DNA from: an uncultured Anaerolineae bacterium
GTDB taxonomy: Bacteria > Chloroflexota > Anaerolineae > J036 > Brachytrichaceae
NCBI GenBank assembly: GCA_938034415.1
Contig: CALHLE010000024.1
Span: forward strand, 1-54,443
Reading direction: 5' to 3'
Length of the DNA: 54,443 bases
Under the pieces are notes generated by a model that did no database searches, had not been told where the DNA came from, and saw only the letters and a list, made by a program, of their open reading frames with translations. The stretch's first letter is position 1. Each line of letters opens with the position of its first letter. Below, piece by piece: positions 1 through 54,443 of this stretch. A program made the position numbers and the translations under genes.

Positions 1-188
1 CTTCAGCACAGCTACATCGGCTTTCAACTCGGCGACGTCGGTCTTCAGCCCGGCGACGTCGGCCTTCAGCACAGCAACATCGGCTTTCAACTCGGCGACG
101 TCGGTCTTCAGCCCGGCGACGTCGGCCTTCAGCACAGCAACATCGGCTTTCAACTCGGCGACGTCGGTCTTCAGTACGGCGACGTCCT
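1..188 (-). repeat. 63-bp tandem repeat within the coiled-coil gene
   Basis: Copies begin at 1, 64 and 127 with a 63-bp period and almost no divergence: one base differs in copy 1, and copy 3 differs at about 175-177. Each unit encodes three heptads (21 residues). The array continues beyond the window edge. Copy number is probably variable. Confidence 0.9.
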
Positions 189-366
189 GCTCGACGCGAT
201 AAAGGCGCTTGTTCATCTCCTCGACGACCTTGATGAGGTCGTAGAGCAAACGGGGCAACGCGAGCAGCTCCTCGCCGAGCAGCTCGCGGCGCAGCGCCTC
301 CTTCCATTCGGGCTTGGTCCGAAGGATTTCGAGCAGGTCCTGTAAGTCGCTAACGGTGAACGCCAC
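1..366 (-). CDS. Coiled-coil heptad-repeat protein, 5' part only
   Basis: The gene starts at GTG (366-364) and runs off the left edge; 122 codons are visible. Residues 1-50 form a charged, Leu-rich helix-forming segment (LQDLLEILRTKPEWKEALRR, then ELLGEELLALPRLL). From about residue 60 there are strict heptads of the form (A/T)DVA(V/G/E)LK, which predict a long coiled coil with Val and Leu at the core positions. In Chloroflexota and cyanobacteria, similar N-terminal segments followed by a coiled coil often precede a PD-(D/E)XK nuclease-like domain (DUF3782 type); that part would lie outside the window, so this is only a guess. The start is supported by a TACAAT hexamer 7 nt upstream and no SD, so the mRNA may be leaderless. 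It lies 20 bp downstream of the amidohydrolase gene on the same strand. Function unknown. Confidence 0.75.
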   Translation of the reverse strand, partial: MAFTVSDLQDLLEILRTKPEWKEALRRELLGEELLALPRLLYDLIKVVEEMNKRLYRVEQDVAVLKTDVAELKADVAVLKADVAGLKTDVAELKADVAVLKADVAGLKTDVAELKADVAVLK

Positions 367-379
367 TTGCGATATTGTA
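367..379 (-). promoter_or_regulatory. -10 hexamer directly before the GTG at 366
   Basis: On the minus strand TACAAT (379-374) is followed by 7 nt and then the GTG start codon. With the usual distance from -10 to +1, transcription would begin at or next to the start codon, giving a leaderless mRNA. No SD is present. No clear -35 is seen. Confidence 0.5.
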
Positions 380-386
380 CGCTACT

Positions 387-2009
387 TCAACTGCTACCGG
401 ATGCCATGTCATCTGCGCCCACCCACTGCCCATCCACCATCACCCGCTCCACTTTAACGCTGCGGATGTCTTCCGGCGCAATGGCCGTCAGGTCGTGAGA
501 TAGCACGGTCAGGTCGGCCAGCTTGCCCGGCTCGATCGAGCCTAACTCATGCTCGCTGTAGCCGGCGTATGCCGCGCCCATCGTATAGCCGTAGATCGCT
601 TCTTCAATTGTTAGGCGCTGCTCGGGATACCAACCACCTGTAGGCGTGCCGTCTTTGCGCTGGCGCGTGACCGCCGCGTGGATGCCGGCCAGTGGATCGA
701 ATGTCTCGACCGGCGAGTCGCTTCCCAGCGCCAGCCGCGCGCCGCCGCTCAACAAATCACGGAAGGCATAGGCGTAGCGCCCGCGCCGGCCCCAGTAGCG
801 GTCCACCATGAACATGTCCTGCGTAGCGTGAATCGGCTGCACCGAGGCGATCACGCCAAGTTGGCCGAAGCGAGCGATGTCGTCGGGATGGAGCGCCTGC
901 GCATGTTCGATGCGGTCCCGCAGCGGACGGCAGCCGGAGGGCGCGACGTGGTCGTCGCGCCTCGCCAGCGCGTACGCATCTAAGACGGCGCGATTCGCGC
1001 GGTCGCCGATGGCGTGCGTAGTGACCGAAAGCCCATGCGCATGGGCCTTCGTCACAAACTCGACGAGCTGCTCAGGGTCATACAGGGCGATGCCGCGGTT
1101 GTCCGGCTCGCCTTCGTAGGGTTCGATCATCCAGGCCGTGCGCGGGCCGAGCGCGCCGTCGGCGAAGATTTTGACGCCGCCGATGCGCAGCCAGGCGTCG
1201 CCGAAGCCACTGCGCAGGCCGGCCGCGATGACCGCGTCGAGGTTTTCGACCGGCAACTGCTTGCAGATGCGCAGCGTGCTGCGCCCTTGCTCGCGGAGGC
1301 GCTGGTAGGAGTTGAACGTTCTAATGCCGCCCGCGCCATCCATGCAATGCACGCCGGTCAGGCCGGCCGCGTTCATGGCGCGCATGGCCAGCAGCGTCGC
1401 CTCCTCCTCTTGAGCCGGAGAGGGCGACGGGATGACGCGGGCGACCAGCGCCATTGCGCTTTCGAGCAGCACGCCGCTAGGTTCGCCTTGCGCATTGCGC
1501 ACGATCTCGCCGCCGAGGGGATCGGGCGTGTCGCGCGTGACGCCGGCGATGCGCAGGGCCAACGAATTGGCCCACAGTGCATGCCCACTCTTGGCGTGCA
1601 ACGCCACCGGGTGCGCCTGCGTCGCCGCGTCGAGCTGCGCCGCTGTAGGGAACCGGCCGCCCCAGATGGCTTGCTGCCAGCCCCAGCCTTGGATCCATTC
1701 GCCGGCCGGAGTGCGCGCTGCGCGCTCGCGCACGCGGCGCACCGCTTCTTCGACGCTCGGCGCTTCGTCCACATTCACCCGTTGCAGCGCGAAGCCGGTT
1801 TGTTCCAGGTGCAGGTGCGCATCTATCAGCCCGGGCAGCACGAATGCGCCGTTTAGGTCCAGGCGCCGCATGGCCGGCAGGCGGATGTCGGCGATTTCGT
1901 CTTCGCTGCCGACGGCGAGGATGCGGTTGCCGGCGATGGCGATGGCCGAAGCGCGAGGCCGACGCGGGTTGACCGTGTAGACGCGGGCGTTGGTGAGCAG
2001 GAGGTTCAT
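387..2009 (-). CDS. YtcJ-like metal-dependent amidohydrolase (amidohydrolase family 3)
   Basis: 540 residues, the usual length for this family. The N-terminal small beta domain leads into LPGLIDAHLHLEQTG, with the HxH metal pair at about residues 64-66. GWGWQQAIWGG, VALHAKSGHALWANS and the late GSDSPVETFDP motif are characteristic of YtcJ-type enzymes; THAIGDRANR and RIEHAQ carry further His ligands. The enzymes hydrolyse cyclic amides or related C-N bonds in the cytoplasm, but the natural substrate of most members is unknown and cannot be read from this sequence. The C-terminus (LGSIEPGKLADLTVLSHDL) is typical. The start ATG at 2009 has AGG immediately before it and a TAATAA six bases further, so SD support is weak. 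It follows the YjgR-like gene by 23 bp and may be cotranscribed with it. Confidence 0.9.
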   Translation of the reverse strand: MNLLLTNARVYTVNPRRPRASAIAIAGNRILAVGSEDEIADIRLPAMRRLDLNGAFVLPGLIDAHLHLEQTGFALQRVNVDEAPSVEEAVRRVRERAARTPAGEWIQGWGWQQAIWGGRFPTAAQLDAATQAHPVALHAKSGHALWANSLALRIAGVTRDTPDPLGGEIVRNAQGEPSGVLLESAMALVARVIPSPSPAQEEEATLLAMRAMNAAGLTGVHCMDGAGGIRTFNSYQRLREQGRSTLRICKQLPVENLDAVIAAGLRSGFGDAWLRIGGVKIFADGALGPRTAWMIEPYEGEPDNRGIALYDPEQLVEFVTKAHAHGLSVTTHAIGDRANRAVLDAYALARRDDHVAPSGCRPLRDRIEHAQALHPDDIARFGQLGVIASVQPIHATQDMFMVDRYWGRRGRYAYAFRDLLSGGARLALGSDSPVETFDPLAGIHAAVTRQRKDGTPTGGWYPEQRLTIEEAIYGYTMGAAYAGYSEHELGSIEPGKLADLTVLSHDLTAIAPEDIRSVKVERVMVDGQWVGADDMASGSS

Positions 2010-2032
2010 CCTCGCTTATTAAGGGCGCCCGC

Positions 2033-3607
2033 TCAGCGCTTTCGGGATTGCCTGCCGGACAACCCGCCCAGGATGCCGCGCATCAACGTGCCGGTCGAGC
2101 CGCCCAGCGATCGCGCGGCGCTTTTTGCAAAGGCTTCGAGCACGCCGCCGACGACTCTTTCTCGCTCGCGGGCTTCGCGCTCCCGTTGTCTCGCCCGCAG
2201 CGCCTCCTGTTTGGCCCGATCGCGCGCCAGCCGTCCTACCTCCCTGGCGGCCCTGGCTTCAGCTTCCTTCTGCGCTTTGAGCGCAGCAGCTTCGGCCGCA
2301 GCGCGTTCCGCCTCCTCGGCGGCGTGCTCCGCTTGCTTGACCAACATCTCGTAGGCCGACTCGCGGTCCAGTTGCTTCTCGTAGTAACCGTAGATCAGCG
2401 AACCGGTGATGAGCTGGCGGCGCTGCTCCGGCGTGATCGGCCCAATCTGGCTGCGCGGCGGCAGGATGAGCGCGCGCTCGACGACGCCGGGTATGCCCTT
2501 CTCGTCCAGAAAGGACACCAGCGCCTCGCCCACGCCCAACTCGGTGATGGCCTGCTCGGTGTTGATCTTCGGATTGGGGCGGAAGGTGGTGGCTGCTGCG
2601 CGCACGGCTTTCTGGTCGCGTGGGGTAAATGCGCGCAGGGCATGTTGCACGCGGTTGCCCATTTGGCTCAGGATGACGTCCGGGATGTCAATGGGGTTCT
2701 GAGTGACGAAGAACACGCCGACGCCCTTTGAGCGGATGATGCGCACGACCTGCTCGACCTTGTCGACCAAGGGCTTGGGCGCTTCGTCGAACAACAAGTG
2801 CGCTTCGTCGAAGAAGAAGAGCAGCCTGGGCTTGTCCAGGTCGCCGACCTCCGGCAGTTGCTCGAAGAGTTCGCTCAGCAGCCACAACAGGAAGGTGGCG
2901 TAGAGCTTGGGCGATTGCAACAGCCGATCGGCGACGAGGATGTTGACGACGCCGCGCCCGTCGGCGTCGGTCTGGAGCATGTCATACAGGTCGAGCGCCG
3001 GCTCGCCGAAGAATCGCTCTGCGCCTTGCACTTCGAGCGTGAGCAGACCGCGCTGGATGGCGCCGACGCTGGCCGCCGAAATGTTGCCGTATTGTGTGCG
3101 CAGCTCTTTGGCGTTGTCGCCGACCCATTGGGCCAGCGCGCGCAGGTCTTTCAAGTCCAGTAGCAGGAGGCCGTTGTCGTCGGCCACTTTGAAGATGATG
3201 TTGAGCACGCCTTCTTGCGTCTCGTTCAAGCCAAGGATGCGGCTGAGCAACAGCGGCCCCATCTCCGAGACCGTGGCGCGCAAGGGATGGCCCTGTTCCC
3301 CCCACACATCCCAGAACATGACCGGACACCCCTCCCACGTCCAGCCGTCTTTTAGCCCTAGTTGCTCAATACGCTGGATGACTCGGGCGTTGGCTTCACT
3401 GCCCGGCTGGCTGATGCCGCTCAGGTCGCCCTTCACATCGGCGACGAACACCGGCACGCCGATGCGACTGAAGCTTTGCGCGATAGTTTGCAAGGTGACG
3501 GTCTTGCCTGTGCCGGTGGCGCCGGTGATCACGCCGTGACGGTTGGCCATCTTGGGCAGGATGAAGCAATCAGTCTCGCCTTTTGCGATGAGCAAGGGTT
3601 TGGCCAT
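2033..3607 (-). CDS. YjgR/HerA-like P-loop ATPase (DUF853)
   Basis: 524 residues and strongly similar throughout to E. coli YjgR as I remember it. The Walker A loop is [12 protein letters not shown] (about 28-39), followed by [11 protein letters not shown]. The Walker B region is [17 protein letters not shown], and [20 protein letters not shown] follows. HerA/FtsK-family ATPases form hexamers that pump DNA or other polymers, but the role of the YjgR branch is not settled. Residues of about 430-490 are a highly charged Ala/Glu/Arg coiled coil longer than in E. coli. The conserved tail [11 protein letters not shown]...GILGGL is kept. The ATG at 3607 is preceded by an AGGAG SD eight bases upstream. 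It is transcribed divergently from valS; a TATAAT lies at 3657-3652. Confidence 0.92.
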
Positions 3608-3651
3608 GGTGATCTCCTGTCTTGAGAGGTGGGCGCTGCTACGCGTCGCGG

Positions 3652-3657
3652 ATTATA
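3652..3657 (-). promoter_or_regulatory. -10 element for the YjgR-like gene
   Basis: The minus-strand hexamer is TATAAT, 45 bp upstream of the ATG at 3607. It leaves a roughly 38-nt leader that carries a good SD. The -35 region is not convincing. It is back-to-back with the valS promoter at 3713-3718. Confidence 0.5.
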
Positions 3658-3712
3658 GGCTTGAAGGCACGGCTTCCGGCTCACTCGCTTTAGCTTTACG
3701 CTGCGATCTCGG

Positions 3713-3718
3713 TATAAT
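3713..3718 (+). promoter_or_regulatory. -10 element of the T-box/valS transcript
   Basis: TATAAT lies immediately upstream of the T-box leader, and the predicted start is near 3725. TAGCTT (3691-3696, 16-bp spacing) or TTTAGC (3689-3694) is the best -35 candidate, and both are weak. The position fits a 330-nt leader before valS. Confidence 0.6.
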
Positions 3719-3730
3719 CCGCAAGCGTAA

Positions 3731-4005
3731 TAGCGACGAAAGACGACGACCGAGAGGAGTAGGCGGCATCGCGCCGACAGGGAGCGCAGGCCTTAGACTG
3801 AGAGCCTGCGTCGGAGGGCAACCGCCGAAGGTCGCTCGCGAGTCAATTCGGCGAACCGCGCCAGGCGCTAGCCGAATTCGGGAACGCCCGTTACAGCGTC
3901 CAAAGTGTGCCCGCGCGGATTGCGGATGTCATTCCGCGCTGGCAAACGTCGGTGGTACCGCGGGAAGCGCCCTTCTCGTCCGATGCGGATGACGAAGGGC
4001 GTTTT
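3731..4005 (+). promoter_or_regulatory. T-box riboswitch, valine-specific, upstream of valS
   Basis: The leader carries the canonical antiterminator bulge GGTGGTACCGCGGG (3951-3964), which base-pairs with the NCCA end of uncharged tRNA. A terminator (3968-4005) follows. Stem I starts with the purine-rich GAGAGGAGTAGGCGG segment (AGTA loop-E strand). Its 3' side reads CCGCC-GAAG-GTC at 3825-3833, so GTC (3831-3833) is the probable specifier codon, matching the valyl product of the downstream gene. When tRNA-Val is uncharged the antiterminator forms and valS is transcribed. The stem assignments were made by eye; the specifier is less certain than the T-box itself. Confidence 0.92.
3968..4005 (+). 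terminator. Regulated terminator of the T-box
   Basis: The hairpin has arms CGCCCTT(CT)CGTC (3968-3980) and GACGAAGGGCG (3991-4001), followed by TTTT. Its 5' arm begins 3 nt after the antiterminator bulge, so the two structures are mutually exclusive as in known T-boxes. Confidence 0.88.
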
Positions 4006-4055
4006 GTATTTGTCATCAGCAACCGGCGAACACCAACTAAGACCAGGAATGACCG

Positions 4056-6839
<2,784 letters not shown>

Positions 6840-6890
6840 GCGGAGTTGCAACCCAGGGGTATACCGCGCCCATCCAGAACAGCATGACAG

Positions 6891-7622
6891 TCACGCATGA
6901 CGCTGACGCAGCGCTTCGTAGATCGCCACTGCGCCGGCTACGGCAGCGTTCAACGAGGCTACCCGGCCGCGCATCGGCACACGCAACACGAAATCGGCGC
7001 GCTCGCGCAGCAGCCGGCTCACGCCTTCGCCTTCGCTGCCGACGATGAGGGCCAGCGCGCCGCGCAGATCGGCTTCATAGATCGTTCGTTGCGCTTCACC
7101 GTGCAGGGCAGTCACCCACACGTCGCGCGCCTTGATCGCCTCGACCGCACGGGCTAGGTTGACCACTTGAGCCACGCGCATGTGCTCGGCAGCGCCGGAC
7201 GAGGCGTTCACCACCGCCGGCGTCACCGACACGCTGCGACGCGTGCCGATCACAACCCCGTGCAAGCCGGCGGCTTCCGCCGTGCGGATCAAATTGCCGA
7301 AGTTCTGCGGGTCCTGTAGCGAATCCAGGATGAGGATGAAGGGCGGCTCGTTACGCGCCTCGGCTGCGGCGAAGATCTCGTCAAGGCTGGCGTAGGGGTA
7401 GTCGCCCACCTCTAGCGCAATCCCCTGCGCGTGCGCAGAGATCGCGTTCAGCGCATCGCGCCGAACCACGCTGACCGGGACGCGCTGTTGCTGCGCCAAC
7501 GCGCGAATTTCGCGGATGATCGGCGCGTCCTCCACACCCTCGCCGATCAGCAGACGATAGACGGCTCGCCGGCGCGCGCGCAGGCATTCACGGACGGCTT
7601 GACGGCTATACAAACGTTCCAC
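6891..7622 (-). CDS. rlmB: SpoU/TrmH-family RNA 2'-O-methyltransferase, RlmB-like
   Basis: 243 residues. An N-terminal L30e-like RNA-binding part (residues about 1-80; MERLYSRQAVRECLRA, with VSVVRRDALN) precedes the SPOUT knot domain. Motif 1 is LILDSLQDPQNFGNLIRTAEA, motif 2 ALIVGSEGEGVS and motif 3 VPMRGRVASLNAAVAGAVAIYE. These enzymes methylate a ribose 2'-hydroxyl using S-adenosylmethionine. RlmB modifies G2251 of 23S rRNA (E. coli numbering), but TrmH-type tRNA substrates cannot be excluded. The start is GTG at 7622, the only in-frame candidate close to the family start. It lies 12 bp downstream of the GT-C gene and is probably translated from the same transcript. Confidence 0.88.
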   Translation of the reverse strand: MERLYSRQAVRECLRARRRAVYRLLIGEGVEDAPIIREIRALAQQQRVPVSVVRRDALNAISAHAQGIALEVGDYPYASLDEIFAAAEARNEPPFILILDSLQDPQNFGNLIRTAEAAGLHGVVIGTRRSVSVTPAVVNASSGAAEHMRVAQVVNLARAVEAIKARDVWVTALHGEAQRTIYEADLRGALALIVGSEGEGVSRLLRERADFVLRVPMRGRVASLNAAVAGAVAIYEALRQRHA

Positions 7623-7634
7623 CGGATGACGCCC

Positions 7635-10046
7635 TCATCGGATTTCGATTGGCACGCTGAGCGCAGCGTCGGGAATCGCGCGCCCCGCTTCATCAAAGGC
7701 GGGCATGCGCGCGCCGTCGGCGTTATACAGCCCGAACCTGATCGTGTATTGGCCGGGCGGGAAGTCCTCCGGCAGGTTGATCGAGTATGTATCGTTCAGG
7801 ATCAAGTCGCCTGCACGCCACCAGCGCGGCGCAAAGTCGCCGCCCTTGGCGCGCCCGTCCGCTTGGGGGGGCAGCTTGTTGCCCACCGCGTCGAAGAGTT
7901 GCACAAATGTGGTGTAGTCCTCGGTGAAGTCATCGGTCACTAGCCAGTCCAAGCTGAGCATCACTGCGCGTCCGGCCTGTTCGGCGCGGACGGCGGTAAG
8001 CGCGACTTTCTCCAAGCGTGCCTTCATGCGGAAGTTCGGCGCAGGCCGCGCCAGGTTCAGGCTGGCCGCCTCGTAACGTTGCCGCCCCGTCGGTCGCCCG
8101 GCCGGGTCAAATGTGGGCAGGAATCGCTGCGCCGTGAAGTCCCAGAAGCCCACATCGAGCCACAGCGCGCTCGGCACAAGCCGAGTATTCGTCAAAGTGT
8201 CCTCCAGGCGCAGGCGGTAGCGGTCGGCGACGATCTCACCGGGTTGCCAGAGCGTCGTCTGCCACATGCCGCCTCCCGGATAAGTATCCAGCACATGCGC
8301 GAGTTGCTCGCCTTTGGCATACACGCGGATGAATGCGCTGTAGTTGCGGTCGAGGGGGCGAAGCGCCTGCCAGTAGAGGGTCACGTCAAGCACTTCGCCC
8401 GGCGCGATGCGCTGCTTTGGGTTGTGCACCCGAAAGCCCAAATAGCGGATTTTGTCCTCGAAGATCAGCTCGGTCTGGCGATCCAGCGCGAGCGGCGCGT
8501 CGGCGGGCAAGCGCTGCGGCAGGGCATAGGCCGGCCGGATGTAGACGAACGGGGCGAGCAGCGTGAGAGTCGCCAGGGCAATCGGGACGATGGCGGCAAG
8601 GACGCTCGGCGCATGGCGCAGATGCGCAATGCGCGATGCGCGCGCCGCGAGGCCCAGCAGCCCCAGCGCCAGGAAGATCGAGATCGGCGCGATGACCGGG
8701 AAGAGCAAGCGCCCCTGGCTGGCCAGGGTGAGCGAAGTCCAACGCACCAGCGCCACAAAAGCCACCAAGAAGGCGCTGAACAGCATCAGCAGGGTCAAGG
8801 TTCGCGCGTCGAAGATGGCGGACAGGCGCGCGGCATCTCGCAGCCCGCGCAGCCATCGGAAGAGCGCCAATAACAGTCCAAAACCGGCGAGGAGGAGCAC
8901 AAACTGGAGCACAGCGTAGATCCATAAATCCATCGGGATATTCACCGCGCCGAACAGCCCCCAATACGATTTGAAGAAGCCGTCCCATTCGCCGATCAGC
9001 TCGAGCGCCGACGGCGGAACCTCGCGCGGCCCGGCGATGCGCGCCATCATCGTCGTGCCGGTGAAGTCGCCGTAGAGCATCTGATTGCGCAAGTACCACC
9101 ACCCGGCGATGGCGAGCGCCGGCAGCGCTATGCCGAGCAGCAAAGGCAAGGCGCGCACCAGCGAGCGGGGAAGCCCGTCCGGCTGCGCCGCCATCGCCTT
9201 CAACTGGGCTTGGCGCGCGAACTCGCCGGCCAACACGAAAAACGGCGCGACGATGGCCAGCGCCAGGCCGGAGGCCTTCGTCAGCGCAGCCCCGCCCAAG
9301 ACAACGCCTAGCGCGACTGCCTCGCCCATGAGTGCGCCGCGGCGGATCATCCGCGCGCTGAGCAGCAGGGCCAGCGTGGCCAGCGTCGTCGCCAGCGTGT
9401 CGTTGTTCACCGATGCCATGATGTGCACGAACATCGGGTTGAACGCGACGAAGGCGGCTGCCAGGGGCGCGAAAAGCGAAGATTGAGCGCAGGTCGCTTC
9501 TGCCCCATCCGCCTTTCGGCTGCCGGCCTGTGGGCTCGCGCATAGCGTCAGCGCCAGCGCATACGTGCAGGCCACGGTCGCCGCGCCCAGCATCACGCCG
9601 ATCAAGCGCATCACCATGACCGCCAGGGTCGTCCTGCGCCAGGGGAAGGCTTCTGCCGGCGTGTGGACGAGCTGATTCCAGTTGTTCGTCGCGTCGGCGC
9701 GCCCAAGCCGGGCATGCGGGTTAGGCCAAACTAAGTCGGCGTGGTCGCTCCGGTCGAACGGCAGCGCAACTAACGCCATCAGCGCGTAGTAGAGCGGCGG
9801 CTGGCTGCCTTCTTGGGCGTAGTAGGTCAGCGGGCGCAGCGCCCGACGCTCCTGCTCGGTGATCTGCCGGTTGTGCGCCTCATTCTGCACCGGCAGCCCC
9901 CGCCCCTGCGCAAGATGCTCGATCATGGCGTAGTGGCGCACCTCGTCCGACACATCGAGCAAAGGCGCGGACACCGCGTAGATCGCGCCAGCAGCGATAT
10001 AGAAGACCAGGATGGCGACGAGCGGCCAGTGAACGATGCGCTGCAA
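7635..10046 (-). CDS. Polytopic GT-C glycosyltransferase (ArnT/PMT-like)
   Basis: 803 residues. An N-terminal transmembrane helix is followed by DVSDEVRHYAMIEHLAQGRG, the acidic first-loop DE motif of GT-C enzymes, which use lipid-phosphate-linked sugars. QPPLYYALMALVALP and about ten further hydrophobic segments follow up to roughly residue 500. The last 280 residues are a soluble beta-rich region (YWQALRPLDRNYSAFIRVYA and a later similar copy), probably extracellular. The start is TTG at 10046. An in-frame TGA lies two codons upstream and a GAGG SD sits 7 nt before TTG, so this unusual start is well supported. Donor and acceptor are unknown. It heads a two-gene unit with the RlmB-like gene. 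Confidence 0.82.
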   Translation of the reverse strand: MQRIVHWPLVAILVFYIAAGAIYAVSAPLLDVSDEVRHYAMIEHLAQGRGLPVQNEAHNRQITEQERRALRPLTYYAQEGSQPPLYYALMALVALPFDRSDHADLVWPNPHARLGRADATNNWNQLVHTPAEAFPWRRTTLAVMVMRLIGVMLGAATVACTYALALTLCASPQAGSRKADGAEATCAQSSLFAPLAAAFVAFNPMFVHIMASVNNDTLATTLATLALLLSARMIRRGALMGEAVALGVVLGGAALTKASGLALAIVAPFFVLAGEFARQAQLKAMAAQPDGLPRSLVRALPLLLGIALPALAIAGWWYLRNQMLYGDFTGTTMMARIAGPREVPPSALELIGEWDGFFKSYWGLFGAVNIPMDLWIYAVLQFVLLLAGFGLLLALFRWLRGLRDAARLSAIFDARTLTLLMLFSAFLVAFVALVRWTSLTLASQGRLLFPVIAPISIFLALGLLGLAARASRIAHLRHAPSVLAAIVPIALATLTLLAPFVYIRPAYALPQRLPADAPLALDRQTELIFEDKIRYLGFRVHNPKQRIAPGEVLDVTLYWQALRPLDRNYSAFIRVYAKGEQLAHVLDTYPGGGMWQTTLWQPGEIVADRYRLRLEDTLTNTRLVPSALWLDVGFWDFTAQRFLPTFDPAGRPTGRQRYEAASLNLARPAPNFRMKARLEKVALTAVRAEQAGRAVMLSLDWLVTDDFTEDYTTFVQLFDAVGNKLPPQADGRAKGGDFAPRWWRAGDLILNDTYSINLPEDFPPGQYTIRFGLYNADGARMPAFDEAGRAIPDAALSVPIEIR

Positions 10047-10194
10047 AAATCAACCTCGTTCATATAATAACGCAACGGCTCGTGCGGATCGCTAGCGCAG
10101 CATCGTCACGCGGATTTCGGCGTTACCTGTAGGGGCGATTCGCCGAAGCGCCTGCTTATCGGGCAAGCCGCGCAAAGAAGGAGATTGAAATTCT

Positions 10195-11028
10195 ATGGTG
10201 CACGTTGTCACTGACTCAAACGCCGACCTGACCCCCGAATTGGCCCGCGACCTGGGCATCGCTGCCATCGCATCCACTTACGTCATCTTCGGCGACAAGA
10301 GCTTCCGCAGCACGGAGCTATCGCCTGCGCAGTTCCACGCCATGCTGAAGAGTGACCCGAACTTTCCGAAAACCTCACAACCCTCAGTGGGCGACTTTGT
10401 GGAGATTTATCAGCGCTTCAAAGGCGAAGAGGTCGTGTCCATCCACATCTCGCGCGACTTGAGCGGCACCTATGCTAGCGCCGAATCCGCGGCGATGACG
10501 ATGGGCGGCGACCCGGCGGTGACGTTGGTGGACACGCGCATGGTGAGCGCAGCGATGGCATTGTTAGTAGCGGAAGGTGCGCGCCTGGCGAAGGAAGGGG
10601 CGAAGCCGGCGGATATCAAGGCGCACATCGAGTCGCTCATCCCGCGCACGCGCATGCACTTTGTGGTGGAGACGCTGGAGAACCTGAAGCGCGGCGGGCG
10701 CATCGGCGGCGCGCAGGCGCTCATCGGCGGCGTGTTGCAAATGAAGCCGATCCTGACCATCAAGGACGGCAAGGTCGAGCCGCTTGAGCGCGTGAGGACC
10801 TTCAGCAAAGCCGTCGCGCGCCTCAAGGAGATCGTGCTGCACGACCTGGGTGCTTCTAGGGATCCAAAAGTGTTCTTCATGCACGCTGCAGCGCCGCAAC
10901 TGGCCGAACAGATGGCGCAAGAAGTCGGCGGGCAGTTGGGCATCCAGTCGCCGGTGATCCTGGAAGCCGGCCCGGCTATCGCCACGCACGCCGGCCCCGG
11001 CGCGGTGGGCGTCGGCTACATCATCTAG
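10195..11028 (+). CDS. DegV-family fatty-acid-binding protein
   Basis: 277 residues, typical length. VHVVTDSNADLTPELARDLG at the N-terminus, KTSQPSVGDFVEIYQRF with the conserved Thr-Ser-Gln-Pro lipid-binding motif, and the GGRIGGAQALIGGVLQMKPI segment are hallmarks of the family. DegV/FakB proteins bind a fatty acid in a buried tunnel and in Firmicutes present it to FakA kinase; no fakA is in this window. The ATG at 10195 is preceded by a strong AAGGAG SD. It is divergent from the GT-C gene and converges on the MFS gene with two bases between the stop codons. Confidence 0.93.
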   Translation: MVHVVTDSNADLTPELARDLGIAAIASTYVIFGDKSFRSTELSPAQFHAMLKSDPNFPKTSQPSVGDFVEIYQRFKGEEVVSIHISRDLSGTYASAESAAMTMGGDPAVTLVDTRMVSAAMALLVAEGARLAKEGAKPADIKAHIESLIPRTRMHFVVETLENLKRGGRIGGAQALIGGVLQMKPILTIKDGKVEPLERVRTFSKAVARLKEIVLHDLGASRDPKVFFMHAAAPQLAEQMAQEVGGQLGIQSPVILEAGPAIATHAGPGAVGVGYII

Positions 11029-11030
11029 AT

Positions 11031-12431
11031 CTAGGCCGACCCCGATGCGGCGCGGCGCGCCTCTAGCTCGCGCAGCGTCTGTTCGTGGCTGGCTTTGGTG
11101 ATCGGGAAGCGCGCGACCAACATCATGCCCGCAACCAAGATCGCAGCAGCGACCGGCCCCATCATCAGCCGAATGGCGAGCAATGCGCTATCCGGCTGGG
11201 TGATCGGCTCTGTCGCGCCGGGTGGCGGGGTGATGTAGCCCGTTGCGCTCAGCACCTGGCCGACGGCGAACAATCCCAGCGCCAGGCCGAGCTTTTGCAG
11301 GAGCACGAACAACCCATAGAATGCGCCCTCGCGCCGGCGGCCGGTCTCCAGCTCGTCCAGCTCGATCACATCGGGCAGCATGGCCCAGGGGATCAGATAT
11401 GCCACGGCGACGCCGACGCCGGCCAGCGCCGCCAGCGCAATCACACTCCACGTCGGCCAATCGGGCTGTACGATGAACAGCGCGAGCGACGTCGCCACCC
11501 AGGCCGACATGCCGATGAAGTACACGCCCTTTTTGCCAACGCGTCGGCTGATCGCGTTCCAGATGAACAGCCAGATCAACGAGCTGCCTTGCACCGCCAG
11601 CAACACCAGCGGTGTAGTCTCCGGCCGGCGCAGCCAGTAGGTCAGGTAATACACGATCAGCGTGCTCACCGTCTGCACCACCAGCCAGGAGAGTAGGTAA
11701 ATGCCGGCGGCGTATCGGAAGGCGCGGTTGCGAATGGTCCACTTCAGGCTCTCGATGAAAGGCAACGATTCGGCCTCTTCGGGAGTGTGACGCTCATAGG
11801 TGCCCCAAAAGGCGAAGAAGAACGGCGCCGCGCACACAATGGCCCAGATCAGCGCCGAGACGGCATAACCGGTCTGCACATCCGAGTTGGCCGCGACGGC
11901 GTCCACGATGATCGGGTGGGTCACTGCGGCGATCAGTCCGGCGGCGATGCTGAAGGCGAAGCGGTATGAGTTCAGGCTGGTGCGCTCGTCATAGTCGCGG
12001 CTGAGTTCCGGCGTCAGCGCCGTATAGGGCACATTGACCACGGTGAACATCGTATCCAGCAGCAGCGACACGACCAGGTAATAGGCGAATTTGCCAGTGT
12101 CGCCGAGCTGCGGGGTCTGAAACAGCAGGAAGAAGGCCAGCCCGAACGGCACAGCGCCGAACAGAAACCACGGCCGCCGGCGCCCCCAGCGCGTGTTGAC
12201 GCGGTCGGAGAGCAAGCCGATCAACGGGTCGTTCACCGCATCCCAGATCTTGGTCACCAGCAGGATGACGCCGGCCGCAGCCGGTTCAAGCCGCGCCACG
12301 TCGGTGAAGAAATAGAGCAGGAAGAAGCTCATGATGGCCGTGGCGACGGCCGGACCGACGTCGCCGCTGCCGAAGGCCAGCTTGGTGAGCAAAGGCACCT
12401 TCTCAGTGGTAGAGAGCGTTGGGGTGTTCAT
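11031..12431 (-). CDS. GPH-family (MelB-like) sugar:cation symporter
   Basis: 466 residues with about 12 transmembrane segments. The signature of the glycoside-pentoside-hexuronide family is clear: KLAFGSGDVGPAVATA near the N-terminus and ILLVTKIWDAVNDPLIGLLS followed by DRVNTRWGRRRPWFLFGAVP. Members couple uptake of glycosides or uronides to H+, Na+ or Li+. The substrate cannot be assigned. I prefer the ATG at 12431 (MNTPTLSTTEKVP) to a TTG seven codons upstream at 12452; neither has a strong SD. No sugar-metabolism operon surrounds it. Confidence 0.85.
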   Translation of the reverse strand: MNTPTLSTTEKVPLLTKLAFGSGDVGPAVATAIMSFFLLYFFTDVARLEPAAAGVILLVTKIWDAVNDPLIGLLSDRVNTRWGRRRPWFLFGAVPFGLAFFLLFQTPQLGDTGKFAYYLVVSLLLDTMFTVVNVPYTALTPELSRDYDERTSLNSYRFAFSIAAGLIAAVTHPIIVDAVAANSDVQTGYAVSALIWAIVCAAPFFFAFWGTYERHTPEEAESLPFIESLKWTIRNRAFRYAAGIYLLSWLVVQTVSTLIVYYLTYWLRRPETTPLVLLAVQGSSLIWLFIWNAISRRVGKKGVYFIGMSAWVATSLALFIVQPDWPTWSVIALAALAGVGVAVAYLIPWAMLPDVIELDELETGRRREGAFYGLFVLLQKLGLALGLFAVGQVLSATGYITPPPGATEPITQPDSALLAIRLMMGPVAAAILVAGMMLVARFPITKASHEQTLRELEARRAASGSA

Positions 12432-12479
12432 CTTGCGGTGTGCTTCGTGCAATAGGCGATGAGTCCTGCACCCGCGCGA

Positions 12480-13094
12480 TCATGATGCCGGCACAAGCTT
12501 TAGCTCGCCGGCGCTGAGGTCGCTCAGCGCGCGTTGCAGATCCGCGATGTTCTCCTCGGCGACGCTGAGCGTGAGCAGCACGCCCGCGCCGAACGTTTCA
12601 CTTTCGGGCAATACATCGTCGCGCGCGGCGATCAGCCGTTTGACGCGCTCGTAGAGCGGATAGGGGACTTCGAGTAGGCATTGCCGACGCTCGACGCGTT
12701 CCGCGCGCGGCAGAGCGTCCAGCGCAGCTTGCAGCGCGCCGCCGAACGCGCGCACCAATCCGCCGGTGCCGAGCTTGGTGCCGCCGAAGTAGCGCGAGAC
12801 GACGGCGACGACATCGCCCAGCCCGCTGCCCTGCAGCACGGCCAGCATCGGCCTGCCGGCTGTGCCGCTCGGCTCGCCGCCGTCGTTGCAGCCGTCAATC
12901 ACGCTGGCGCCAAAGCCGATGCGATAGGCGTAGGCGTGCGAGCTGGCGTCGGCCAACTCCGCCTTGACGCGCCGGATGAACGTGAGCGCCTCCTCCACCG
13001 TGCGCGCTTCGGCTATCGTGCAAATGAAACGCGAGTTGGCCACGCGCGTCTCGACGCGCGTTTGGGTCGCCGGGATGGGATAGCGCGCAGACAT
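12480..13094 (-). CDS. IMPACT/YigZ-family protein
   Basis: 204 residues. The IMPACT domain is recognised by KSRF-like NSRFICTIAEARTVEEAL, ASSHAYAYRIG, DGGEPSGTAGRPMLAVLQGS and VSRYFGGTKLGTGGLVRAFGG. A C-terminal DUF1949 ferredoxin-like domain follows (about 135-204). Members are thought to act in translation or ribosome-related control, and the bacterial role is poorly defined. The open frame extends another 107 codons upstream, but the family start matches the ATG at 13094; the extra stretch lies antisense to the next gene and is non-coding. It is divergent from the ICMT-like gene, 64 bp apart. Confidence 0.9.
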   Translation of the reverse strand: MSARYPIPATQTRVETRVANSRFICTIAEARTVEEALTFIRRVKAELADASSHAYAYRIGFGASVIDGCNDGGEPSGTAGRPMLAVLQGSGLGDVVAVVSRYFGGTKLGTGGLVRAFGGALQAALDALPRAERVERRQCLLEVPYPLYERVKRLIAARDDVLPESETFGAGVLLTLSVAEENIADLQRALSDLSAGELKLVPAS

Positions 13095-13158
13095 CGTAAG
13101 CCAGCGGAAGTCTATCCGAAAACGCGCGGCGCGTAGCTGTGTATCATCCCGATAACAC

Positions 13159-13641
13159 ATGCGACGCATCGCTTTCGGGTCGCGCGGGGAATGGTGGGTC
13201 GTTGCGCAGTTTACCCTGCTGCCCATCCTGCTCGCAGCGACGTGGCTGGCGCCGATCGGCCGGCCCTGGCCGGCGGCGCTCAGTTGGATTGCGCGTGGCC
13301 TGGGCGCAGTCATCGCCATCGGCGCAGCCGGCCTGTTCGCCTGGGGCGTGATGGCGCTGGGGCGCAACCTCACCCCCAATCCCAAGCCGCTGGACGATGG
13401 CCATCTGGTGCGCACCGGCGCATATGCGGTTGTGCGCCACCCGATCTACGCCGGAGTGATCTTGGGCATGCTGGCCATCGGCCTCTTCCTCAACAGCGTC
13501 ATCGGTTTGCTTTCGTCGGTCGTCCTGTTCATCTTCTTTGACCTAAAGTCGCGCCGAGAGGAACGCTGGCTGCGGGAGAAATATCCTGAATATGCCGACT
13601 ATTGCCGGCGGACGCGCAAGCTCATCCCATGGGTCTACTGA
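13159..13641 (+). CDS. Isoprenylcysteine carboxyl methyltransferase-like membrane protein
   Basis: 160 residues with four hydrophobic segments. The C-terminal half carries the ICMT/PEMT signature: GHLVRTGAYAVVRHPIYAG (SAM-binding RHPxY) and the late EERWLREKYPEYADYCRR. Family members methylate small lipophilic or protein substrates at the membrane. In bacteria the substrate is generally unknown. A TATCAT hexamer (13142-13147) ends 11 nt before the ATG, leaving almost no leader and no SD. It converges on the ABC lipoprotein gene with a perfect palindrome between them. Confidence 0.88.
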   Translation: MRRIAFGSRGEWWVVAQFTLLPILLAATWLAPIGRPWPAALSWIARGLGAVIAIGAAGLFAWGVMALGRNLTPNPKPLDDGHLVRTGAYAVVRHPIYAGVILGMLAIGLFLNSVIGLLSSVVLFIFFDLKSRREERWLREKYPEYADYCRRTRKLIPWVY

Positions 13642-13667
13642 CGCGCAGCAGAAAGCCGGCTGCCTAG

Positions 13668-13694
13668 GTGGGCGAAGGCATTGCCTTCGCCCAC
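13668..13694. terminator. Bidirectional hairpin between convergent genes
   Basis: The arms GTGGGCGAAGGCA (13668-13680) and TGCCTTCGCCCAC (13682-13694) are perfectly complementary around a single T. The structure sits between the stop codons at 13641 (+) and 13713 (-). There is no long T-tract, so it may act as a transcript 3'-end stabiliser or weak terminator in both directions. Confidence 0.6.
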
Positions 13695-13712
13695 TTATCT
13701 GCGGTGTGGCCA

Positions 13713-14714
13713 TCAGCGCTGCTTGGCCAGCTCGAGGATCTGGGTGGTGAAGGCGCCGGCGACGTCGAGCGAGGGCAGCGCGTTATAGCGGTAGAGCATG
13801 TCAGCCAGGGCCTGCCACTGCTCTTTGGTCTGCCACCCCCAACCGCGCGCTTGGGTGACGTCGCTCTGTGCATCTCGCAGCTCGGTGAGCAACATGTAGC
13901 GCATATGGTCCGGGTTAGTCTCCGGGCCGGCGTATTTCAACACGATTTGCACGGCCTCATCGGGATGCTCTGCCGCGTATGCGATGCCGCGCAAGGCAGC
14001 CCGCAGAAAGCGCGCCAGCGTCTCCGGTTGCTCGCGCAGCAGCGACTCGCTGGTGGTGTAGGTCAGCCCCAGGGTTGGCACGCCGTAGTCAGCCGCGTCC
14101 CACAGCGTGATCTCATGGCCCAGGCTGCGCAGCAGGAACGGCTCGTTGGATTTGAAGAGCGGGTAAACATCCACCTTGCCCTCGACCAGCACGCGCGGGT
14201 CGAAGCCGACGTTGACGAGATTGACTTGGTTCACGTCGGCGCCGGCGGCGGACAACAGCGCGAATAGGTCGGGGGGCGGCGTGCCTTTGTAGCCCACCAA
14301 GCGCCCTTCCCAGTCCTTCGGGCTGTTGATCCCAGAGCCTTTGAGCGCAGCGAAGGCTTGCTGGCCGCGCTGACCGATGAGCGCGATCGCGACCAGGGGG
14401 AGGCCGGGATCGGCGCGGCGCTGCAGCAGCGTCGCCGCATCCTGAGTGGTGACTTGCACCTTGCCGGCGACCAGCAGTTGCAAGTGCTGGCCCTGGCCAG
14501 GCGAATGCTCAATGGTCACTTCTAATCCTTCGGCCTGGAAGTAGCCCTTCTCCTGAGCGACGTAGGCCCCCACGAAGGGCAGATTGGCCTGTGGCTTGTA
14601 GCCGGCCATGAAGGTGAGCTTGGTCGGCGAGGCTCTGGGCGGCGGTGCAGGCAAGGCTTGGCAAGCCGCGACCGCCAGCGTGAGCGCGACGAAGAGCAAA
14701 CGACGAAATAGCAT
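13713..14714 (-). CDS. NMT1/THI5-type ABC substrate-binding lipoprotein
   Basis: 333 residues. The signal peptide ends in a lipobox (LAVAAC, Cys18), so the protein is membrane-anchored outside the cell. The mature domain shows the NMT1/SsuA fold: KLTFMAGYKPQANLPFVGAY, VAQEKGYFQAEGLEV, DAATLLQRR and GINSPKDWEGRLVGYKGTPP. Homologues bind thiamine pyrimidines, sulfonates or similar small molecules. A GGAGG SD stands 9 nt before the ATG at 14714. It is the last gene of a minus-strand group (regulator, permease, binding protein) that has no ATPase gene, so it must use an ATPase encoded elsewhere. Confidence 0.9.
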   Translation of the reverse strand: MLFRRLLFVALTLAVAACQALPAPPPRASPTKLTFMAGYKPQANLPFVGAYVAQEKGYFQAEGLEVTIEHSPGQGQHLQLLVAGKVQVTTQDAATLLQRRADPGLPLVAIALIGQRGQQAFAALKGSGINSPKDWEGRLVGYKGTPPPDLFALLSAAGADVNQVNLVNVGFDPRVLVEGKVDVYPLFKSNEPFLLRSLGHEITLWDAADYGVPTLGLTYTTSESLLREQPETLARFLRAALRGIAYAAEHPDEAVQIVLKYAGPETNPDHMRYMLLTELRDAQSDVTQARGWGWQTKEQWQALADMLYRYNALPSLDVAGAFTTQILELAKQR

Positions 14715-14742
14715 GATTTGTTACCTCCGTATGTGCTTGGAT

Positions 14743-15552
14743 TCAGGGGGTTGGCCGCCAGTAAGCGAGGCGGCGTTCGACGTAGGTAATGGTTTGATAG
14801 AGCGCAATGCTGGCTGCCGTGATGATGAAGATGGCGGCGAATAAGAAGGGCAAATTCAGGTTGGTGTAGGCCAGCCACATCGTGCGCCCTAATCCGCCCG
14901 AGGCGCCGGTCCACTCTGCGACGATCGCGCCGATGAGGGCCAAAGGCGCGCTCACCTTCAGGCCGGCGAAAAGATGCGGCAGGCTATGCGGCAGCCGCAA
15001 GTGCCACAGCGCTTCCCAGCGACTGGCGCGCCAGACGCGAAAGAGGTCTTGCAGGCTCGGCGTGATCGTCTGGAGTCCCACCAGGGCGTTCACCAGGATG
15101 GGGAAGAAGGTCACCAGCGCAGTGATGATCGCCTTGGGTTGCCAGCCGAAGCCGAGCCAGATGGTCAACAGCGGCGCAATCACCACCAGCGGCGTGGATT
15201 TCACCAGGATCGCCAGGCTCATCACCCCTTGCTCGACCCGCGGCCAAAGGGTGACCAAGACGGCCGCGCACATGGCAACGCTGCTGCCCAGCAACAACCC
15301 CAGCAACGCCTCGCCAAAGGTGATCAGTGCAGCCTGGAGATAGGTCGGCAAGTGCTGGGCCAGCGTATGGAATACGAGACTGGGGGCCGGCAGCAGATAA
15401 ACTGGCGTGTTGCTCACGCGGACGAACGCTTCCCAGCCCGCAAGCGCGATGAAGAGCACCCCAGCAGTAGTCCACCGATTGCGTTGCGAGAGCGGCTTTG
15501 CCGGATGCGTCGGGCGACCCAAGACGGCGGCGCGCTGCGTCCCAGAAGCCAT
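14743..15552 (-). CDS. ABC transporter permease (SsuC/ThiX-like)
   Basis: 269 residues with about six transmembrane helices. The BPD_transp_1 domain includes LVKSTPLVVIAPLLTIWLGF and the EAA loop EALWHLRLPHSLPHLFAGLK, the contact for the ATPase, followed by LALIGAIVAEWTGASGGLGR. It pairs with the NMT1-like lipoprotein encoded 28 bp downstream. The start ATG at 15552 lies 3 bp from the regulator stop codon, which suggests coupled translation. Substrate unknown. Confidence 0.92.
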   Translation of the reverse strand: MASGTQRAAVLGRPTHPAKPLSQRNRWTTAGVLFIALAGWEAFVRVSNTPVYLLPAPSLVFHTLAQHLPTYLQAALITFGEALLGLLLGSSVAMCAAVLVTLWPRVEQGVMSLAILVKSTPLVVIAPLLTIWLGFGWQPKAIITALVTFFPILVNALVGLQTITPSLQDLFRVWRASRWEALWHLRLPHSLPHLFAGLKVSAPLALIGAIVAEWTGASGGLGRTMWLAYTNLNLPFLFAAIFIITAASIALYQTITYVERRLAYWRPTP

Positions 15553-15555
15553 CGC

Positions 15556-16701
15556 TCAGACAACCGGCTGCGGCGAAGCCAAACCGCGCCAGCCGCGCAG
15601 ATGCTCCACCTCGACTTTGAAAACCTGCGCCACCTGTCGGGCGTAGGACGGCGCCAGCGCATGCCCCAGATAGCGCTGGGTGAGCCGCGCAAGCAGGCGA
15701 CGCCGCTCATCCTCGCCGAGGTTGCTCATCAGGCGGGCTTTGCCCCGGGCTACCACGCGGCGCAGCGGCGGCCAGGGTTCATCCACCGTCAGCGAGACGA
15801 GCGGATTTTGACAAACGTAGTCCGGCCAGCGCGACCCATGCCAGGCGATTACGGTGAAAGCCTGCCCGTCCCACTCCTGCCAGAGAGGGATGACATGCGG
15901 GCGACCATCGGGACGCAAGCAGGCCAGGCGCGCCGAGACCGGCTGATGCAGAAAGGTCTCGACTTGTCCGGGGGTGAGCGCCTCCAAAGGTTGCAGTTCG
16001 GCCGGCGAATGGGAAGCGAACGGCGCGTAAGTCAATGCGCCGAGGCGATAAGAGATATGCGCCGCCAGGTCCCGCAACTCAGGGCCGATCCGTTCGCATA
16101 GCGTCCGCGAATCCCAGCGATAGGCCAGCGCGCTCAGCACAACTGCCGCACGCGCTTGAGCGCCGTCGGGGCAAATCGGCGCTGCCAGGTCGAGCGTCTC
16201 CGTCGCGGCGGCGAGCGAAAGCCCATTCATGAGGCTCGCCGGCTGGGTGGACGGCGCAAACAGCGCCTGCGCCGCGTCAATCTGGCGATACGTCTGGCCG
16301 ATCTGGAAGACACGGCGCGTCTCCGGGCTGCCCTCCACCTGGGCCAATACCAATAGGCCATCGGCGACGGGAACGACGAGCGCCACAGTCTCCGGCCAGG
16401 CTTTTGCGGCGGCCTCCTGATAAAACGCCGCGATTAGCTCACTGTGGCTCGAAGCAGGGCGCGCGCGCCACAACGAGAGGCGCGGGCCGGCAAAGTAGCG
16501 CCCCCGCCGCTCGGATTGCTCCAGGTATCCCAGCGCTTTGAGCCCCTTGAGCAAGGCAAAGAGCGAGGAACGCGGAAGGCCCACCTCCTGAGCAAGCGCG
16601 TTCGGGGTCAATCCCTCAGGGTGAGCGAGCACCGCCTCGATCAACCGCAGCACGCGCCTGGCGCTGCCGATGAAATCGAGGCCTCCTTCGTAATCTTGCA
16701 T
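15556..16701 (-). CDS. IclR-type regulator fused to a PNPOx-like (PPOX) domain
   Basis: 381 residues. Residues about 12-65 are a winged helix of the IclR type (SARRVLRLIEAVLAHPEGLT, then NALAQEVGLPRSSLFALLKG). Residues about 70-215 resemble a degenerate IclR effector domain (ETVALVVPVADGLLVLAQVE). Residues about 225-375 match the split-barrel pyridoxamine 5'-phosphate oxidase-like family (SARLACLRPDGRPHVIPLW, NPLVSLTVDEPWPPLRRVVA), which binds FMN, F420 or related cofactors. I do not know this three-part architecture as a characterised protein. It is the first gene of the ABC permease/lipoprotein group. Two palindromes and a TAAAAT hexamer lie just upstream of its ATG, which suggests autoregulation. 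A flavin-sensing or vitamin-sensing role is inference. Confidence 0.82.
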   Translation of the reverse strand: MQDYEGGLDFIGSARRVLRLIEAVLAHPEGLTPNALAQEVGLPRSSLFALLKGLKALGYLEQSERRGRYFAGPRLSLWRARPASSHSELIAAFYQEAAAKAWPETVALVVPVADGLLVLAQVEGSPETRRVFQIGQTYRQIDAAQALFAPSTQPASLMNGLSLAAATETLDLAAPICPDGAQARAAVVLSALAYRWDSRTLCERIGPELRDLAAHISYRLGALTYAPFASHSPAELQPLEALTPGQVETFLHQPVSARLACLRPDGRPHVIPLWQEWDGQAFTVIAWHGSRWPDYVCQNPLVSLTVDEPWPPLRRVVARGKARLMSNLGEDERRRLLARLTQRYLGHALAPSYARQVAQVFKVEVEHLRGWRGLASPQPVV

Positions 16702-16702
16702 A

Positions 16703-16718
16703 CTGGACTACAGTCCAG
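16703..16718. promoter_or_regulatory. Palindromic operator candidate at the regulator start
   Basis: CTGGACT-AC-AGTCCAG is a perfect 7-bp inverted repeat one base upstream of the regulator ATG (16701). A minus-strand TAAAAT (16725-16720) places the transcription start inside it. Its size and position fit a repressor site, most simply for the adjacent IclR-type protein. Confidence 0.55.
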
Positions 16719-16724
16719 CATTTT

Positions 16725-16740
16725 AATCCATATGTGGATT
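16725..16740. promoter_or_regulatory. Second palindrome upstream of the regulator
   Basis: AATCCA-TATG-TGGATT is a 6-bp inverted repeat with a 4-bp centre, 6 bp from the first palindrome. It differs in sequence from the first, so it may bind another factor or simply be a chance palindrome. Confidence 0.35.
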
Positions 16741-16753
16741 ACTGTCACCCGGT

Positions 16754-17974
16754 CTAAAGCATCGCCGGCAGCAGCGCGTAGAACCGCGTGGCCTGCACCA
16801 CGTCTTCCAGGCGCACCTGGTCGAGCACGCTGTGCGCGTGGCGCTCGTCGCCGGGGCCGAAGCCGATGGCGGGGATGCCGGCGATGCCGGCCCAATACGT
16901 GCCGTTGGTGGAGAAGTCCCACTTGCCGGTTGCGGCGCGCCGTCCGAAGGCCAGCTCGGTGGCGGCGAGCGCCGCCTGCGCCAATGGATGGGATTCGTCC
17001 AGCGCCCAGGCGGGGAAGTACTTGTCCACGACCAGCGTAAAGCCGGTGTAGCTGGGCGTATCGTATTGCAGCAGCTCAAGCCGGATGGAGTTGGTGGGTG
17101 AAGCATCGGTCTGCGCCGCATCCACGATGGCCTGCACCTCGGCAAGCGCGCTCTCTAGCGTGTCGCCGAAGGTGATGCGCCGGTCAATGAAGATGGTCGC
17201 CTCGTCCGGCACGGCGTTGATGCTGGGGGTGCGCACGCGCATATCGCTGACGGTAACCGTGCCTTTGCCGAGGAAGTCGTGGGCGCGCAGGCGCGGGTCC
17301 AGGTCGCGGATGCCGGCGATGATGGGCAGCAGTTTGTAGATGGCGTTGTCGCCCAGCCAGTTGCTGGCGGCGTGCGCGCTGCGCCCTTTGGCCGTCACCT
17401 TCATTTCGACGCGCCCTTTGTGACCGCGATAGACCTGCATGCGCGTCGGCTCGCCGATCACGACGAAATCCGGCCGCACTTTCGGATCGTGTTCGACGAA
17501 CGCGCGGGGGGCGATGCCATCGCAGGCCTCTTCCATGTTGCCGAAGTAGTAGGCCGTCCAGCCGTCGAGCCAGCCCAGGTCGCGGGCCAGGGCGAGGCCG
17601 TAGATCATGCCGGGCGTACTGCCCTTTTCGTCGCAGGCGCCGCGCGCGTAGAGCACGCCGTCCTCTACCTTGCCCGCGAACGGGTCCCAAGCCCATTGCG
17701 CCGGATCGCCGATGCCGACCGTGTCAATGTGCGAGTCGAAGACGATGACGCGCGGGCCGTGGCCGATGCGCCCCAGGATATTGCCCATGGCATCGAAGCG
17801 CACTTCAGCGAAGCCGAGCCGGCGCATCTCTTGAGCGCAGCGCTCGCCTACGGCCCGGATTTGCGAGTCCATGCTGGGGATGGCGCACAGCTCGCGCATG
17901 AAGCGCGTGATGTCGGCGCGGTGAGCTTCGACGTGAGCGCGTAGTGCAATCAGTTGCTCAGCAGTGGGTGTCAT
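16754..17974 (-). CDS. M20-family metallohydrolase, YgeY-like
   Basis: 406 residues. Di-zinc M20 motifs are complete: VIVFDSHIDTVGIGD (His82, Asp84), GACDEKGS (Asp115), NMEEACDG (Glu148-Glu149), GEPTRMQVYRGHKGR and the late His in DERHAHSVLDQV. RMQVYRGHKGRVEMKVTAKG and CDEKGSTPGMIYGLALA resemble the YgeY group linked in E. coli to purine/selenium metabolism, which hydrolyses N-carbamoyl or N-acyl bonds. The exact substrate is unknown. A GGAGG SD lies 4-5 nt before the ATG at 17974. The regulator/ABC group begins 53 bp downstream on the same strand, so the enzyme may act on the imported compound. Confidence 0.88.
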   Translation of the reverse strand: MTPTAEQLIALRAHVEAHRADITRFMRELCAIPSMDSQIRAVGERCAQEMRRLGFAEVRFDAMGNILGRIGHGPRVIVFDSHIDTVGIGDPAQWAWDPFAGKVEDGVLYARGACDEKGSTPGMIYGLALARDLGWLDGWTAYYFGNMEEACDGIAPRAFVEHDPKVRPDFVVIGEPTRMQVYRGHKGRVEMKVTAKGRSAHAASNWLGDNAIYKLLPIIAGIRDLDPRLRAHDFLGKGTVTVSDMRVRTPSINAVPDEATIFIDRRITFGDTLESALAEVQAIVDAAQTDASPTNSIRLELLQYDTPSYTGFTLVVDKYFPAWALDESHPLAQAALAATELAFGRRAATGKWDFSTNGTYWAGIAGIPAIGFGPGDERHAHSVLDQVRLEDVVQATRFYALLPAML

Positions 17975-18409
17975 TCAGCCTCCGGCGTCGCAGGCTTGTC
18001 TGTCTAAAGGCCCTGGCGCACTTGTCCAACGGCGCCAATTCTAGCCTTGGCCCGCAATTCTCACCTGTATCACTTGTTCCCGGCCGACGGCGCGGCCTAG
18101 AGAGATGGGCGGAGAGAGGCCGCAGCGCCTGATCTTCCGCCAGCGTGTTTCACAATCTCCCCGTCGCGTGACCGGGAGGATAGGAGGGCGCTATGGGCGC
18201 GTCCCCACGGTTCACGCGGCAAGCGGCGATTGGTGGATCGCCCGCCTGCGCCGCGAGGGGCCGGCGCACATTGCAAACTGCCGGCAAGGGTACAATCCAT
18301 GAGACTTTGCTGCCGATCCGGCCTGGGCATGGCGCGCAAGCGGCGAGTGTTCGACGCCAGGTGCGGCTCCGGCCGGCCGGCGCGCAACTGAAGGTGCAAC
18401 GACCAACCG
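17975..18409. other. 435-bp intergenic region
   Basis: No convincing gene is present. TACAAT at 18291-18296 on the plus strand is the best promoter for the operon starting at 18410 and would give a leader of about 107 nt. TTGCAA (18271-18276) stands at a short 14-bp spacing. A 30-codon frame from 18299 (MRLCCRSGLG...) is unlikely to be translated because the predicted transcript start lies inside or after its ATG. No recognised riboswitch. Confidence 0.5.
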
Positions 18410-19243
18410 ATGACGCAATCGCTTCACACTTCCGTAGCCAATCGCATCCTGGTGCTGGTGGCGCTGTTGGCGCTCACGCCGGTGCTGTTGCTCGTGGTCG
18501 AGCTGCCCTCGCGCAATGCGTCGTTGACCTTCCTCGGCTCCCCCCTCTCGATTAACCTCAACGCGGACTCGCTGCTGATCCTCTTTCTGCCGGTGCTCAC
18601 CATCGCCGGCGTGGACTGGGTGTTGCGCGACCACCCCGACGTGCGAGCCGGCGAGGTGCCCTTCCTCTTCCCGTTCTGGATGGCGCCTGGGCTAACCGCC
18701 CTTGCCCTAGCCCTGTTGCTCACCCGGCTGACGAGCTGGCCGGTGTGGATCGGCGCGCTGGTAGTCGGCGTCGTCATCCTGGGCGCGCTCATCGTGGCCG
18801 AGTATTACACCATCACGCCGAATACGCCGGCCTATCCGATCGCGCGCCTGGCCGTAACCGGCCTGAGCTACCTCATCGCCTTCAGCCTATTTACCCTCAT
18901 CTACAGCACGCGCGAGCGCAGCGTGATCACGGCGACCGGCGCATTGCTGGTCGCGCTGGCGCTGGCGCTGGATTTGTTCGCGCCGCACATCATCGGCCTG
19001 CGCCAAGCGGCGCTGTTCGCCGTCATCGTGAGCTGGCTGGTCGGCCAGGCGACGTGGGCGCTGAACTATTGGAACGTCTCGAACTGGAGCGCCGGTGTGG
19101 TGCTGTTGACGGTGTTCTACGTGTCCGTCGGCATCACGCAACAGCACTTCCAAGGCCGGCTCTCGCGCGGCGTGCTGATCGAATTTGCAGTTGTCACGTG
19201 CATCGCGCTGATCGTGGCCTGGCAACTGGCAGGGGTGCGATAG
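18410..19243 (+). CDS. Polytopic membrane protein of unknown function
   Basis: 277 residues with about eight hydrophobic helices and short loops. The first (RILVLVALLALTPVLLLVV) follows a 12-residue cytoplasmic tail. LFLPVLTIAGVDWVLRDHP, YPIARLAVTGLSYLIAFSLF and NYWNVSNWSAGVVLLTVFYV are notable segments. I do not recognise a catalytic motif. Proteins of this look occur in Chloroflexota next to sugar-kinase genes, but I cannot name a role. There is no SD before the ATG. It is the first gene of a tight operon; the kinase start codon follows its stop by two bases. Confidence 0.75.
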   Translation: MTQSLHTSVANRILVLVALLALTPVLLLVVELPSRNASLTFLGSPLSINLNADSLLILFLPVLTIAGVDWVLRDHPDVRAGEVPFLFPFWMAPGLTALALALLLTRLTSWPVWIGALVVGVVILGALIVAEYYTITPNTPAYPIARLAVTGLSYLIAFSLFTLIYSTRERSVITATGALLVALALALDLFAPHIIGLRQAALFAVIVSWLVGQATWALNYWNVSNWSAGVVLLTVFYVSVGITQQHFQGRLSRGVLIEFAVVTCIALIVAWQLAGVR

Positions 19244-19245
19244 CG

Positions 19246-20196
19246 GTGAAAGGCGCTTTGGTCATCGGCGCAGCCAACTTCGACATCAAAGGGTGGATGT
19301 TGCATCGGCCGGTGCTCGCCTCGTCGAACGCATCGGCGATCCGCACCAGCTTTGGCGGCGTCGCGCGCAACATTGCCGAGAACCTGGCGCGGCTCGGCGT
19401 GCCGGTCACCTTGCTCACCGCAGTCGGCGACGACTACGCCGGCGAAGATATCCTGAACAGCGCGGACGACGTGGGGGTGGACGTGTCGCGCGCGCTGATC
19501 GCCGAAAACGAGACGACCGGCACCTACCTGGCCGCGCTCGACGAAAACGGCGACCTGTACCTCGGGCTGGATGACCTGCGCGTGTTGCGACACATCACGC
19601 CAGACTACCTGCGCCTGCACAAAGATGCCTTTCGCGAATGCGACCTCGTCGCCTTCGATCTCAACCTGAGCGAGGCAGCGATGCTGACGGCGATCCACCT
19701 CGCGCGCGAGTATCACAAGCCGATCTGCGTGGATCCCACCTCGACCGTGCTGGCCGGCCGCCTGCGCCCACACCTACCGATGATCAACATCATCACGCCC
19801 AACCTGACCGAGGCCGAAGAGTTGCTGCGCTGTGCCCCGATCCGCACACCGGCCGAGGCGCTTCACGCCGCGCGCCAGTTGGTTAGCCGGGGGGTGGAGG
19901 TCGCCGTAATCACACAGGCCGAACGCGGCGCATGCTACGCCACTGAGCAAGAGAGCGGCCAATTCCCGGCGTTGCGCGTGGACATCGTAGATACCACCGG
20001 CGCCGGCGACGCGCTGACTGCTGTGGTGATCTTCGGCTATCTCAATAATCTGCCGATTAGCGACGCGCTGCAGCTCGGCCTGCGCGCCGCCGCACTCACG
20101 CTGCGTTCCAACCAAACCGTCGCGCCTGAACTGAGCCTCGACCGCCTCTACGGCTTTGACGAGGATGCGCATTCGGACGACGATGTATCCCCCTGA
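19246..20196 (+). CDS. PfkB-family kinase, pseudouridine kinase-like
   Basis: 316 residues from GTG 19246, two bases after the previous stop. Ribokinase-fold motifs: IGAANFDIKGWM at the N-terminus, SFGGVARNIAENLARLGVPV (substrate loop and di-Gly switch) and DTTGAGDALTAVV with the anion-hole GAGD and catalytic Asp. The N-terminal half tracks E. coli PsuK closely (GGVGRNIAQNLALLG there; LLTAVGDDYAGEDIL and TGTYLAALDENGDL here). PsuK phosphorylates pseudouridine for breakdown by PsuG; psuG is not in the window, so another nucleoside or sugar is possible. The open frame continues far upstream, but that part overlaps the membrane-protein gene and is not coding. Confidence 0.87.
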   Translation: MKGALVIGAANFDIKGWMLHRPVLASSNASAIRTSFGGVARNIAENLARLGVPVTLLTAVGDDYAGEDILNSADDVGVDVSRALIAENETTGTYLAALDENGDLYLGLDDLRVLRHITPDYLRLHKDAFRECDLVAFDLNLSEAAMLTAIHLAREYHKPICVDPTSTVLAGRLRPHLPMINIITPNLTEAEELLRCAPIRTPAEALHAARQLVSRGVEVAVITQAERGACYATEQESGQFPALRVDIVDTTGAGDALTAVVIFGYLNNLPISDALQLGLRAAALTLRSNQTVAPELSLDRLYGFDEDAHSDDDVSP

Positions 20197-20206
20197 CGCA
20201 CATCGC

Positions 20207-20890
20207 ATGAACAACTGGCTTGCCGTCGTCATCTCGTTCATCTACGTCTTCGCCGTGCTTGGGATCGCCGAAGCCCTGCGCCGTGCGCTCCGGCTGCCGG
20301 TCGAGTTCACCCGCAAGGTCGTGCACATCGGCGTGGGGATGTGGGCTTTCGGCACGGCGGCGCTGTTCAGCGACAAATGGTTCGCCCTCATCCCGCCTCT
20401 CGCTTTCGTCGCGCTGAACTACCTCTCGTATCGCCGCGCGCTGTTTACCGCAATGGAAACCGGCGACAAATCCAACCTCGGCACGGTGTACTTCCCCATC
20501 GCCTTCGCCGCGATCATCGTGTTGTTCTTCGACTTGAGCAAGCCGTTCATGGTCGCGGCGCTGATGCCGATGACGTGGGGCGATGCATTTGCGGCGATCA
20601 TCGGTCGGCGCCTTGGCCGGCGGCGCTACGCTTTGTTGAACGCGCGTGCACAGCGCAGCGTCGAAGGCTCAGCCGCCATGTTCGGCTTCTCGTTCCTTAG
20701 CGCGGGGGGCGCCCTGCTGACCTTCGGCGCGCCGTTTACCGTTGCGGTGGCGACCGCCTTGCCCATGGCGCTCTTCGCCACCCTTGTCGAAGCGGTCAGC
20801 CCGGCCGGCCTGGACAACCTGCTCGTGCCTGCATCGAGCGCGCTAGTCTATCCGCTGCTCATCTCGCTGCTCGGCCCGCTCGCGAGTTAA
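20207..20890 (+). CDS. Phytol/dolichol kinase-like integral membrane protein
   Basis: 227 residues with six or seven membrane helices. PVEFTRKVVHIGVGMWAFG, ETGDKSNLGTVYFPIAFA and MPMTWGDAFAAIIGRRLGRR are the conserved blocks of the SEC59/VTE5 branch of CTP-dependent lipid kinases, related to CDP-diglyceride synthases. Such enzymes phosphorylate prenols such as phytol or dolichol; the substrate here is not known. I chose ATG 20207 (MNNWLAVVIS), 10 bases after the kinase stop. A frame start at 20156 would lie inside the kinase gene and add residues unlike the family. Confidence 0.86.
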   Translation: MNNWLAVVISFIYVFAVLGIAEALRRALRLPVEFTRKVVHIGVGMWAFGTAALFSDKWFALIPPLAFVALNYLSYRRALFTAMETGDKSNLGTVYFPIAFAAIIVLFFDLSKPFMVAALMPMTWGDAFAAIIGRRLGRRRYALLNARAQRSVEGSAAMFGFSFLSAGGALLTFGAPFTVAVATALPMALFATLVEAVSPAGLDNLLVPASSALVYPLLISLLGPLAS

Positions 20891-22239
20891 TGGCGCTGCT
20901 CATCCACAACGCCGCGCTGGTCCTGGACGATCGCGTCGCGCCGGCCGGCTATGTGCTCATCGCGGACAAACGCATTGCGGCGATTGGCGAAGGTGCACCG
21001 CCCGACGCGCTCGTCGCTGCTGCGCAGCGCACCCTCGATGGGACGCACAAGGTGCTGCTGCCTGGATTGGTCAACGCACACACTCATCTGGAGCAGACCT
21101 TCATGCGCGGCTACAGCGCCGGTCGCGCGTTGCTGGACTGGCTAAAACGCTACATCTGGAAGCTCCAGGACGCCATGACGCCGGAGGATGTCCGGCTAGC
21201 GGTGACGTTGGGCTTAGTCGAGGCCATGCGCGGCGGGGCGACCACGATCATTGACCATCACAAAGTCCCCTTCTCCAAACGCCACACCGATGTCGTGCTA
21301 GAGGCAGCAGAAAGGCTCGGCGCGCGGTTGGTGTTAGCGCGCGCGTGGGCTGATCGAGGCGCAAACGCCGAATCACCCGACGCCATCCTTGCTGATTTGC
21401 GGCGTCTGTTCGATGAATGGCATGGCGCGGCGGAGGGCCGCATCCGCATCGCCAACGGGCCGCTCGTGCCGTGGCGCTGCTCGGCCGAGACGTTGCGGCG
21501 CACGACTGAACTGGCCCGCCGCTACGGTGCGATCACCCACTGCCACATGAACGAGACGCAGGCCGAGGTGGCGCTGACGCTGGAGGAGACCGGCATGCGG
21601 CCGGTCGAGTGGTTTGCCTCGCTCGGCTTGCTGGGCGCAGACTTCCACGCTGTGCATGGCGTATGGCTTAGCGACCAGGAGATTGCGCTGCTGGCGCAGC
21701 ACGGCGCGACGGTGACGCACTGCCCGGCGGCCAACATGATCCTCGCTTCCGGCGTCGCGCCGATCTGGAAGCTCCTGACCGTGAAGCGCGCGCAGGAAAA
21801 ACTGGGCCAACGCACCCTCAACGTTGCGCTAGGCACCGATGGCCCGGCCAGCAACGACGGCCAGGATATGCTTGAGATGATGCGGCTGGCCGCTTACCTG
21901 CAGCGCGCGACCACGCTGGACGAGCGCGCGATGCCGCCGCGCCAGGTGATCGAGATGGCGACGGCGGCCGGCGCGCGCGCCGCCGCGAGTCCGTCTCTGC
22001 GCGTAGGAGACCCGGCCGATTTGATCATGCTGGACTTCGACGCCGCGCACATCCAGCCGGTCGGCGACGTGCTCGCTGCCATCGTCTACAACGCGCGCGG
22101 CAGCGACGTGGATACCCTCCTCGTGGACGGTCGCCTGCTGATTCAGGGCAAGCGCGTGCTCGTGCTGGACGAACCGGCGCTGATCGCCGAGTGCCGCGAC
22201 CGCGCCCGACACCTCGCGCGTCGCGCGGGGATTGAGTAA
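20890..22239 (+). CDS. SsnA/MtaD-like amidohydrolase (aminohydrolase)
   Basis: 449 residues. LPGLVNAHTHLEQTFMRGYS holds the HxH metal pair, ITHCHMNETQAEV and AVHGVWLSDQEIALL give the next His residues, THCPAANMILASGVAP follows, and ALGTDGPASNDGQDMLEMMR carries the catalytic Asp. This is the ATZ/TRZ deaminase group acting on adenosine derivatives, methylthioadenosine, guanine or triazines; substrate choice cannot be read here. Its ATG overlaps the previous stop by one base. With the nucleoside-kinase-like gene in the same operon, a nucleoside salvage function is plausible but unproven. Confidence 0.88.
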   Translation: MALLIHNAALVLDDRVAPAGYVLIADKRIAAIGEGAPPDALVAAAQRTLDGTHKVLLPGLVNAHTHLEQTFMRGYSAGRALLDWLKRYIWKLQDAMTPEDVRLAVTLGLVEAMRGGATTIIDHHKVPFSKRHTDVVLEAAERLGARLVLARAWADRGANAESPDAILADLRRLFDEWHGAAEGRIRIANGPLVPWRCSAETLRRTTELARRYGAITHCHMNETQAEVALTLEETGMRPVEWFASLGLLGADFHAVHGVWLSDQEIALLAQHGATVTHCPAANMILASGVAPIWKLLTVKRAQEKLGQRTLNVALGTDGPASNDGQDMLEMMRLAAYLQRATTLDERAMPPRQVIEMATAAGARAAASPSLRVGDPADLIMLDFDAAHIQPVGDVLAAIVYNARGSDVDTLLVDGRLLIQGKRVLVLDEPALIAECRDRARHLARRAGIE

Positions 22240-22281
22240 CGCGCGCCGGTTTTCGCGCGGCTGTTCAGCGCAGTCCTTCGC
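22240..22281. other. Convergent intergenic spacer with weak hairpin
   Basis: CGCGCG at 22240-22245 and 22254-22259 can pair around an 8-nt loop containing TTTT, between the convergent stops of the amidohydrolase and malQ. It could serve as a shared terminator, but the stem is short. Confidence 0.3.
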
Positions 22282-23763
<1,482 letters not shown>

Positions 23764-23812
23764 GATGCTCCTGATAAGTGCAACGCCCCAAAGAGGCGTT
23801 AGGCATTGGGCA

Positions 23813-23818
23813 ATTGTA
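23813..23818 (-). promoter_or_regulatory. -10 element for malQ
   Basis: The minus-strand hexamer is TACAAT, 50 bp upstream of the ATG at 23763. It leaves a leader of about 43 nt that includes the SD. The divergent hexamer at 23842-23847 belongs to the next gene. Confidence 0.45.
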
Positions 23819-23841
23819 ATCACGCTTCCGCACTATGGCCG

Positions 23842-23847
23842 TACAAT
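23842..23847 (+). promoter_or_regulatory. -10 element directly before the GTG at 23854
   Basis: TACAAT ends 6 nt before GTG 23854. The predicted transcript start coincides with that GTG, which would make the mRNA leaderless and select GTG over the ATG at 23872. Confidence 0.5.
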
Positions 23848-23853
23848 CCCATC

Positions 23854-24465
23854 GTGCAACGCTCCACCCATATGCCGATAACGATAACGGACGACGTAGC
23901 AACGGCCGTAGCGCGCGGCAAACCGTCCTGGCGCAGCCTGCTCGAGATCCTCATCGCCGCCGGCATCGTCGTGTTGCTCTACAGCTTCTTCTTCACTTCT
24001 GTCGAGGTGAAGGACGAGCGCATGACCCCAACGCTGCGCGCCGACCAGCGCGTGCTGGTCAGCCGGCTGCCGTATCGTCTGACGACGCCCCGGCGCGGCG
24101 ACATCGTCGCCGTGCGCAACCGCGTAGACCCTTCTCGCATTGAGCTGCGCCGGGTGATCGGCTTGCCGGGGGATGTGCTCGACATTCGCGGCGTGCAAGT
24201 GTCGGTGAACGGATTGCTGCTGCGCGAGCCTTACTTGCTCGAAGGGCGTGAGCGCCTGAACCTCGACGCGATGACCGTAGGGCGGTATCGCCTCGGCCAA
24301 GATGACTATTTCCTGCTTAACGACAACCGCGCTAACCTCAGCGACAGCCGCTCGTTCGGCGCGTTCTCACGCGAGCAGATCGTCGGTCGCGCCTGGTTGG
24401 TCTATTGGCCGCCGCAGAACTTTGCCGCCGTCGCCCACACGCAGCCGACGCGCGGCGAGCCGTGA
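23854..24465 (+). CDS. Signal peptidase I-like protein lacking catalytic Ser and Lys
   Basis: 203 residues from GTG 23854 (197 from ATG 23872). One N-terminal membrane helix (LLEILIAAGIVVLLYSFFF) is followed by the S26 fold: box B region EVKDERMTPTLRADQRVLVS, GDIVAVRNR, box D LRRVIGLPGDVLDIRGVQV and box E LLNDNRANLSDSRSFGAF. In active enzymes box B reads SMxPT and box D KRVIG. Here the serine position is Arg56 (CGC, 24019-24021) and the lysine position is Arg99 (CGC, 24148-24150). Both dyad residues are therefore replaced, while the scaffold is intact. It is probably a pseudoenzyme with a binding or regulatory role. A second, active copy should exist elsewhere in the genome. Confidence 0.88.
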   Translation: MQRSTHMPITITDDVATAVARGKPSWRSLLEILIAAGIVVLLYSFFFTSVEVKDERMTPTLRADQRVLVSRLPYRLTTPRRGDIVAVRNRVDPSRIELRRVIGLPGDVLDIRGVQVSVNGLLLREPYLLEGRERLNLDAMTVGRYRLGQDDYFLLNDNRANLSDSRSFGAFSREQIVGRAWLVYWPPQNFAAVAHTQPTRGEP

Positions 24466-24701
24466 TTTATCCATCATGCGAGCGCCGCTCACCAACGAGA
24501 CGCCTTCACCGCTGGTTAATGCCGCATTCGGCTAGCAGGGCAAAGCGTTTGGGCCGAGTCATGGCCGGCGTAGTGCATGGGGAGTTGGCAGGCGTTGCGC
24601 CCTTCACTACCTCATTTGTGCGCCTCGGCGATTGCGATTACATTTTCCACACTTGTAGGCATAACCGGATTCGGACATGCTTCACCCAGGAGGAGAGAAC
24701 G
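24466..24701. other. Intergenic leader upstream of livJ
   Basis: 236 bp without a convincing gene. The AT-richest part (24625-24665) contains TTGCGA (24632-24637) and TTGTAG (24653-24658), a poor promoter candidate. A 19-codon frame at 24477 has no SD and is unlikely to be real. Confidence 0.35.
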
Positions 24702-25997
24702 ATGAAAAGACCCCCCATTCTTCTGTTTGCAACCAGCCTGACCGTCTGCGCTTTGTTGGCGGCCTGCGCGGCGCCGGCGCAACCGGCGGCGCCGGCTCAG
24801 CCCGCCCAGCCGCCTGCCGAGCCGACACAGACGCCGACCGGACCGATGCAAGCGCCTGCGCCGGCCGCTGGCCCTGGCACGGTAGTGATCCCTCCCGGCA
24901 GCAAAATCCGCATCGGCGGCTCGTTCGCGCTCACCGGCCCGATCCCCGACCCCGGCAAGGACATCCGCCAAGGTGCAGAGATCGCCATTGACGATGCCAA
25001 CGCCGCCGGCGGCGTGAACGGTTTCATGTTCGAGTTGGTCGCTGAGGATGGCGCGTGCTCCGGCGATCAAGGCACGGTGGTGGGCAACAAGTTCGCCGCC
25101 GATCCGACGATCGTCGCCGTGACCGGCGGCACATGCTCCGGCGAGACCTTCGGCCTGAAGCCTATCCTGCTCAAGGCGCGCATCCCGTTCGTCTCGCCCA
25201 GCGCTACCAACCCGGCCGTGACCGGCGAGGACTGCGATGTGTGCAACCGCGTGGCGCTCAGCGACGGGTTACAGGGCGAGGTGGACGCCGACTTCGTCTT
25301 CAACACGCTGGGCTTCAAGAAGGTGGCCGTGATGCACGACAGCTCCGACTACGGCAAAGGCGTCGCCGAAATCTTCCGGGATGCCTTCCAGAAGTTGGGC
25401 GGCGAGGTGATCGCCTTCGAAGGTGCGAAGGTGGGCGACACCGACTTCCGCGCGCCGCTCACCAAGATCGGTGCCGGCCAGCCCGACCTGATTTTCTTCG
25501 GCGGCTACGCTACCGAGGCCGCACTGATCGCGCAGCAGATGAAGGAGGTGGCCGGACTGGAGAACGCTAAGTTCATGGGCGTGGACGGCGCATATACCCA
25601 GCAGTATCTCGACACGGCCGGCGCCGCCGCTGAAGGCACGTATATGTCCTTCGTGGCCGGCGACACGCAGAAGGACAAGATGGACGCCTTCGTCGAGAAA
25701 TACGTGGCCAAGTTCGGCATCGAGCCGAGCAAGCTCGGCCCGTTCCACGGCCAGTCGTACGATTCGGTGCTGCTCATCGTAGAGGCGATCAAGAAGGTTG
25801 CGCAGACCGACTCGGCCGGCAACCTGGTGATTGACCGCGAGGCGCTGATCAAGGCCATCCGCGGAACGTCTGGCCTGGAAGGCATCACCGGCACGCTGAC
25901 CTGCAGCCCGATCGGCGAGTGCGGCGCGGGTGGCGTGCAGGTGTTCACCGTCGAGAACGGCGCATTCAAGCAGATCTTCGGCTTCGGCTTGCAGTAA
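24702..25997 (+). CDS. livJ: Branched-chain-amino-acid-type ABC substrate-binding lipoprotein
   Basis: 431 residues from ATG 24702, which follows an excellent AGGAGG SD. The signal peptide ends LLAAC (Cys22), then a Pro/Ala-rich linker of about 45 residues leads to the periplasmic-binding fold type I domain: IRIGGSFALTGPIPDPGKDI, GAEIAIDDANAAGGVNG, AVTGGTCSGETFGLKPIL and VAVMHDSSDYGKGVAEIFRD. Such proteins bind branched-chain amino acids, but the group also takes amides, urea and aromatic compounds. The frame is open 99 codons upstream, but the SD and lipobox fix the start. livH and livM follow, separated by a strong hairpin. Confidence 0.92.
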   Translation: MKRPPILLFATSLTVCALLAACAAPAQPAAPAQPAQPPAEPTQTPTGPMQAPAPAAGPGTVVIPPGSKIRIGGSFALTGPIPDPGKDIRQGAEIAIDDANAAGGVNGFMFELVAEDGACSGDQGTVVGNKFAADPTIVAVTGGTCSGETFGLKPILLKARIPFVSPSATNPAVTGEDCDVCNRVALSDGLQGEVDADFVFNTLGFKKVAVMHDSSDYGKGVAEIFRDAFQKLGGEVIAFEGAKVGDTDFRAPLTKIGAGQPDLIFFGGYATEAALIAQQMKEVAGLENAKFMGVDGAYTQQYLDTAGAAAEGTYMSFVAGDTQKDKMDAFVEKYVAKFGIEPSKLGPFHGQSYDSVLLIVEAIKKVAQTDSAGNLVIDREALIKAIRGTSGLEGITGTLTCSPIGECGAGGVQVFTVENGAFKQIFGFGLQ

Positions 25998-26016
25998 GCC
26001 CTCCCCGCTCGCACCC

Positions 26017-26056
26017 CACCTGTCCCTCTCCGGCCTACGCCGGAGAGGGACAGGTG
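26017..26056. repeat. Perfect 18-bp-stem hairpin between livJ and livH
   Basis: Arm CACCTGTCCCTCTCCGGC (26017-26034) is exactly complementary to 26039-26056, with the 4-nt loop CTAC. It begins 20 bases after the livJ stop and is not followed by a T-run. Likely roles are stabilising the livJ mRNA 3' end or partly terminating transcription, so that binding protein exceeds permease. The sequence has the look of a dispersed REP-like palindrome. Confidence 0.85.
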
Positions 26057-26085
26057 ACTGTGGAAGACGGTTTCAAAGCGATATC

Positions 26086-27156
26086 GTGTCCCAATCCCTC
26101 GTCGTCGCACCTAGTTTGCAGCGCCGTGCGCAGACCACGCGCTGGATCGCGCGCGCGATCGCGCTGCTGATCTGCGCCCTGGTGATTGCGCGCGCGGTCG
26201 CGGTCAGCCTGGCCGAGAGCTACCCCCTGACGTTTTGGGCGTCGCAGTTGGTGAACGGGCTGGTGCTGGGCGGCGTGTATGCGCTGGTGGCGCTGGGCTA
26301 CACGTTGGTGTACGGCATCTTGCTGATGATCAACTTCGCGCACGGCGAAGTGATGATGGTCGGCGGCGTAGCCGGCTTCTTTGCGTTGCAGCTCGCGCAG
26401 GCGCTGGGGTGGATGCGCGGCCCGGCCGGCCTGGTCGCGGTCGCGCTGTTGGTTGTCATGGGGGTCGGTATGATCGGCGCGATGCTCACCGGCGTCACGC
26501 TCGAGCGCATCGCCTATCGCCCGTTGCGCAATGCGCCTCGGCTGGTGCCGCTGATCAGCGCAATCGGCGCATCGCTGTTCTTGCAATACTCCGTCCTGCT
26601 TGTCTTCGGGGTCAGCCCACTGGTATATCAGCGGCCGGCGCTCATCTCCGGCGGTTTCCGCGTCGGACCGGTCTTCATCCCCTACACCGGCCTGATCATC
26701 TTTGTGACGTCGCTGGCGCTCATGGGCGCGCTGTTTGTCATCGTCCAACGCACGCGGCTGGGTCGGGCGATGCGCGCCGTCGCCGCCGATCGCGACACCG
26801 CCGCGCTGATGGGCGTGGATGTGAATCAGATCATCACCTTCACTTTCCTGCTTGGCTCGGCGCTGGCCGGCGCCGCGGGCGTGATGCTGGGCTTCCACAA
26901 CTCAGTCATCAAATTCAACAGCGGCTTCATCCCCGGCCTCAAAGCCTTCACCGCTGCCGTGATGGGCGGCATCGGCAACATCCCCGGCGCGATGGTCGGC
27001 GCGCTGGTGCTGGGCATCGCCGAATCCATCGGGCCGAGCGCGCTCGGCATCCCGGCTGAGTACAAGGACATCATCGCCTTCGTCTTGCTGGTGCTGGTGC
27101 TGATCTTCCGGCCGCAGGGTCTGCTGGGCGAAGCGCTTGCCGAGAAGAAGGTATGA
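26086..27156 (+). CDS. livH: Branched-chain-amino-acid-type ABC permease, LivH
   Basis: 356 residues from GTG 26086, the most likely start after the hairpin; there is no clear SD. The first 45 residues include an extra hydrophobic helix (WIARAIALLICALVIARAVA) not usual in LivH. The LivH core follows: LVNGLVLGGVYALVALGYTL, YGILLMINFAHGEVMMVGG, RTRLGRAMRAVAADRDTAAL (EAA-like ATPase contact) and GGIGNIPGAMVGALVLGIAE. Its stop overlaps the livM start (ATGA). Confidence 0.9.
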   Translation: MSQSLVVAPSLQRRAQTTRWIARAIALLICALVIARAVAVSLAESYPLTFWASQLVNGLVLGGVYALVALGYTLVYGILLMINFAHGEVMMVGGVAGFFALQLAQALGWMRGPAGLVAVALLVVMGVGMIGAMLTGVTLERIAYRPLRNAPRLVPLISAIGASLFLQYSVLLVFGVSPLVYQRPALISGGFRVGPVFIPYTGLIIFVTSLALMGALFVIVQRTRLGRAMRAVAADRDTAALMGVDVNQIITFTFLLGSALAGAAGVMLGFHNSVIKFNSGFIPGLKAFTAAVMGGIGNIPGAMVGALVLGIAESIGPSALGIPAEYKDIIAFVLLVLVLIFRPQGLLGEALAEKKV

Positions 27157-28838
27157 CTGAGCGCCATTCACGCGGCATTCGCATTGGGCTGATCGGGTTC
27201 GGCGGCCTGGCCTACCTGACGCTGATCGGGTTGCCCGGTCGCCTTGAAGCGAGCGCGCCGATCGTCATGGCGGTCGTGGCCGCGATAGGCGTTGGCCTGG
27301 CGTTGCGCAGCGACGCGCAACGTCACCCGCCGGCGGTGGTCTTGCGCCAGGCGCTGATCGCCGGCGTGATCGGTGGGACGTTCATCGCCATCCTGGTGGG
27401 AGTCTTCGCGGCGCTGTTGGGCAGCGGGGTGCGCATCCAGCCGGTGCTTGACAAGATCACGCCGCCCAACGTGGCAGCGTGGTATGGCCGGCCCACGCCG
27501 GCCGTCGCGCGTGGCCAGCTCGCCGCATTCGACTTCCTGCGCCCGGCCCTCGTTGTGCTGCTGGGCAGCCTTGCCGGCGGCGCGGTAGCCGTTGTTGCGC
27601 ATCGCGCCGTAGCAGCCCGCTCCGGCGGCGCGCGCGTCCCGGCGCAAACGCGCTGGATCGTCATCGCGCTGCCGTTTGTCCTGTTGCTCGCCGTCATCGT
27701 CCTCGGCCAGCCGGCGGTCACCATCGGCGGCAGCAACAAGGGGACCCTGCGCTTGTTGCTGGCGATGCTCGCCGTCGCCGCCGGATTGTTCGCCGTGCGC
27801 GCGGCAAGGCTCGGCCGTGAGCGCAGGGTGATTTCGGTCGCGCTATTGGCCGGATTGGTGACGCTGCCCTTCCTGCTCGACCAATTTCAGAACGCGGTGA
27901 TGGGCATCGTGTTCATCTTCGTGATGATGGGGCTGGGGCTGAACATCGTGGTGGGCTATGCCGGCTTGTTGGACCTGGGCTACGTGGCTTTCTTCGCCAT
28001 CGGCGCGTATGCATACGCCTTCCTTTCCGCGCCGTTCTCGTCCCCGTGGTTCAGCCAACAACTGAGCGCGCTGGGACTGCCGGCCGATCAGCCGCTGTTG
28101 AGCTTCTGGCAGTCCATCCCGATCGTCATGATCCTGGCGGCGGTCGGCGGCATCCTGCTGGGCACGCCGGTGCTGCGGCTGCGCGGCGATTACCTCGCCA
28201 TCGTCACCCTCGGCTTTGGCGAGATCATCCGGCTGTTCATGCTGAATCTGGCCGACTTGACCAACGGCCCGCGCGGCCTGTTGAACCTGGCCCCGCCCAC
28301 GTTGTTCGGCTATAACCTGGGCAACCCGCGCGACATCTTCATCCTAGCCTTGCTCGGCACGGCGGCGATTGCGTTCGTGGCGTTTCGGCTGGAGCGCTCG
28401 CGGATCGGCCGCGCGTGGGTGGCCATCCGTGAGGATGAGGACGCGGCCCAGGCGATGGGCGTGGACCTGGCGCGCATCAAGTTGATGGCTTTTGCTATCG
28501 GCGCGACCTTCGCCGGCATGGCCGGCCAGCTCTACGCCGCGCGACAGGTCAACATCTTCCCCGACAACTTCTCGCTGTTTGTCTCGATTGACGCGCTGGC
28601 GCTGATCATCGTGGGCGGCATGGGCAGCATCCCCGGCGTAGTGCTAGGCGCGATCACCCTGAAAGGGCTGCCGGAAGTGCTGCGCGGCGTGGACGAATAC
28701 CGCATTGTCCTCTTTGCTGCGCTACTCGTCGTGATGATGATCGCGCGCCCCGAAGGGTTACTGCCTTCGGAACGTCGGCGCTTGGAGCTGCACGGCGAGA
28801 GCGACGCGACAACGGAGCAGATCGCCGAAGCAGCCTAG
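27153..28838 (+). CDS. livM: Branched-chain-amino-acid-type ABC permease, LivM, with long N-terminus
   Basis: 561 residues, about 150-250 longer than usual LivM proteins. Residues 1-240 hold five or six extra hydrophobic segments with no family signature I recognise (GVIGGTFIAILVGVFAALLG). The LivM core runs from about 245: VMMGLGLNIVVGYAGLLDLG, LRLRGDYLAIVTLGFGEIIR, SRIGRAWVAIREDEDAAQAM and GGMGSIPGVVLGAITLKGLP. ATGA overlap with livH implies coupled translation. No livG or livF ATPase genes follow; the next gene is the CBS gene. Confidence 0.9.
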   Translation: MTERHSRGIRIGLIGFGGLAYLTLIGLPGRLEASAPIVMAVVAAIGVGLALRSDAQRHPPAVVLRQALIAGVIGGTFIAILVGVFAALLGSGVRIQPVLDKITPPNVAAWYGRPTPAVARGQLAAFDFLRPALVVLLGSLAGGAVAVVAHRAVAARSGGARVPAQTRWIVIALPFVLLLAVIVLGQPAVTIGGSNKGTLRLLLAMLAVAAGLFAVRAARLGRERRVISVALLAGLVTLPFLLDQFQNAVMGIVFIFVMMGLGLNIVVGYAGLLDLGYVAFFAIGAYAYAFLSAPFSSPWFSQQLSALGLPADQPLLSFWQSIPIVMILAAVGGILLGTPVLRLRGDYLAIVTLGFGEIIRLFMLNLADLTNGPRGLLNLAPPTLFGYNLGNPRDIFILALLGTAAIAFVAFRLERSRIGRAWVAIREDEDAAQAMGVDLARIKLMAFAIGATFAGMAGQLYAARQVNIFPDNFSLFVSIDALALIIVGGMGSIPGVVLGAITLKGLPEVLRGVDEYRIVLFAALLVVMMIARPEGLLPSERRRLELHGESDATTEQIAEAA

Positions 28839-28948
28839 CCACCGTGTGGGCGATCCGCCCGCGCTGCGCAATGCGCCACTGCCGACGAACAGGCCTGATA
28901 GCGCACGCCGGCCAATCGGCCATGGCGCTAACACTCTGATTTTGGCTC

Positions 28949-28954
28949 TAGAAT
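28949..28954 (+). promoter_or_regulatory. -10 element directly before the CBS gene
   Basis: TAGAAT ends 7 nt before ATG 28962 and no SD is present, so the predicted mRNA is leaderless. No clear -35. Confidence 0.5.
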
Positions 28955-28961
28955 ACCGCGC

Positions 28962-30359
28962 ATGAAGAGCTATCCCGACGTGCGCGATTCGATTGTGGAC
29001 ACGATCGGCCGCACGCCGCTCGTGCGGCTGCACAAGGTGACCCGCGGCGTCGCGCCGGACGTGCTGGCGAAGGTCGAGTACTTCAACCCCGGCGGCAGCG
29101 TCAAGGATCGCATTGGCATCGCGATCATCGAGGACGCTGAACGCGCGGGGAAGCTCAAACCGGGCGGCACGATCGTCGAGGCCACCAGCGGCAACACCGG
29201 CGTCGGCCTCGCCATCGCAGCAGCGGTGAAAGGTTACAAGTGCATCTTCGTCATGCCCGACAAGATGAGCGACGAGAAGATCCGCACCCTGCGCGCTTAC
29301 GGCGCTAAGGTGGTGATCACGCCGACGGCGGTGGATAAGGATGATCCCCGCAGCTACTACAAAGTGGCCGAGCGACTGGTGCGCGAGACGCCCAACGCCA
29401 TCCTGGGCAATCAGTATCACAATCCGGCCAATCCGGCCATCCACTACGCCACTACCGGGCCGGAGATCTGGGAACAGACCGGCGGCCAGGTTGACGCCTT
29501 CGTTGCCGGCATGGGCACCGGCGGCACGATCACCGGCGTGGCGCGCTATCTGCGCGAGCGCAAGCCGGACATCAAGATCGTCGGCGTGGACGTGGCCGGC
29601 TCGTTGCTGCTCGAAACCTGGAAGCAGGGCAAAGTGCCCGAACACCCCATCCTCAAGACCTACAAGCTGGAGGGCATCGGCGAAGACTTCATCCCCAGCA
29701 CACTCGACCTGAGTTTGTGCGATCTGGTGGTGCAGGTGAACGACCGCGAGTCGTTCCTGATGGCGCGGCGCATTGTGCGCGAAGAGGGCATCTTCGTCGG
29801 CGGCTCGTGCGGCGCGGCGGTCGCCGGCGCGCTGAAGGCCATCCCACAGCTTGGATTGACCGCCGACCACACCGTCGTGGTGCTGCTGCCGGACAACGGC
29901 GCGCGTTACCTCACCAAGTTCTTCGACGACAACTGGATGCGCGAGAACGGCTTCTTGAACACCGATTGGAATCAGGGCACGGTGGGGGATTTCATCCAGG
30001 CCAGCCCACTGCGGCCGGTGGTCACGGCGCACGCCGGAGAGACGCTCAGCGCAGTGATCAAGCGCATGAAGCAGCACGACTTCTCACAACTGCCGGTCGT
30101 CAACGGCGATGGCAAGCTGCAGGGCATCGTGAGCGAGAGCGACATCTTGAACTACATGCTCGATAACTCGCATGCGTCGTTCGACGAGGTGACAATCGCC
30201 ACGCTGATTCGCGAAGCCGCCACGGTGAACGAGAGCACCCCGCTCAACTCATTGAGCGACATCTTGCAAAAGGCGAAGGCGGCCGTGTTGGTGGATCAAG
30301 ACTATCGCGTGAACGGCGTGATCACCATGATGGACGTGATCGACTTTCTGGCCGCGTGA
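28962..30359 (+). CDS. Cystathionine beta-synthase with CBS-domain pair
   Basis: 465 residues. A fold-type II PLP domain (about 1-330) has FNPGGSVKDRIG with PLP-binding Lys48, EATSGNTGVGLAIAAA (phosphate and substrate loop), GMGTGGTITGVARYL and EEGIFVGGSCGAAVAGALKA. LPDNGARYLTKFFDDNWMRE is typical of cystathionine beta-synthase rather than cysteine synthase. Two CBS motifs (about 345-465; QLPVVNGDGKLQGIVSESDI and VLVDQDYRVNGVITMMDVID) form a regulatory Bateman module. It condenses serine and homocysteine to cystathionine; homology alone does not exclude O-acetylserine sulfhydrylase activity. Likely leaderless, as a -10 lies 7 nt upstream. Confidence 0.93.
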   Translation: MKSYPDVRDSIVDTIGRTPLVRLHKVTRGVAPDVLAKVEYFNPGGSVKDRIGIAIIEDAERAGKLKPGGTIVEATSGNTGVGLAIAAAVKGYKCIFVMPDKMSDEKIRTLRAYGAKVVITPTAVDKDDPRSYYKVAERLVRETPNAILGNQYHNPANPAIHYATTGPEIWEQTGGQVDAFVAGMGTGGTITGVARYLRERKPDIKIVGVDVAGSLLLETWKQGKVPEHPILKTYKLEGIGEDFIPSTLDLSLCDLVVQVNDRESFLMARRIVREEGIFVGGSCGAAVAGALKAIPQLGLTADHTVVVLLPDNGARYLTKFFDDNWMRENGFLNTDWNQGTVGDFIQASPLRPVVTAHAGETLSAVIKRMKQHDFSQLPVVNGDGKLQGIVSESDILNYMLDNSHASFDEVTIATLIREAATVNESTPLNSLSDILQKAKAAVLVDQDYRVNGVITMMDVIDFLAA

Positions 30360-30405
30360 GGGCGTGTCGAGCTGAGAATTGAGGGCGTGTCGAGCTGAGA
30401 ATTGA
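30360..30405 (+). repeat. Exact 23-bp tandem duplication between cbs and rimI
   Basis: The 23-bp unit (GGGCGTGTCGAGCTGAGAAT then TGA) occurs at 30360-30382 and 30383-30405 with no mismatch. It fills the whole gap between the CBS stop and the rimI ATG, whose first base is the last of copy 2. It looks like a recent slippage duplication. Confidence 0.9.
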
Positions 30406-30872
30406 TGAACGCCATCGCCACAAGCGAACCTTTCACCATTGCTCGCGCCGGCCTGTTCGATCTGCCGTCCATCTGGCGGGTGGAGCAGGCAGCTTTCGGC
30501 AGCGACGCCTACGACCTGCTGACGCTGTTGAGCATGGCGCTCACGCCGGGGATGGTGCGTCTGAAGGCCGTCTTGGATGCGCGTGCAGTCGGGTTCGTAG
30601 CGGGCGAGATCAACAAGCGAGAAGGCTGCGGCTGGATCATCACCATTGCCGTTCATCCGCGCGCGCAAGGGCGCGGGATCGGCACGGCGCTCTTGCTGGC
30701 CGCAGAGCGGGCGCTCGGCGCATCGCGCATTAGGCTGACTGTGCGGCGCAGCAACGCGCGCGCGATTTTGCTATACGAACGCTGCGGCTATGCTTGGGTG
30801 AACACCTATCGTCGGTATTACCACGACGGCGAGGACGGCTTGGTGATGGAGAAACGGCTAAGTGGCGTGTAA
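30405..30872 (+). CDS. GNAT acetyltransferase, RimI-like
   Basis: 155 residues. The GNAT fold is shown by ARAGLFDLPSIWRVEQAAFG at the N-terminus, IAVHPRAQGRGIGTALLLAA (acetyl-CoA pyrophosphate loop) and LTVRRSNARAILLYERCGYA. RimI acetylates the N-terminus of ribosomal protein S18; related enzymes have other substrates. A tsaD gene lies 6 kb away, while rimI and tsaD are often neighbours. The start ATG 30405 has no clear SD and sits at the end of the duplication. Its 3' end overlaps the convergent XRE-ATPase gene by 15 bp. Confidence 0.85.
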   Translation: MNAIATSEPFTIARAGLFDLPSIWRVEQAAFGSDAYDLLTLLSMALTPGMVRLKAVLDARAVGFVAGEINKREGCGWIITIAVHPRAQGRGIGTALLLAAERALGASRIRLTVRRSNARAILLYERCGYAWVNTYRRYYHDGEDGLVMEKRLSGV

Positions 30873-32312
30873 TTCAGGGGACTGCGATGGCCGCTCCTTG
30901 CGGGCGCGCCTGGGCGCTGCATGTGCGCGCGCCTTACGCGGCGCCGTAAACGGCAGATACGCCAGATAGCGCCGATACACAGCGTCGAACTCGCCGGCCT
31001 CGACCAGCTTTTCGTGCGCATACTGTCGGATGGTGTTGGATAGGTTGTAGCGCGGCTGTCCGCTGCGCTCGTCCACAGTCACCAGCGACTTGTTCACCAG
31101 TTGCGTGAGCAGGTCGAGCACGTCTTCCCTGCGCAAGACGACCGGCGTCGCCGCGTCGTCCTCCGGCTCCCAGGCGCACACCGCCTCGGCCAGCTCCAGC
31201 GTCCAGTCGGCCGGGAAGATAGCGAGCCGGCGCAGCAGCGCGCGTTCGGCCTCGGAGAGCAGGTCGTAGCTCCAATCCATCATCGTGCGCAGCGTTTGCT
31301 GCTTGGGCGGCGCGAGCCGGTTGCCGCCGGTGAGCAAGCCAAAGCGGTCATCCAGCCGCGCCGCAATCTGCTCCAGCGAGAGCACGCGCAGCCGCGCCGC
31401 CGCCAACTCGATGGCCAGCGGCAGACCGTCGAGCTGCTGGCATACCTGCACGAGCAAGGCTTCGCCGTTTGCATCCAGCGTGAATTCCGGGCGGACTGCC
31501 TTAGCCCGCTCGAGGAACAATTGCATCGCCTCTTCGCAGCGCATGGGCGGCACCTGCCAGGTGACCTCGCCCGGCACGCTCAGCGGCTCGCGGCTGGTGG
31601 CGAGCACGGTCAGGTTAGGGCACATTTGCACCAAGCGCACGGCCAGCGTCGCGCACGCGCTGATCAGGTGCTCGCATGTGTCCAGCACGATCAGCGCGCG
31701 CCCTTCCAGAAGCCGGTCGCGCAGCGCTTCAACGGTGATTGTGTCTTGCGCCGGCATTCCCATTGCTGACGCCACGGCGTGCGCTACGCGCGCGCCATCC
31801 TGGACCGATGCCAGGGGCACAATCCATACGCCGTCGGGATATAGCGGCAGCACCTCGGAAGCGACTTGTACGGCGAGGCGCGTTTTGCCCACGCCGCCCG
31901 GCCCGGTCAACGTCAACAGGCGCGTCTCGCCGAGCAACTGCTTGACCTCGGCGATCTCCTCGGCGCGACCGACGAAGCTGGTCAACTGCGTGCGCAGGTT
32001 GGTGGGCGGCCCCTGTCCAACGCTCGGCGCGCCCGCTTTGGGCGTCTGGCGCATCTCGCGTGCCAACTCGGCCAGCCGGATCAACTGATGCGCCGCTTCT
32101 GGGTCATCCTTCAATCCCAGCGCCTCGATGAACTGGGCGCGGACCACCGCCGGATCGGGTATGCGTTGGCCGCCCTCCAGTCGCGCGATGTGCGCCTCGG
32201 AGTAGCCGACGGCGGCGCCCAGCTCGCGCTGGGTCAACCGGGCGCGGCGGCGCAAGTAGCGCAAGTATTCACCGAACACGGTGAACGAAGCAGTAGACGG
32301 CGTTTCCGTCAT
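30858..32312 (-). CDS. XRE-HTH and NB-ARC-type ATPase regulator, C-terminally truncated
   Basis: 484 residues. Residues about 12-70 are an XRE helix-turn-helix (RARLTQRELGAAVGYSEAHI). An STAND/NB-ARC ATPase follows: TSFVGRAEEIAEVKQLLGE, Walker A LTLTGPGGVGKTRLAVQVAS (136-144), Walker B LIVLDTCEHLI, VLATSREPLSVPGE and GLPLAIELAAARLRVL. Relatives continue for several hundred residues of TPR-like helices. Here the protein ends soon after YAHEKLVEAGEFDAVYRRYL in a basic, low-complexity tail (about 460-484) unlike the family, so the sensor domain is missing. The ATG at 32312 is chosen because TACAAT (32325-32320) lies 7 nt upstream; an earlier ATG at 32321 is inside the -10. Confidence 0.82.
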   Translation of the reverse strand: MTETPSTASFTVFGEYLRYLRRRARLTQRELGAAVGYSEAHIARLEGGQRIPDPAVVRAQFIEALGLKDDPEAAHQLIRLAELAREMRQTPKAGAPSVGQGPPTNLRTQLTSFVGRAEEIAEVKQLLGETRLLTLTGPGGVGKTRLAVQVASEVLPLYPDGVWIVPLASVQDGARVAHAVASAMGMPAQDTITVEALRDRLLEGRALIVLDTCEHLISACATLAVRLVQMCPNLTVLATSREPLSVPGEVTWQVPPMRCEEAMQLFLERAKAVRPEFTLDANGEALLVQVCQQLDGLPLAIELAAARLRVLSLEQIAARLDDRFGLLTGGNRLAPPKQQTLRTMMDWSYDLLSEAERALLRRLAIFPADWTLELAEAVCAWEPEDDAATPVVLRREDVLDLLTQLVNKSLVTVDERSGQPRYNLSNTIRQYAHEKLVEAGEFDAVYRRYLAYLPFTAPRKARAHAAPRRARKERPSQSPELHAT

Positions 32313-32319
32313 GCTTGAC

Positions 32320-32325
32320 ATTGTA
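32320..32325 (-). promoter_or_regulatory. -10 element directly before the XRE-ATPase start
   Basis: Minus-strand TACAAT ends 7 nt before ATG 32312. It includes the first bases of an alternative ATG at 32321, which therefore cannot be in the mRNA. The predicted mRNA is leaderless. Confidence 0.5.
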
Positions 32326-32554
32326 AACAGGACGTCACTGGCATTCTATTGACGGCAAATGAAGGGCCTATGAACAAGCGCTTCGATTAGCGCGCCGGAC
32401 TTGATCGGCGCAGGTTGAGCCGACTTGCCAAAACTTGTCGCCGTCGCTGGCAAGGGCGCCGGCAGGAAATGTCAACTTTTCGTGCGCGCAATCGCCTATA
32501 ACAGCATCGCGGGCGATACGTGCCCGCCTGAAATCGAACATAGGAGGTAAGGAG

Positions 32555-32770
32555 ATGTTTACCTATATAGACGCTACATACGCAAAGCTGCGTTACGAAG
32601 AGATGTTGAGGGAGGCCGAGGAACAGCGCCGGTTCGCGCGGATCGCGGCGCAGAATCCAGGCGCGCTGCGGCGCGCGCTCGCCGCGTTGGCGCGCACCTT
32701 TGCGCCCAGCCGTACGCCGGACAAGGCAGCGGCGGCTCCGGCCATGCGCAAGGGCCTGGCCGCCGAGTGA
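32555..32770 (+). CDS. Small 71-residue protein of unknown function
   Basis: The ATG at 32555 follows a near-perfect AGGAGG SD (32543-32548) and the gene ends 22 bp before a strong terminator, so it is a well-formed single-gene unit. TATAAC (32497-32502) is a possible -10. The protein begins MFTYIDATYAKLRYEEML, continues as a charged helix (REAEEQRRFARIAAQ) and ends in an Ala/Arg/Lys-rich tail. There is no membrane segment or signal peptide. Short proteins with a comparable tyrosine-rich start and REAE helix are common in Actinobacteria and Chloroflexota, but I know of no defined role. The strong SD suggests abundant expression. Confidence 0.82.
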   Translation: MFTYIDATYAKLRYEEMLREAEEQRRFARIAAQNPGALRRALAALARTFAPSRTPDKAAAAPAMRKGLAAE

Positions 32771-32791
32771 TGTGATATTTCGATGCTCGAA

Positions 32792-32818
32792 AGCCCCCGC
32801 AATGCTGCGGGGGCTTTT
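32792..32818 (+). terminator. Rho-independent terminator after the small gene
   Basis: AGCCCCCGCA (32792-32801), loop ATGC, TGCGGGGGCT (32806-32815), then TTTT. The 10-bp GC-rich stem with T-run is the clearest intrinsic terminator in the window outside the T-box. Confidence 0.92.
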
Positions 32819-32862
32819 GCTTTGTGCATGGCGCGGGGTCAACCGGCGAACGTCTGCTTCGG

Positions 32863-32868
32863 TAGAAT
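32863..32868 (+). promoter_or_regulatory. -10 element for the thioredoxin reductase gene
   Basis: TAGAAT lies 71 bp upstream of ATG 32940, just after the preceding terminator. This gene has a normal leader with an SD, in contrast to the leaderless set. Confidence 0.4.
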
Positions 32869-32939
32869 GGAAACAGCAAGTGATTCGCGAGCCGGTGGGC
32901 TTGCAATTGCTTCGACATGTAATTCTAGGGAGCATTGGG

Positions 32940-33884
32940 ATGGCAGATAAGTTAGCAATCATCGGCGCCGGGCCGGCTGGGTTGACGGCAGCGCTCTATG
33001 CCGGCCGCGCATTCCTCGAGCCGCTGGTGTTCGTCGGCCCAGCGTTTGGCGGTCAGATCGCGACGACGACCGAAGTGGAGAACTTTCCGGGCTTTCCCGA
33101 CGGCTTGCAAGGGCCGGAACTGACCGCGCTGATGCGCCAGCAGGCCGAGAAATTCGGCGCGCGCATGGTCGAGGAGACCATCGAAAAGGTGGACTTCTCG
33201 CGGCGGCCGTTCAAGCTGTGGTCATCCAGCCGTGAATACGAAGTCGAGGCCGTCATTGTGGCTACCGGCGCCACGCCGCGCAAGCTGGGCATCCCCGGCG
33301 AGGAAGAGTTCATCGGACGCGGCGTGAGCTACTGCGCCACATGCGATGGTTTCTTCTTCCGCGATAAAGAGATCATGGTGGTCGGTGGCGGCGACAGTGC
33401 CTTCCAGGAAGGCCTGTTCCTGACCAAGTTCGGCAGGCGCGTGCGCATTGTGCATCGCCGCGACGAGTTTCGCGCCGGCGCCGTGCTGCAACAGCGCGCC
33501 ATGCAGAACCCTAAGATCGAGTTCATCAAGAGCGCCGTCGTGGAGCGCATCATCGGCAACGGCAAAGTGAGCGCGGCAGTGCTGAGGAGCACCAAGACCA
33601 ACGAGACGTGGACGGAGCCGGTGGATGGCTTCTTCGTTTTCATCGGCCACGAGCCAAACACGCAGATGTTCAAAGGCCAGTTGGCGATGGACGACGACGG
33701 CTATTTAATTGTGGACAAACGCCTGCATACCAGCGTGCACGGCGTATTTGCGGCCGGCGAGGTGCACGACAACTGGTTCAAGCAGGCGATCACCAGCGCC
33801 GGCTTTGGCTGCATGGCTGCGATGGAAGCAGAGAAGTTCCTGGCAGCGCTTGAAAGCGAGCGGGCCGGCGCTACGGCGCAGTGA
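32940..33884 (+). CDS. trxB: Thioredoxin-disulfide reductase
   Basis: 314 residues from ATG 32940, with GGGAG seven bases upstream. FAD-binding ADKLAIIGAGPAGLTAALYA, TTTEVENFPGFPDG, the redox-active CATC (Cys132, Cys135) in GVSYCATCDGFFF, the NADPH loop VVGGGDSAFQEGLFLTKFG with HRRDEFRAG, and the second FAD motif VHGVFAAGEVHDNWFKQAIT are all present. It passes electrons from NADPH to thioredoxin. AAGEVHD replaces the more usual AAGDVxD, a conservative change. The frame is open upstream to 32700, but that segment covers the preceding gene and its terminator. Confidence 0.95.
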   Translation: MADKLAIIGAGPAGLTAALYAGRAFLEPLVFVGPAFGGQIATTTEVENFPGFPDGLQGPELTALMRQQAEKFGARMVEETIEKVDFSRRPFKLWSSSREYEVEAVIVATGATPRKLGIPGEEEFIGRGVSYCATCDGFFFRDKEIMVVGGGDSAFQEGLFLTKFGRRVRIVHRRDEFRAGAVLQQRAMQNPKIEFIKSAVVERIIGNGKVSAAVLRSTKTNETWTEPVDGFFVFIGHEPNTQMFKGQLAMDDDGYLIVDKRLHTSVHGVFAAGEVHDNWFKQAITSAGFGCMAAMEAEKFLAALESERAGATAQ

Positions 33885-33973
33885 GTCTTGCCCGTCATCG
33901 CGCCGCGCAACGGATGGCGACGCGCACTTTCTCCTTCGGCAAGCGCGGCTACAATTCCGCTGCGTAGCAGCCT

Positions 33974-34555
33974 ATGGCCAACCTCTCCCGCCTGGAAGAT
34001 GCGATTGCGCGCGGCGGCTATTCCGCACTGCTCGACCGCGTGCTGATTACGGAGGAACAGCTCAACCGGCGCGTCGCCGAACTGGGCGCGCAAATCTCGT
34101 CCGACTATGCCGACAAGACGCCGCTGCTGGTGTGCATCCTGCGCGGCGGCGTGATGTTCCTCGCCGACCTGATGAAGCACATCAGCGCGCCGCACCACGT
34201 GGACTTCATGGCCGTATCGTCCTACGGTATCGGCGCGCGGGCCACGCGCGGACAGCCGCGCATCACGCTCGACCTGAACACCGACGTGCGCGGACGCCAT
34301 GTGTTGCTCGTCGAAGACATCATTGACAGCGGCCACACGATTGACCACGTGCTGCGCCTGTTGCAGACGCGCGAGCCGGCCAGCCTGCGCGTGTGCGCGC
34401 TGCTCGACAAGCCGGCCCGCCGCGAGGTCTACGTGCCGATCAGCTACCTCGGCTTCGAGATCCCCGATGAATTCGTGTTCGGCTACGGCCTCGACCTGGA
34501 CGAATACTTCCGCAACCTGCCTTTCATCGGTGTAGTGAAGAGGGAGTATCAGTAG
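33974..34555 (+). CDS. hpt: Hypoxanthine phosphoribosyltransferase
   Basis: 193 residues. The type I PRTase PRPP loop is VLLVEDIIDSGHTIDHVL (about 110-127). LVCILRGGVMFLADLMKHI gives the pyrophosphate loop, and VDFMAVSSYG and YVPISYLGFEIPDEFVFGYG, with LDLDEYFRNLPFIGV at the end, are characteristic of bacterial Hpt. It salvages hypoxanthine and guanine to IMP and GMP with PRPP. The ATG at 33974 has no SD; TACAAT (33950-33955) is 18 nt upstream, so the leader is about 11 nt. Confidence 0.95.
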   Translation: MANLSRLEDAIARGGYSALLDRVLITEEQLNRRVAELGAQISSDYADKTPLLVCILRGGVMFLADLMKHISAPHHVDFMAVSSYGIGARATRGQPRITLDLNTDVRGRHVLLVEDIIDSGHTIDHVLRLLQTREPASLRVCALLDKPARREVYVPISYLGFEIPDEFVFGYGLDLDEYFRNLPFIGVVKREYQ

Positions 34556-34578
34556 CAAAAACTCGCAGCTCAAAACCT

Positions 34579-36579
34579 ATGAAACTCCGCTGGGGTATTC
34601 TCTCCACCGGCCACATTGCCAGAACGTTCGCCGCCGGCGTGCGGCGCTCATCCACAGGCAGCTTGGTCGCTGTCGCCAGCCGGTCGCAGTCATCCGCCGA
34701 TCAATTCGGCGACGAGTTCGACATCCCCAAGCGCTACGCCGGCTACGAAGCGCTGCTGGCCGACCCGGACGTAGACGCCGTGTATATCGCCACACCGCAC
34801 CCGCTGCACGCCGAATGGGCCATCAAAGCTGCCGAGGCCGGCAAGCACATCCTGTGCGAGAAGCCGCTCGCGTTGAACTATCCGCAGGCGCAAGCCGTGA
34901 TCGAGGCGGCCCGCGAACACGACGTCTTCCTGATGGAGGCGTTCATGTATCGCTGCCATCCGCAAACCGCTAGGCTGATCGAGTTGATCCGACAGGGCGT
35001 CATCGGCGATGTGCGGATGATTCAAGCCGCGTTCGGCTTCCACGCGCGCGTCGGCCTAGAGCATCGCCTGCTCAACAACGCGCTGGGCGGCGGCGCTATC
35101 CTCGACGTCGGCTGCTATCCGGTCTCGATGGCGCGCCTGATTGCCGGCGCGGCGCTCGGGCGCGACTTCGCTAACCCGGTCAAGGTGTTCGGCGCAGGCA
35201 AACTAAACCTAACCACCGGCGTAGATGAGTACGCCGTCGGCACGCTCGAATTCGAGGGCGGCATCGTCGCGCAAATTGCGACCGGCGTGATGCTGAACAT
35301 GCGCAACGTTGTCCACATCTTCGGCGCCGAAGGCGACATCCTGCTCACCTCGCCATGGGTGCCGGCGCCCCACGGCGGCGTGACCGATATCATCGTGCAG
35401 CGTCGCGGCGAGCCGAAGCGCATCGTCGAAGTCGAGTGCGACGAATGGCTCTATGCCATTGAGGCCGATACCGTCGCGCGCAACATCGAGCGTCGCCAGG
35501 CGCCCTCGCCGGCGATGAGCTGGGATGACTCGCTAGGCAACATGCACACGCTTGACCGCTGGCGACAGGCTATCGGCCTGACCTACGACCAAGAGCAGCC
35601 GGACGCGCCGGAGATGAAGCTGACGGTCAGCCGCCGGCCGCTCGCCCGGCGCAGCAATCACCGCATGTCATATGGCCGGATCGCCGGCGTGGACAAGCCG
35701 ATCTCGCGGCTGGTGTTGGGCGTGGACAACCAGGAGAACATCGCCTACGCCTCGGTCATGCTCGATGCGTTCTTCGAGCACGGCGGCAACGCCTTCGACA
35801 CCGCCTTCGTCTACGGCAACGGCAAGCACGAGGCGTTGCTCGGCCAGTGGATCCGCAATCGGGGCATCCGCGAGGAAGTGGTCATCCTCGACAAAGGCGC
35901 GCACACGCCGTTCTGCACGCCGGAGGATATGAACCGCCAGTTCGCCATCAGCTTGGAGCGCCTGCAAACCGACTATGTGGACATTTACATGCTGCACCGC
36001 GACAACCCGCAGGTGCCGGTGGGTGAATTCGTCGAGGCGCTGAACGAGCACTATCGCGCCGGCCGCATGCGCGCTTTCGGCGGGTCGAACTGGACGATCG
36101 AGCGCATCGAGGCGGCAAACGCCTACGCCGCCGCACATGGCTTGCAGGGCTTTAGCGCGATCAGCAACAACTTTAGCCTGGCGCGCATGGTCGAGCCGCC
36201 ATGGGAAGGCTGCCTGAGCGCGAGCACGCCGGAGTTCCGCGCCTGGCTGACGCGCGCGCAGATGCCGTTGCTGCCGTGGTCGTCGCAGGCGCGCGGCTTC
36301 TTCCTAGATGACACCACGCCAGACTTCAAGGCCGATCCGGAGCGGGTGCGCTGCTGGTTCAGCGACGACAACTTCGAGCGGCTACGCCGAGCGCGCGAAT
36401 TGGCGAAGAAATACGGGGTGTTGCCGATCAACATCGCGCTGGCCTACGTGCTGCATCAGCCCTTCCCCACCTTCCCGTTGATCGGCCCGCGCACGCTCTA
36501 CGAGCTGCGCACATCGCTGCCGGCGCTGGATGTGACGCTCACCCCCGACGAAGTAAAGTGGTTGAACCTGGAGGCGTGA
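34579..36579 (+). CDS. Fusion of a Gfo/Idh/MocA dehydrogenase and an aldo-keto reductase
   Basis: 666 residues in one uninterrupted frame. Residues 1 to about 340 form an NAD(P)-dependent Gfo/Idh/MocA enzyme: WGILSTGHIARTFAAGV, DVDAVYIATPHPLHAEWAIK, GKHILCEKPLALNYPQA (EKP motif) and GGGAILDVGCYPVSMARL. Residues about 355-666 are an aldo-keto reductase: FDTAFVYGNGKHEALLGQW (Asp, Tyr), VVILDKGAH (Lys), YVDIYMLHRDNPQVP (His) and FGGSNWTIERIEAANAYA. Both catalytic sets look intact. Sequential sugar or inositol oxidation-reduction with shared nicotinamide cofactor is plausible; no substrate can be given. It lies 23 bp after hpt. Confidence 0.9.
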   Translation: MKLRWGILSTGHIARTFAAGVRRSSTGSLVAVASRSQSSADQFGDEFDIPKRYAGYEALLADPDVDAVYIATPHPLHAEWAIKAAEAGKHILCEKPLALNYPQAQAVIEAAREHDVFLMEAFMYRCHPQTARLIELIRQGVIGDVRMIQAAFGFHARVGLEHRLLNNALGGGAILDVGCYPVSMARLIAGAALGRDFANPVKVFGAGKLNLTTGVDEYAVGTLEFEGGIVAQIATGVMLNMRNVVHIFGAEGDILLTSPWVPAPHGGVTDIIVQRRGEPKRIVEVECDEWLYAIEADTVARNIERRQAPSPAMSWDDSLGNMHTLDRWRQAIGLTYDQEQPDAPEMKLTVSRRPLARRSNHRMSYGRIAGVDKPISRLVLGVDNQENIAYASVMLDAFFEHGGNAFDTAFVYGNGKHEALLGQWIRNRGIREEVVILDKGAHTPFCTPEDMNRQFAISLERLQTDYVDIYMLHRDNPQVPVGEFVEALNEHYRAGRMRAFGGSNWTIERIEAANAYAAAHGLQGFSAISNNFSLARMVEPPWEGCLSASTPEFRAWLTRAQMPLLPWSSQARGFFLDDTTPDFKADPERVRCWFSDDNFERLRRARELAKKYGVLPINIALAYVLHQPFPTFPLIGPRTLYELRTSLPALDVTLTPDEVKWLNLEA

Positions 36580-36629
36580 AGTCGCGCCCCGACGCAGGAA
36601 TCACCGGCGGCGGCTGGACGATCGGTTAA

Positions 36630-36645
36630 CCCGCGCCGACGCGGG
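36630..36645. repeat. GC hairpin in the tsaD promoter
   Basis: CCCGCG-CCGA-CGCGGG is a perfect 6-bp inverted repeat located 51 bp after the fusion-gene stop and 9 bp before the tsaD -10. It occupies the position of the -35/spacer and could be an operator or a simple terminator stem. Confidence 0.45.
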
Positions 36646-36654
36646 CGCACGTCC

Positions 36655-36660
36655 TATAAT
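36655..36660 (+). promoter_or_regulatory. -10 element directly before tsaD
   Basis: A consensus TATAAT ends 8 nt before ATG 36669 and no SD is present. It is the clearest leaderless-type promoter in the window. Confidence 0.6.
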
Positions 36661-36668
36661 CACGCGCC

Positions 36669-37754
36669 ATGCCGACGCGCATCCTGGCCATCGAGACCTC
36701 GTGCGACGAGACTGCAGCCGCCGTGATTGACGACGGCCGTTACATCCGCTCCAACATCATCGCCTCACAGACCGACCTGCATCAACGCTACGGCGGCGTG
36801 TTTCCAGAGATGGCTTCGCGGGCGCACGTCGAAGCGATCGGGCCGGTGATTCAGGCAGCGATGGCCGAAGCGCAAGCGTCTTGGGATTCGCTGAGCGCGG
36901 TCGCGGTGACAAAAGGGCCGGGGTTGCCTGGCTCGCTCGTGGTGGGCGTCAACGCGGCCAAGGGCATCTGCCTGGCGCGCGACTTGCCGTTGATCGGCGT
37001 GAATCATCTCGAAGGGCACATCTACTCGCACTGGCTGGAGGCAGATAGCGGCGCTGAGCCTGCATCGCTTGCGCGCCAGCGGTTGCATTCGGCATCGCCC
37101 TTCCCGCTGGTGGCGCTCATCGTCTCCGGCGGACACACCGAGCTGGTGCTGATGCGCGGTCATGGGCAATATCAGCTCCTCGGCCATACCGTGGATGATG
37201 CCGTGGGCGAAGCGTTCGATAAAGTGGCGCGCTTGCTCAACCTGGGCTACCCCGGCGGGCCAGCGATCCAGAAGGCGGCTGAGTCCGGCGATCCACAACG
37301 CTTCAAGTTCTCGCGCCCGCGCGTGTCGCTGGGGGCGAAGACGGTTCGCGCAACCAGCGACGAATACATGTTTTCGTTCAGCGGGGCTAAGACGCACGCC
37401 CTGCGGCTCGTGCAGGACTGGATCAACGCAGACGGCGGCCTCGCGTCTCGCCCGCCGGTCGGCGACATCGCCGCTTCCTTCCAGGACGCCGTGACCGACT
37501 GGCTGGTGGAGAAAACGGCGCGGGCAGTGGAAGCCTTCGGCGTAAAGACGGTGCTGGTCGGCGGCGGCGTCTCGGCCAACCGGCTGCTGCGCGAGAAGAT
37601 GACGGCGCGCTTCGGCGCGGCAGTCTCGTTCCCGCCGCCGGCGCTGTGCACCGACAACGCGGCGATGATCGGCGCAGCCGGTTACTACGCCTTTATGCGC
37701 GGCGTTCGCGACGACTTGGCGATGGACGTAGCGCCGGATTTGAAGCTCGGCTGA
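36669..37754 (+). CDS. tsaD: tRNA N6-adenosine threonylcarbamoyltransferase
   Basis: 361 residues. ILAIETSCDETAAAVIDDGR opens the ASKHA-fold protein. HQRYGGVFPEMASRAHVEAI precedes the metal-binding GVNHLEGHIYSHW (His114, His118). FPLVALIVSGGHTELVLMRG, TVDDAVGEAFDKVARLLNLG and the late VLVGGGVSANRLLREKM with CTDNAAMIGAAGYYAF are complete. TsaD transfers the threonylcarbamoyl group to A37 of ANN-decoding tRNAs with TsaB and TsaE, which are not in this window. gatB follows after 69 bp. Confidence 0.96.
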   Translation: MPTRILAIETSCDETAAAVIDDGRYIRSNIIASQTDLHQRYGGVFPEMASRAHVEAIGPVIQAAMAEAQASWDSLSAVAVTKGPGLPGSLVVGVNAAKGICLARDLPLIGVNHLEGHIYSHWLEADSGAEPASLARQRLHSASPFPLVALIVSGGHTELVLMRGHGQYQLLGHTVDDAVGEAFDKVARLLNLGYPGGPAIQKAAESGDPQRFKFSRPRVSLGAKTVRATSDEYMFSFSGAKTHALRLVQDWINADGGLASRPPVGDIAASFQDAVTDWLVEKTARAVEAFGVKTVLVGGGVSANRLLREKMTARFGAAVSFPPPALCTDNAAMIGAAGYYAFMRGVRDDLAMDVAPDLKLG

Positions 37755-37823
37755 CCACGCGCGAACGGCCCAGTCGCTCCCGAATCGGCGCACATCAAGC
37801 CAAACTGCTGACTGTAGGTTGAC

Positions 37824-39308
37824 ATGGAATACGAAGTCGTCATCGGCATGGAGACCCATGTCGAGCTGGATACTCACAGCAAGATGTTCTGCGCGTGTAG
37901 CGCGCGCTTCTTCGGCGCGGAGCCGAACGTGAATGTGTGCCCAGTGTGCCTGGGCATGCCGGGGGCGCTGCCGGTCATTAACCGGCGCGCTGTCGAGTTC
38001 GCCATGATGGTGGGCCTCGCGCTGAACTGCCAGATCGCCCGACACACCTTCTGGGAGCGCAAGTCGTATTGGTACCCTGACCTGCCCAAGGGCTATCAAA
38101 TCTCGCAATACCAGCGTCCGCTGGCCTACGACGGCTGGCTGGACGTGGACGTGCGCGACCTGAGCACAGGCAATTGGAGCGAAGAGAGCGTCCGCCGGCG
38201 CATTCGCATCCGGCGCGCGCACCTGGAAGAGGACACCGGCAAACTCACCCATGTGGGTGATAAGTCGTATGTGGACTACAACCGCAGCGGCGTGCCGTTG
38301 CTGGAGATCGTGACCGAGCCGGACATCCGCAGCGCCGATGAAGCCTACGCCTACCTCAGCGCATTGCAGCAGCTCGTGCGTTACCTGGGGGTGAGCACGG
38401 GCGACATGGAAAAGGGCGCCATGCGCTGCGAACCGAACATGAGCCTGCGGCCCAAGGGCAGCGCGGGTTTCGGGGTAAAGGTCGAGATCAAGAACCTGAA
38501 CTCGCTGCGCGCCGTGCGCGACGCCATCGCCTACGAGATCCGCCGGCAAACGGCCCTGCTCGAGCGCGGTGAGGCCGTGCAGCAGGTGACGATGGGCTGG
38601 GACGAGAGCCGTGGCGTGACGGTGGTGCAGCGCGAGAAGGAGAGCGCGCACGATTACCGCTACTTCCCCGAACCGGACTTGCCGCCGCTGGAGATAGATG
38701 ACGCCTGGCTGGAGGACGTGCGTCGGCGCGTGCCGGAGCTGGCGCTGGCGCGTCAAGACCGTTATCGCCGCGACTTTGGGCTGAGCGCCTACGACGCTGT
38801 GCAGTTGACGAGTGACCGCGCCATCGCCGATTGGTTCGAGCAGGTCATTGCGGCTGCCCCTGCCGGAGACTTGCGCGCCCGTGCTAAGGCGGCTGCCAAC
38901 TGGATTCAGACCGAAGTCTTCCGCCTGATGAAGGCCAACGCCATCCCCAACGCCGAGATCGCCAGCATTAAGCCGCAGCCGCAACAACTGGCCGAGTTGA
39001 TCGGGCTGGTCGAGCAGCAAGTCATCAATCTCAACACGGCGCGCCAGGTGTTCGAGGAGATGTTTGCCACCGGCGCGGCTCCCAGGGCCATCGTCGAAGC
39101 CAAAGGGCTGGCGCAGGTGAGCGACGTGGATGCGCTTCGCCAGGTCGTCGCCGAGGTGATTGCGGCGCATCCCAGCCAAGTACAGCAATACCGCAGTGGC
39201 CAGGAGAAGGTGTTCGGCTTCCTCGTCGGTCAGGTGATGAAGGCGACCAAAGGCAAAGGCAACGCCCAGGTGATCAACCGGTTGCTGCGCGAGGCGTTGA
39301 AGCCTTGA
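37824..39308 (+). CDS. gatB: Aspartyl/glutamyl-tRNA amidotransferase subunit B
   Basis: 494 residues. [20 protein letters not shown] at the start, [57 protein letters not shown] and [20 protein letters not shown] are signature blocks. A linker and the C-terminal YqeY-like helical domain (about 400-494) end the protein. GatB is the kinase and tRNA-binding subunit of GatCAB, which makes Gln-tRNA(Gln) and Asn-tRNA(Asn). gatA and gatC are not here. AGG six bases before the ATG is a weak SD. Confidence 0.97.
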
Positions 39309-39344
39309 TAAAGCGCTTCGCGCATCGTTCAGGGGCGACTCCGC

Positions 39345-39821
39345 CTACGCCGGCCCGATGTGCCCTTGGCCAAAGTACAGCCGCGCCGCGTTGCGATGGA
39401 GGATGTCCAAGGCAGCCGCGTCGGCCTCCGCCGGTGACAAGTCGCCATCGGCGATGGCTTCCGAAAGCACTTCGGCGATGACCTCGCGTCCGCAGCGCGC
39501 GCCGAGGTAGAACGTCTCTGGGATGAGGTGGGCGTCGGTGGAGAACATGATCTTGCTGATCGGCGCTAGCTCCAACGCCGCGCGCGCGGCGAAGCGCATC
39601 CCGGCGCGGCTCAGGTAGGGCAAAGCCAGGCCTAGGTCGAGATAAGCATTCGGGTAGACAGCGGCTAGGTATCCCCCTTCGCGCGTGAAGGGATAGCCCG
39701 CATGCAGCAGCACGATCGGTGCGCGACGCAGCGTGGCGTCCTCGAAGATCGGGCGTAGGTGCAGCGGGTTGGCCGTCCGCAGGTCCAGGTCGGGATCGCC
39801 GAAGCCGGTGTGGAATTGCAC
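39345..39821 (-). pseudogene. Amidohydrolase (amidohydrolase_2 family), C-terminal fragment
   Basis: About 158 residues. VQFHTGFGDPDLDLRTANPL, RRAPIVLLHAGYPFTREGGY, YPNAYLDLGLALPYLS, KIMFSTDAHLIPETFYLGAR and LHRNAARLYFGQ correspond to the C-terminal half of a roughly 370-residue TIM-barrel amidohydrolase. The N-terminal half, with the HxH metal pair, is missing. Just upstream, the reading frame continues only into unrelated sequence belonging to the end of the nucleotidyltransferase remnant. The break falls exactly before PVQFHTG, so this looks like a gene cut by a rearrangement. A GTG at 39821 could start a short peptide, but it could not be a working enzyme. Confidence 0.82.
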
Positions 39822-39826
39822 CGGCC

Positions 39827-40137
39827 TTACGCTGACTCCCTTAAGGCGCGTTCCAGCAAGCCACCTACGTTGAGTTTGTTTGCCCAGTCACGCAAGTGCT
39901 TTAGGTCGAGTGCTCCGGCGCGAGTTTTCATGACGCCGAGGACATCGCGCCACTGCCGTTCGGACACTTCGCCGCCCAGGCGATACCATTCCAATCAGCC
40001 ACAATATCCGCGTCCTGCGTAGTGCGCACCATCCCGTAGAGCGTGGATGCCAGCGAGCCGCCGATGAGATAAGAGACGCCGAGACTTTCAAAAACGCGCG
40101 TCACTTTGAGCGTGACTTCGAGCGGCTCATTCTGCAT
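39827..40137 (-). pseudogene. Nucleotidyltransferase remnant with internal deletion and frameshift
   Basis: The 5' frame from ATG 40137 gives MQNEPLEVTLKVTRVFESLG, then SYLIGGSLASTLYGMVRTTQ and DADIVAD, the start of a nucleotidyltransferase with its GGS and DxD motif. Near 39991-39996 the frame must change to continue as EWYRLGGEVSERQWRDVLGV, RAGALDLKHLRDWANKLNVG and GLLERALRESA with a stop at 39827-39829. The segment between DADIVAD and EWYRLGG, normally some 80-100 residues, is absent, and reading on in the first frame stops at 39928. The gene is therefore dead. It overlaps the upstream small gene by 11 bp, as in intact pairs of this kind. Confidence 0.82.
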
Positions 40138-40381
40138 CCGGTAAATCTCCGTATGCCTTGCGCGCCAATTCTTCTCCTAAGAGCAGACCGGCCAGCCTGC
40201 GGCGTAATTCGGCTTCGGTTGCTTGCGGATACCGGGCGCGTAGGCCCGTGAGCGCCAGCAGGCGGGCAGAGGCATTCAACTGCGCCAGCATTTGCATTTT
40301 GCGAGTGGGGCTTGCCTGCCGCCATAATTCAACTTGCAGGGCTTCCATTTTTGGATGCGTATCCGGATATAGTGCGGTCAT
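40127..40381 (-). CDS. Small partner protein of the nucleotidyltransferase remnant
   Basis: 84 residues from ATG 40381. TRKMQMLAQLNASARLLALT, GLRARYPQATEAELRRRLAG and LLLGEELARKAYGDLP form an all-helical, Arg-rich protein. In Chloroflexota and cyanobacteria I recall proteins of this form directly upstream of AbiEii-like nucleotidyltransferase genes. The overlap with the broken gene at 40137 supports such a two-gene, toxin-antitoxin-like unit. This half is still intact. Function otherwise unknown. Confidence 0.72.
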   Translation of the reverse strand: MTALYPDTHPKMEALQVELWRQASPTRKMQMLAQLNASARLLALTGLRARYPQATEAELRRRLAGLLLGEELARKAYGDLPDAE

Positions 40382-40434
40382 CGTTTCTTCACAGAATGCT
40401 GCTGTTCTTGCGCCCAGGCGCAGATGGATCACGG

Positions 40435-41181
40435 TCAAACTGTAGGCGTAGCCACGAGGGGTGGCGGGGCGTCGTCCCTCTTTTCGTCTTGATGGCTCGC
40501 TGCGCGCGGCGCCAGCTCGCTCGCCCGCTCCAGCGCGTCGCGCGCGGCGAGTTGCTCGGCCATCTGTTTGCTGGAGCCGCGCCCGACGCCGGCCACGCGG
40601 TCGCCCAGCCGCACTTCGACGGTGAACACCTTCGCGTGATCCGGCCCCTCGGTGGCCACGAGCCTGTAGCGCGGCGTGATGCCCAGCACGCCCTGGCTCC
40701 ACTCCTGCAGGTGGCTCTTGGCGTCGCGGTCGAGCTTGGCCTGCACGATCTCCGGTGTGGCCTGGGCAAGCAGGGGCACGACGAAGTCGCGCACCGCTTC
40801 GATGCCCTGATCAAGGTAGAGCGCGCCGAGTAGCGCTTCAAAGGCGTCGCCGAGGATGTTGGCGCGTTCGCGGCCGCCGGTGTCAATCTCGCCTCTGCCC
40901 AGCCGCAGCCGTTCCGGCAACCCCACCTGACGGGCAAACTTCGCCAGCGTGCTCACGCGCACCAGCGCGGCGCGGACGCTGGTTAGCCGACCTTCGTCGT
41001 ACTCCGGGAACTGCTCGAACAGCCACGCCCCAGCAATGAAATCCAACACCGCATCGCCGAGGAACTCCAGGCGCTCGTTATCGGCAGCTTGTTCTTCGGG
41101 ATGCTCGTTGACGTAGGACGTGTGGGTGAGCGCGCGTTCGAGGAGCGTCGGGTCGTTGAAGGCCGGCAGTTCAACCGTCAT
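40435..41181 (-). CDS. rnc: Ribonuclease III
   Basis: 248 residues. The catalytic signature is NERLEFLGDAVLDFIAGAWL (36-46 core), with RANILGDAFEALLGALYLDQ holding the second metal site. The dsRNA-binding domain spans about 150-220 (DAKSHLQEWSQGVLGITPRY, GRGSSKQMAEQLAARDALER). It processes rRNA precursors and double-stranded RNA. A charged tail of about 25 residues follows the dsRBD. The start overlaps the fabF stop by 11 bp, consistent with the widely conserved fabF-rnc order. Confidence 0.96.
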   Translation of the reverse strand: MTVELPAFNDPTLLERALTHTSYVNEHPEEQAADNERLEFLGDAVLDFIAGAWLFEQFPEYDEGRLTSVRAALVRVSTLAKFARQVGLPERLRLGRGEIDTGGRERANILGDAFEALLGALYLDQGIEAVRDFVVPLLAQATPEIVQAKLDRDAKSHLQEWSQGVLGITPRYRLVATEGPDHAKVFTVEVRLGDRVAGVGRGSSKQMAEQLAARDALERASELAPRAASHQDEKRDDAPPPLVATPTV

Positions 41182-42424
41182 ACCGCTTGAAGATCAGCAC
41201 GCTGTTGTGCCCGCCGAAACCGAACGAGTTGTTCATCGCCACGTTCACGCGGTGCTTGCGCGCCTCGCCCGGCACGTAGTCCAGGTCGCACTGCGGGTCG
41301 GGTTCGACGAGGTTGCGCGTGGGCGGGATGATGCCGCGTTGGATGGCGTAGATGCACACCGCGGCCTCTAGTGCGCCGGTTGCGCCCATCATGTGGCCGG
41401 TCATGCTCTTCGTGCTGCTTATAGGCACTTTGTAGGCGTAGTCGCCGAGCGCGGTCTTTACGGCCTGCGTTTCTGCGATGTCGTTCAGCGGCGTCGCCGT
41501 GCCGTGGGCATTGATGTAGTCAATGTCCTCTGGGCGAACGTTGGCGCACTCCATGGCGCGGCGAATGGCTTTGGCCGCGCCGGCGCCGCCTTCGGCAGGC
41601 GCGATGACGTGGAAGGCGTCGGTGGTCTGGCCGAAGCCGGCGATCTCCGCCAGGATGTTCGCGCCGCGCCGGAGGGCGAATTCCAACTCCTCCAACACCA
41701 TGACGCATGCTCCCTCGCCCATCACCACCCCATCACGATGCTTATCGAAGGGCTTAGGCGAGGTGGACGGCAGCTCGTTATTGTGGCTGAGCGCGCCCAG
41801 CCGGTCGAAGCCGGCCATGCCCAGCGCGCTGACTGTAGCATCGGCTCCGCCGGCGATCATGGCGATCGCCGCCCCGCGCCGGATGATCTCGAACGCCTGG
41901 CCCAGGCTATCGTTGCTGGTGGCGCAGGCTGAGGCGGGCGAATACGACGGGCCACGTGCGCCCAGATCAATGGCAATCATGCCCGATGCACCGTTGCTCA
42001 TGATCATCGGGATGGCAAAAGGATTGATCCGGCGCGGCCCCTGCTCGCGCAACACATCGTGCTGGGCCAGCATAGTGTTAAAGCCGCCCACCGACGATCC
42101 GACGACTACGCCGACATCATCGGCGATGTCAGGCGTGATGGTGAAGTTTGCCTGACGGACGGCTTGTCGCGCGGCAGCGAGGGCGTACTGCTCGAACAGG
42201 TCGGTGCGGCGCACCTCGCGCGGGTCAATGAAATTGGCCGGGTCAAAATTTTTGACTTCGCACGCGACATGCACAGGCAGCAGGTTGGGGTCAAAGCGAG
42301 TGATCGGCCCAACACCCGACCGGCCGTTGATCAACGCCTCCCAGGTGCATTCCATGTCTAATCCGAGCGGCGTAATGGCACCGATGCCGGTCACGACAAC
42401 TCTTCGATGATGATGATTCTGCAT
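41171..42424 (-). CDS. fabF: 3-oxoacyl-[acyl-carrier-protein] synthase II
   Basis: 417 residues from ATG 42424 (MQNHHHRRVVVTGIGAITPL); a GGAG SD lies just upstream, and a frame start 20 codons earlier is not used. PSYSPASACATSNDSLGQAF contains nucleophile Cys167. INAHGTATPLNDIAET and SSTKSMTGHMMGATGALEAA supply the two catalytic His residues, and NNSFGFGGHNSVL ends the protein. FabF elongates acyl chains by condensing them with malonyl-ACP in type II fatty acid synthesis. acpP is not upstream here; a glycosyltransferase gene is. Confidence 0.96.
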   Translation of the reverse strand: MQNHHHRRVVVTGIGAITPLGLDMECTWEALINGRSGVGPITRFDPNLLPVHVACEVKNFDPANFIDPREVRRTDLFEQYALAAARQAVRQANFTITPDIADDVGVVVGSSVGGFNTMLAQHDVLREQGPRRINPFAIPMIMSNGASGMIAIDLGARGPSYSPASACATSNDSLGQAFEIIRRGAAIAMIAGGADATVSALGMAGFDRLGALSHNNELPSTSPKPFDKHRDGVVMGEGACVMVLEELEFALRRGANILAEIAGFGQTTDAFHVIAPAEGGAGAAKAIRRAMECANVRPEDIDYINAHGTATPLNDIAETQAVKTALGDYAYKVPISSTKSMTGHMMGATGALEAAVCIYAIQRGIIPPTRNLVEPDPQCDLDYVPGEARKHRVNVAMNNSFGFGGHNSVLIFKRYDG

Positions 42425-42450
42425 GTGTCTCTCCGCTGGCCGACCGCAGC

Positions 42451-43194
42451 CTACTCCCGAAACTTGGACGTTCGGACGCGCCACAGACCCTTCAGGTCTT
42501 CAATCGCAGTGGGAATGATCTTCACCCGAGAATCGAGGTCTTCGATCCACTCCACGGGCACCTCCCAAATTTTATAGCCTTGTTGCTCGGCGCGGATGAG
42601 CAGCTCGGAATCGAAGAACCAGTGGTCGTCCTGGATGTGCGGGACGAGGTCTTTCACGGCCTGGCGAGAAAGGGCTTTGAAGCCGCATTGCGCGTCGGAG
42701 AAGCGCCGGCGGGGAAACATGAGCTTGACGATCAGGTTATAAGCCCGCGAAATCACCTCGCGCTTGAGTTGGCGGGTGACGCGAGCGCCGGGCATGAGCC
42801 GCGAGCCGGTCGCAACATGATATTCGCCGGCAAAGAGCGGATCCACCATCGGCATCAAGTGTTTCAAATTAGTGGACAAATCCACGTCCATGTAGCACAC
42901 CACGTCCGCATCCGACGCCAGCCACGACTTTTTGAGCGCTCGGCCGCGCCCTTTTTGGTCGAGATGGATGTAGGTCACCTCGCCGGGGTACTTGTGCGCC
43001 AGCTGCTTGGCGATCTCCAGCGTGCGGTCCGTCGAGGCGTTATTGGCGACCACAATGCGCCACTTGTACGGGCAATGGGCCTTTAGAAAATCGCGCAGCT
43101 TAGTGACGCTAGGCTCAAGATCACGCTCTTCGTTATAGACGGGGATAACGATGTCGAGGGTCTTCGGCGACTGTGCGGCGATCGGATTGGCCAT
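42451..43194 (-). CDS. GT2 glycosyltransferase, dolichol-phosphate-mannose-synthase-like
   Basis: 247 residues. TLDIVIPVYNEERDLEPSVT, RIVVANNASTDRTLEIAKQ, QKGRGRALKKSWLASDADVV and YMDVDLSTNLKHLMPMVD (DxD metal motif) define a GT-A family 2 enzyme. GSRLMPGARVTRQLKREVIS and DAQCGFKALSRQAVKDLVPH are typical of the Dpm1/DPG-synthase type. No transmembrane segment is visible. It probably makes a polyprenyl-phosphate sugar, which could be the donor for a GT-C enzyme such as the one at 7635-10046, an inference only. Confidence 0.9.
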   Translation of the reverse strand: MANPIAAQSPKTLDIVIPVYNEERDLEPSVTKLRDFLKAHCPYKWRIVVANNASTDRTLEIAKQLAHKYPGEVTYIHLDQKGRGRALKKSWLASDADVVCYMDVDLSTNLKHLMPMVDPLFAGEYHVATGSRLMPGARVTRQLKREVISRAYNLIVKLMFPRRRFSDAQCGFKALSRQAVKDLVPHIQDDHWFFDSELLIRAEQQGYKIWEVPVEWIEDLDSRVKIIPTAIEDLKGLWRVRTSKFRE

Positions 43195-43207
43195 CGCAGT
43201 AAGGGCG

Positions 43208-43213
43208 ATTATA
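43208..43213 (-). promoter_or_regulatory. -10 element upstream of the GT2 gene
   Basis: Minus-strand TATAAT ends 13 nt before ATG 43194, giving a leader of only about 6-7 nt. No SD. It belongs to the short-leader class but is not strictly leaderless. Confidence 0.45.
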
Positions 43214-43396
43214 TCTTTGATACGGTTGACTGATTGCCATAGAATCCCCTCGCGGAGATGGGCTTTTCACCTGTATGTGCGTTACTCGTTCCTGCGTCGT
43301 CTGCTCAATAGTCGTCCATCGCCGCGAAATCATCACGCTCGAACGGGCATCATCTCCAACTTGCAACCTGCTACTGCAAGCTTATTTATCCCAACC

Positions 43397-44734
43397 TTAG
43401 CCTTTCTTTAGCGGCGGCAGCCGGAAGCTCAACCACGCGCCGCAAGCCGCCAGCAGGCTGACAAAGCCGAACATCACTGCATAGCCGACCAGGGCTTGGC
43501 CACGCGCCGCGAGCGCATCTATCCACATGCCGCCGACGACTGGCGACAAGGCGACCACGCCGCCAAGCGTGTTGATGGCGCCGACGTACATGGCGCGGTG
43601 TCGTTCCGGCGCGCTGTCCAAGAGGTAGCCGAGCGCGCCGAGCACCAGCGAATGTTCGATCGCCCCGCGCAGCGCGAAGATCGCGATGAAACCGGCGATC
43701 GCCAGGTCGCGCGCCGGCGCGCCGCGCGGCAAAGTGGCCAGTGCGTAGATCAACGCAAGCAGCGGCGCGGCAAGCTGCATGAGCGATGCCGCGCGCACCA
43801 CGCTCAGCGCCGTGAATCGGTCGGCCAGCCAGCCGAACAACGCGATGCCGCCGATGCCGCCGATGATCAACGCAATGTTGAAGATGCCGGTGGCCGAATC
43901 ATCGAGGCCGAGTTGATCCTTGGCGAAGACCAGGTAGAACGAGGCAGCCATCAACTCGATGCCGGTAAGGAGGCGCACGATCATGATGCGCCGGAAGACG
44001 GGATCGGTGCGCGTCGCTTCTTTCAAGCTGGCGATGAAATTCGAGTTTTGCGTGTGGGCGTGCTCTGTTTCGGCCATCGGGTTCTCTCGCAGCAGGCTGA
44101 TGATGGCCAGCGAGATCGCCATGCAGAGCCAGGTGCAGCCAAAGATGAACGCATAGTTTTGCGGGAAGGGCAATCCGTCCGGCTGCAACACACGCTCCAC
44201 GATCAAGCCGGCGCCAATGCCGAAGAGTCCGCCTATGAACTGGCCGACCGAGACGCTGCGCGCGCGCATGCGCGGCGAGAGCGCCCGGCTCATCATGTCG
44301 AACCAGGCCACGCCGGCTAACGCGTCGCACACGTTGAAGAGGGTCAGACACCCGACCAACACCCATACGGTCAGGATCGGCGCCTGCGCCTGGGTGATGA
44401 GCAACCAGAGCGCAATCAATAGCAGCGCATTGCGGCCGATCAGGCTGGGAATTATCAGGTACGGCTTCTGCCAGCGTTTGCCCCGCACGATGTGCGCCGC
44501 GACAAGCTGCGGCAGAAACCACGTCACCGACCACGTCATGCCCACCACGCCGATGAGCGTCTTGTCATTGGTGAGCTGCGACGCCAGACCGACCAGCACG
44601 GTCGTCGCCGGGATAAAGTAGGTGCCGACCATGAATGCCGCGATGTCGCCGGTGAAGGCCAGGACATTACGATAGGAATCTATTGGGACGAGCGTTTGAC
44701 GATCTTCGATAGTGGACTGCGCAATAGTGGTCAC
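43397..44734 (-). CDS. Major facilitator superfamily transporter
   Basis: 445 residues with about 12 transmembrane segments. LAFTGDIAAFMVGTYFIPAT opens the first helix pair; AWFDMMSRALSPRMRARSVS and LFGWLADRFTALSVVRAASL resemble MFS loop motifs. ERHRAMYVGAINTLGGVVAL lies near the C-terminal repeat. No substrate group is recognisable. The start is GTG 44734, with TATGAT ending 6 nt upstream and no SD, so the mRNA may be leaderless. A 200-bp spacer separates it from the GT2 gene. Confidence 0.85.
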   Translation of the reverse strand: MTTIAQSTIEDRQTLVPIDSYRNVLAFTGDIAAFMVGTYFIPATTVLVGLASQLTNDKTLIGVVGMTWSVTWFLPQLVAAHIVRGKRWQKPYLIIPSLIGRNALLLIALWLLITQAQAPILTVWVLVGCLTLFNVCDALAGVAWFDMMSRALSPRMRARSVSVGQFIGGLFGIGAGLIVERVLQPDGLPFPQNYAFIFGCTWLCMAISLAIISLLRENPMAETEHAHTQNSNFIASLKEATRTDPVFRRIMIVRLLTGIELMAASFYLVFAKDQLGLDDSATGIFNIALIIGGIGGIALFGWLADRFTALSVVRAASLMQLAAPLLALIYALATLPRGAPARDLAIAGFIAIFALRGAIEHSLVLGALGYLLDSAPERHRAMYVGAINTLGGVVALSPVVGGMWIDALAARGQALVGYAVMFGFVSLLAACGAWLSFRLPPLKKG

Positions 44735-44924
44735 AGGACAATCATACGCGAGCGGAAATGAACCTCGCTATGGAACCTCGTTTCAACCGTCATACCAGCA
44801 TCTCGTGCGCCATGCGCATGTGGTATAACGCGACGCGAACATACCCGAAGCCTCTGCTTATATCAGCCCTTGGCTGGGCCTGTGCCGCAGCCGACTCATC
44901 AGCACGAGACGGAGCCAGAACGAT
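44735..44924. other. Divergent spacer between MFS and SH3b genes
   Basis: 190 bp holding the MFS -10 (44746-44741) and TATAAC (44823-44828) for the SH3b gene, which would leave a leader of about 90 nt. No further gene is seen. Confidence 0.4.
44741..44746 (-). promoter_or_regulatory. -10 element directly before the MFS GTG start
   Basis: Minus-strand TATGAT is followed by TGTCCT and then GTG 44734. The 6-nt spacing predicts a leaderless transcript. Confidence 0.5.
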
Positions 44925-46097
44925 ATGGCCTTCGCAAATCGAGCGCGCAATACGTTTATCGCCATCGTAGTGGGCGCCTTAGCCCTCACAGCCTCGCCAC
45001 AATCCGCCGGCATGGTCAGCCTGCGCGCGGCTGTCGCTCAGACGGGCGCGCTATACCGGCCCGGTTACAACCTGCTCATCAATCCGGGGCACGAGCACCC
45101 GGGGGTCTATTTCGCCGGCCGCGGCGAGATCAACGTGGCCTGGGGATGGCTGCCCTTCTGGGAAGAGCCGCCCGCAGGCGTTGATCCACGCGATCCTTAC
45201 TTCCGCACGCCGGAGTTCCGGCCGGTCTTCCAGCATGAGTATCCCTATCGGGTGCACAGCGGCGGGGGCTCGAACCGCTGGTTCAACTTCTTCTCTCTGA
45301 ACAAGAAGGCCGGCATCATGCAATACGTCATGAACCTGCCGATCGGGGCGCCCATCCGCTTTACCTCGTGGCTGCAGCTTTGGTCGAGCCACCTGAGCGA
45401 GCAATCGGAGATCCCGCCGAAGTCCATTCAGGACGGCAACCTCAAGGTGCGCGTATGCATTGACCAAGACGGCGGCCCGCGCGACATGAGCGACCCGAAC
45501 CTGGTCTGCTCCGATTGGGCGCAGCCCTACGACCGCTGGGAACAGCTCTCGGTGGATGGCGTGGCGATGAACAGCGTGGTGAACGTGCTGATTTGGAGTT
45601 CGGCGGAGTTTCCGGTCGAGCACAACGACGTCCACGCCGACGATAGCTGCTTTGAGATCCTGCCGGCGCGGGGCGCGAAGGGCATCTGCCTCGGCCAAGG
45701 ATTCATCGAGACCGGGCCGGGCGTCGTCCCCCCACCGGACAACGTAGCCAGCATTAGAGCGACTGCTGCAGACCAAGCGCAAGCAAAGCCGCAGCCGGCG
45801 CTCACGCCGGTGAAAGCGCCTACGGGCGCGCAGCCTGCGCTTGCCGTTAACGCGCGCAGCAGCCTGAACATCCGTGCCGAGCCGAACCAGAAGGCCAAGA
45901 TCATCGGCAACGCCAAGCGCGGTGCAATCCTGCCCGTGCTGGGAAAGAGCAAAGACGGCAAGTGGTTCCAGGTCAGGCAGCAAAACAAGCGCGGGTGGGT
46001 GTTGGCCAGTTTGACGCTGCCCAATGCCGCAGCGCAGGCAATGCCGACTATCGCGCTCGACGCCGATGAAGAAGTGAGCAGCGACGGCAAGCGATGA
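44925..46097 (+). CDS. Secreted protein with C-terminal SH3b domain
   Basis: 390 residues. A Sec signal peptide (NTFIAIVVGALALTASPQSA) precedes a beta-rich region of about 200 residues. It begins YNLLINPGHEHPGVYFAGRG and includes INVAWGWLPFWEEPP, a carbohydrate-binding-like layout frequent in Chloroflexota exoproteins. A Pro/Ala linker leads to an SH3b domain at about 305-365 (ARSSLNIRAEPNQKAKIIGN, GKWFQVRQQNKRGWVLASL). It probably binds cell-surface polymers and is not an enzyme. A GGAG lies 10 nt before the ATG, and TATAAC (44823-44828) is a distant -10 candidate. The M1-type peptidase gene follows. Confidence 0.85.
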   Translation: MAFANRARNTFIAIVVGALALTASPQSAGMVSLRAAVAQTGALYRPGYNLLINPGHEHPGVYFAGRGEINVAWGWLPFWEEPPAGVDPRDPYFRTPEFRPVFQHEYPYRVHSGGGSNRWFNFFSLNKKAGIMQYVMNLPIGAPIRFTSWLQLWSSHLSEQSEIPPKSIQDGNLKVRVCIDQDGGPRDMSDPNLVCSDWAQPYDRWEQLSVDGVAMNSVVNVLIWSSAEFPVEHNDVHADDSCFEILPARGAKGICLGQGFIETGPGVVPPPDNVASIRATAADQAQAKPQPALTPVKAPTGAQPALAVNARSSLNIRAEPNQKAKIIGNAKRGAILPVLGKSKDGKWFQVRQQNKRGWVLASLTLPNAAAQAMPTIALDADEEVSSDGKR

Positions 46098-46120
46098 GCT
46101 TGCGAGAAATGCGAGAAAGT

Positions 46121-46153
46121 AGAAACCAGGTTTCTCAGAAGAACCTGGTTTCT
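46121..46153. repeat. 12-bp inverted repeat upstream of the M1 peptidase
   Basis: AGAAACCAGGTT (46121-46132) is perfectly complementary to AACCTGGTTTCT (46142-46153) with a 9-nt loop. It lies between the SH3b gene stop and the preferred peptidase start. Similar GAAACC/GGTTTC palindromes are dispersed in cyanobacterial and Chloroflexota genomes. It may act as terminator (TTATTT follows) or as a mobile small palindrome. Confidence 0.75.
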
Positions 46154-46165
46154 TATTTGCGCGAC

Positions 46166-47680
46166 ATGCGACGCGCTGCTGTATGTTGCTTGATCGTCGC
46201 GTTCGTGCTGGCTGGATGCACGCGCACCGGCGCATCGGGTGAACCGATCCTGATCCCGACGGCCGTCGTGCGCGGCGGCGACATCGCGGGCCGCTTAATC
46301 AGCGGCGCGCTCCCTACACTGGACGATCCGCCTGAACGCCCGCTCTACGTGCTCAACGTCACGTTGGATTACGCCGGCGGCAACGTGCACGCTCAGCAAC
46401 GCATCGAGTTCGTCAACCCCACCGGCCAGGCCATCAGTGAGGTGAAGTTCAATGTGCCGCCGGCGCGCCGCGCCGGCGCGGTCGAGTTCCGCGACGTGCG
46501 CATCTTCGGCCAGGCCGAGCCGCTGCCCTTCGACCTGACCGACGCCGTGCTGACCGTGCAACTGCCGGCGCCGCTGTCGCCCGATAAGGCCATCGCCATG
46601 ACCTTCGACTTCACCTTCAAGGTGCCGCTGCAGGAAGTGATCATCGGCATCGGCGGCGACGACACTTCGCGCGGGCCCCACAGCCTGACGTGCGGTCACT
46701 GGTACGTCATGCTCGCGCCATTCCGCGATGGCCAATGGGACACGCCGGCCTATGCGCCGATCGGCGACCCCTACACGTCGGAGCTGGCCGACTACGAGGT
46801 GAGCATCCTCGCGCCGGAAGGCGTGACCGTCGCCGGGGGCGGCGATGAGACGCGCGAGGGTCGCCTGTGGCGCTATTCGCTGCCGAAGGCGCGCGTGTTC
46901 GCCTTCGCCGCCAGCGACGTGTATGAAGTTGACACGCTGGAAGACAACGGCGTCACGTTCATTCACTACGTCTATCCCGAACATCGCCACACGAGCGCAG
47001 CGGTGCTGAACACTGCCGCGCGCGCCGTGCGGCTGTTCACGCGGCTGTATGGGCCGTATCCCTACCGAACGCTGCGCATCGTGGAGACCGGCCGGCAACA
47101 AGGCCAGGAATACAGCGGCATGGTCGGCATCGGCGCGGCTATCTACGCCGGCTATCCCGGCCGCGGCGCACGTCATGACCTGATCGCGACAACGGTGCAT
47201 GAGGTGGCGCACCAGTGGTGGTTCAATGTCGTCGGCAACGACCAGATCCGTTCGCCCTGGCTGGACGAGGCCTTCGCCCGCTACGGCGAGCTGCGCTTCT
47301 ACCAGGAGTACCACGACGCCGACGCCGATTGGTGGTATAGCCACTTCATCCTAGGTAAGGAGCGCGGCCGGCTGACCGGCGCGATTGACCTGCCCCTAAG
47401 CGCCTATCCCGATTCGCGCGCCTACATCAACGCGGTCTACCGGCGCGGGCTGATGTTCCTCAACGACATCCGCAAACAGGTGGGCACAGCGACGCTCGAC
47501 GCCGCGCTGAAGGACTACTACCGGTCACAGGCCTATCAGATCGCCGATCAGGACGCTTTCTTCGACGCGCTGGCTCGCTACACCTCGGAAGATATCAGCG
47601 GGCTGGTGAGGGGCTACTTCGCCGGCGCCGTGGATCTGCCCTGCCGCATCAGCAACAACGCCGCCGGATGCCGGCGGTGA
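46166..47680 (+). CDS. M1-family (gluzincin) metallopeptidase lipoprotein
   Basis: 504 residues from ATG 46166. The signal peptide ends LAGC (Cys18), so the protein is lipid-anchored. An N-terminal beta-saddle domain (YVLNVTLDYAGGNVHAQQRI) precedes the thermolysin-like domain with TVHEVAHQWWFNVVGNDQIR and SPWLDEAFARYGELRFYQEY: HExxH at about 345-349 and the third zinc ligand Glu 19 residues on. GQEYSGMVGIGAAIY replaces the GAMEN motif, which is unusual for true aminopeptidases. It likely degrades peptides at the cell surface. An ATG at 46094 overlaps the previous stop, but it would place the palindrome in the coding region and bury the lipobox at residue 42. Confidence 0.87.
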   Translation: MRRAAVCCLIVAFVLAGCTRTGASGEPILIPTAVVRGGDIAGRLISGALPTLDDPPERPLYVLNVTLDYAGGNVHAQQRIEFVNPTGQAISEVKFNVPPARRAGAVEFRDVRIFGQAEPLPFDLTDAVLTVQLPAPLSPDKAIAMTFDFTFKVPLQEVIIGIGGDDTSRGPHSLTCGHWYVMLAPFRDGQWDTPAYAPIGDPYTSELADYEVSILAPEGVTVAGGGDETREGRLWRYSLPKARVFAFAASDVYEVDTLEDNGVTFIHYVYPEHRHTSAAVLNTAARAVRLFTRLYGPYPYRTLRIVETGRQQGQEYSGMVGIGAAIYAGYPGRGARHDLIATTVHEVAHQWWFNVVGNDQIRSPWLDEAFARYGELRFYQEYHDADADWWYSHFILGKERGRLTGAIDLPLSAYPDSRAYINAVYRRGLMFLNDIRKQVGTATLDAALKDYYRSQAYQIADQDAFFDALARYTSEDISGLVRGYFAGAVDLPCRISNNAAGCRR

Positions 47681-47693
47681 GGGCGCGCCCTCG

Positions 47694-47699
47694 TATACT
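47694..47699 (+). promoter_or_regulatory. -10 element directly before the GTG at 47706
   Basis: TATACT ends 6 nt before the GTG start codon and no SD is present. It is predicted to drive a leaderless transcript. Confidence 0.5.
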
Positions 47700-47705
47700 C
47701 ATCCC

Positions 47706-49346
47706 GTGCTCCAACTGTTGCTCGCCAACCCGCTCCTGACGTCGTTCCTCGTCATCGGGCTGGGCTACGGGCTGGGTCGCATCCGGTTCAAAGGCGCCAG
47801 CCTGGGATCGGCCGCCGTGTTATTCGTCGGCTTGGCCTTCGGCGCGCTTGACCCACAAATGCGACTGCCCGACATCGTGTATCAATTCGGTTTGCTATTG
47901 TTCGTCTACACCATCGGCCTGAGCAGCGGCGCGGATTTCGTCCAGTCGTTGCGGGGGCGCGGCGCGCGCATCATGTTCTTCGTCGCCTCCATGATCGCCG
48001 TCGCCGCGACGGTCGCTATTGTGATGAGCGCTGTTCTCGGCCTGCCGGCCGCGCTCGGCGCAGGCGCATTCAGCGGCAGCATGACCAACACCCCTGCCTT
48101 GGCCGGCATATTGGAGACGCTCGCAGCGCGTGCGTCACAAGACCCATCGGCGAGCGCTCTGCCCATCGTCGGCTATTCCGTCGCCTACCCGGTGGGTGTG
48201 CTGGGCGTGATCGTCGTCTTGTTCGCTTGCAAGCGCGCGTTCCACGTCGCGCCGGATGAGGAAGCGCGTCGCTTGAGGACTTACCATGTGCAGACCGAAT
48301 CGGTGCGCGGCCGCGCCATCCGAATCACGCGGCCGGATGCGACCGGCAAAACCGTCGCTCAGCTCGACCGCGAGCACGGCTGGGAGGTAGTCTTCGGGCG
48401 CGTCAAACGCAACGGTCAAGTGCAACTGGTCGGCGCGGATACGCAGTTCCAGCTTGGCGACCTCGTCACGGTGGTCGGCGACTCAGATCAGACGGCGCGC
48501 ATCGCCGCTTTCATGGGTGAGCTGGTCGCGGACCACCCAGAGCTGGAACGCTCGGCGTTCGACTATCGGCGCGTGTTCGTGTCCAATCCCGCGGTCGTCG
48601 GGCGACGGTTGCGCGATTTGCCGCTGCGCCGAAAGTTCGGCGCAATCGTCACCCGCATCCGTCGCGGCGACCTCGACCTGCTACCGCAAGCCGATACCGT
48701 GCTACATCTGGGCGACCGCGTGCGGGTGGTCGCCTGTCACGAGCGCATGGACGAGATCAGCCGCTACTTCGGCGACTCTTACCGCTCGGTCAGCGAGATT
48801 GACATGCTCACTTTCAGCTTGGGCATCACGATCGGCCTGCTGCTCGGGCTGCTCCCGATCCCGCTGCCCGGCGGTGGATCGTTCAAGCTGGGCGTCGCCG
48901 GCGGCCCACTGATCGTCGCGCTCGTGCTGGGCGCGCTGCAGCGCACCGGCCCAGTCGTCTGGAGCATTTCCTACAGCGCCAACCTGGCCCTGCGACAGTT
49001 AGGCACGGTGGTCTTCCTGGCGGGCATCGGCACGCGCGCCGGCTACGCTTTCGCCGACACGCTGCGGCAAGGCAACGCCCTGCCGGTGCTCCTTGCTGCA
49101 TTCGCAATCACCTGCAGCACGGCGCTGCTCACGCTGCTGATCGCTTACTTCGTCTTCAAAATGCCATTCAGCTTGGCCTCAGGCGTGCTATCCGGCCTAC
49201 AAGGTCAACCCGCTGTGTTGAGCTTCGCGCTCGAGCAAGAAAACAACGACGTTCCCAACATCGGCTACGCAATCGCCTTTCCAGTCGGTATGCTCGCCAA
49301 AATCCTGCTGGCGCAGGCCGTGCTGCTTGTGCTTGGTGCACGCTGA
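47706..49346 (+). CDS. AspT/YidE-type transporter with two TrkA-C domains
   Basis: 546 residues. Two membrane halves of about five helices each contain the duplicated family motifs: GAGAFSGSMTNTPALAGILE in the first, SGVLSGLQGQPAVLSFALEQ in the second. Between them lie two RCK_C/TrkA-C domains (about 185-360; QLVGADTQFQLGDLVTVVGD and PQADTVLHLGDRVRVVACHE). Members exchange aspartate for alanine or carry dicarboxylates. The substrate here is unknown. Start GTG 47706 is supported by the -10 spacing and by the first helix beginning directly at MLQLLLANPLLTSFLVIGLG. Confidence 0.9.
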   Translation: MLQLLLANPLLTSFLVIGLGYGLGRIRFKGASLGSAAVLFVGLAFGALDPQMRLPDIVYQFGLLLFVYTIGLSSGADFVQSLRGRGARIMFFVASMIAVAATVAIVMSAVLGLPAALGAGAFSGSMTNTPALAGILETLAARASQDPSASALPIVGYSVAYPVGVLGVIVVLFACKRAFHVAPDEEARRLRTYHVQTESVRGRAIRITRPDATGKTVAQLDREHGWEVVFGRVKRNGQVQLVGADTQFQLGDLVTVVGDSDQTARIAAFMGELVADHPELERSAFDYRRVFVSNPAVVGRRLRDLPLRRKFGAIVTRIRRGDLDLLPQADTVLHLGDRVRVVACHERMDEISRYFGDSYRSVSEIDMLTFSLGITIGLLLGLLPIPLPGGGSFKLGVAGGPLIVALVLGALQRTGPVVWSISYSANLALRQLGTVVFLAGIGTRAGYAFADTLRQGNALPVLLAAFAITCSTALLTLLIAYFVFKMPFSLASGVLSGLQGQPAVLSFALEQENNDVPNIGYAIAFPVGMLAKILLAQAVLLVLGAR

Positions 49347-49383
49347 TTAGCTGCGCCGGCGCATGGCGCAGCAGCGCAATAAA

Positions 49384-49400
49384 AAACGTTTACCGAACGT
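49384..49400. repeat. Two AACGTT palindromes 11 bp apart
   Basis: AACGTT at 49384-49389 and 49395-49400 are separated by 5 bp, one helical turn from start to start. They lie in the 186-bp spacer upstream of the LarA-like gene. They could be a regulator site; no protein can be assigned. Confidence 0.3.
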
Positions 49401-49502
49401 TCATGCAAGTGAGGTATATCGTACGGCGTCATCGTATGCGCGATGCGCGTGGCGATCGTTGAATCGTCGTCGGCCATCGGCGCGAATTGCCGGCCGATTG
49501 GG

Positions 49503-49508
49503 TACAAT
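49503..49508 (+). promoter_or_regulatory. -10 element for the LarA-like gene
   Basis: TACAAT lies 24 nt before GTG 49533, giving a short leader with AAGG about 7 nt before the start. Confidence 0.4.
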
Positions 49509-49532
49509 CGCCGGCCAGGTCAAGGTGCAGAC

Positions 49533-50891
49533 GTGTACGAGGAAGGCAGACGCTTCTTTATTAGTTCCTACAGTTTGCCAACTGGGTGGCAAATCGAACA
49601 GACCGATGCTGTTGCTGCCCCGCCGCTGGCGGCCGTAGATGCGGAGGTCGAAATTCGACTGTCCACCCCGCTCAACTCGCTGCCATTGGCCGATCTGTGC
49701 AGCGCGAACACGAACGTCGTCATCGTATGCGATCGCGCGCCCATGGACGAGGCGCGCTTAGCAATCCTGCGCGGCGTATTGTCGCACCTGGAGCGCGCTG
49801 GCATCGCTCCGCAGCGGGTGACGCTGCTGATCGCCGCAATGGACGACGAGACGCCCAACTATGCTGAACCGCCGCATGGCGTCCACGCAACGCTCGACCG
49901 CCTGGGAGATTACGCGAGCCGGATCCACGTCGTTCAGCACGACCCCGAAGATGTGCGCGAGCTGGACAATATGGGCAACTTCGAGGGCGTGCCACTCACG
50001 ATCAACTATCGGGCGGCTGAGGCCGACCTGCTGATTGCGATTTACGCCATGCAACTAGGCGACGACGCCTACTGCGCCGGCAGTTGTACAACCATCACCC
50101 TGGGCGTGGCAGGGGCGCCTGCGCGGCGCGAGCTGCGCACCACGCGCTTCTATGACGACTGCATCGAGCCATCTGAGCTTGACCTGCCGCTCTTCCAGCG
50201 CGTCGTGCGCGAAGGCGCCCGACGCGCCGGTTTGATGTTCGCCATTGGGGCGCTGGTGGACGCGAACAACCATCCGCTGGCCATCTACGCCGGCGCGCCG
50301 ATCAACGTGGACGACGCCCTCGCCAACGCAGCCCGCGCCCTGCAAGAGTGCGATGTGGGCGCGCCGAGTTACGACGTTGTGCTGGCCGAGCCCAGCCGCA
50401 GCGGGCGCACCAGCGGAAGCCTGTTCGACGCCGGCCTGGCGGCCATCCACATCAGCCTAGGGCGCAACCCGATCTTGATGCGCGGCGGATCGCTGATCTT
50501 GCCCATCGGTCGTCGCGACGATGACGGCGCATCCGCCCGCGCCTTTTACGATGCGCTGACGAATGCGCCATCGCCCGAGTCGGTGATCAGACAACTACAA
50601 GGGCGCAGTCTGCAAGCCGGCGAGGCGCGCGCCTACTTGCTGGCCCACGCTATGCAACGTCATCGCTTGATTGTCGCCGGACCCCAACGCGAGTGCCTGG
50701 CTCGCGACATCCACTTTCTCTCTTCGTCCAGCGTGCGCGAAGCCGCCGAACTGGCCGAGAACTTCACCGGCAAGCACCCGCGCGCGCTCATCGTGCGCCA
50801 CGCGCTGAGCACGACGCCGGTCTTCCGCGGCGCGCTGTTCACCCGCGACTCGTTCGACGGGCGTGAATTCGCCGCGCCGCGCTGGAACTGA
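49533..50891 (+). CDS. LarA/DUF2088-like protein without the nickel-pincer motif
   Basis: 452 residues from GTG 49533. LSTPLNSLPLADLCSANTNV and VVIVCDRAPMDEARLAILRG correspond to the LarA N-terminal domain (family: PxxSLPL, then a DNTRP-type loop). HLERAGIAPQRVTLLIAAMD matches the family TGTHR region, but the His is absent. The segment that should carry the His and the cofactor-binding Lys reads YAMQLGDDAYCAGSCTTITL, with neither. Lactate racemase uses a Ni-pincer nucleotide bound through that Lys; this protein probably does not. It may act on a 2-hydroxy acid without that cofactor, or have another function. The frame is open 30 codons upstream without a good start. It is followed by an FAD/2Fe-2S gene after 41 bp. 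Confidence 0.75.
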   Translation: MYEEGRRFFISSYSLPTGWQIEQTDAVAAPPLAAVDAEVEIRLSTPLNSLPLADLCSANTNVVIVCDRAPMDEARLAILRGVLSHLERAGIAPQRVTLLIAAMDDETPNYAEPPHGVHATLDRLGDYASRIHVVQHDPEDVRELDNMGNFEGVPLTINYRAAEADLLIAIYAMQLGDDAYCAGSCTTITLGVAGAPARRELRTTRFYDDCIEPSELDLPLFQRVVREGARRAGLMFAIGALVDANNHPLAIYAGAPINVDDALANAARALQECDVGAPSYDVVLAEPSRSGRTSGSLFDAGLAAIHISLGRNPILMRGGSLILPIGRRDDDGASARAFYDALTNAPSPESVIRQLQGRSLQAGEARAYLLAHAMQRHRLIVAGPQRECLARDIHFLSSSSVREAAELAENFTGKHPRALIVRHALSTTPVFRGALFTRDSFDGREFAAPRWN

Positions 50892-50932
50892 TAGGTGATG
50901 ATACGATTGCGCCCTAGACACAACCAAATGTC

Positions 50933-52384
50933 ATGTGGCGCGATTACTTCATCCCCGACTCGCTCGACCGAGCGCTGGCGCTGCTCGCCGAACACCCAGA
51001 CCAGGCGCGCGTCATCGCCGGGGGGACTGACCTCGTCGTCGAGTTCGACCGCAAACTCCGCCCTCCGTGCGCGCTGATAGACATCTCGCGCCTGCCCGGT
51101 TTGGACACCATTGGCCTGGATGACGACGGGCGGATTCACCTCGGCCCGTTGGTCACCCACAACGATGTGGTGGCGTCGGCCCTGTGCGTGTCGCGCGCGC
51201 TGCCGCTGGCGCTGGCTTGCCGACAAGTCGGCGCGCCGCAGATCCGCAACCGAGGCACCGTCGCCGGCAACCTCATCACCGCATCGCCGGCTAACGACAC
51301 CATCACCGCGCTGATGGCGCTGGACGCACAAGTGACGCTGCGTTCGCTGCGCGGCCAGCGCAGCGTAGCGCTGGCCGACTTCTACGTCGGCCCGCGCCGG
51401 ACGGTGATGCAGCCCGACGAGATGCTCACCGATATTGCCTTCCGCGCGTTGCAACCGAATCAGCGCGGCGCGTTTCTCAAACTCGGCTTGCGACAAGCGC
51501 AGGCGATCGCCGTGGTGAACTGCGCTGTCGTGCTCACCCTGGACGATGATGGACGCATCGGCGATGCGCGGATCGCCCTAGGCGCAGTCGCGCCGACGAT
51601 CATCCGCGCGCCAGAAGCCGAACGCTGGTTGACGGGCCGGGCGCCTGACGAAGGGACAATCTACTATGCCGCCGAGTTGGCCGCGCAAGCCGCCCAACCC
51701 ATTGACGACATCCGCGGCAGCGCCGAATACCGGCGCGATGTGGCCGCCGTCCTCGTGCGCCGCGCGATCTCAATGGCGCTGGAGTCTGCGCCGCGGGAAG
51801 GATGGCCGGAGGCGCCGGCGCTGTTGCGGCTTACCCAGGGGGACGCCGGCGACGCGCCTATCCACGAGGGGGCGCGCCCGGTCTCGGTCATCCATACGAC
51901 GGTCAATGGACGCGCCTATTCAATCGGCGACGCCGAGGCTCGCGAGAAAACGTTGCTGAGGCTGCTGCGCGAAGACTGCGGCTTGATCGGCGTGAAGGAG
52001 GGATGCAGCGAGGGCGAATGCGGCGCGTGCACCGTGATCCTGGATGGGCGCGCCGTCATGGCCTGCCTGACGCCCGCGCCGCGCGCCCACGGCGCGACGA
52101 TCCTCACCATCGAAGGCGTCAGCGCGCTGCAAGCGGCAGCCGGCGACGACCTGCACCCGCTTCAACGCGCCTTCATCGAGGCGGGCGCCGTGCAGTGCGG
52201 CTACTGCACGCCCGGCTTCATCATGAGCGGCGCGGCGCTGTTGTGCGAGAATCCACATCCATCGGACGCGCAAATCAAGGAAAGCATCAGCGGCAATTTG
52301 TGCCGTTGCACGGGATACTACAAAATCATCGAGGCCTTCCAGCGCGCGAGGAATGCGTATGAGCGATCAAGAGCAAACGCATGA
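50933..52384 (+). CDS. Fused FAD-binding and 2Fe-2S subunits of a molybdenum hydroxylase
   Basis: 483 residues. Residues 1 to about 285 are a PCMH-type FAD domain of the xanthine dehydrogenase/CO dehydrogenase M subunit: VIAGGTDLVVEF, APQIRNRGTVAGNLITASPA and a C-terminal domain with GRIGDARIALGAVAPTIIRA. Residues about 320-480 are the small iron-sulfur subunit: EGCSEGECGACTVILDGR for the plant-type 2Fe-2S cluster and AVQCGYCTPGFIMSG with NLCRCTGYYKIIEAF for the second. In most operons these are separate genes next to a large Mo-cofactor subunit. Here the order FAD-FeS is fused and no large subunit gene is adjacent; era overlaps the 3' end. ATG 50933 lacks a clear SD. Confidence 0.9.
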   Translation: MWRDYFIPDSLDRALALLAEHPDQARVIAGGTDLVVEFDRKLRPPCALIDISRLPGLDTIGLDDDGRIHLGPLVTHNDVVASALCVSRALPLALACRQVGAPQIRNRGTVAGNLITASPANDTITALMALDAQVTLRSLRGQRSVALADFYVGPRRTVMQPDEMLTDIAFRALQPNQRGAFLKLGLRQAQAIAVVNCAVVLTLDDDGRIGDARIALGAVAPTIIRAPEAERWLTGRAPDEGTIYYAAELAAQAAQPIDDIRGSAEYRRDVAAVLVRRAISMALESAPREGWPEAPALLRLTQGDAGDAPIHEGARPVSVIHTTVNGRAYSIGDAEAREKTLLRLLREDCGLIGVKEGCSEGECGACTVILDGRAVMACLTPAPRAHGATILTIEGVSALQAAAGDDLHPLQRAFIEAGAVQCGYCTPGFIMSGAALLCENPHPSDAQIKESISGNLCRCTGYYKIIEAFQRARNAYERSRANA

Positions 52385-53402
52385 CGAGACCGAACGGCTG
52401 ATCCAGGCCTTTCTGGGCGGCGAGGAGCAGCCGTTGCCGGCAGATCATCGCAGCGGCTACGTGGCCGTGGTGGGCAAGCCGAACGTCGGCAAGTCCACGC
52501 TGGTCAACGCCCTCATCGGCCACAAAGTGGCCATCATTTCACCCAAGCCACAAACCACGCGCCGGCGCATCCTGGGCATCCTGACCCGCGAGGACGCCCA
52601 GGTGCTCTTCCTCGACACGCCGGGCGTGCATGAGCCAAAGCAAGCGCTCAACCGTTACATGATGCGCGAGGTGGACGCAGCGCTGAAGGACTGCGACACG
52701 ATCTTGTTCGTCACCGACGTCAGCCGCTTGCCGGCCGACGAAGACCGCCGCGTAGCCGAGCGCATCGCGCGACTGCCGCAGCCCAAATTGCTGGCCATGA
52801 ACAAGGCCGACCTGCTCGACCCGCGCGACGTGGTTGAGCACGTCGCGGCGCATGAGGCGCTGCTGCCCCAGCCTCAGACGGACGCTGCCCCAGAAGCTGC
52901 GGGACAAGCGCAAGCCCTCTCGACCATCTCCATCTTCGATGCGCAAACCTCGATGCTGACCTCGGGCACGCGCGGCGACAACCTGGACAAATTGCTGAAC
53001 ATGATCCTGAAGACGCTGCCCTACGGCCCGCGCTACTTCCCCGGCGGGCAGTTCACCGACCAGAACGAGCGCTTCTTGGCCGCCGAATTCGTGCGCGAGC
53101 AAGCTCTGCGCTTCCTGGAACAAGAAGTGCCACATGGGATCGCCGTCGCCATCGAAGAATGGCAGCCACGCCCAAACGGCGTGATCTACATCGCCGCGAC
53201 GATCTACGTCGAACGCGAGTCGCAGAAAGGCATCCTGATCGGCAAAGGCGGCGAGATGTTGAAGAAGATCGGCGTCGGCGCGCGCAAGGAAATCGAACGC
53301 GAGTTGGGCAGCAAGGTTTACCTCGAATTGTGGGCAAAAGTGCGCCCAGGTTGGCGACGCGACGACGTCTGGGTGGCGCGCCTGATGGGCGCGGGCGCAT
53401 AG
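52359..53402 (+). CDS. era: GTPase Era
   Basis: 347 residues. G1 is VVGKPNVGKSTLVNALIGHK (39-47 core); G2 is TTRRRILGIL; G3 is LFLDTPGVHEPK; G4 is LLAMNKADLL. The C-terminal KH domain includes FVREQALRFLEQEVPHGIAV and GILIGKGGEMLKKIGVGARK. Era binds the 3' end of 16S rRNA during 30S assembly. It is about 45 residues longer than usual, with an Ala/Gln-rich insert (QPQTDAAPEAAGQAQALS) between G4 and the G5 region. The start ATG 52359 has GAGG seven bases upstream; ATG 52353 would be only one base away from it. It overlaps the dehydrogenase gene by 26 bp. Confidence 0.95.
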   Translation: MSDQEQTHDETERLIQAFLGGEEQPLPADHRSGYVAVVGKPNVGKSTLVNALIGHKVAIISPKPQTTRRRILGILTREDAQVLFLDTPGVHEPKQALNRYMMREVDAALKDCDTILFVTDVSRLPADEDRRVAERIARLPQPKLLAMNKADLLDPRDVVEHVAAHEALLPQPQTDAAPEAAGQAQALSTISIFDAQTSMLTSGTRGDNLDKLLNMILKTLPYGPRYFPGGQFTDQNERFLAAEFVREQALRFLEQEVPHGIAVAIEEWQPRPNGVIYIAATIYVERESQKGILIGKGGEMLKKIGVGARKEIERELGSKVYLELWAKVRPGWRRDDVWVARLMGAGA

Positions 53403-53419
53403 CCCGCAACGCAACCCAG

Positions 53420-54443
53420 ATGATGATGACTGCTCCGCATTGCACTATCGAACTGACGATGCGCGAAGGTCACATGCGCGTCGTGCGCATGCAGAACCCG
53501 TTCATGACTGTGGACGTGCTGCCCGAAAAGGGTGCGGACATCTACGCCACCATCCATCGCGCGACCGGCGTGGACGCGATGTGGAAGTCGCCGCTGGGCT
53601 TGCGCGGCTTGAGCGAGGGCTGGGCTTCGCCGCAGTCGGAAGTAGCCTGGTTGGAACACTACGAGGGCGGATGGCAGGAACTGCTGCCGCACACCGGGCC
53701 GCCGGAGATGTATAAGGGCGTCGAGCTTAGCTTCCACGGCGAAAGCTCGCTTTTACCCTGGCACATCGAGATCGTGAAAGACGCCGGCGATGAGATCGAG
53801 GCGGTCTTCAGCGTGCAGCTGTTTCGCTCGCCGTTCAGCATTCGCCGTCGCATGCTGATGAACGCGACGACAAGCTGCATGCGCCTGATCGAGCGGGTGA
53901 CGAACGAAGCCGGCGAACCGATGGACTTCGTATGGGGCCACCATCCCGCCTACGGCGCGCCCTTCCTCAGCGAGCAACTTCGGCTGCAAACGAACGCCCG
54001 CGCTGTCTATACTGACCCGGACTACGACAGCCCCTGGTGTCGCGCAGTGCCAGGCGCGACCACGGCATGGCCTTTTGCGCAAGGGAAAGACGGCCGGCCG
54101 CTCGACTTGCGGGAATTCGTCTCGCCGAGCGAGCGCAACTTCTTCATGGGCTATCTGAGCGACTTCGACGGATCGCCCTGGTATGCGCTGCTCAACCGCC
54201 AGCTCAAGGTCGGCGTAGGCGTCGCATGGTCAGGCGATGTCTTCAAGCATTTGTGGTTCTGGCAAGAGATGCGCGCTTCGACCGGCTTCCCGTTCTACGG
54301 GCGCACTTACACTATGGCATTGGAGCCGCACACCAGCTATCCCCACGGGCTGGTGAACGTGATGAACACCACGCGCACCCATCGCACGCTGGAGCCGGGC
54401 GAGTCGCTCGATGCCGAACTGACCTTCGCCATGTTCGACTGCG
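53420..54443 (+). CDS. Aldose-1-epimerase-like protein (DUF4432 type), 3' end outside
   Basis: 341 codons are visible, and the frame is open to the end of the window. Three ATGs in a row (53420, 53423, 53426) make the start uncertain by one or two residues. NPFMTVDVLPEKGADIYATI, GGWQELLPHTGPPEMYKGVE, ERVTNEAGEPMDFVWGHHPA and GDVFKHLWFWQEMRASTGFP place it in the galactose-mutarotase-like superfamily of beta-sandwich proteins. GHHPAYG is the expected acidic/His active-site strand. It probably acts on a sugar or sugar acid. It begins 17 bases after era, so it may be cotranscribed. Confidence 0.82.
   Translation, partial: MMMTAPHCTIELTMREGHMRVVRMQNPFMTVDVLPEKGADIYATIHRATGVDAMWKSPLGLRGLSEGWASPQSEVAWLEHYEGGWQELLPHTGPPEMYKGVELSFHGESSLLPWHIEIVKDAGDEIEAVFSVQLFRSPFSIRRRMLMNATTSCMRLIERVTNEAGEPMDFVWGHHPAYGAPFLSEQLRLQTNARAVYTDPDYDSPWCRAVPGATTAWPFAQGKDGRPLDLREFVSPSERNFFMGYLSDFDGSPWYALLNRQLKVGVGVAWSGDVFKHLWFWQEMRASTGFPFYGRTYTMALEPHTSYPHGLVNVMNTTRTHRTLEPGESLDAELTFAMFDC

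Follow-up and report, generated by a model that had tools for sequence, protein, structure and literature searches.

To our knowledge, dead signal peptidases have been known from a few Firmicutes (SipA and SpsA), with a role for SipA only, tied to pili. SipA of Streptococcus pyogenes (Spy0127/LepA; PDB 4n31, 4k8w) has the type I signal peptidase (SPase I) fold and no peptidase activity; its catalytic Ser and Lys are replaced (Asp48, Gly85), the invariant Gly272 has become Asn, Ser278 is also replaced, and the peptide cleft is kept (PMC4049620). Staphylococcus aureus encodes, in addition to the active SpsB, a further SPase I homologue, SpsA, that lacks both catalytic residues (PMC12445088). Here we analyze a 54,443-nucleotide stretch of DNA from an uncultured Anaerolineae bacterium, referred to throughout as the window, in which one gene encodes a dyad-less type I signal peptidase homologue (pseudo-SPase) that is like SipA in all four catalytic-centre losses, including the change of Gly272 to Asn.

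The window protein and its catalytic centre

The gene (23854..24465, forward strand) translates from a GTG start into 203 aa with zero internal stops. Its product matches Pfam Peptidase_S26 (PF10502) at 6.8e-36 over profile positions 3-168 of 168 and NCBIfam TIGR02227 signal peptidase I at 1e-33, and is laid out as a cytosolic tail, one membrane helix (residues 26-46; 23929..23991, forward strand; pLDDT >90 over most of the segment in the AF2 model) and a complete S26 domain; profile, fold and boxes B-E together identify it as an S26A homologue. The AF2 model was built on an alignment of 20 rows and reached a mean pLDDT of 84.8; with three close rows the value had been 38.3, and adding SPases from viral contigs raised it to 84.8. 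The best solved match of the model is E. coli SPase (Z 17.4, rmsd 2.4, 142 aligned), followed by SpsB (Z 16.4) and SipA (Z 15.7, rmsd 3.7, 134 aligned), with LexA-type relatives well behind (Z 8.6 or lower); because most alignment rows are ordinary signal peptidases, this fold match is partly built in, and it indicates compatibility with the SPase fold rather than proof of the cleft shape.

Within this scaffold, box B reads VKDERMTPTL and box D reads IELRRVIGLPGD. Arg56 (CGC, 24019..24021, forward strand) stands at the catalytic Ser position and Arg99 (CGC, 24148..24150, forward strand) at the catalytic Lys position, and an unshifted alignment to solved SPases pairs R56 with the nucleophile and R99 with the general-base Lys. 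With no shift needed and no conserved Ser or Lys nearby, we rejected a shifted alignment that would recover the dyad; likewise, no substitute conserved Lys was found in an alignment of 25 orthologues. Two further losses lie in the surrounding pocket: Asn156 occupies the E. coli Gly272 position in box E, which reads NDNR instead of GDNR (24319..24321, forward strand), and Leu162 the Ser278 position (24337..24339, forward strand). In active enzymes both Gly272 and Ser278 are important for the catalytic Lys, which Ser278 stabilises (PMC4049620). The first-pass annotation of this DNA had described an intact S26 scaffold (membrane helix, boxes B to E), Arg codons CGC at both dyad positions, and a frame free of stops and frameshifts; the scaffold is borne out by Pfam, TIGR02227 and the model, the codon positions are exact and the frame is open throughout.

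Catalytic Lys is found in 0/26 clade members and catalytic Ser in 4/26 (absent from 22/26), and the Gly272 and Ser278 equivalents are retained in three and two of the 26 copies, respectively. The Ser site holds R6 G5 T4 S4 A3 V2 H1 N1 and the Lys site R12 H6 Y2 L2 plus singles. Ser survives in the copies of G010, G016, G026 and G027, suggesting that Lys was probably lost before Ser. We then took 43 active sequences as a reference for invariance and identified 18 never-varying positions; the four of these that vary most in the dead clade are the equivalents (E. coli numbering) of Ser90 (2.78 bits of entropy), Ser278 (2.62), Lys145 (2.30) and Gly272 (2.19), and the chance of exactly these four catalytic-centre positions topping the ranking under random choice is 1 in 3060. 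The RGD, R100, PG, DNR and DSR scaffold residues are still conserved, and S70, L104, R179 and W181 have become newly invariant in 26/26 dead copies. Decay of the S26 signature is more advanced in two deep members of genus g3 (L064 of G010 and L073 of G017), where the box E DNR motif is gone too and the frame remains open. We consider the window protein almost certainly dead as a Ser/Lys protease.

The first-pass annotation had also read meaning into the same residue standing at both dyad sites, which turns out to be coincidental. The Arg/Arg pair is unique to the window genome among clade members, and "both Arg" was therefore rejected as a functional motif. At the Lys site the other 8 genus members carry His (6) or Tyr (2), so that within the genus Arg there is found in the window only, and its CGC codon is one step from the CAC of most genus relatives. 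The Ser site is Arg in 5/9 genus members and otherwise His, Gly or Asn. Neither Arg is conserved, and both sites vary across genus and family.

Upstream of the gene, a -10-like TACAAT element (23842..23847, forward strand) sits 6 nt ahead of the GTG in a leaderless-type arrangement and is kept in 7/8 genus members aligned, which supports the GTG at 23854 as the start codon; the spacing fits a prediction of leaderless transcription. The same arrangement precedes canonical lepB in 5/8 genus members, and the pattern seen at 23842-23856 may be general in this lineage. The divergent neighbor is malQ, a 4-alpha-glucanotransferase (GH77; 22282..23763, reverse strand; Pfam PF02446, 4.4e-189). An operon context was rejected, as the gene stands alone and malQ, kept beside it in four genera, is divergent and shows no functional link. 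Downstream, the window has same-strand genes of a branched-chain amino acid type ABC transporter (24687-28838), in place of which seven other genus members have dehydratase (diol/glycerol type) genes; on this side the locus is therefore unconserved.

Distribution, origin and selection

We examined 28 genomes from 8 genera of the family, the Candidatus Roseilinea lineage of Anaerolineae (Chloroflexota). A dyad-less copy is present in 26/28, with an open frame in 26/26 spanning the 8 genera, and these 26 open orthologues led us to reject a sequencing error or a lone decaying copy. The two remaining genomes give no case of true loss: in G023 malQ begins 88 bases from the contig end and the locus is therefore truncated, and in G014 malQ is missing too, so the whole locus was either deleted or unassembled. 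S26 matches L123 (G023) and L124 (G005) were rejected as clade members; these S26 proteins are very divergent, lie outside the clade and may be of the conjugative TraF type. G008 (L052:4139-4515) and G002 (L082:6056-6387) each carry a broken third dead-SPase copy with a split frame, ~60% identical to that of the window, flanked by genes for a histidine kinase and an amylase-family protein.

A separate LepB with an intact Ser/Lys dyad occurs in 24/28 family genomes and is undetected only in four incomplete ones (75-87% complete), and among genomes at least 90% complete, all those with the dead copy have one active LepB as well. A search of the window's own genome for an active lepB paralogue returned a second S26 gene, located on a different contig (G000:C9, L001), in which both Ser and Lys are intact. 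The active LepBs of genera g2, g5, g7 and g8 have SAxP in box B, with Ala in place of the usual Met after the nucleophile, and these SAxP proteins (L062, L066, L068, L069, L071, L074, L075, L076, L078, L080) form their own branch within family LepB.

To place the dyad-less copies we built a tree of 69 S26 proteins (26 dyad-less, 24 canonical from the family and 19 from other families) with both dyad columns removed. All 26 dyad-less copies fall on one side of a branch with support 98/98, the 24 canonical family copies group at 99/95 and the 19 other-family sequences at 92/92; a single change of dyad state is sufficient, and, with a number of long terminal branches, the inner placements are uncertain. 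A single origin is independently backed by gene order, since the divergent malQ adjoins the gene in g1, g5, g7 and g8, on both sides of the deepest drawn fork of the clade. Among the best matches in the class and phylum outside the family (20 checked), Lys is present in 20/20 and Ser in 19/19 where covered; other dead copies may exist elsewhere in the phylum beyond those 20 matches.

Selection was estimated over eight genus genomes. The dead copy has a dN/dS of 0.236 (95% CI 0.175-0.297), with 0.171 for the S26 domain and 0.449 for the N-terminal part, compared to 0.115 (0.077-0.148) for LepB; purifying selection on the dead copy is clear, yet weaker than on LepB (about twice as relaxed). The suggestion of a lineage-specific pseudoenzyme, made in the first-pass annotation, thus holds in 26/28 genomes and on one branch, and its proposal of a retained function agrees with a dN/dS of about 0.24. 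The opposing case it had named, in which orthologues keep Ser and Lys and this copy alone carries Arg, does not apply, as no clade member has Lys. Collectively, the single branch, the family-wide presence, the purifying selection and the active LepB alongside show, at the level of sequence, retention as a non-proteolytic protein, and the gene very probably encodes a conserved functional pseudoenzyme.

Possible roles of the retained protein

As read from the sequences, an SPase I paralogue, duplicated on the family stem or descended from an older duplication, lost its catalytic Lys, then probably its Ser along with the rest of the catalytic pocket, and was retained as a membrane-anchored non-proteolytic protein. 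With the anchor in the membrane and the SPase-like domain outside, the retained fold and a putative peptide cleft could bind signal peptides, or the parts of exported proteins close to the membrane, and leave them uncut; bound proteins might then be held, delayed or guided, or the active LepB might be modulated in trans as a partner subunit. For a membrane-anchored SPase domain that keeps its scaffold and does not cut, peptide binder and LepB partner would be the simplest roles. Taken whole, the proposal that a paralogue lost catalysis in the family ancestor and was kept as a non-cutting binder is, in our judgment, about evenly balanced; its functional part, a peptide-binding or LepB-modulating role, we put forward somewhat more tentatively. 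A chaperone of signal peptides, or a competitor for them, is one possible form that such a role could take. At the loci read, the gene has no conserved functional neighbor that would suggest a pathway: malQ encodes a cytosolic enzyme and may have stayed linked simply through inertia.

The strongest alternative is that the dead protein, instead of binding signal peptides on its own, serves active LepB as a partner subunit, obligate or regulatory, acting as an activator or scaffold. An active LepB accompanies the dead copy in each genome of at least 90% completeness, a co-occurrence that is expected because LepB is generally essential in bacteria. The two genes share the TACAAT start arrangement, and dead paralogues that activate their partners have precedent in other enzyme families, as in one account of trypanosomatid deoxyhypusine synthase (PMC3663545); however, the two genes are not co-transcribed. 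We regard this alternative as a minority possibility, and its fuller form as rather more doubtful still: a family-wide two-component signal peptidase system in which the dead paralogue, with its S70, L104, R179 and W181, is a dedicated LepB partner or gatekeeper. If true, such a paralogue would control which exported proteins get cut, and when.

A detailed likeness to SipA, with the protein helping to assemble sortase-built pili or other substrates of sortases, would suit the shared catalytic losses including Gly272 to Asn, the match to the SipA fold (Z 15.7) and the presence of sortases in 22/28 family genomes. Yet no locus was seen with a pilus or sortase cluster, neither a sortase nor a pilin being found among the annotated or read neighbors, and the gene is kept in the near-complete genomes G007, G013 and G017, in which no sortase was detected, whereas G014 has three sortases and lacks the gene. 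Without co-distribution of sortases and the gene, a sortase link was rejected, and the clade profile scores 33 bits on SipA versus 107 on active Gram-positive SPases. We therefore consider a strict equivalent of SipA's role in sortase-built pili unlikely.

It is more improbable still that the protein remains an active peptidase through other residues or a substrate-assisted mechanism. ER-type signal peptidases carry His in place of Lys, and the general-base site is His in 6/9 genus members; Ser persists in 4/26 copies and the gene is under purifying selection. Neither dyad site holds a conserved residue, however, the Gly272 and Ser278 equivalents are gone as well, and His and Ser never occur together in the aligned set. 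Equally improbable is a functionless pseudogene in progress, for although the broken third copies in G002 and G008 show that duplicates do decay here, and selection is weaker than on LepB and slackest in the N-terminal tail (0.449), the frame is open in all 26 genomes across 8 genera, dN/dS reaches 0.297 at its upper bound and 0.171 in the domain, and both the newly invariant residues and the -10-like element before the start are conserved.

Comparison with known signal peptidases

The preferred reading, a dead paralogue kept as a non-cutting binder, can be set against three known proteins. The canonical LepB of the same family (G000:C9, L001) is similar in length, single helix, box B-E scaffold and TACAAT arrangement, at 38% identity; unlike the dead copy, family LepB keeps the Ser, Lys, Gly272 and Ser278 equivalents, has the lower dN/dS (0.115) and occupies a separate branch. 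SpsA is likened by description, being a dead SPase I alongside an active enzyme, yet the Chloroflexota dead genes lie away from their own active LepB and are conserved family-wide. The SipA gene lies in pilus loci and its product is required for pili built by sortases, whereas the Chloroflexota gene is stand-alone and sortase-independent; its clade clusters with Chloroflexota SPases, and the residues that replace the catalytic ones differ between members. By the profile scores given above, the Chloroflexota clade apparently arose independently of SipA.

A second, apparently independent, family-wide case suggests that loss of the active site with the fold kept is a repeatable evolutionary route, and hints at a more general non-cutting function of the SPase fold in protein export. 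The recurrent loss of four catalytic-centre residues offers a signature for finding further dead SPases; in the literature collection searched, we found no paper linking signal peptidase I to the term "pseudoenzyme". As a kind, dead homologues of SPase I are already known from SipA and SpsA, and what is new here is family-wide retention outside pilus loci.
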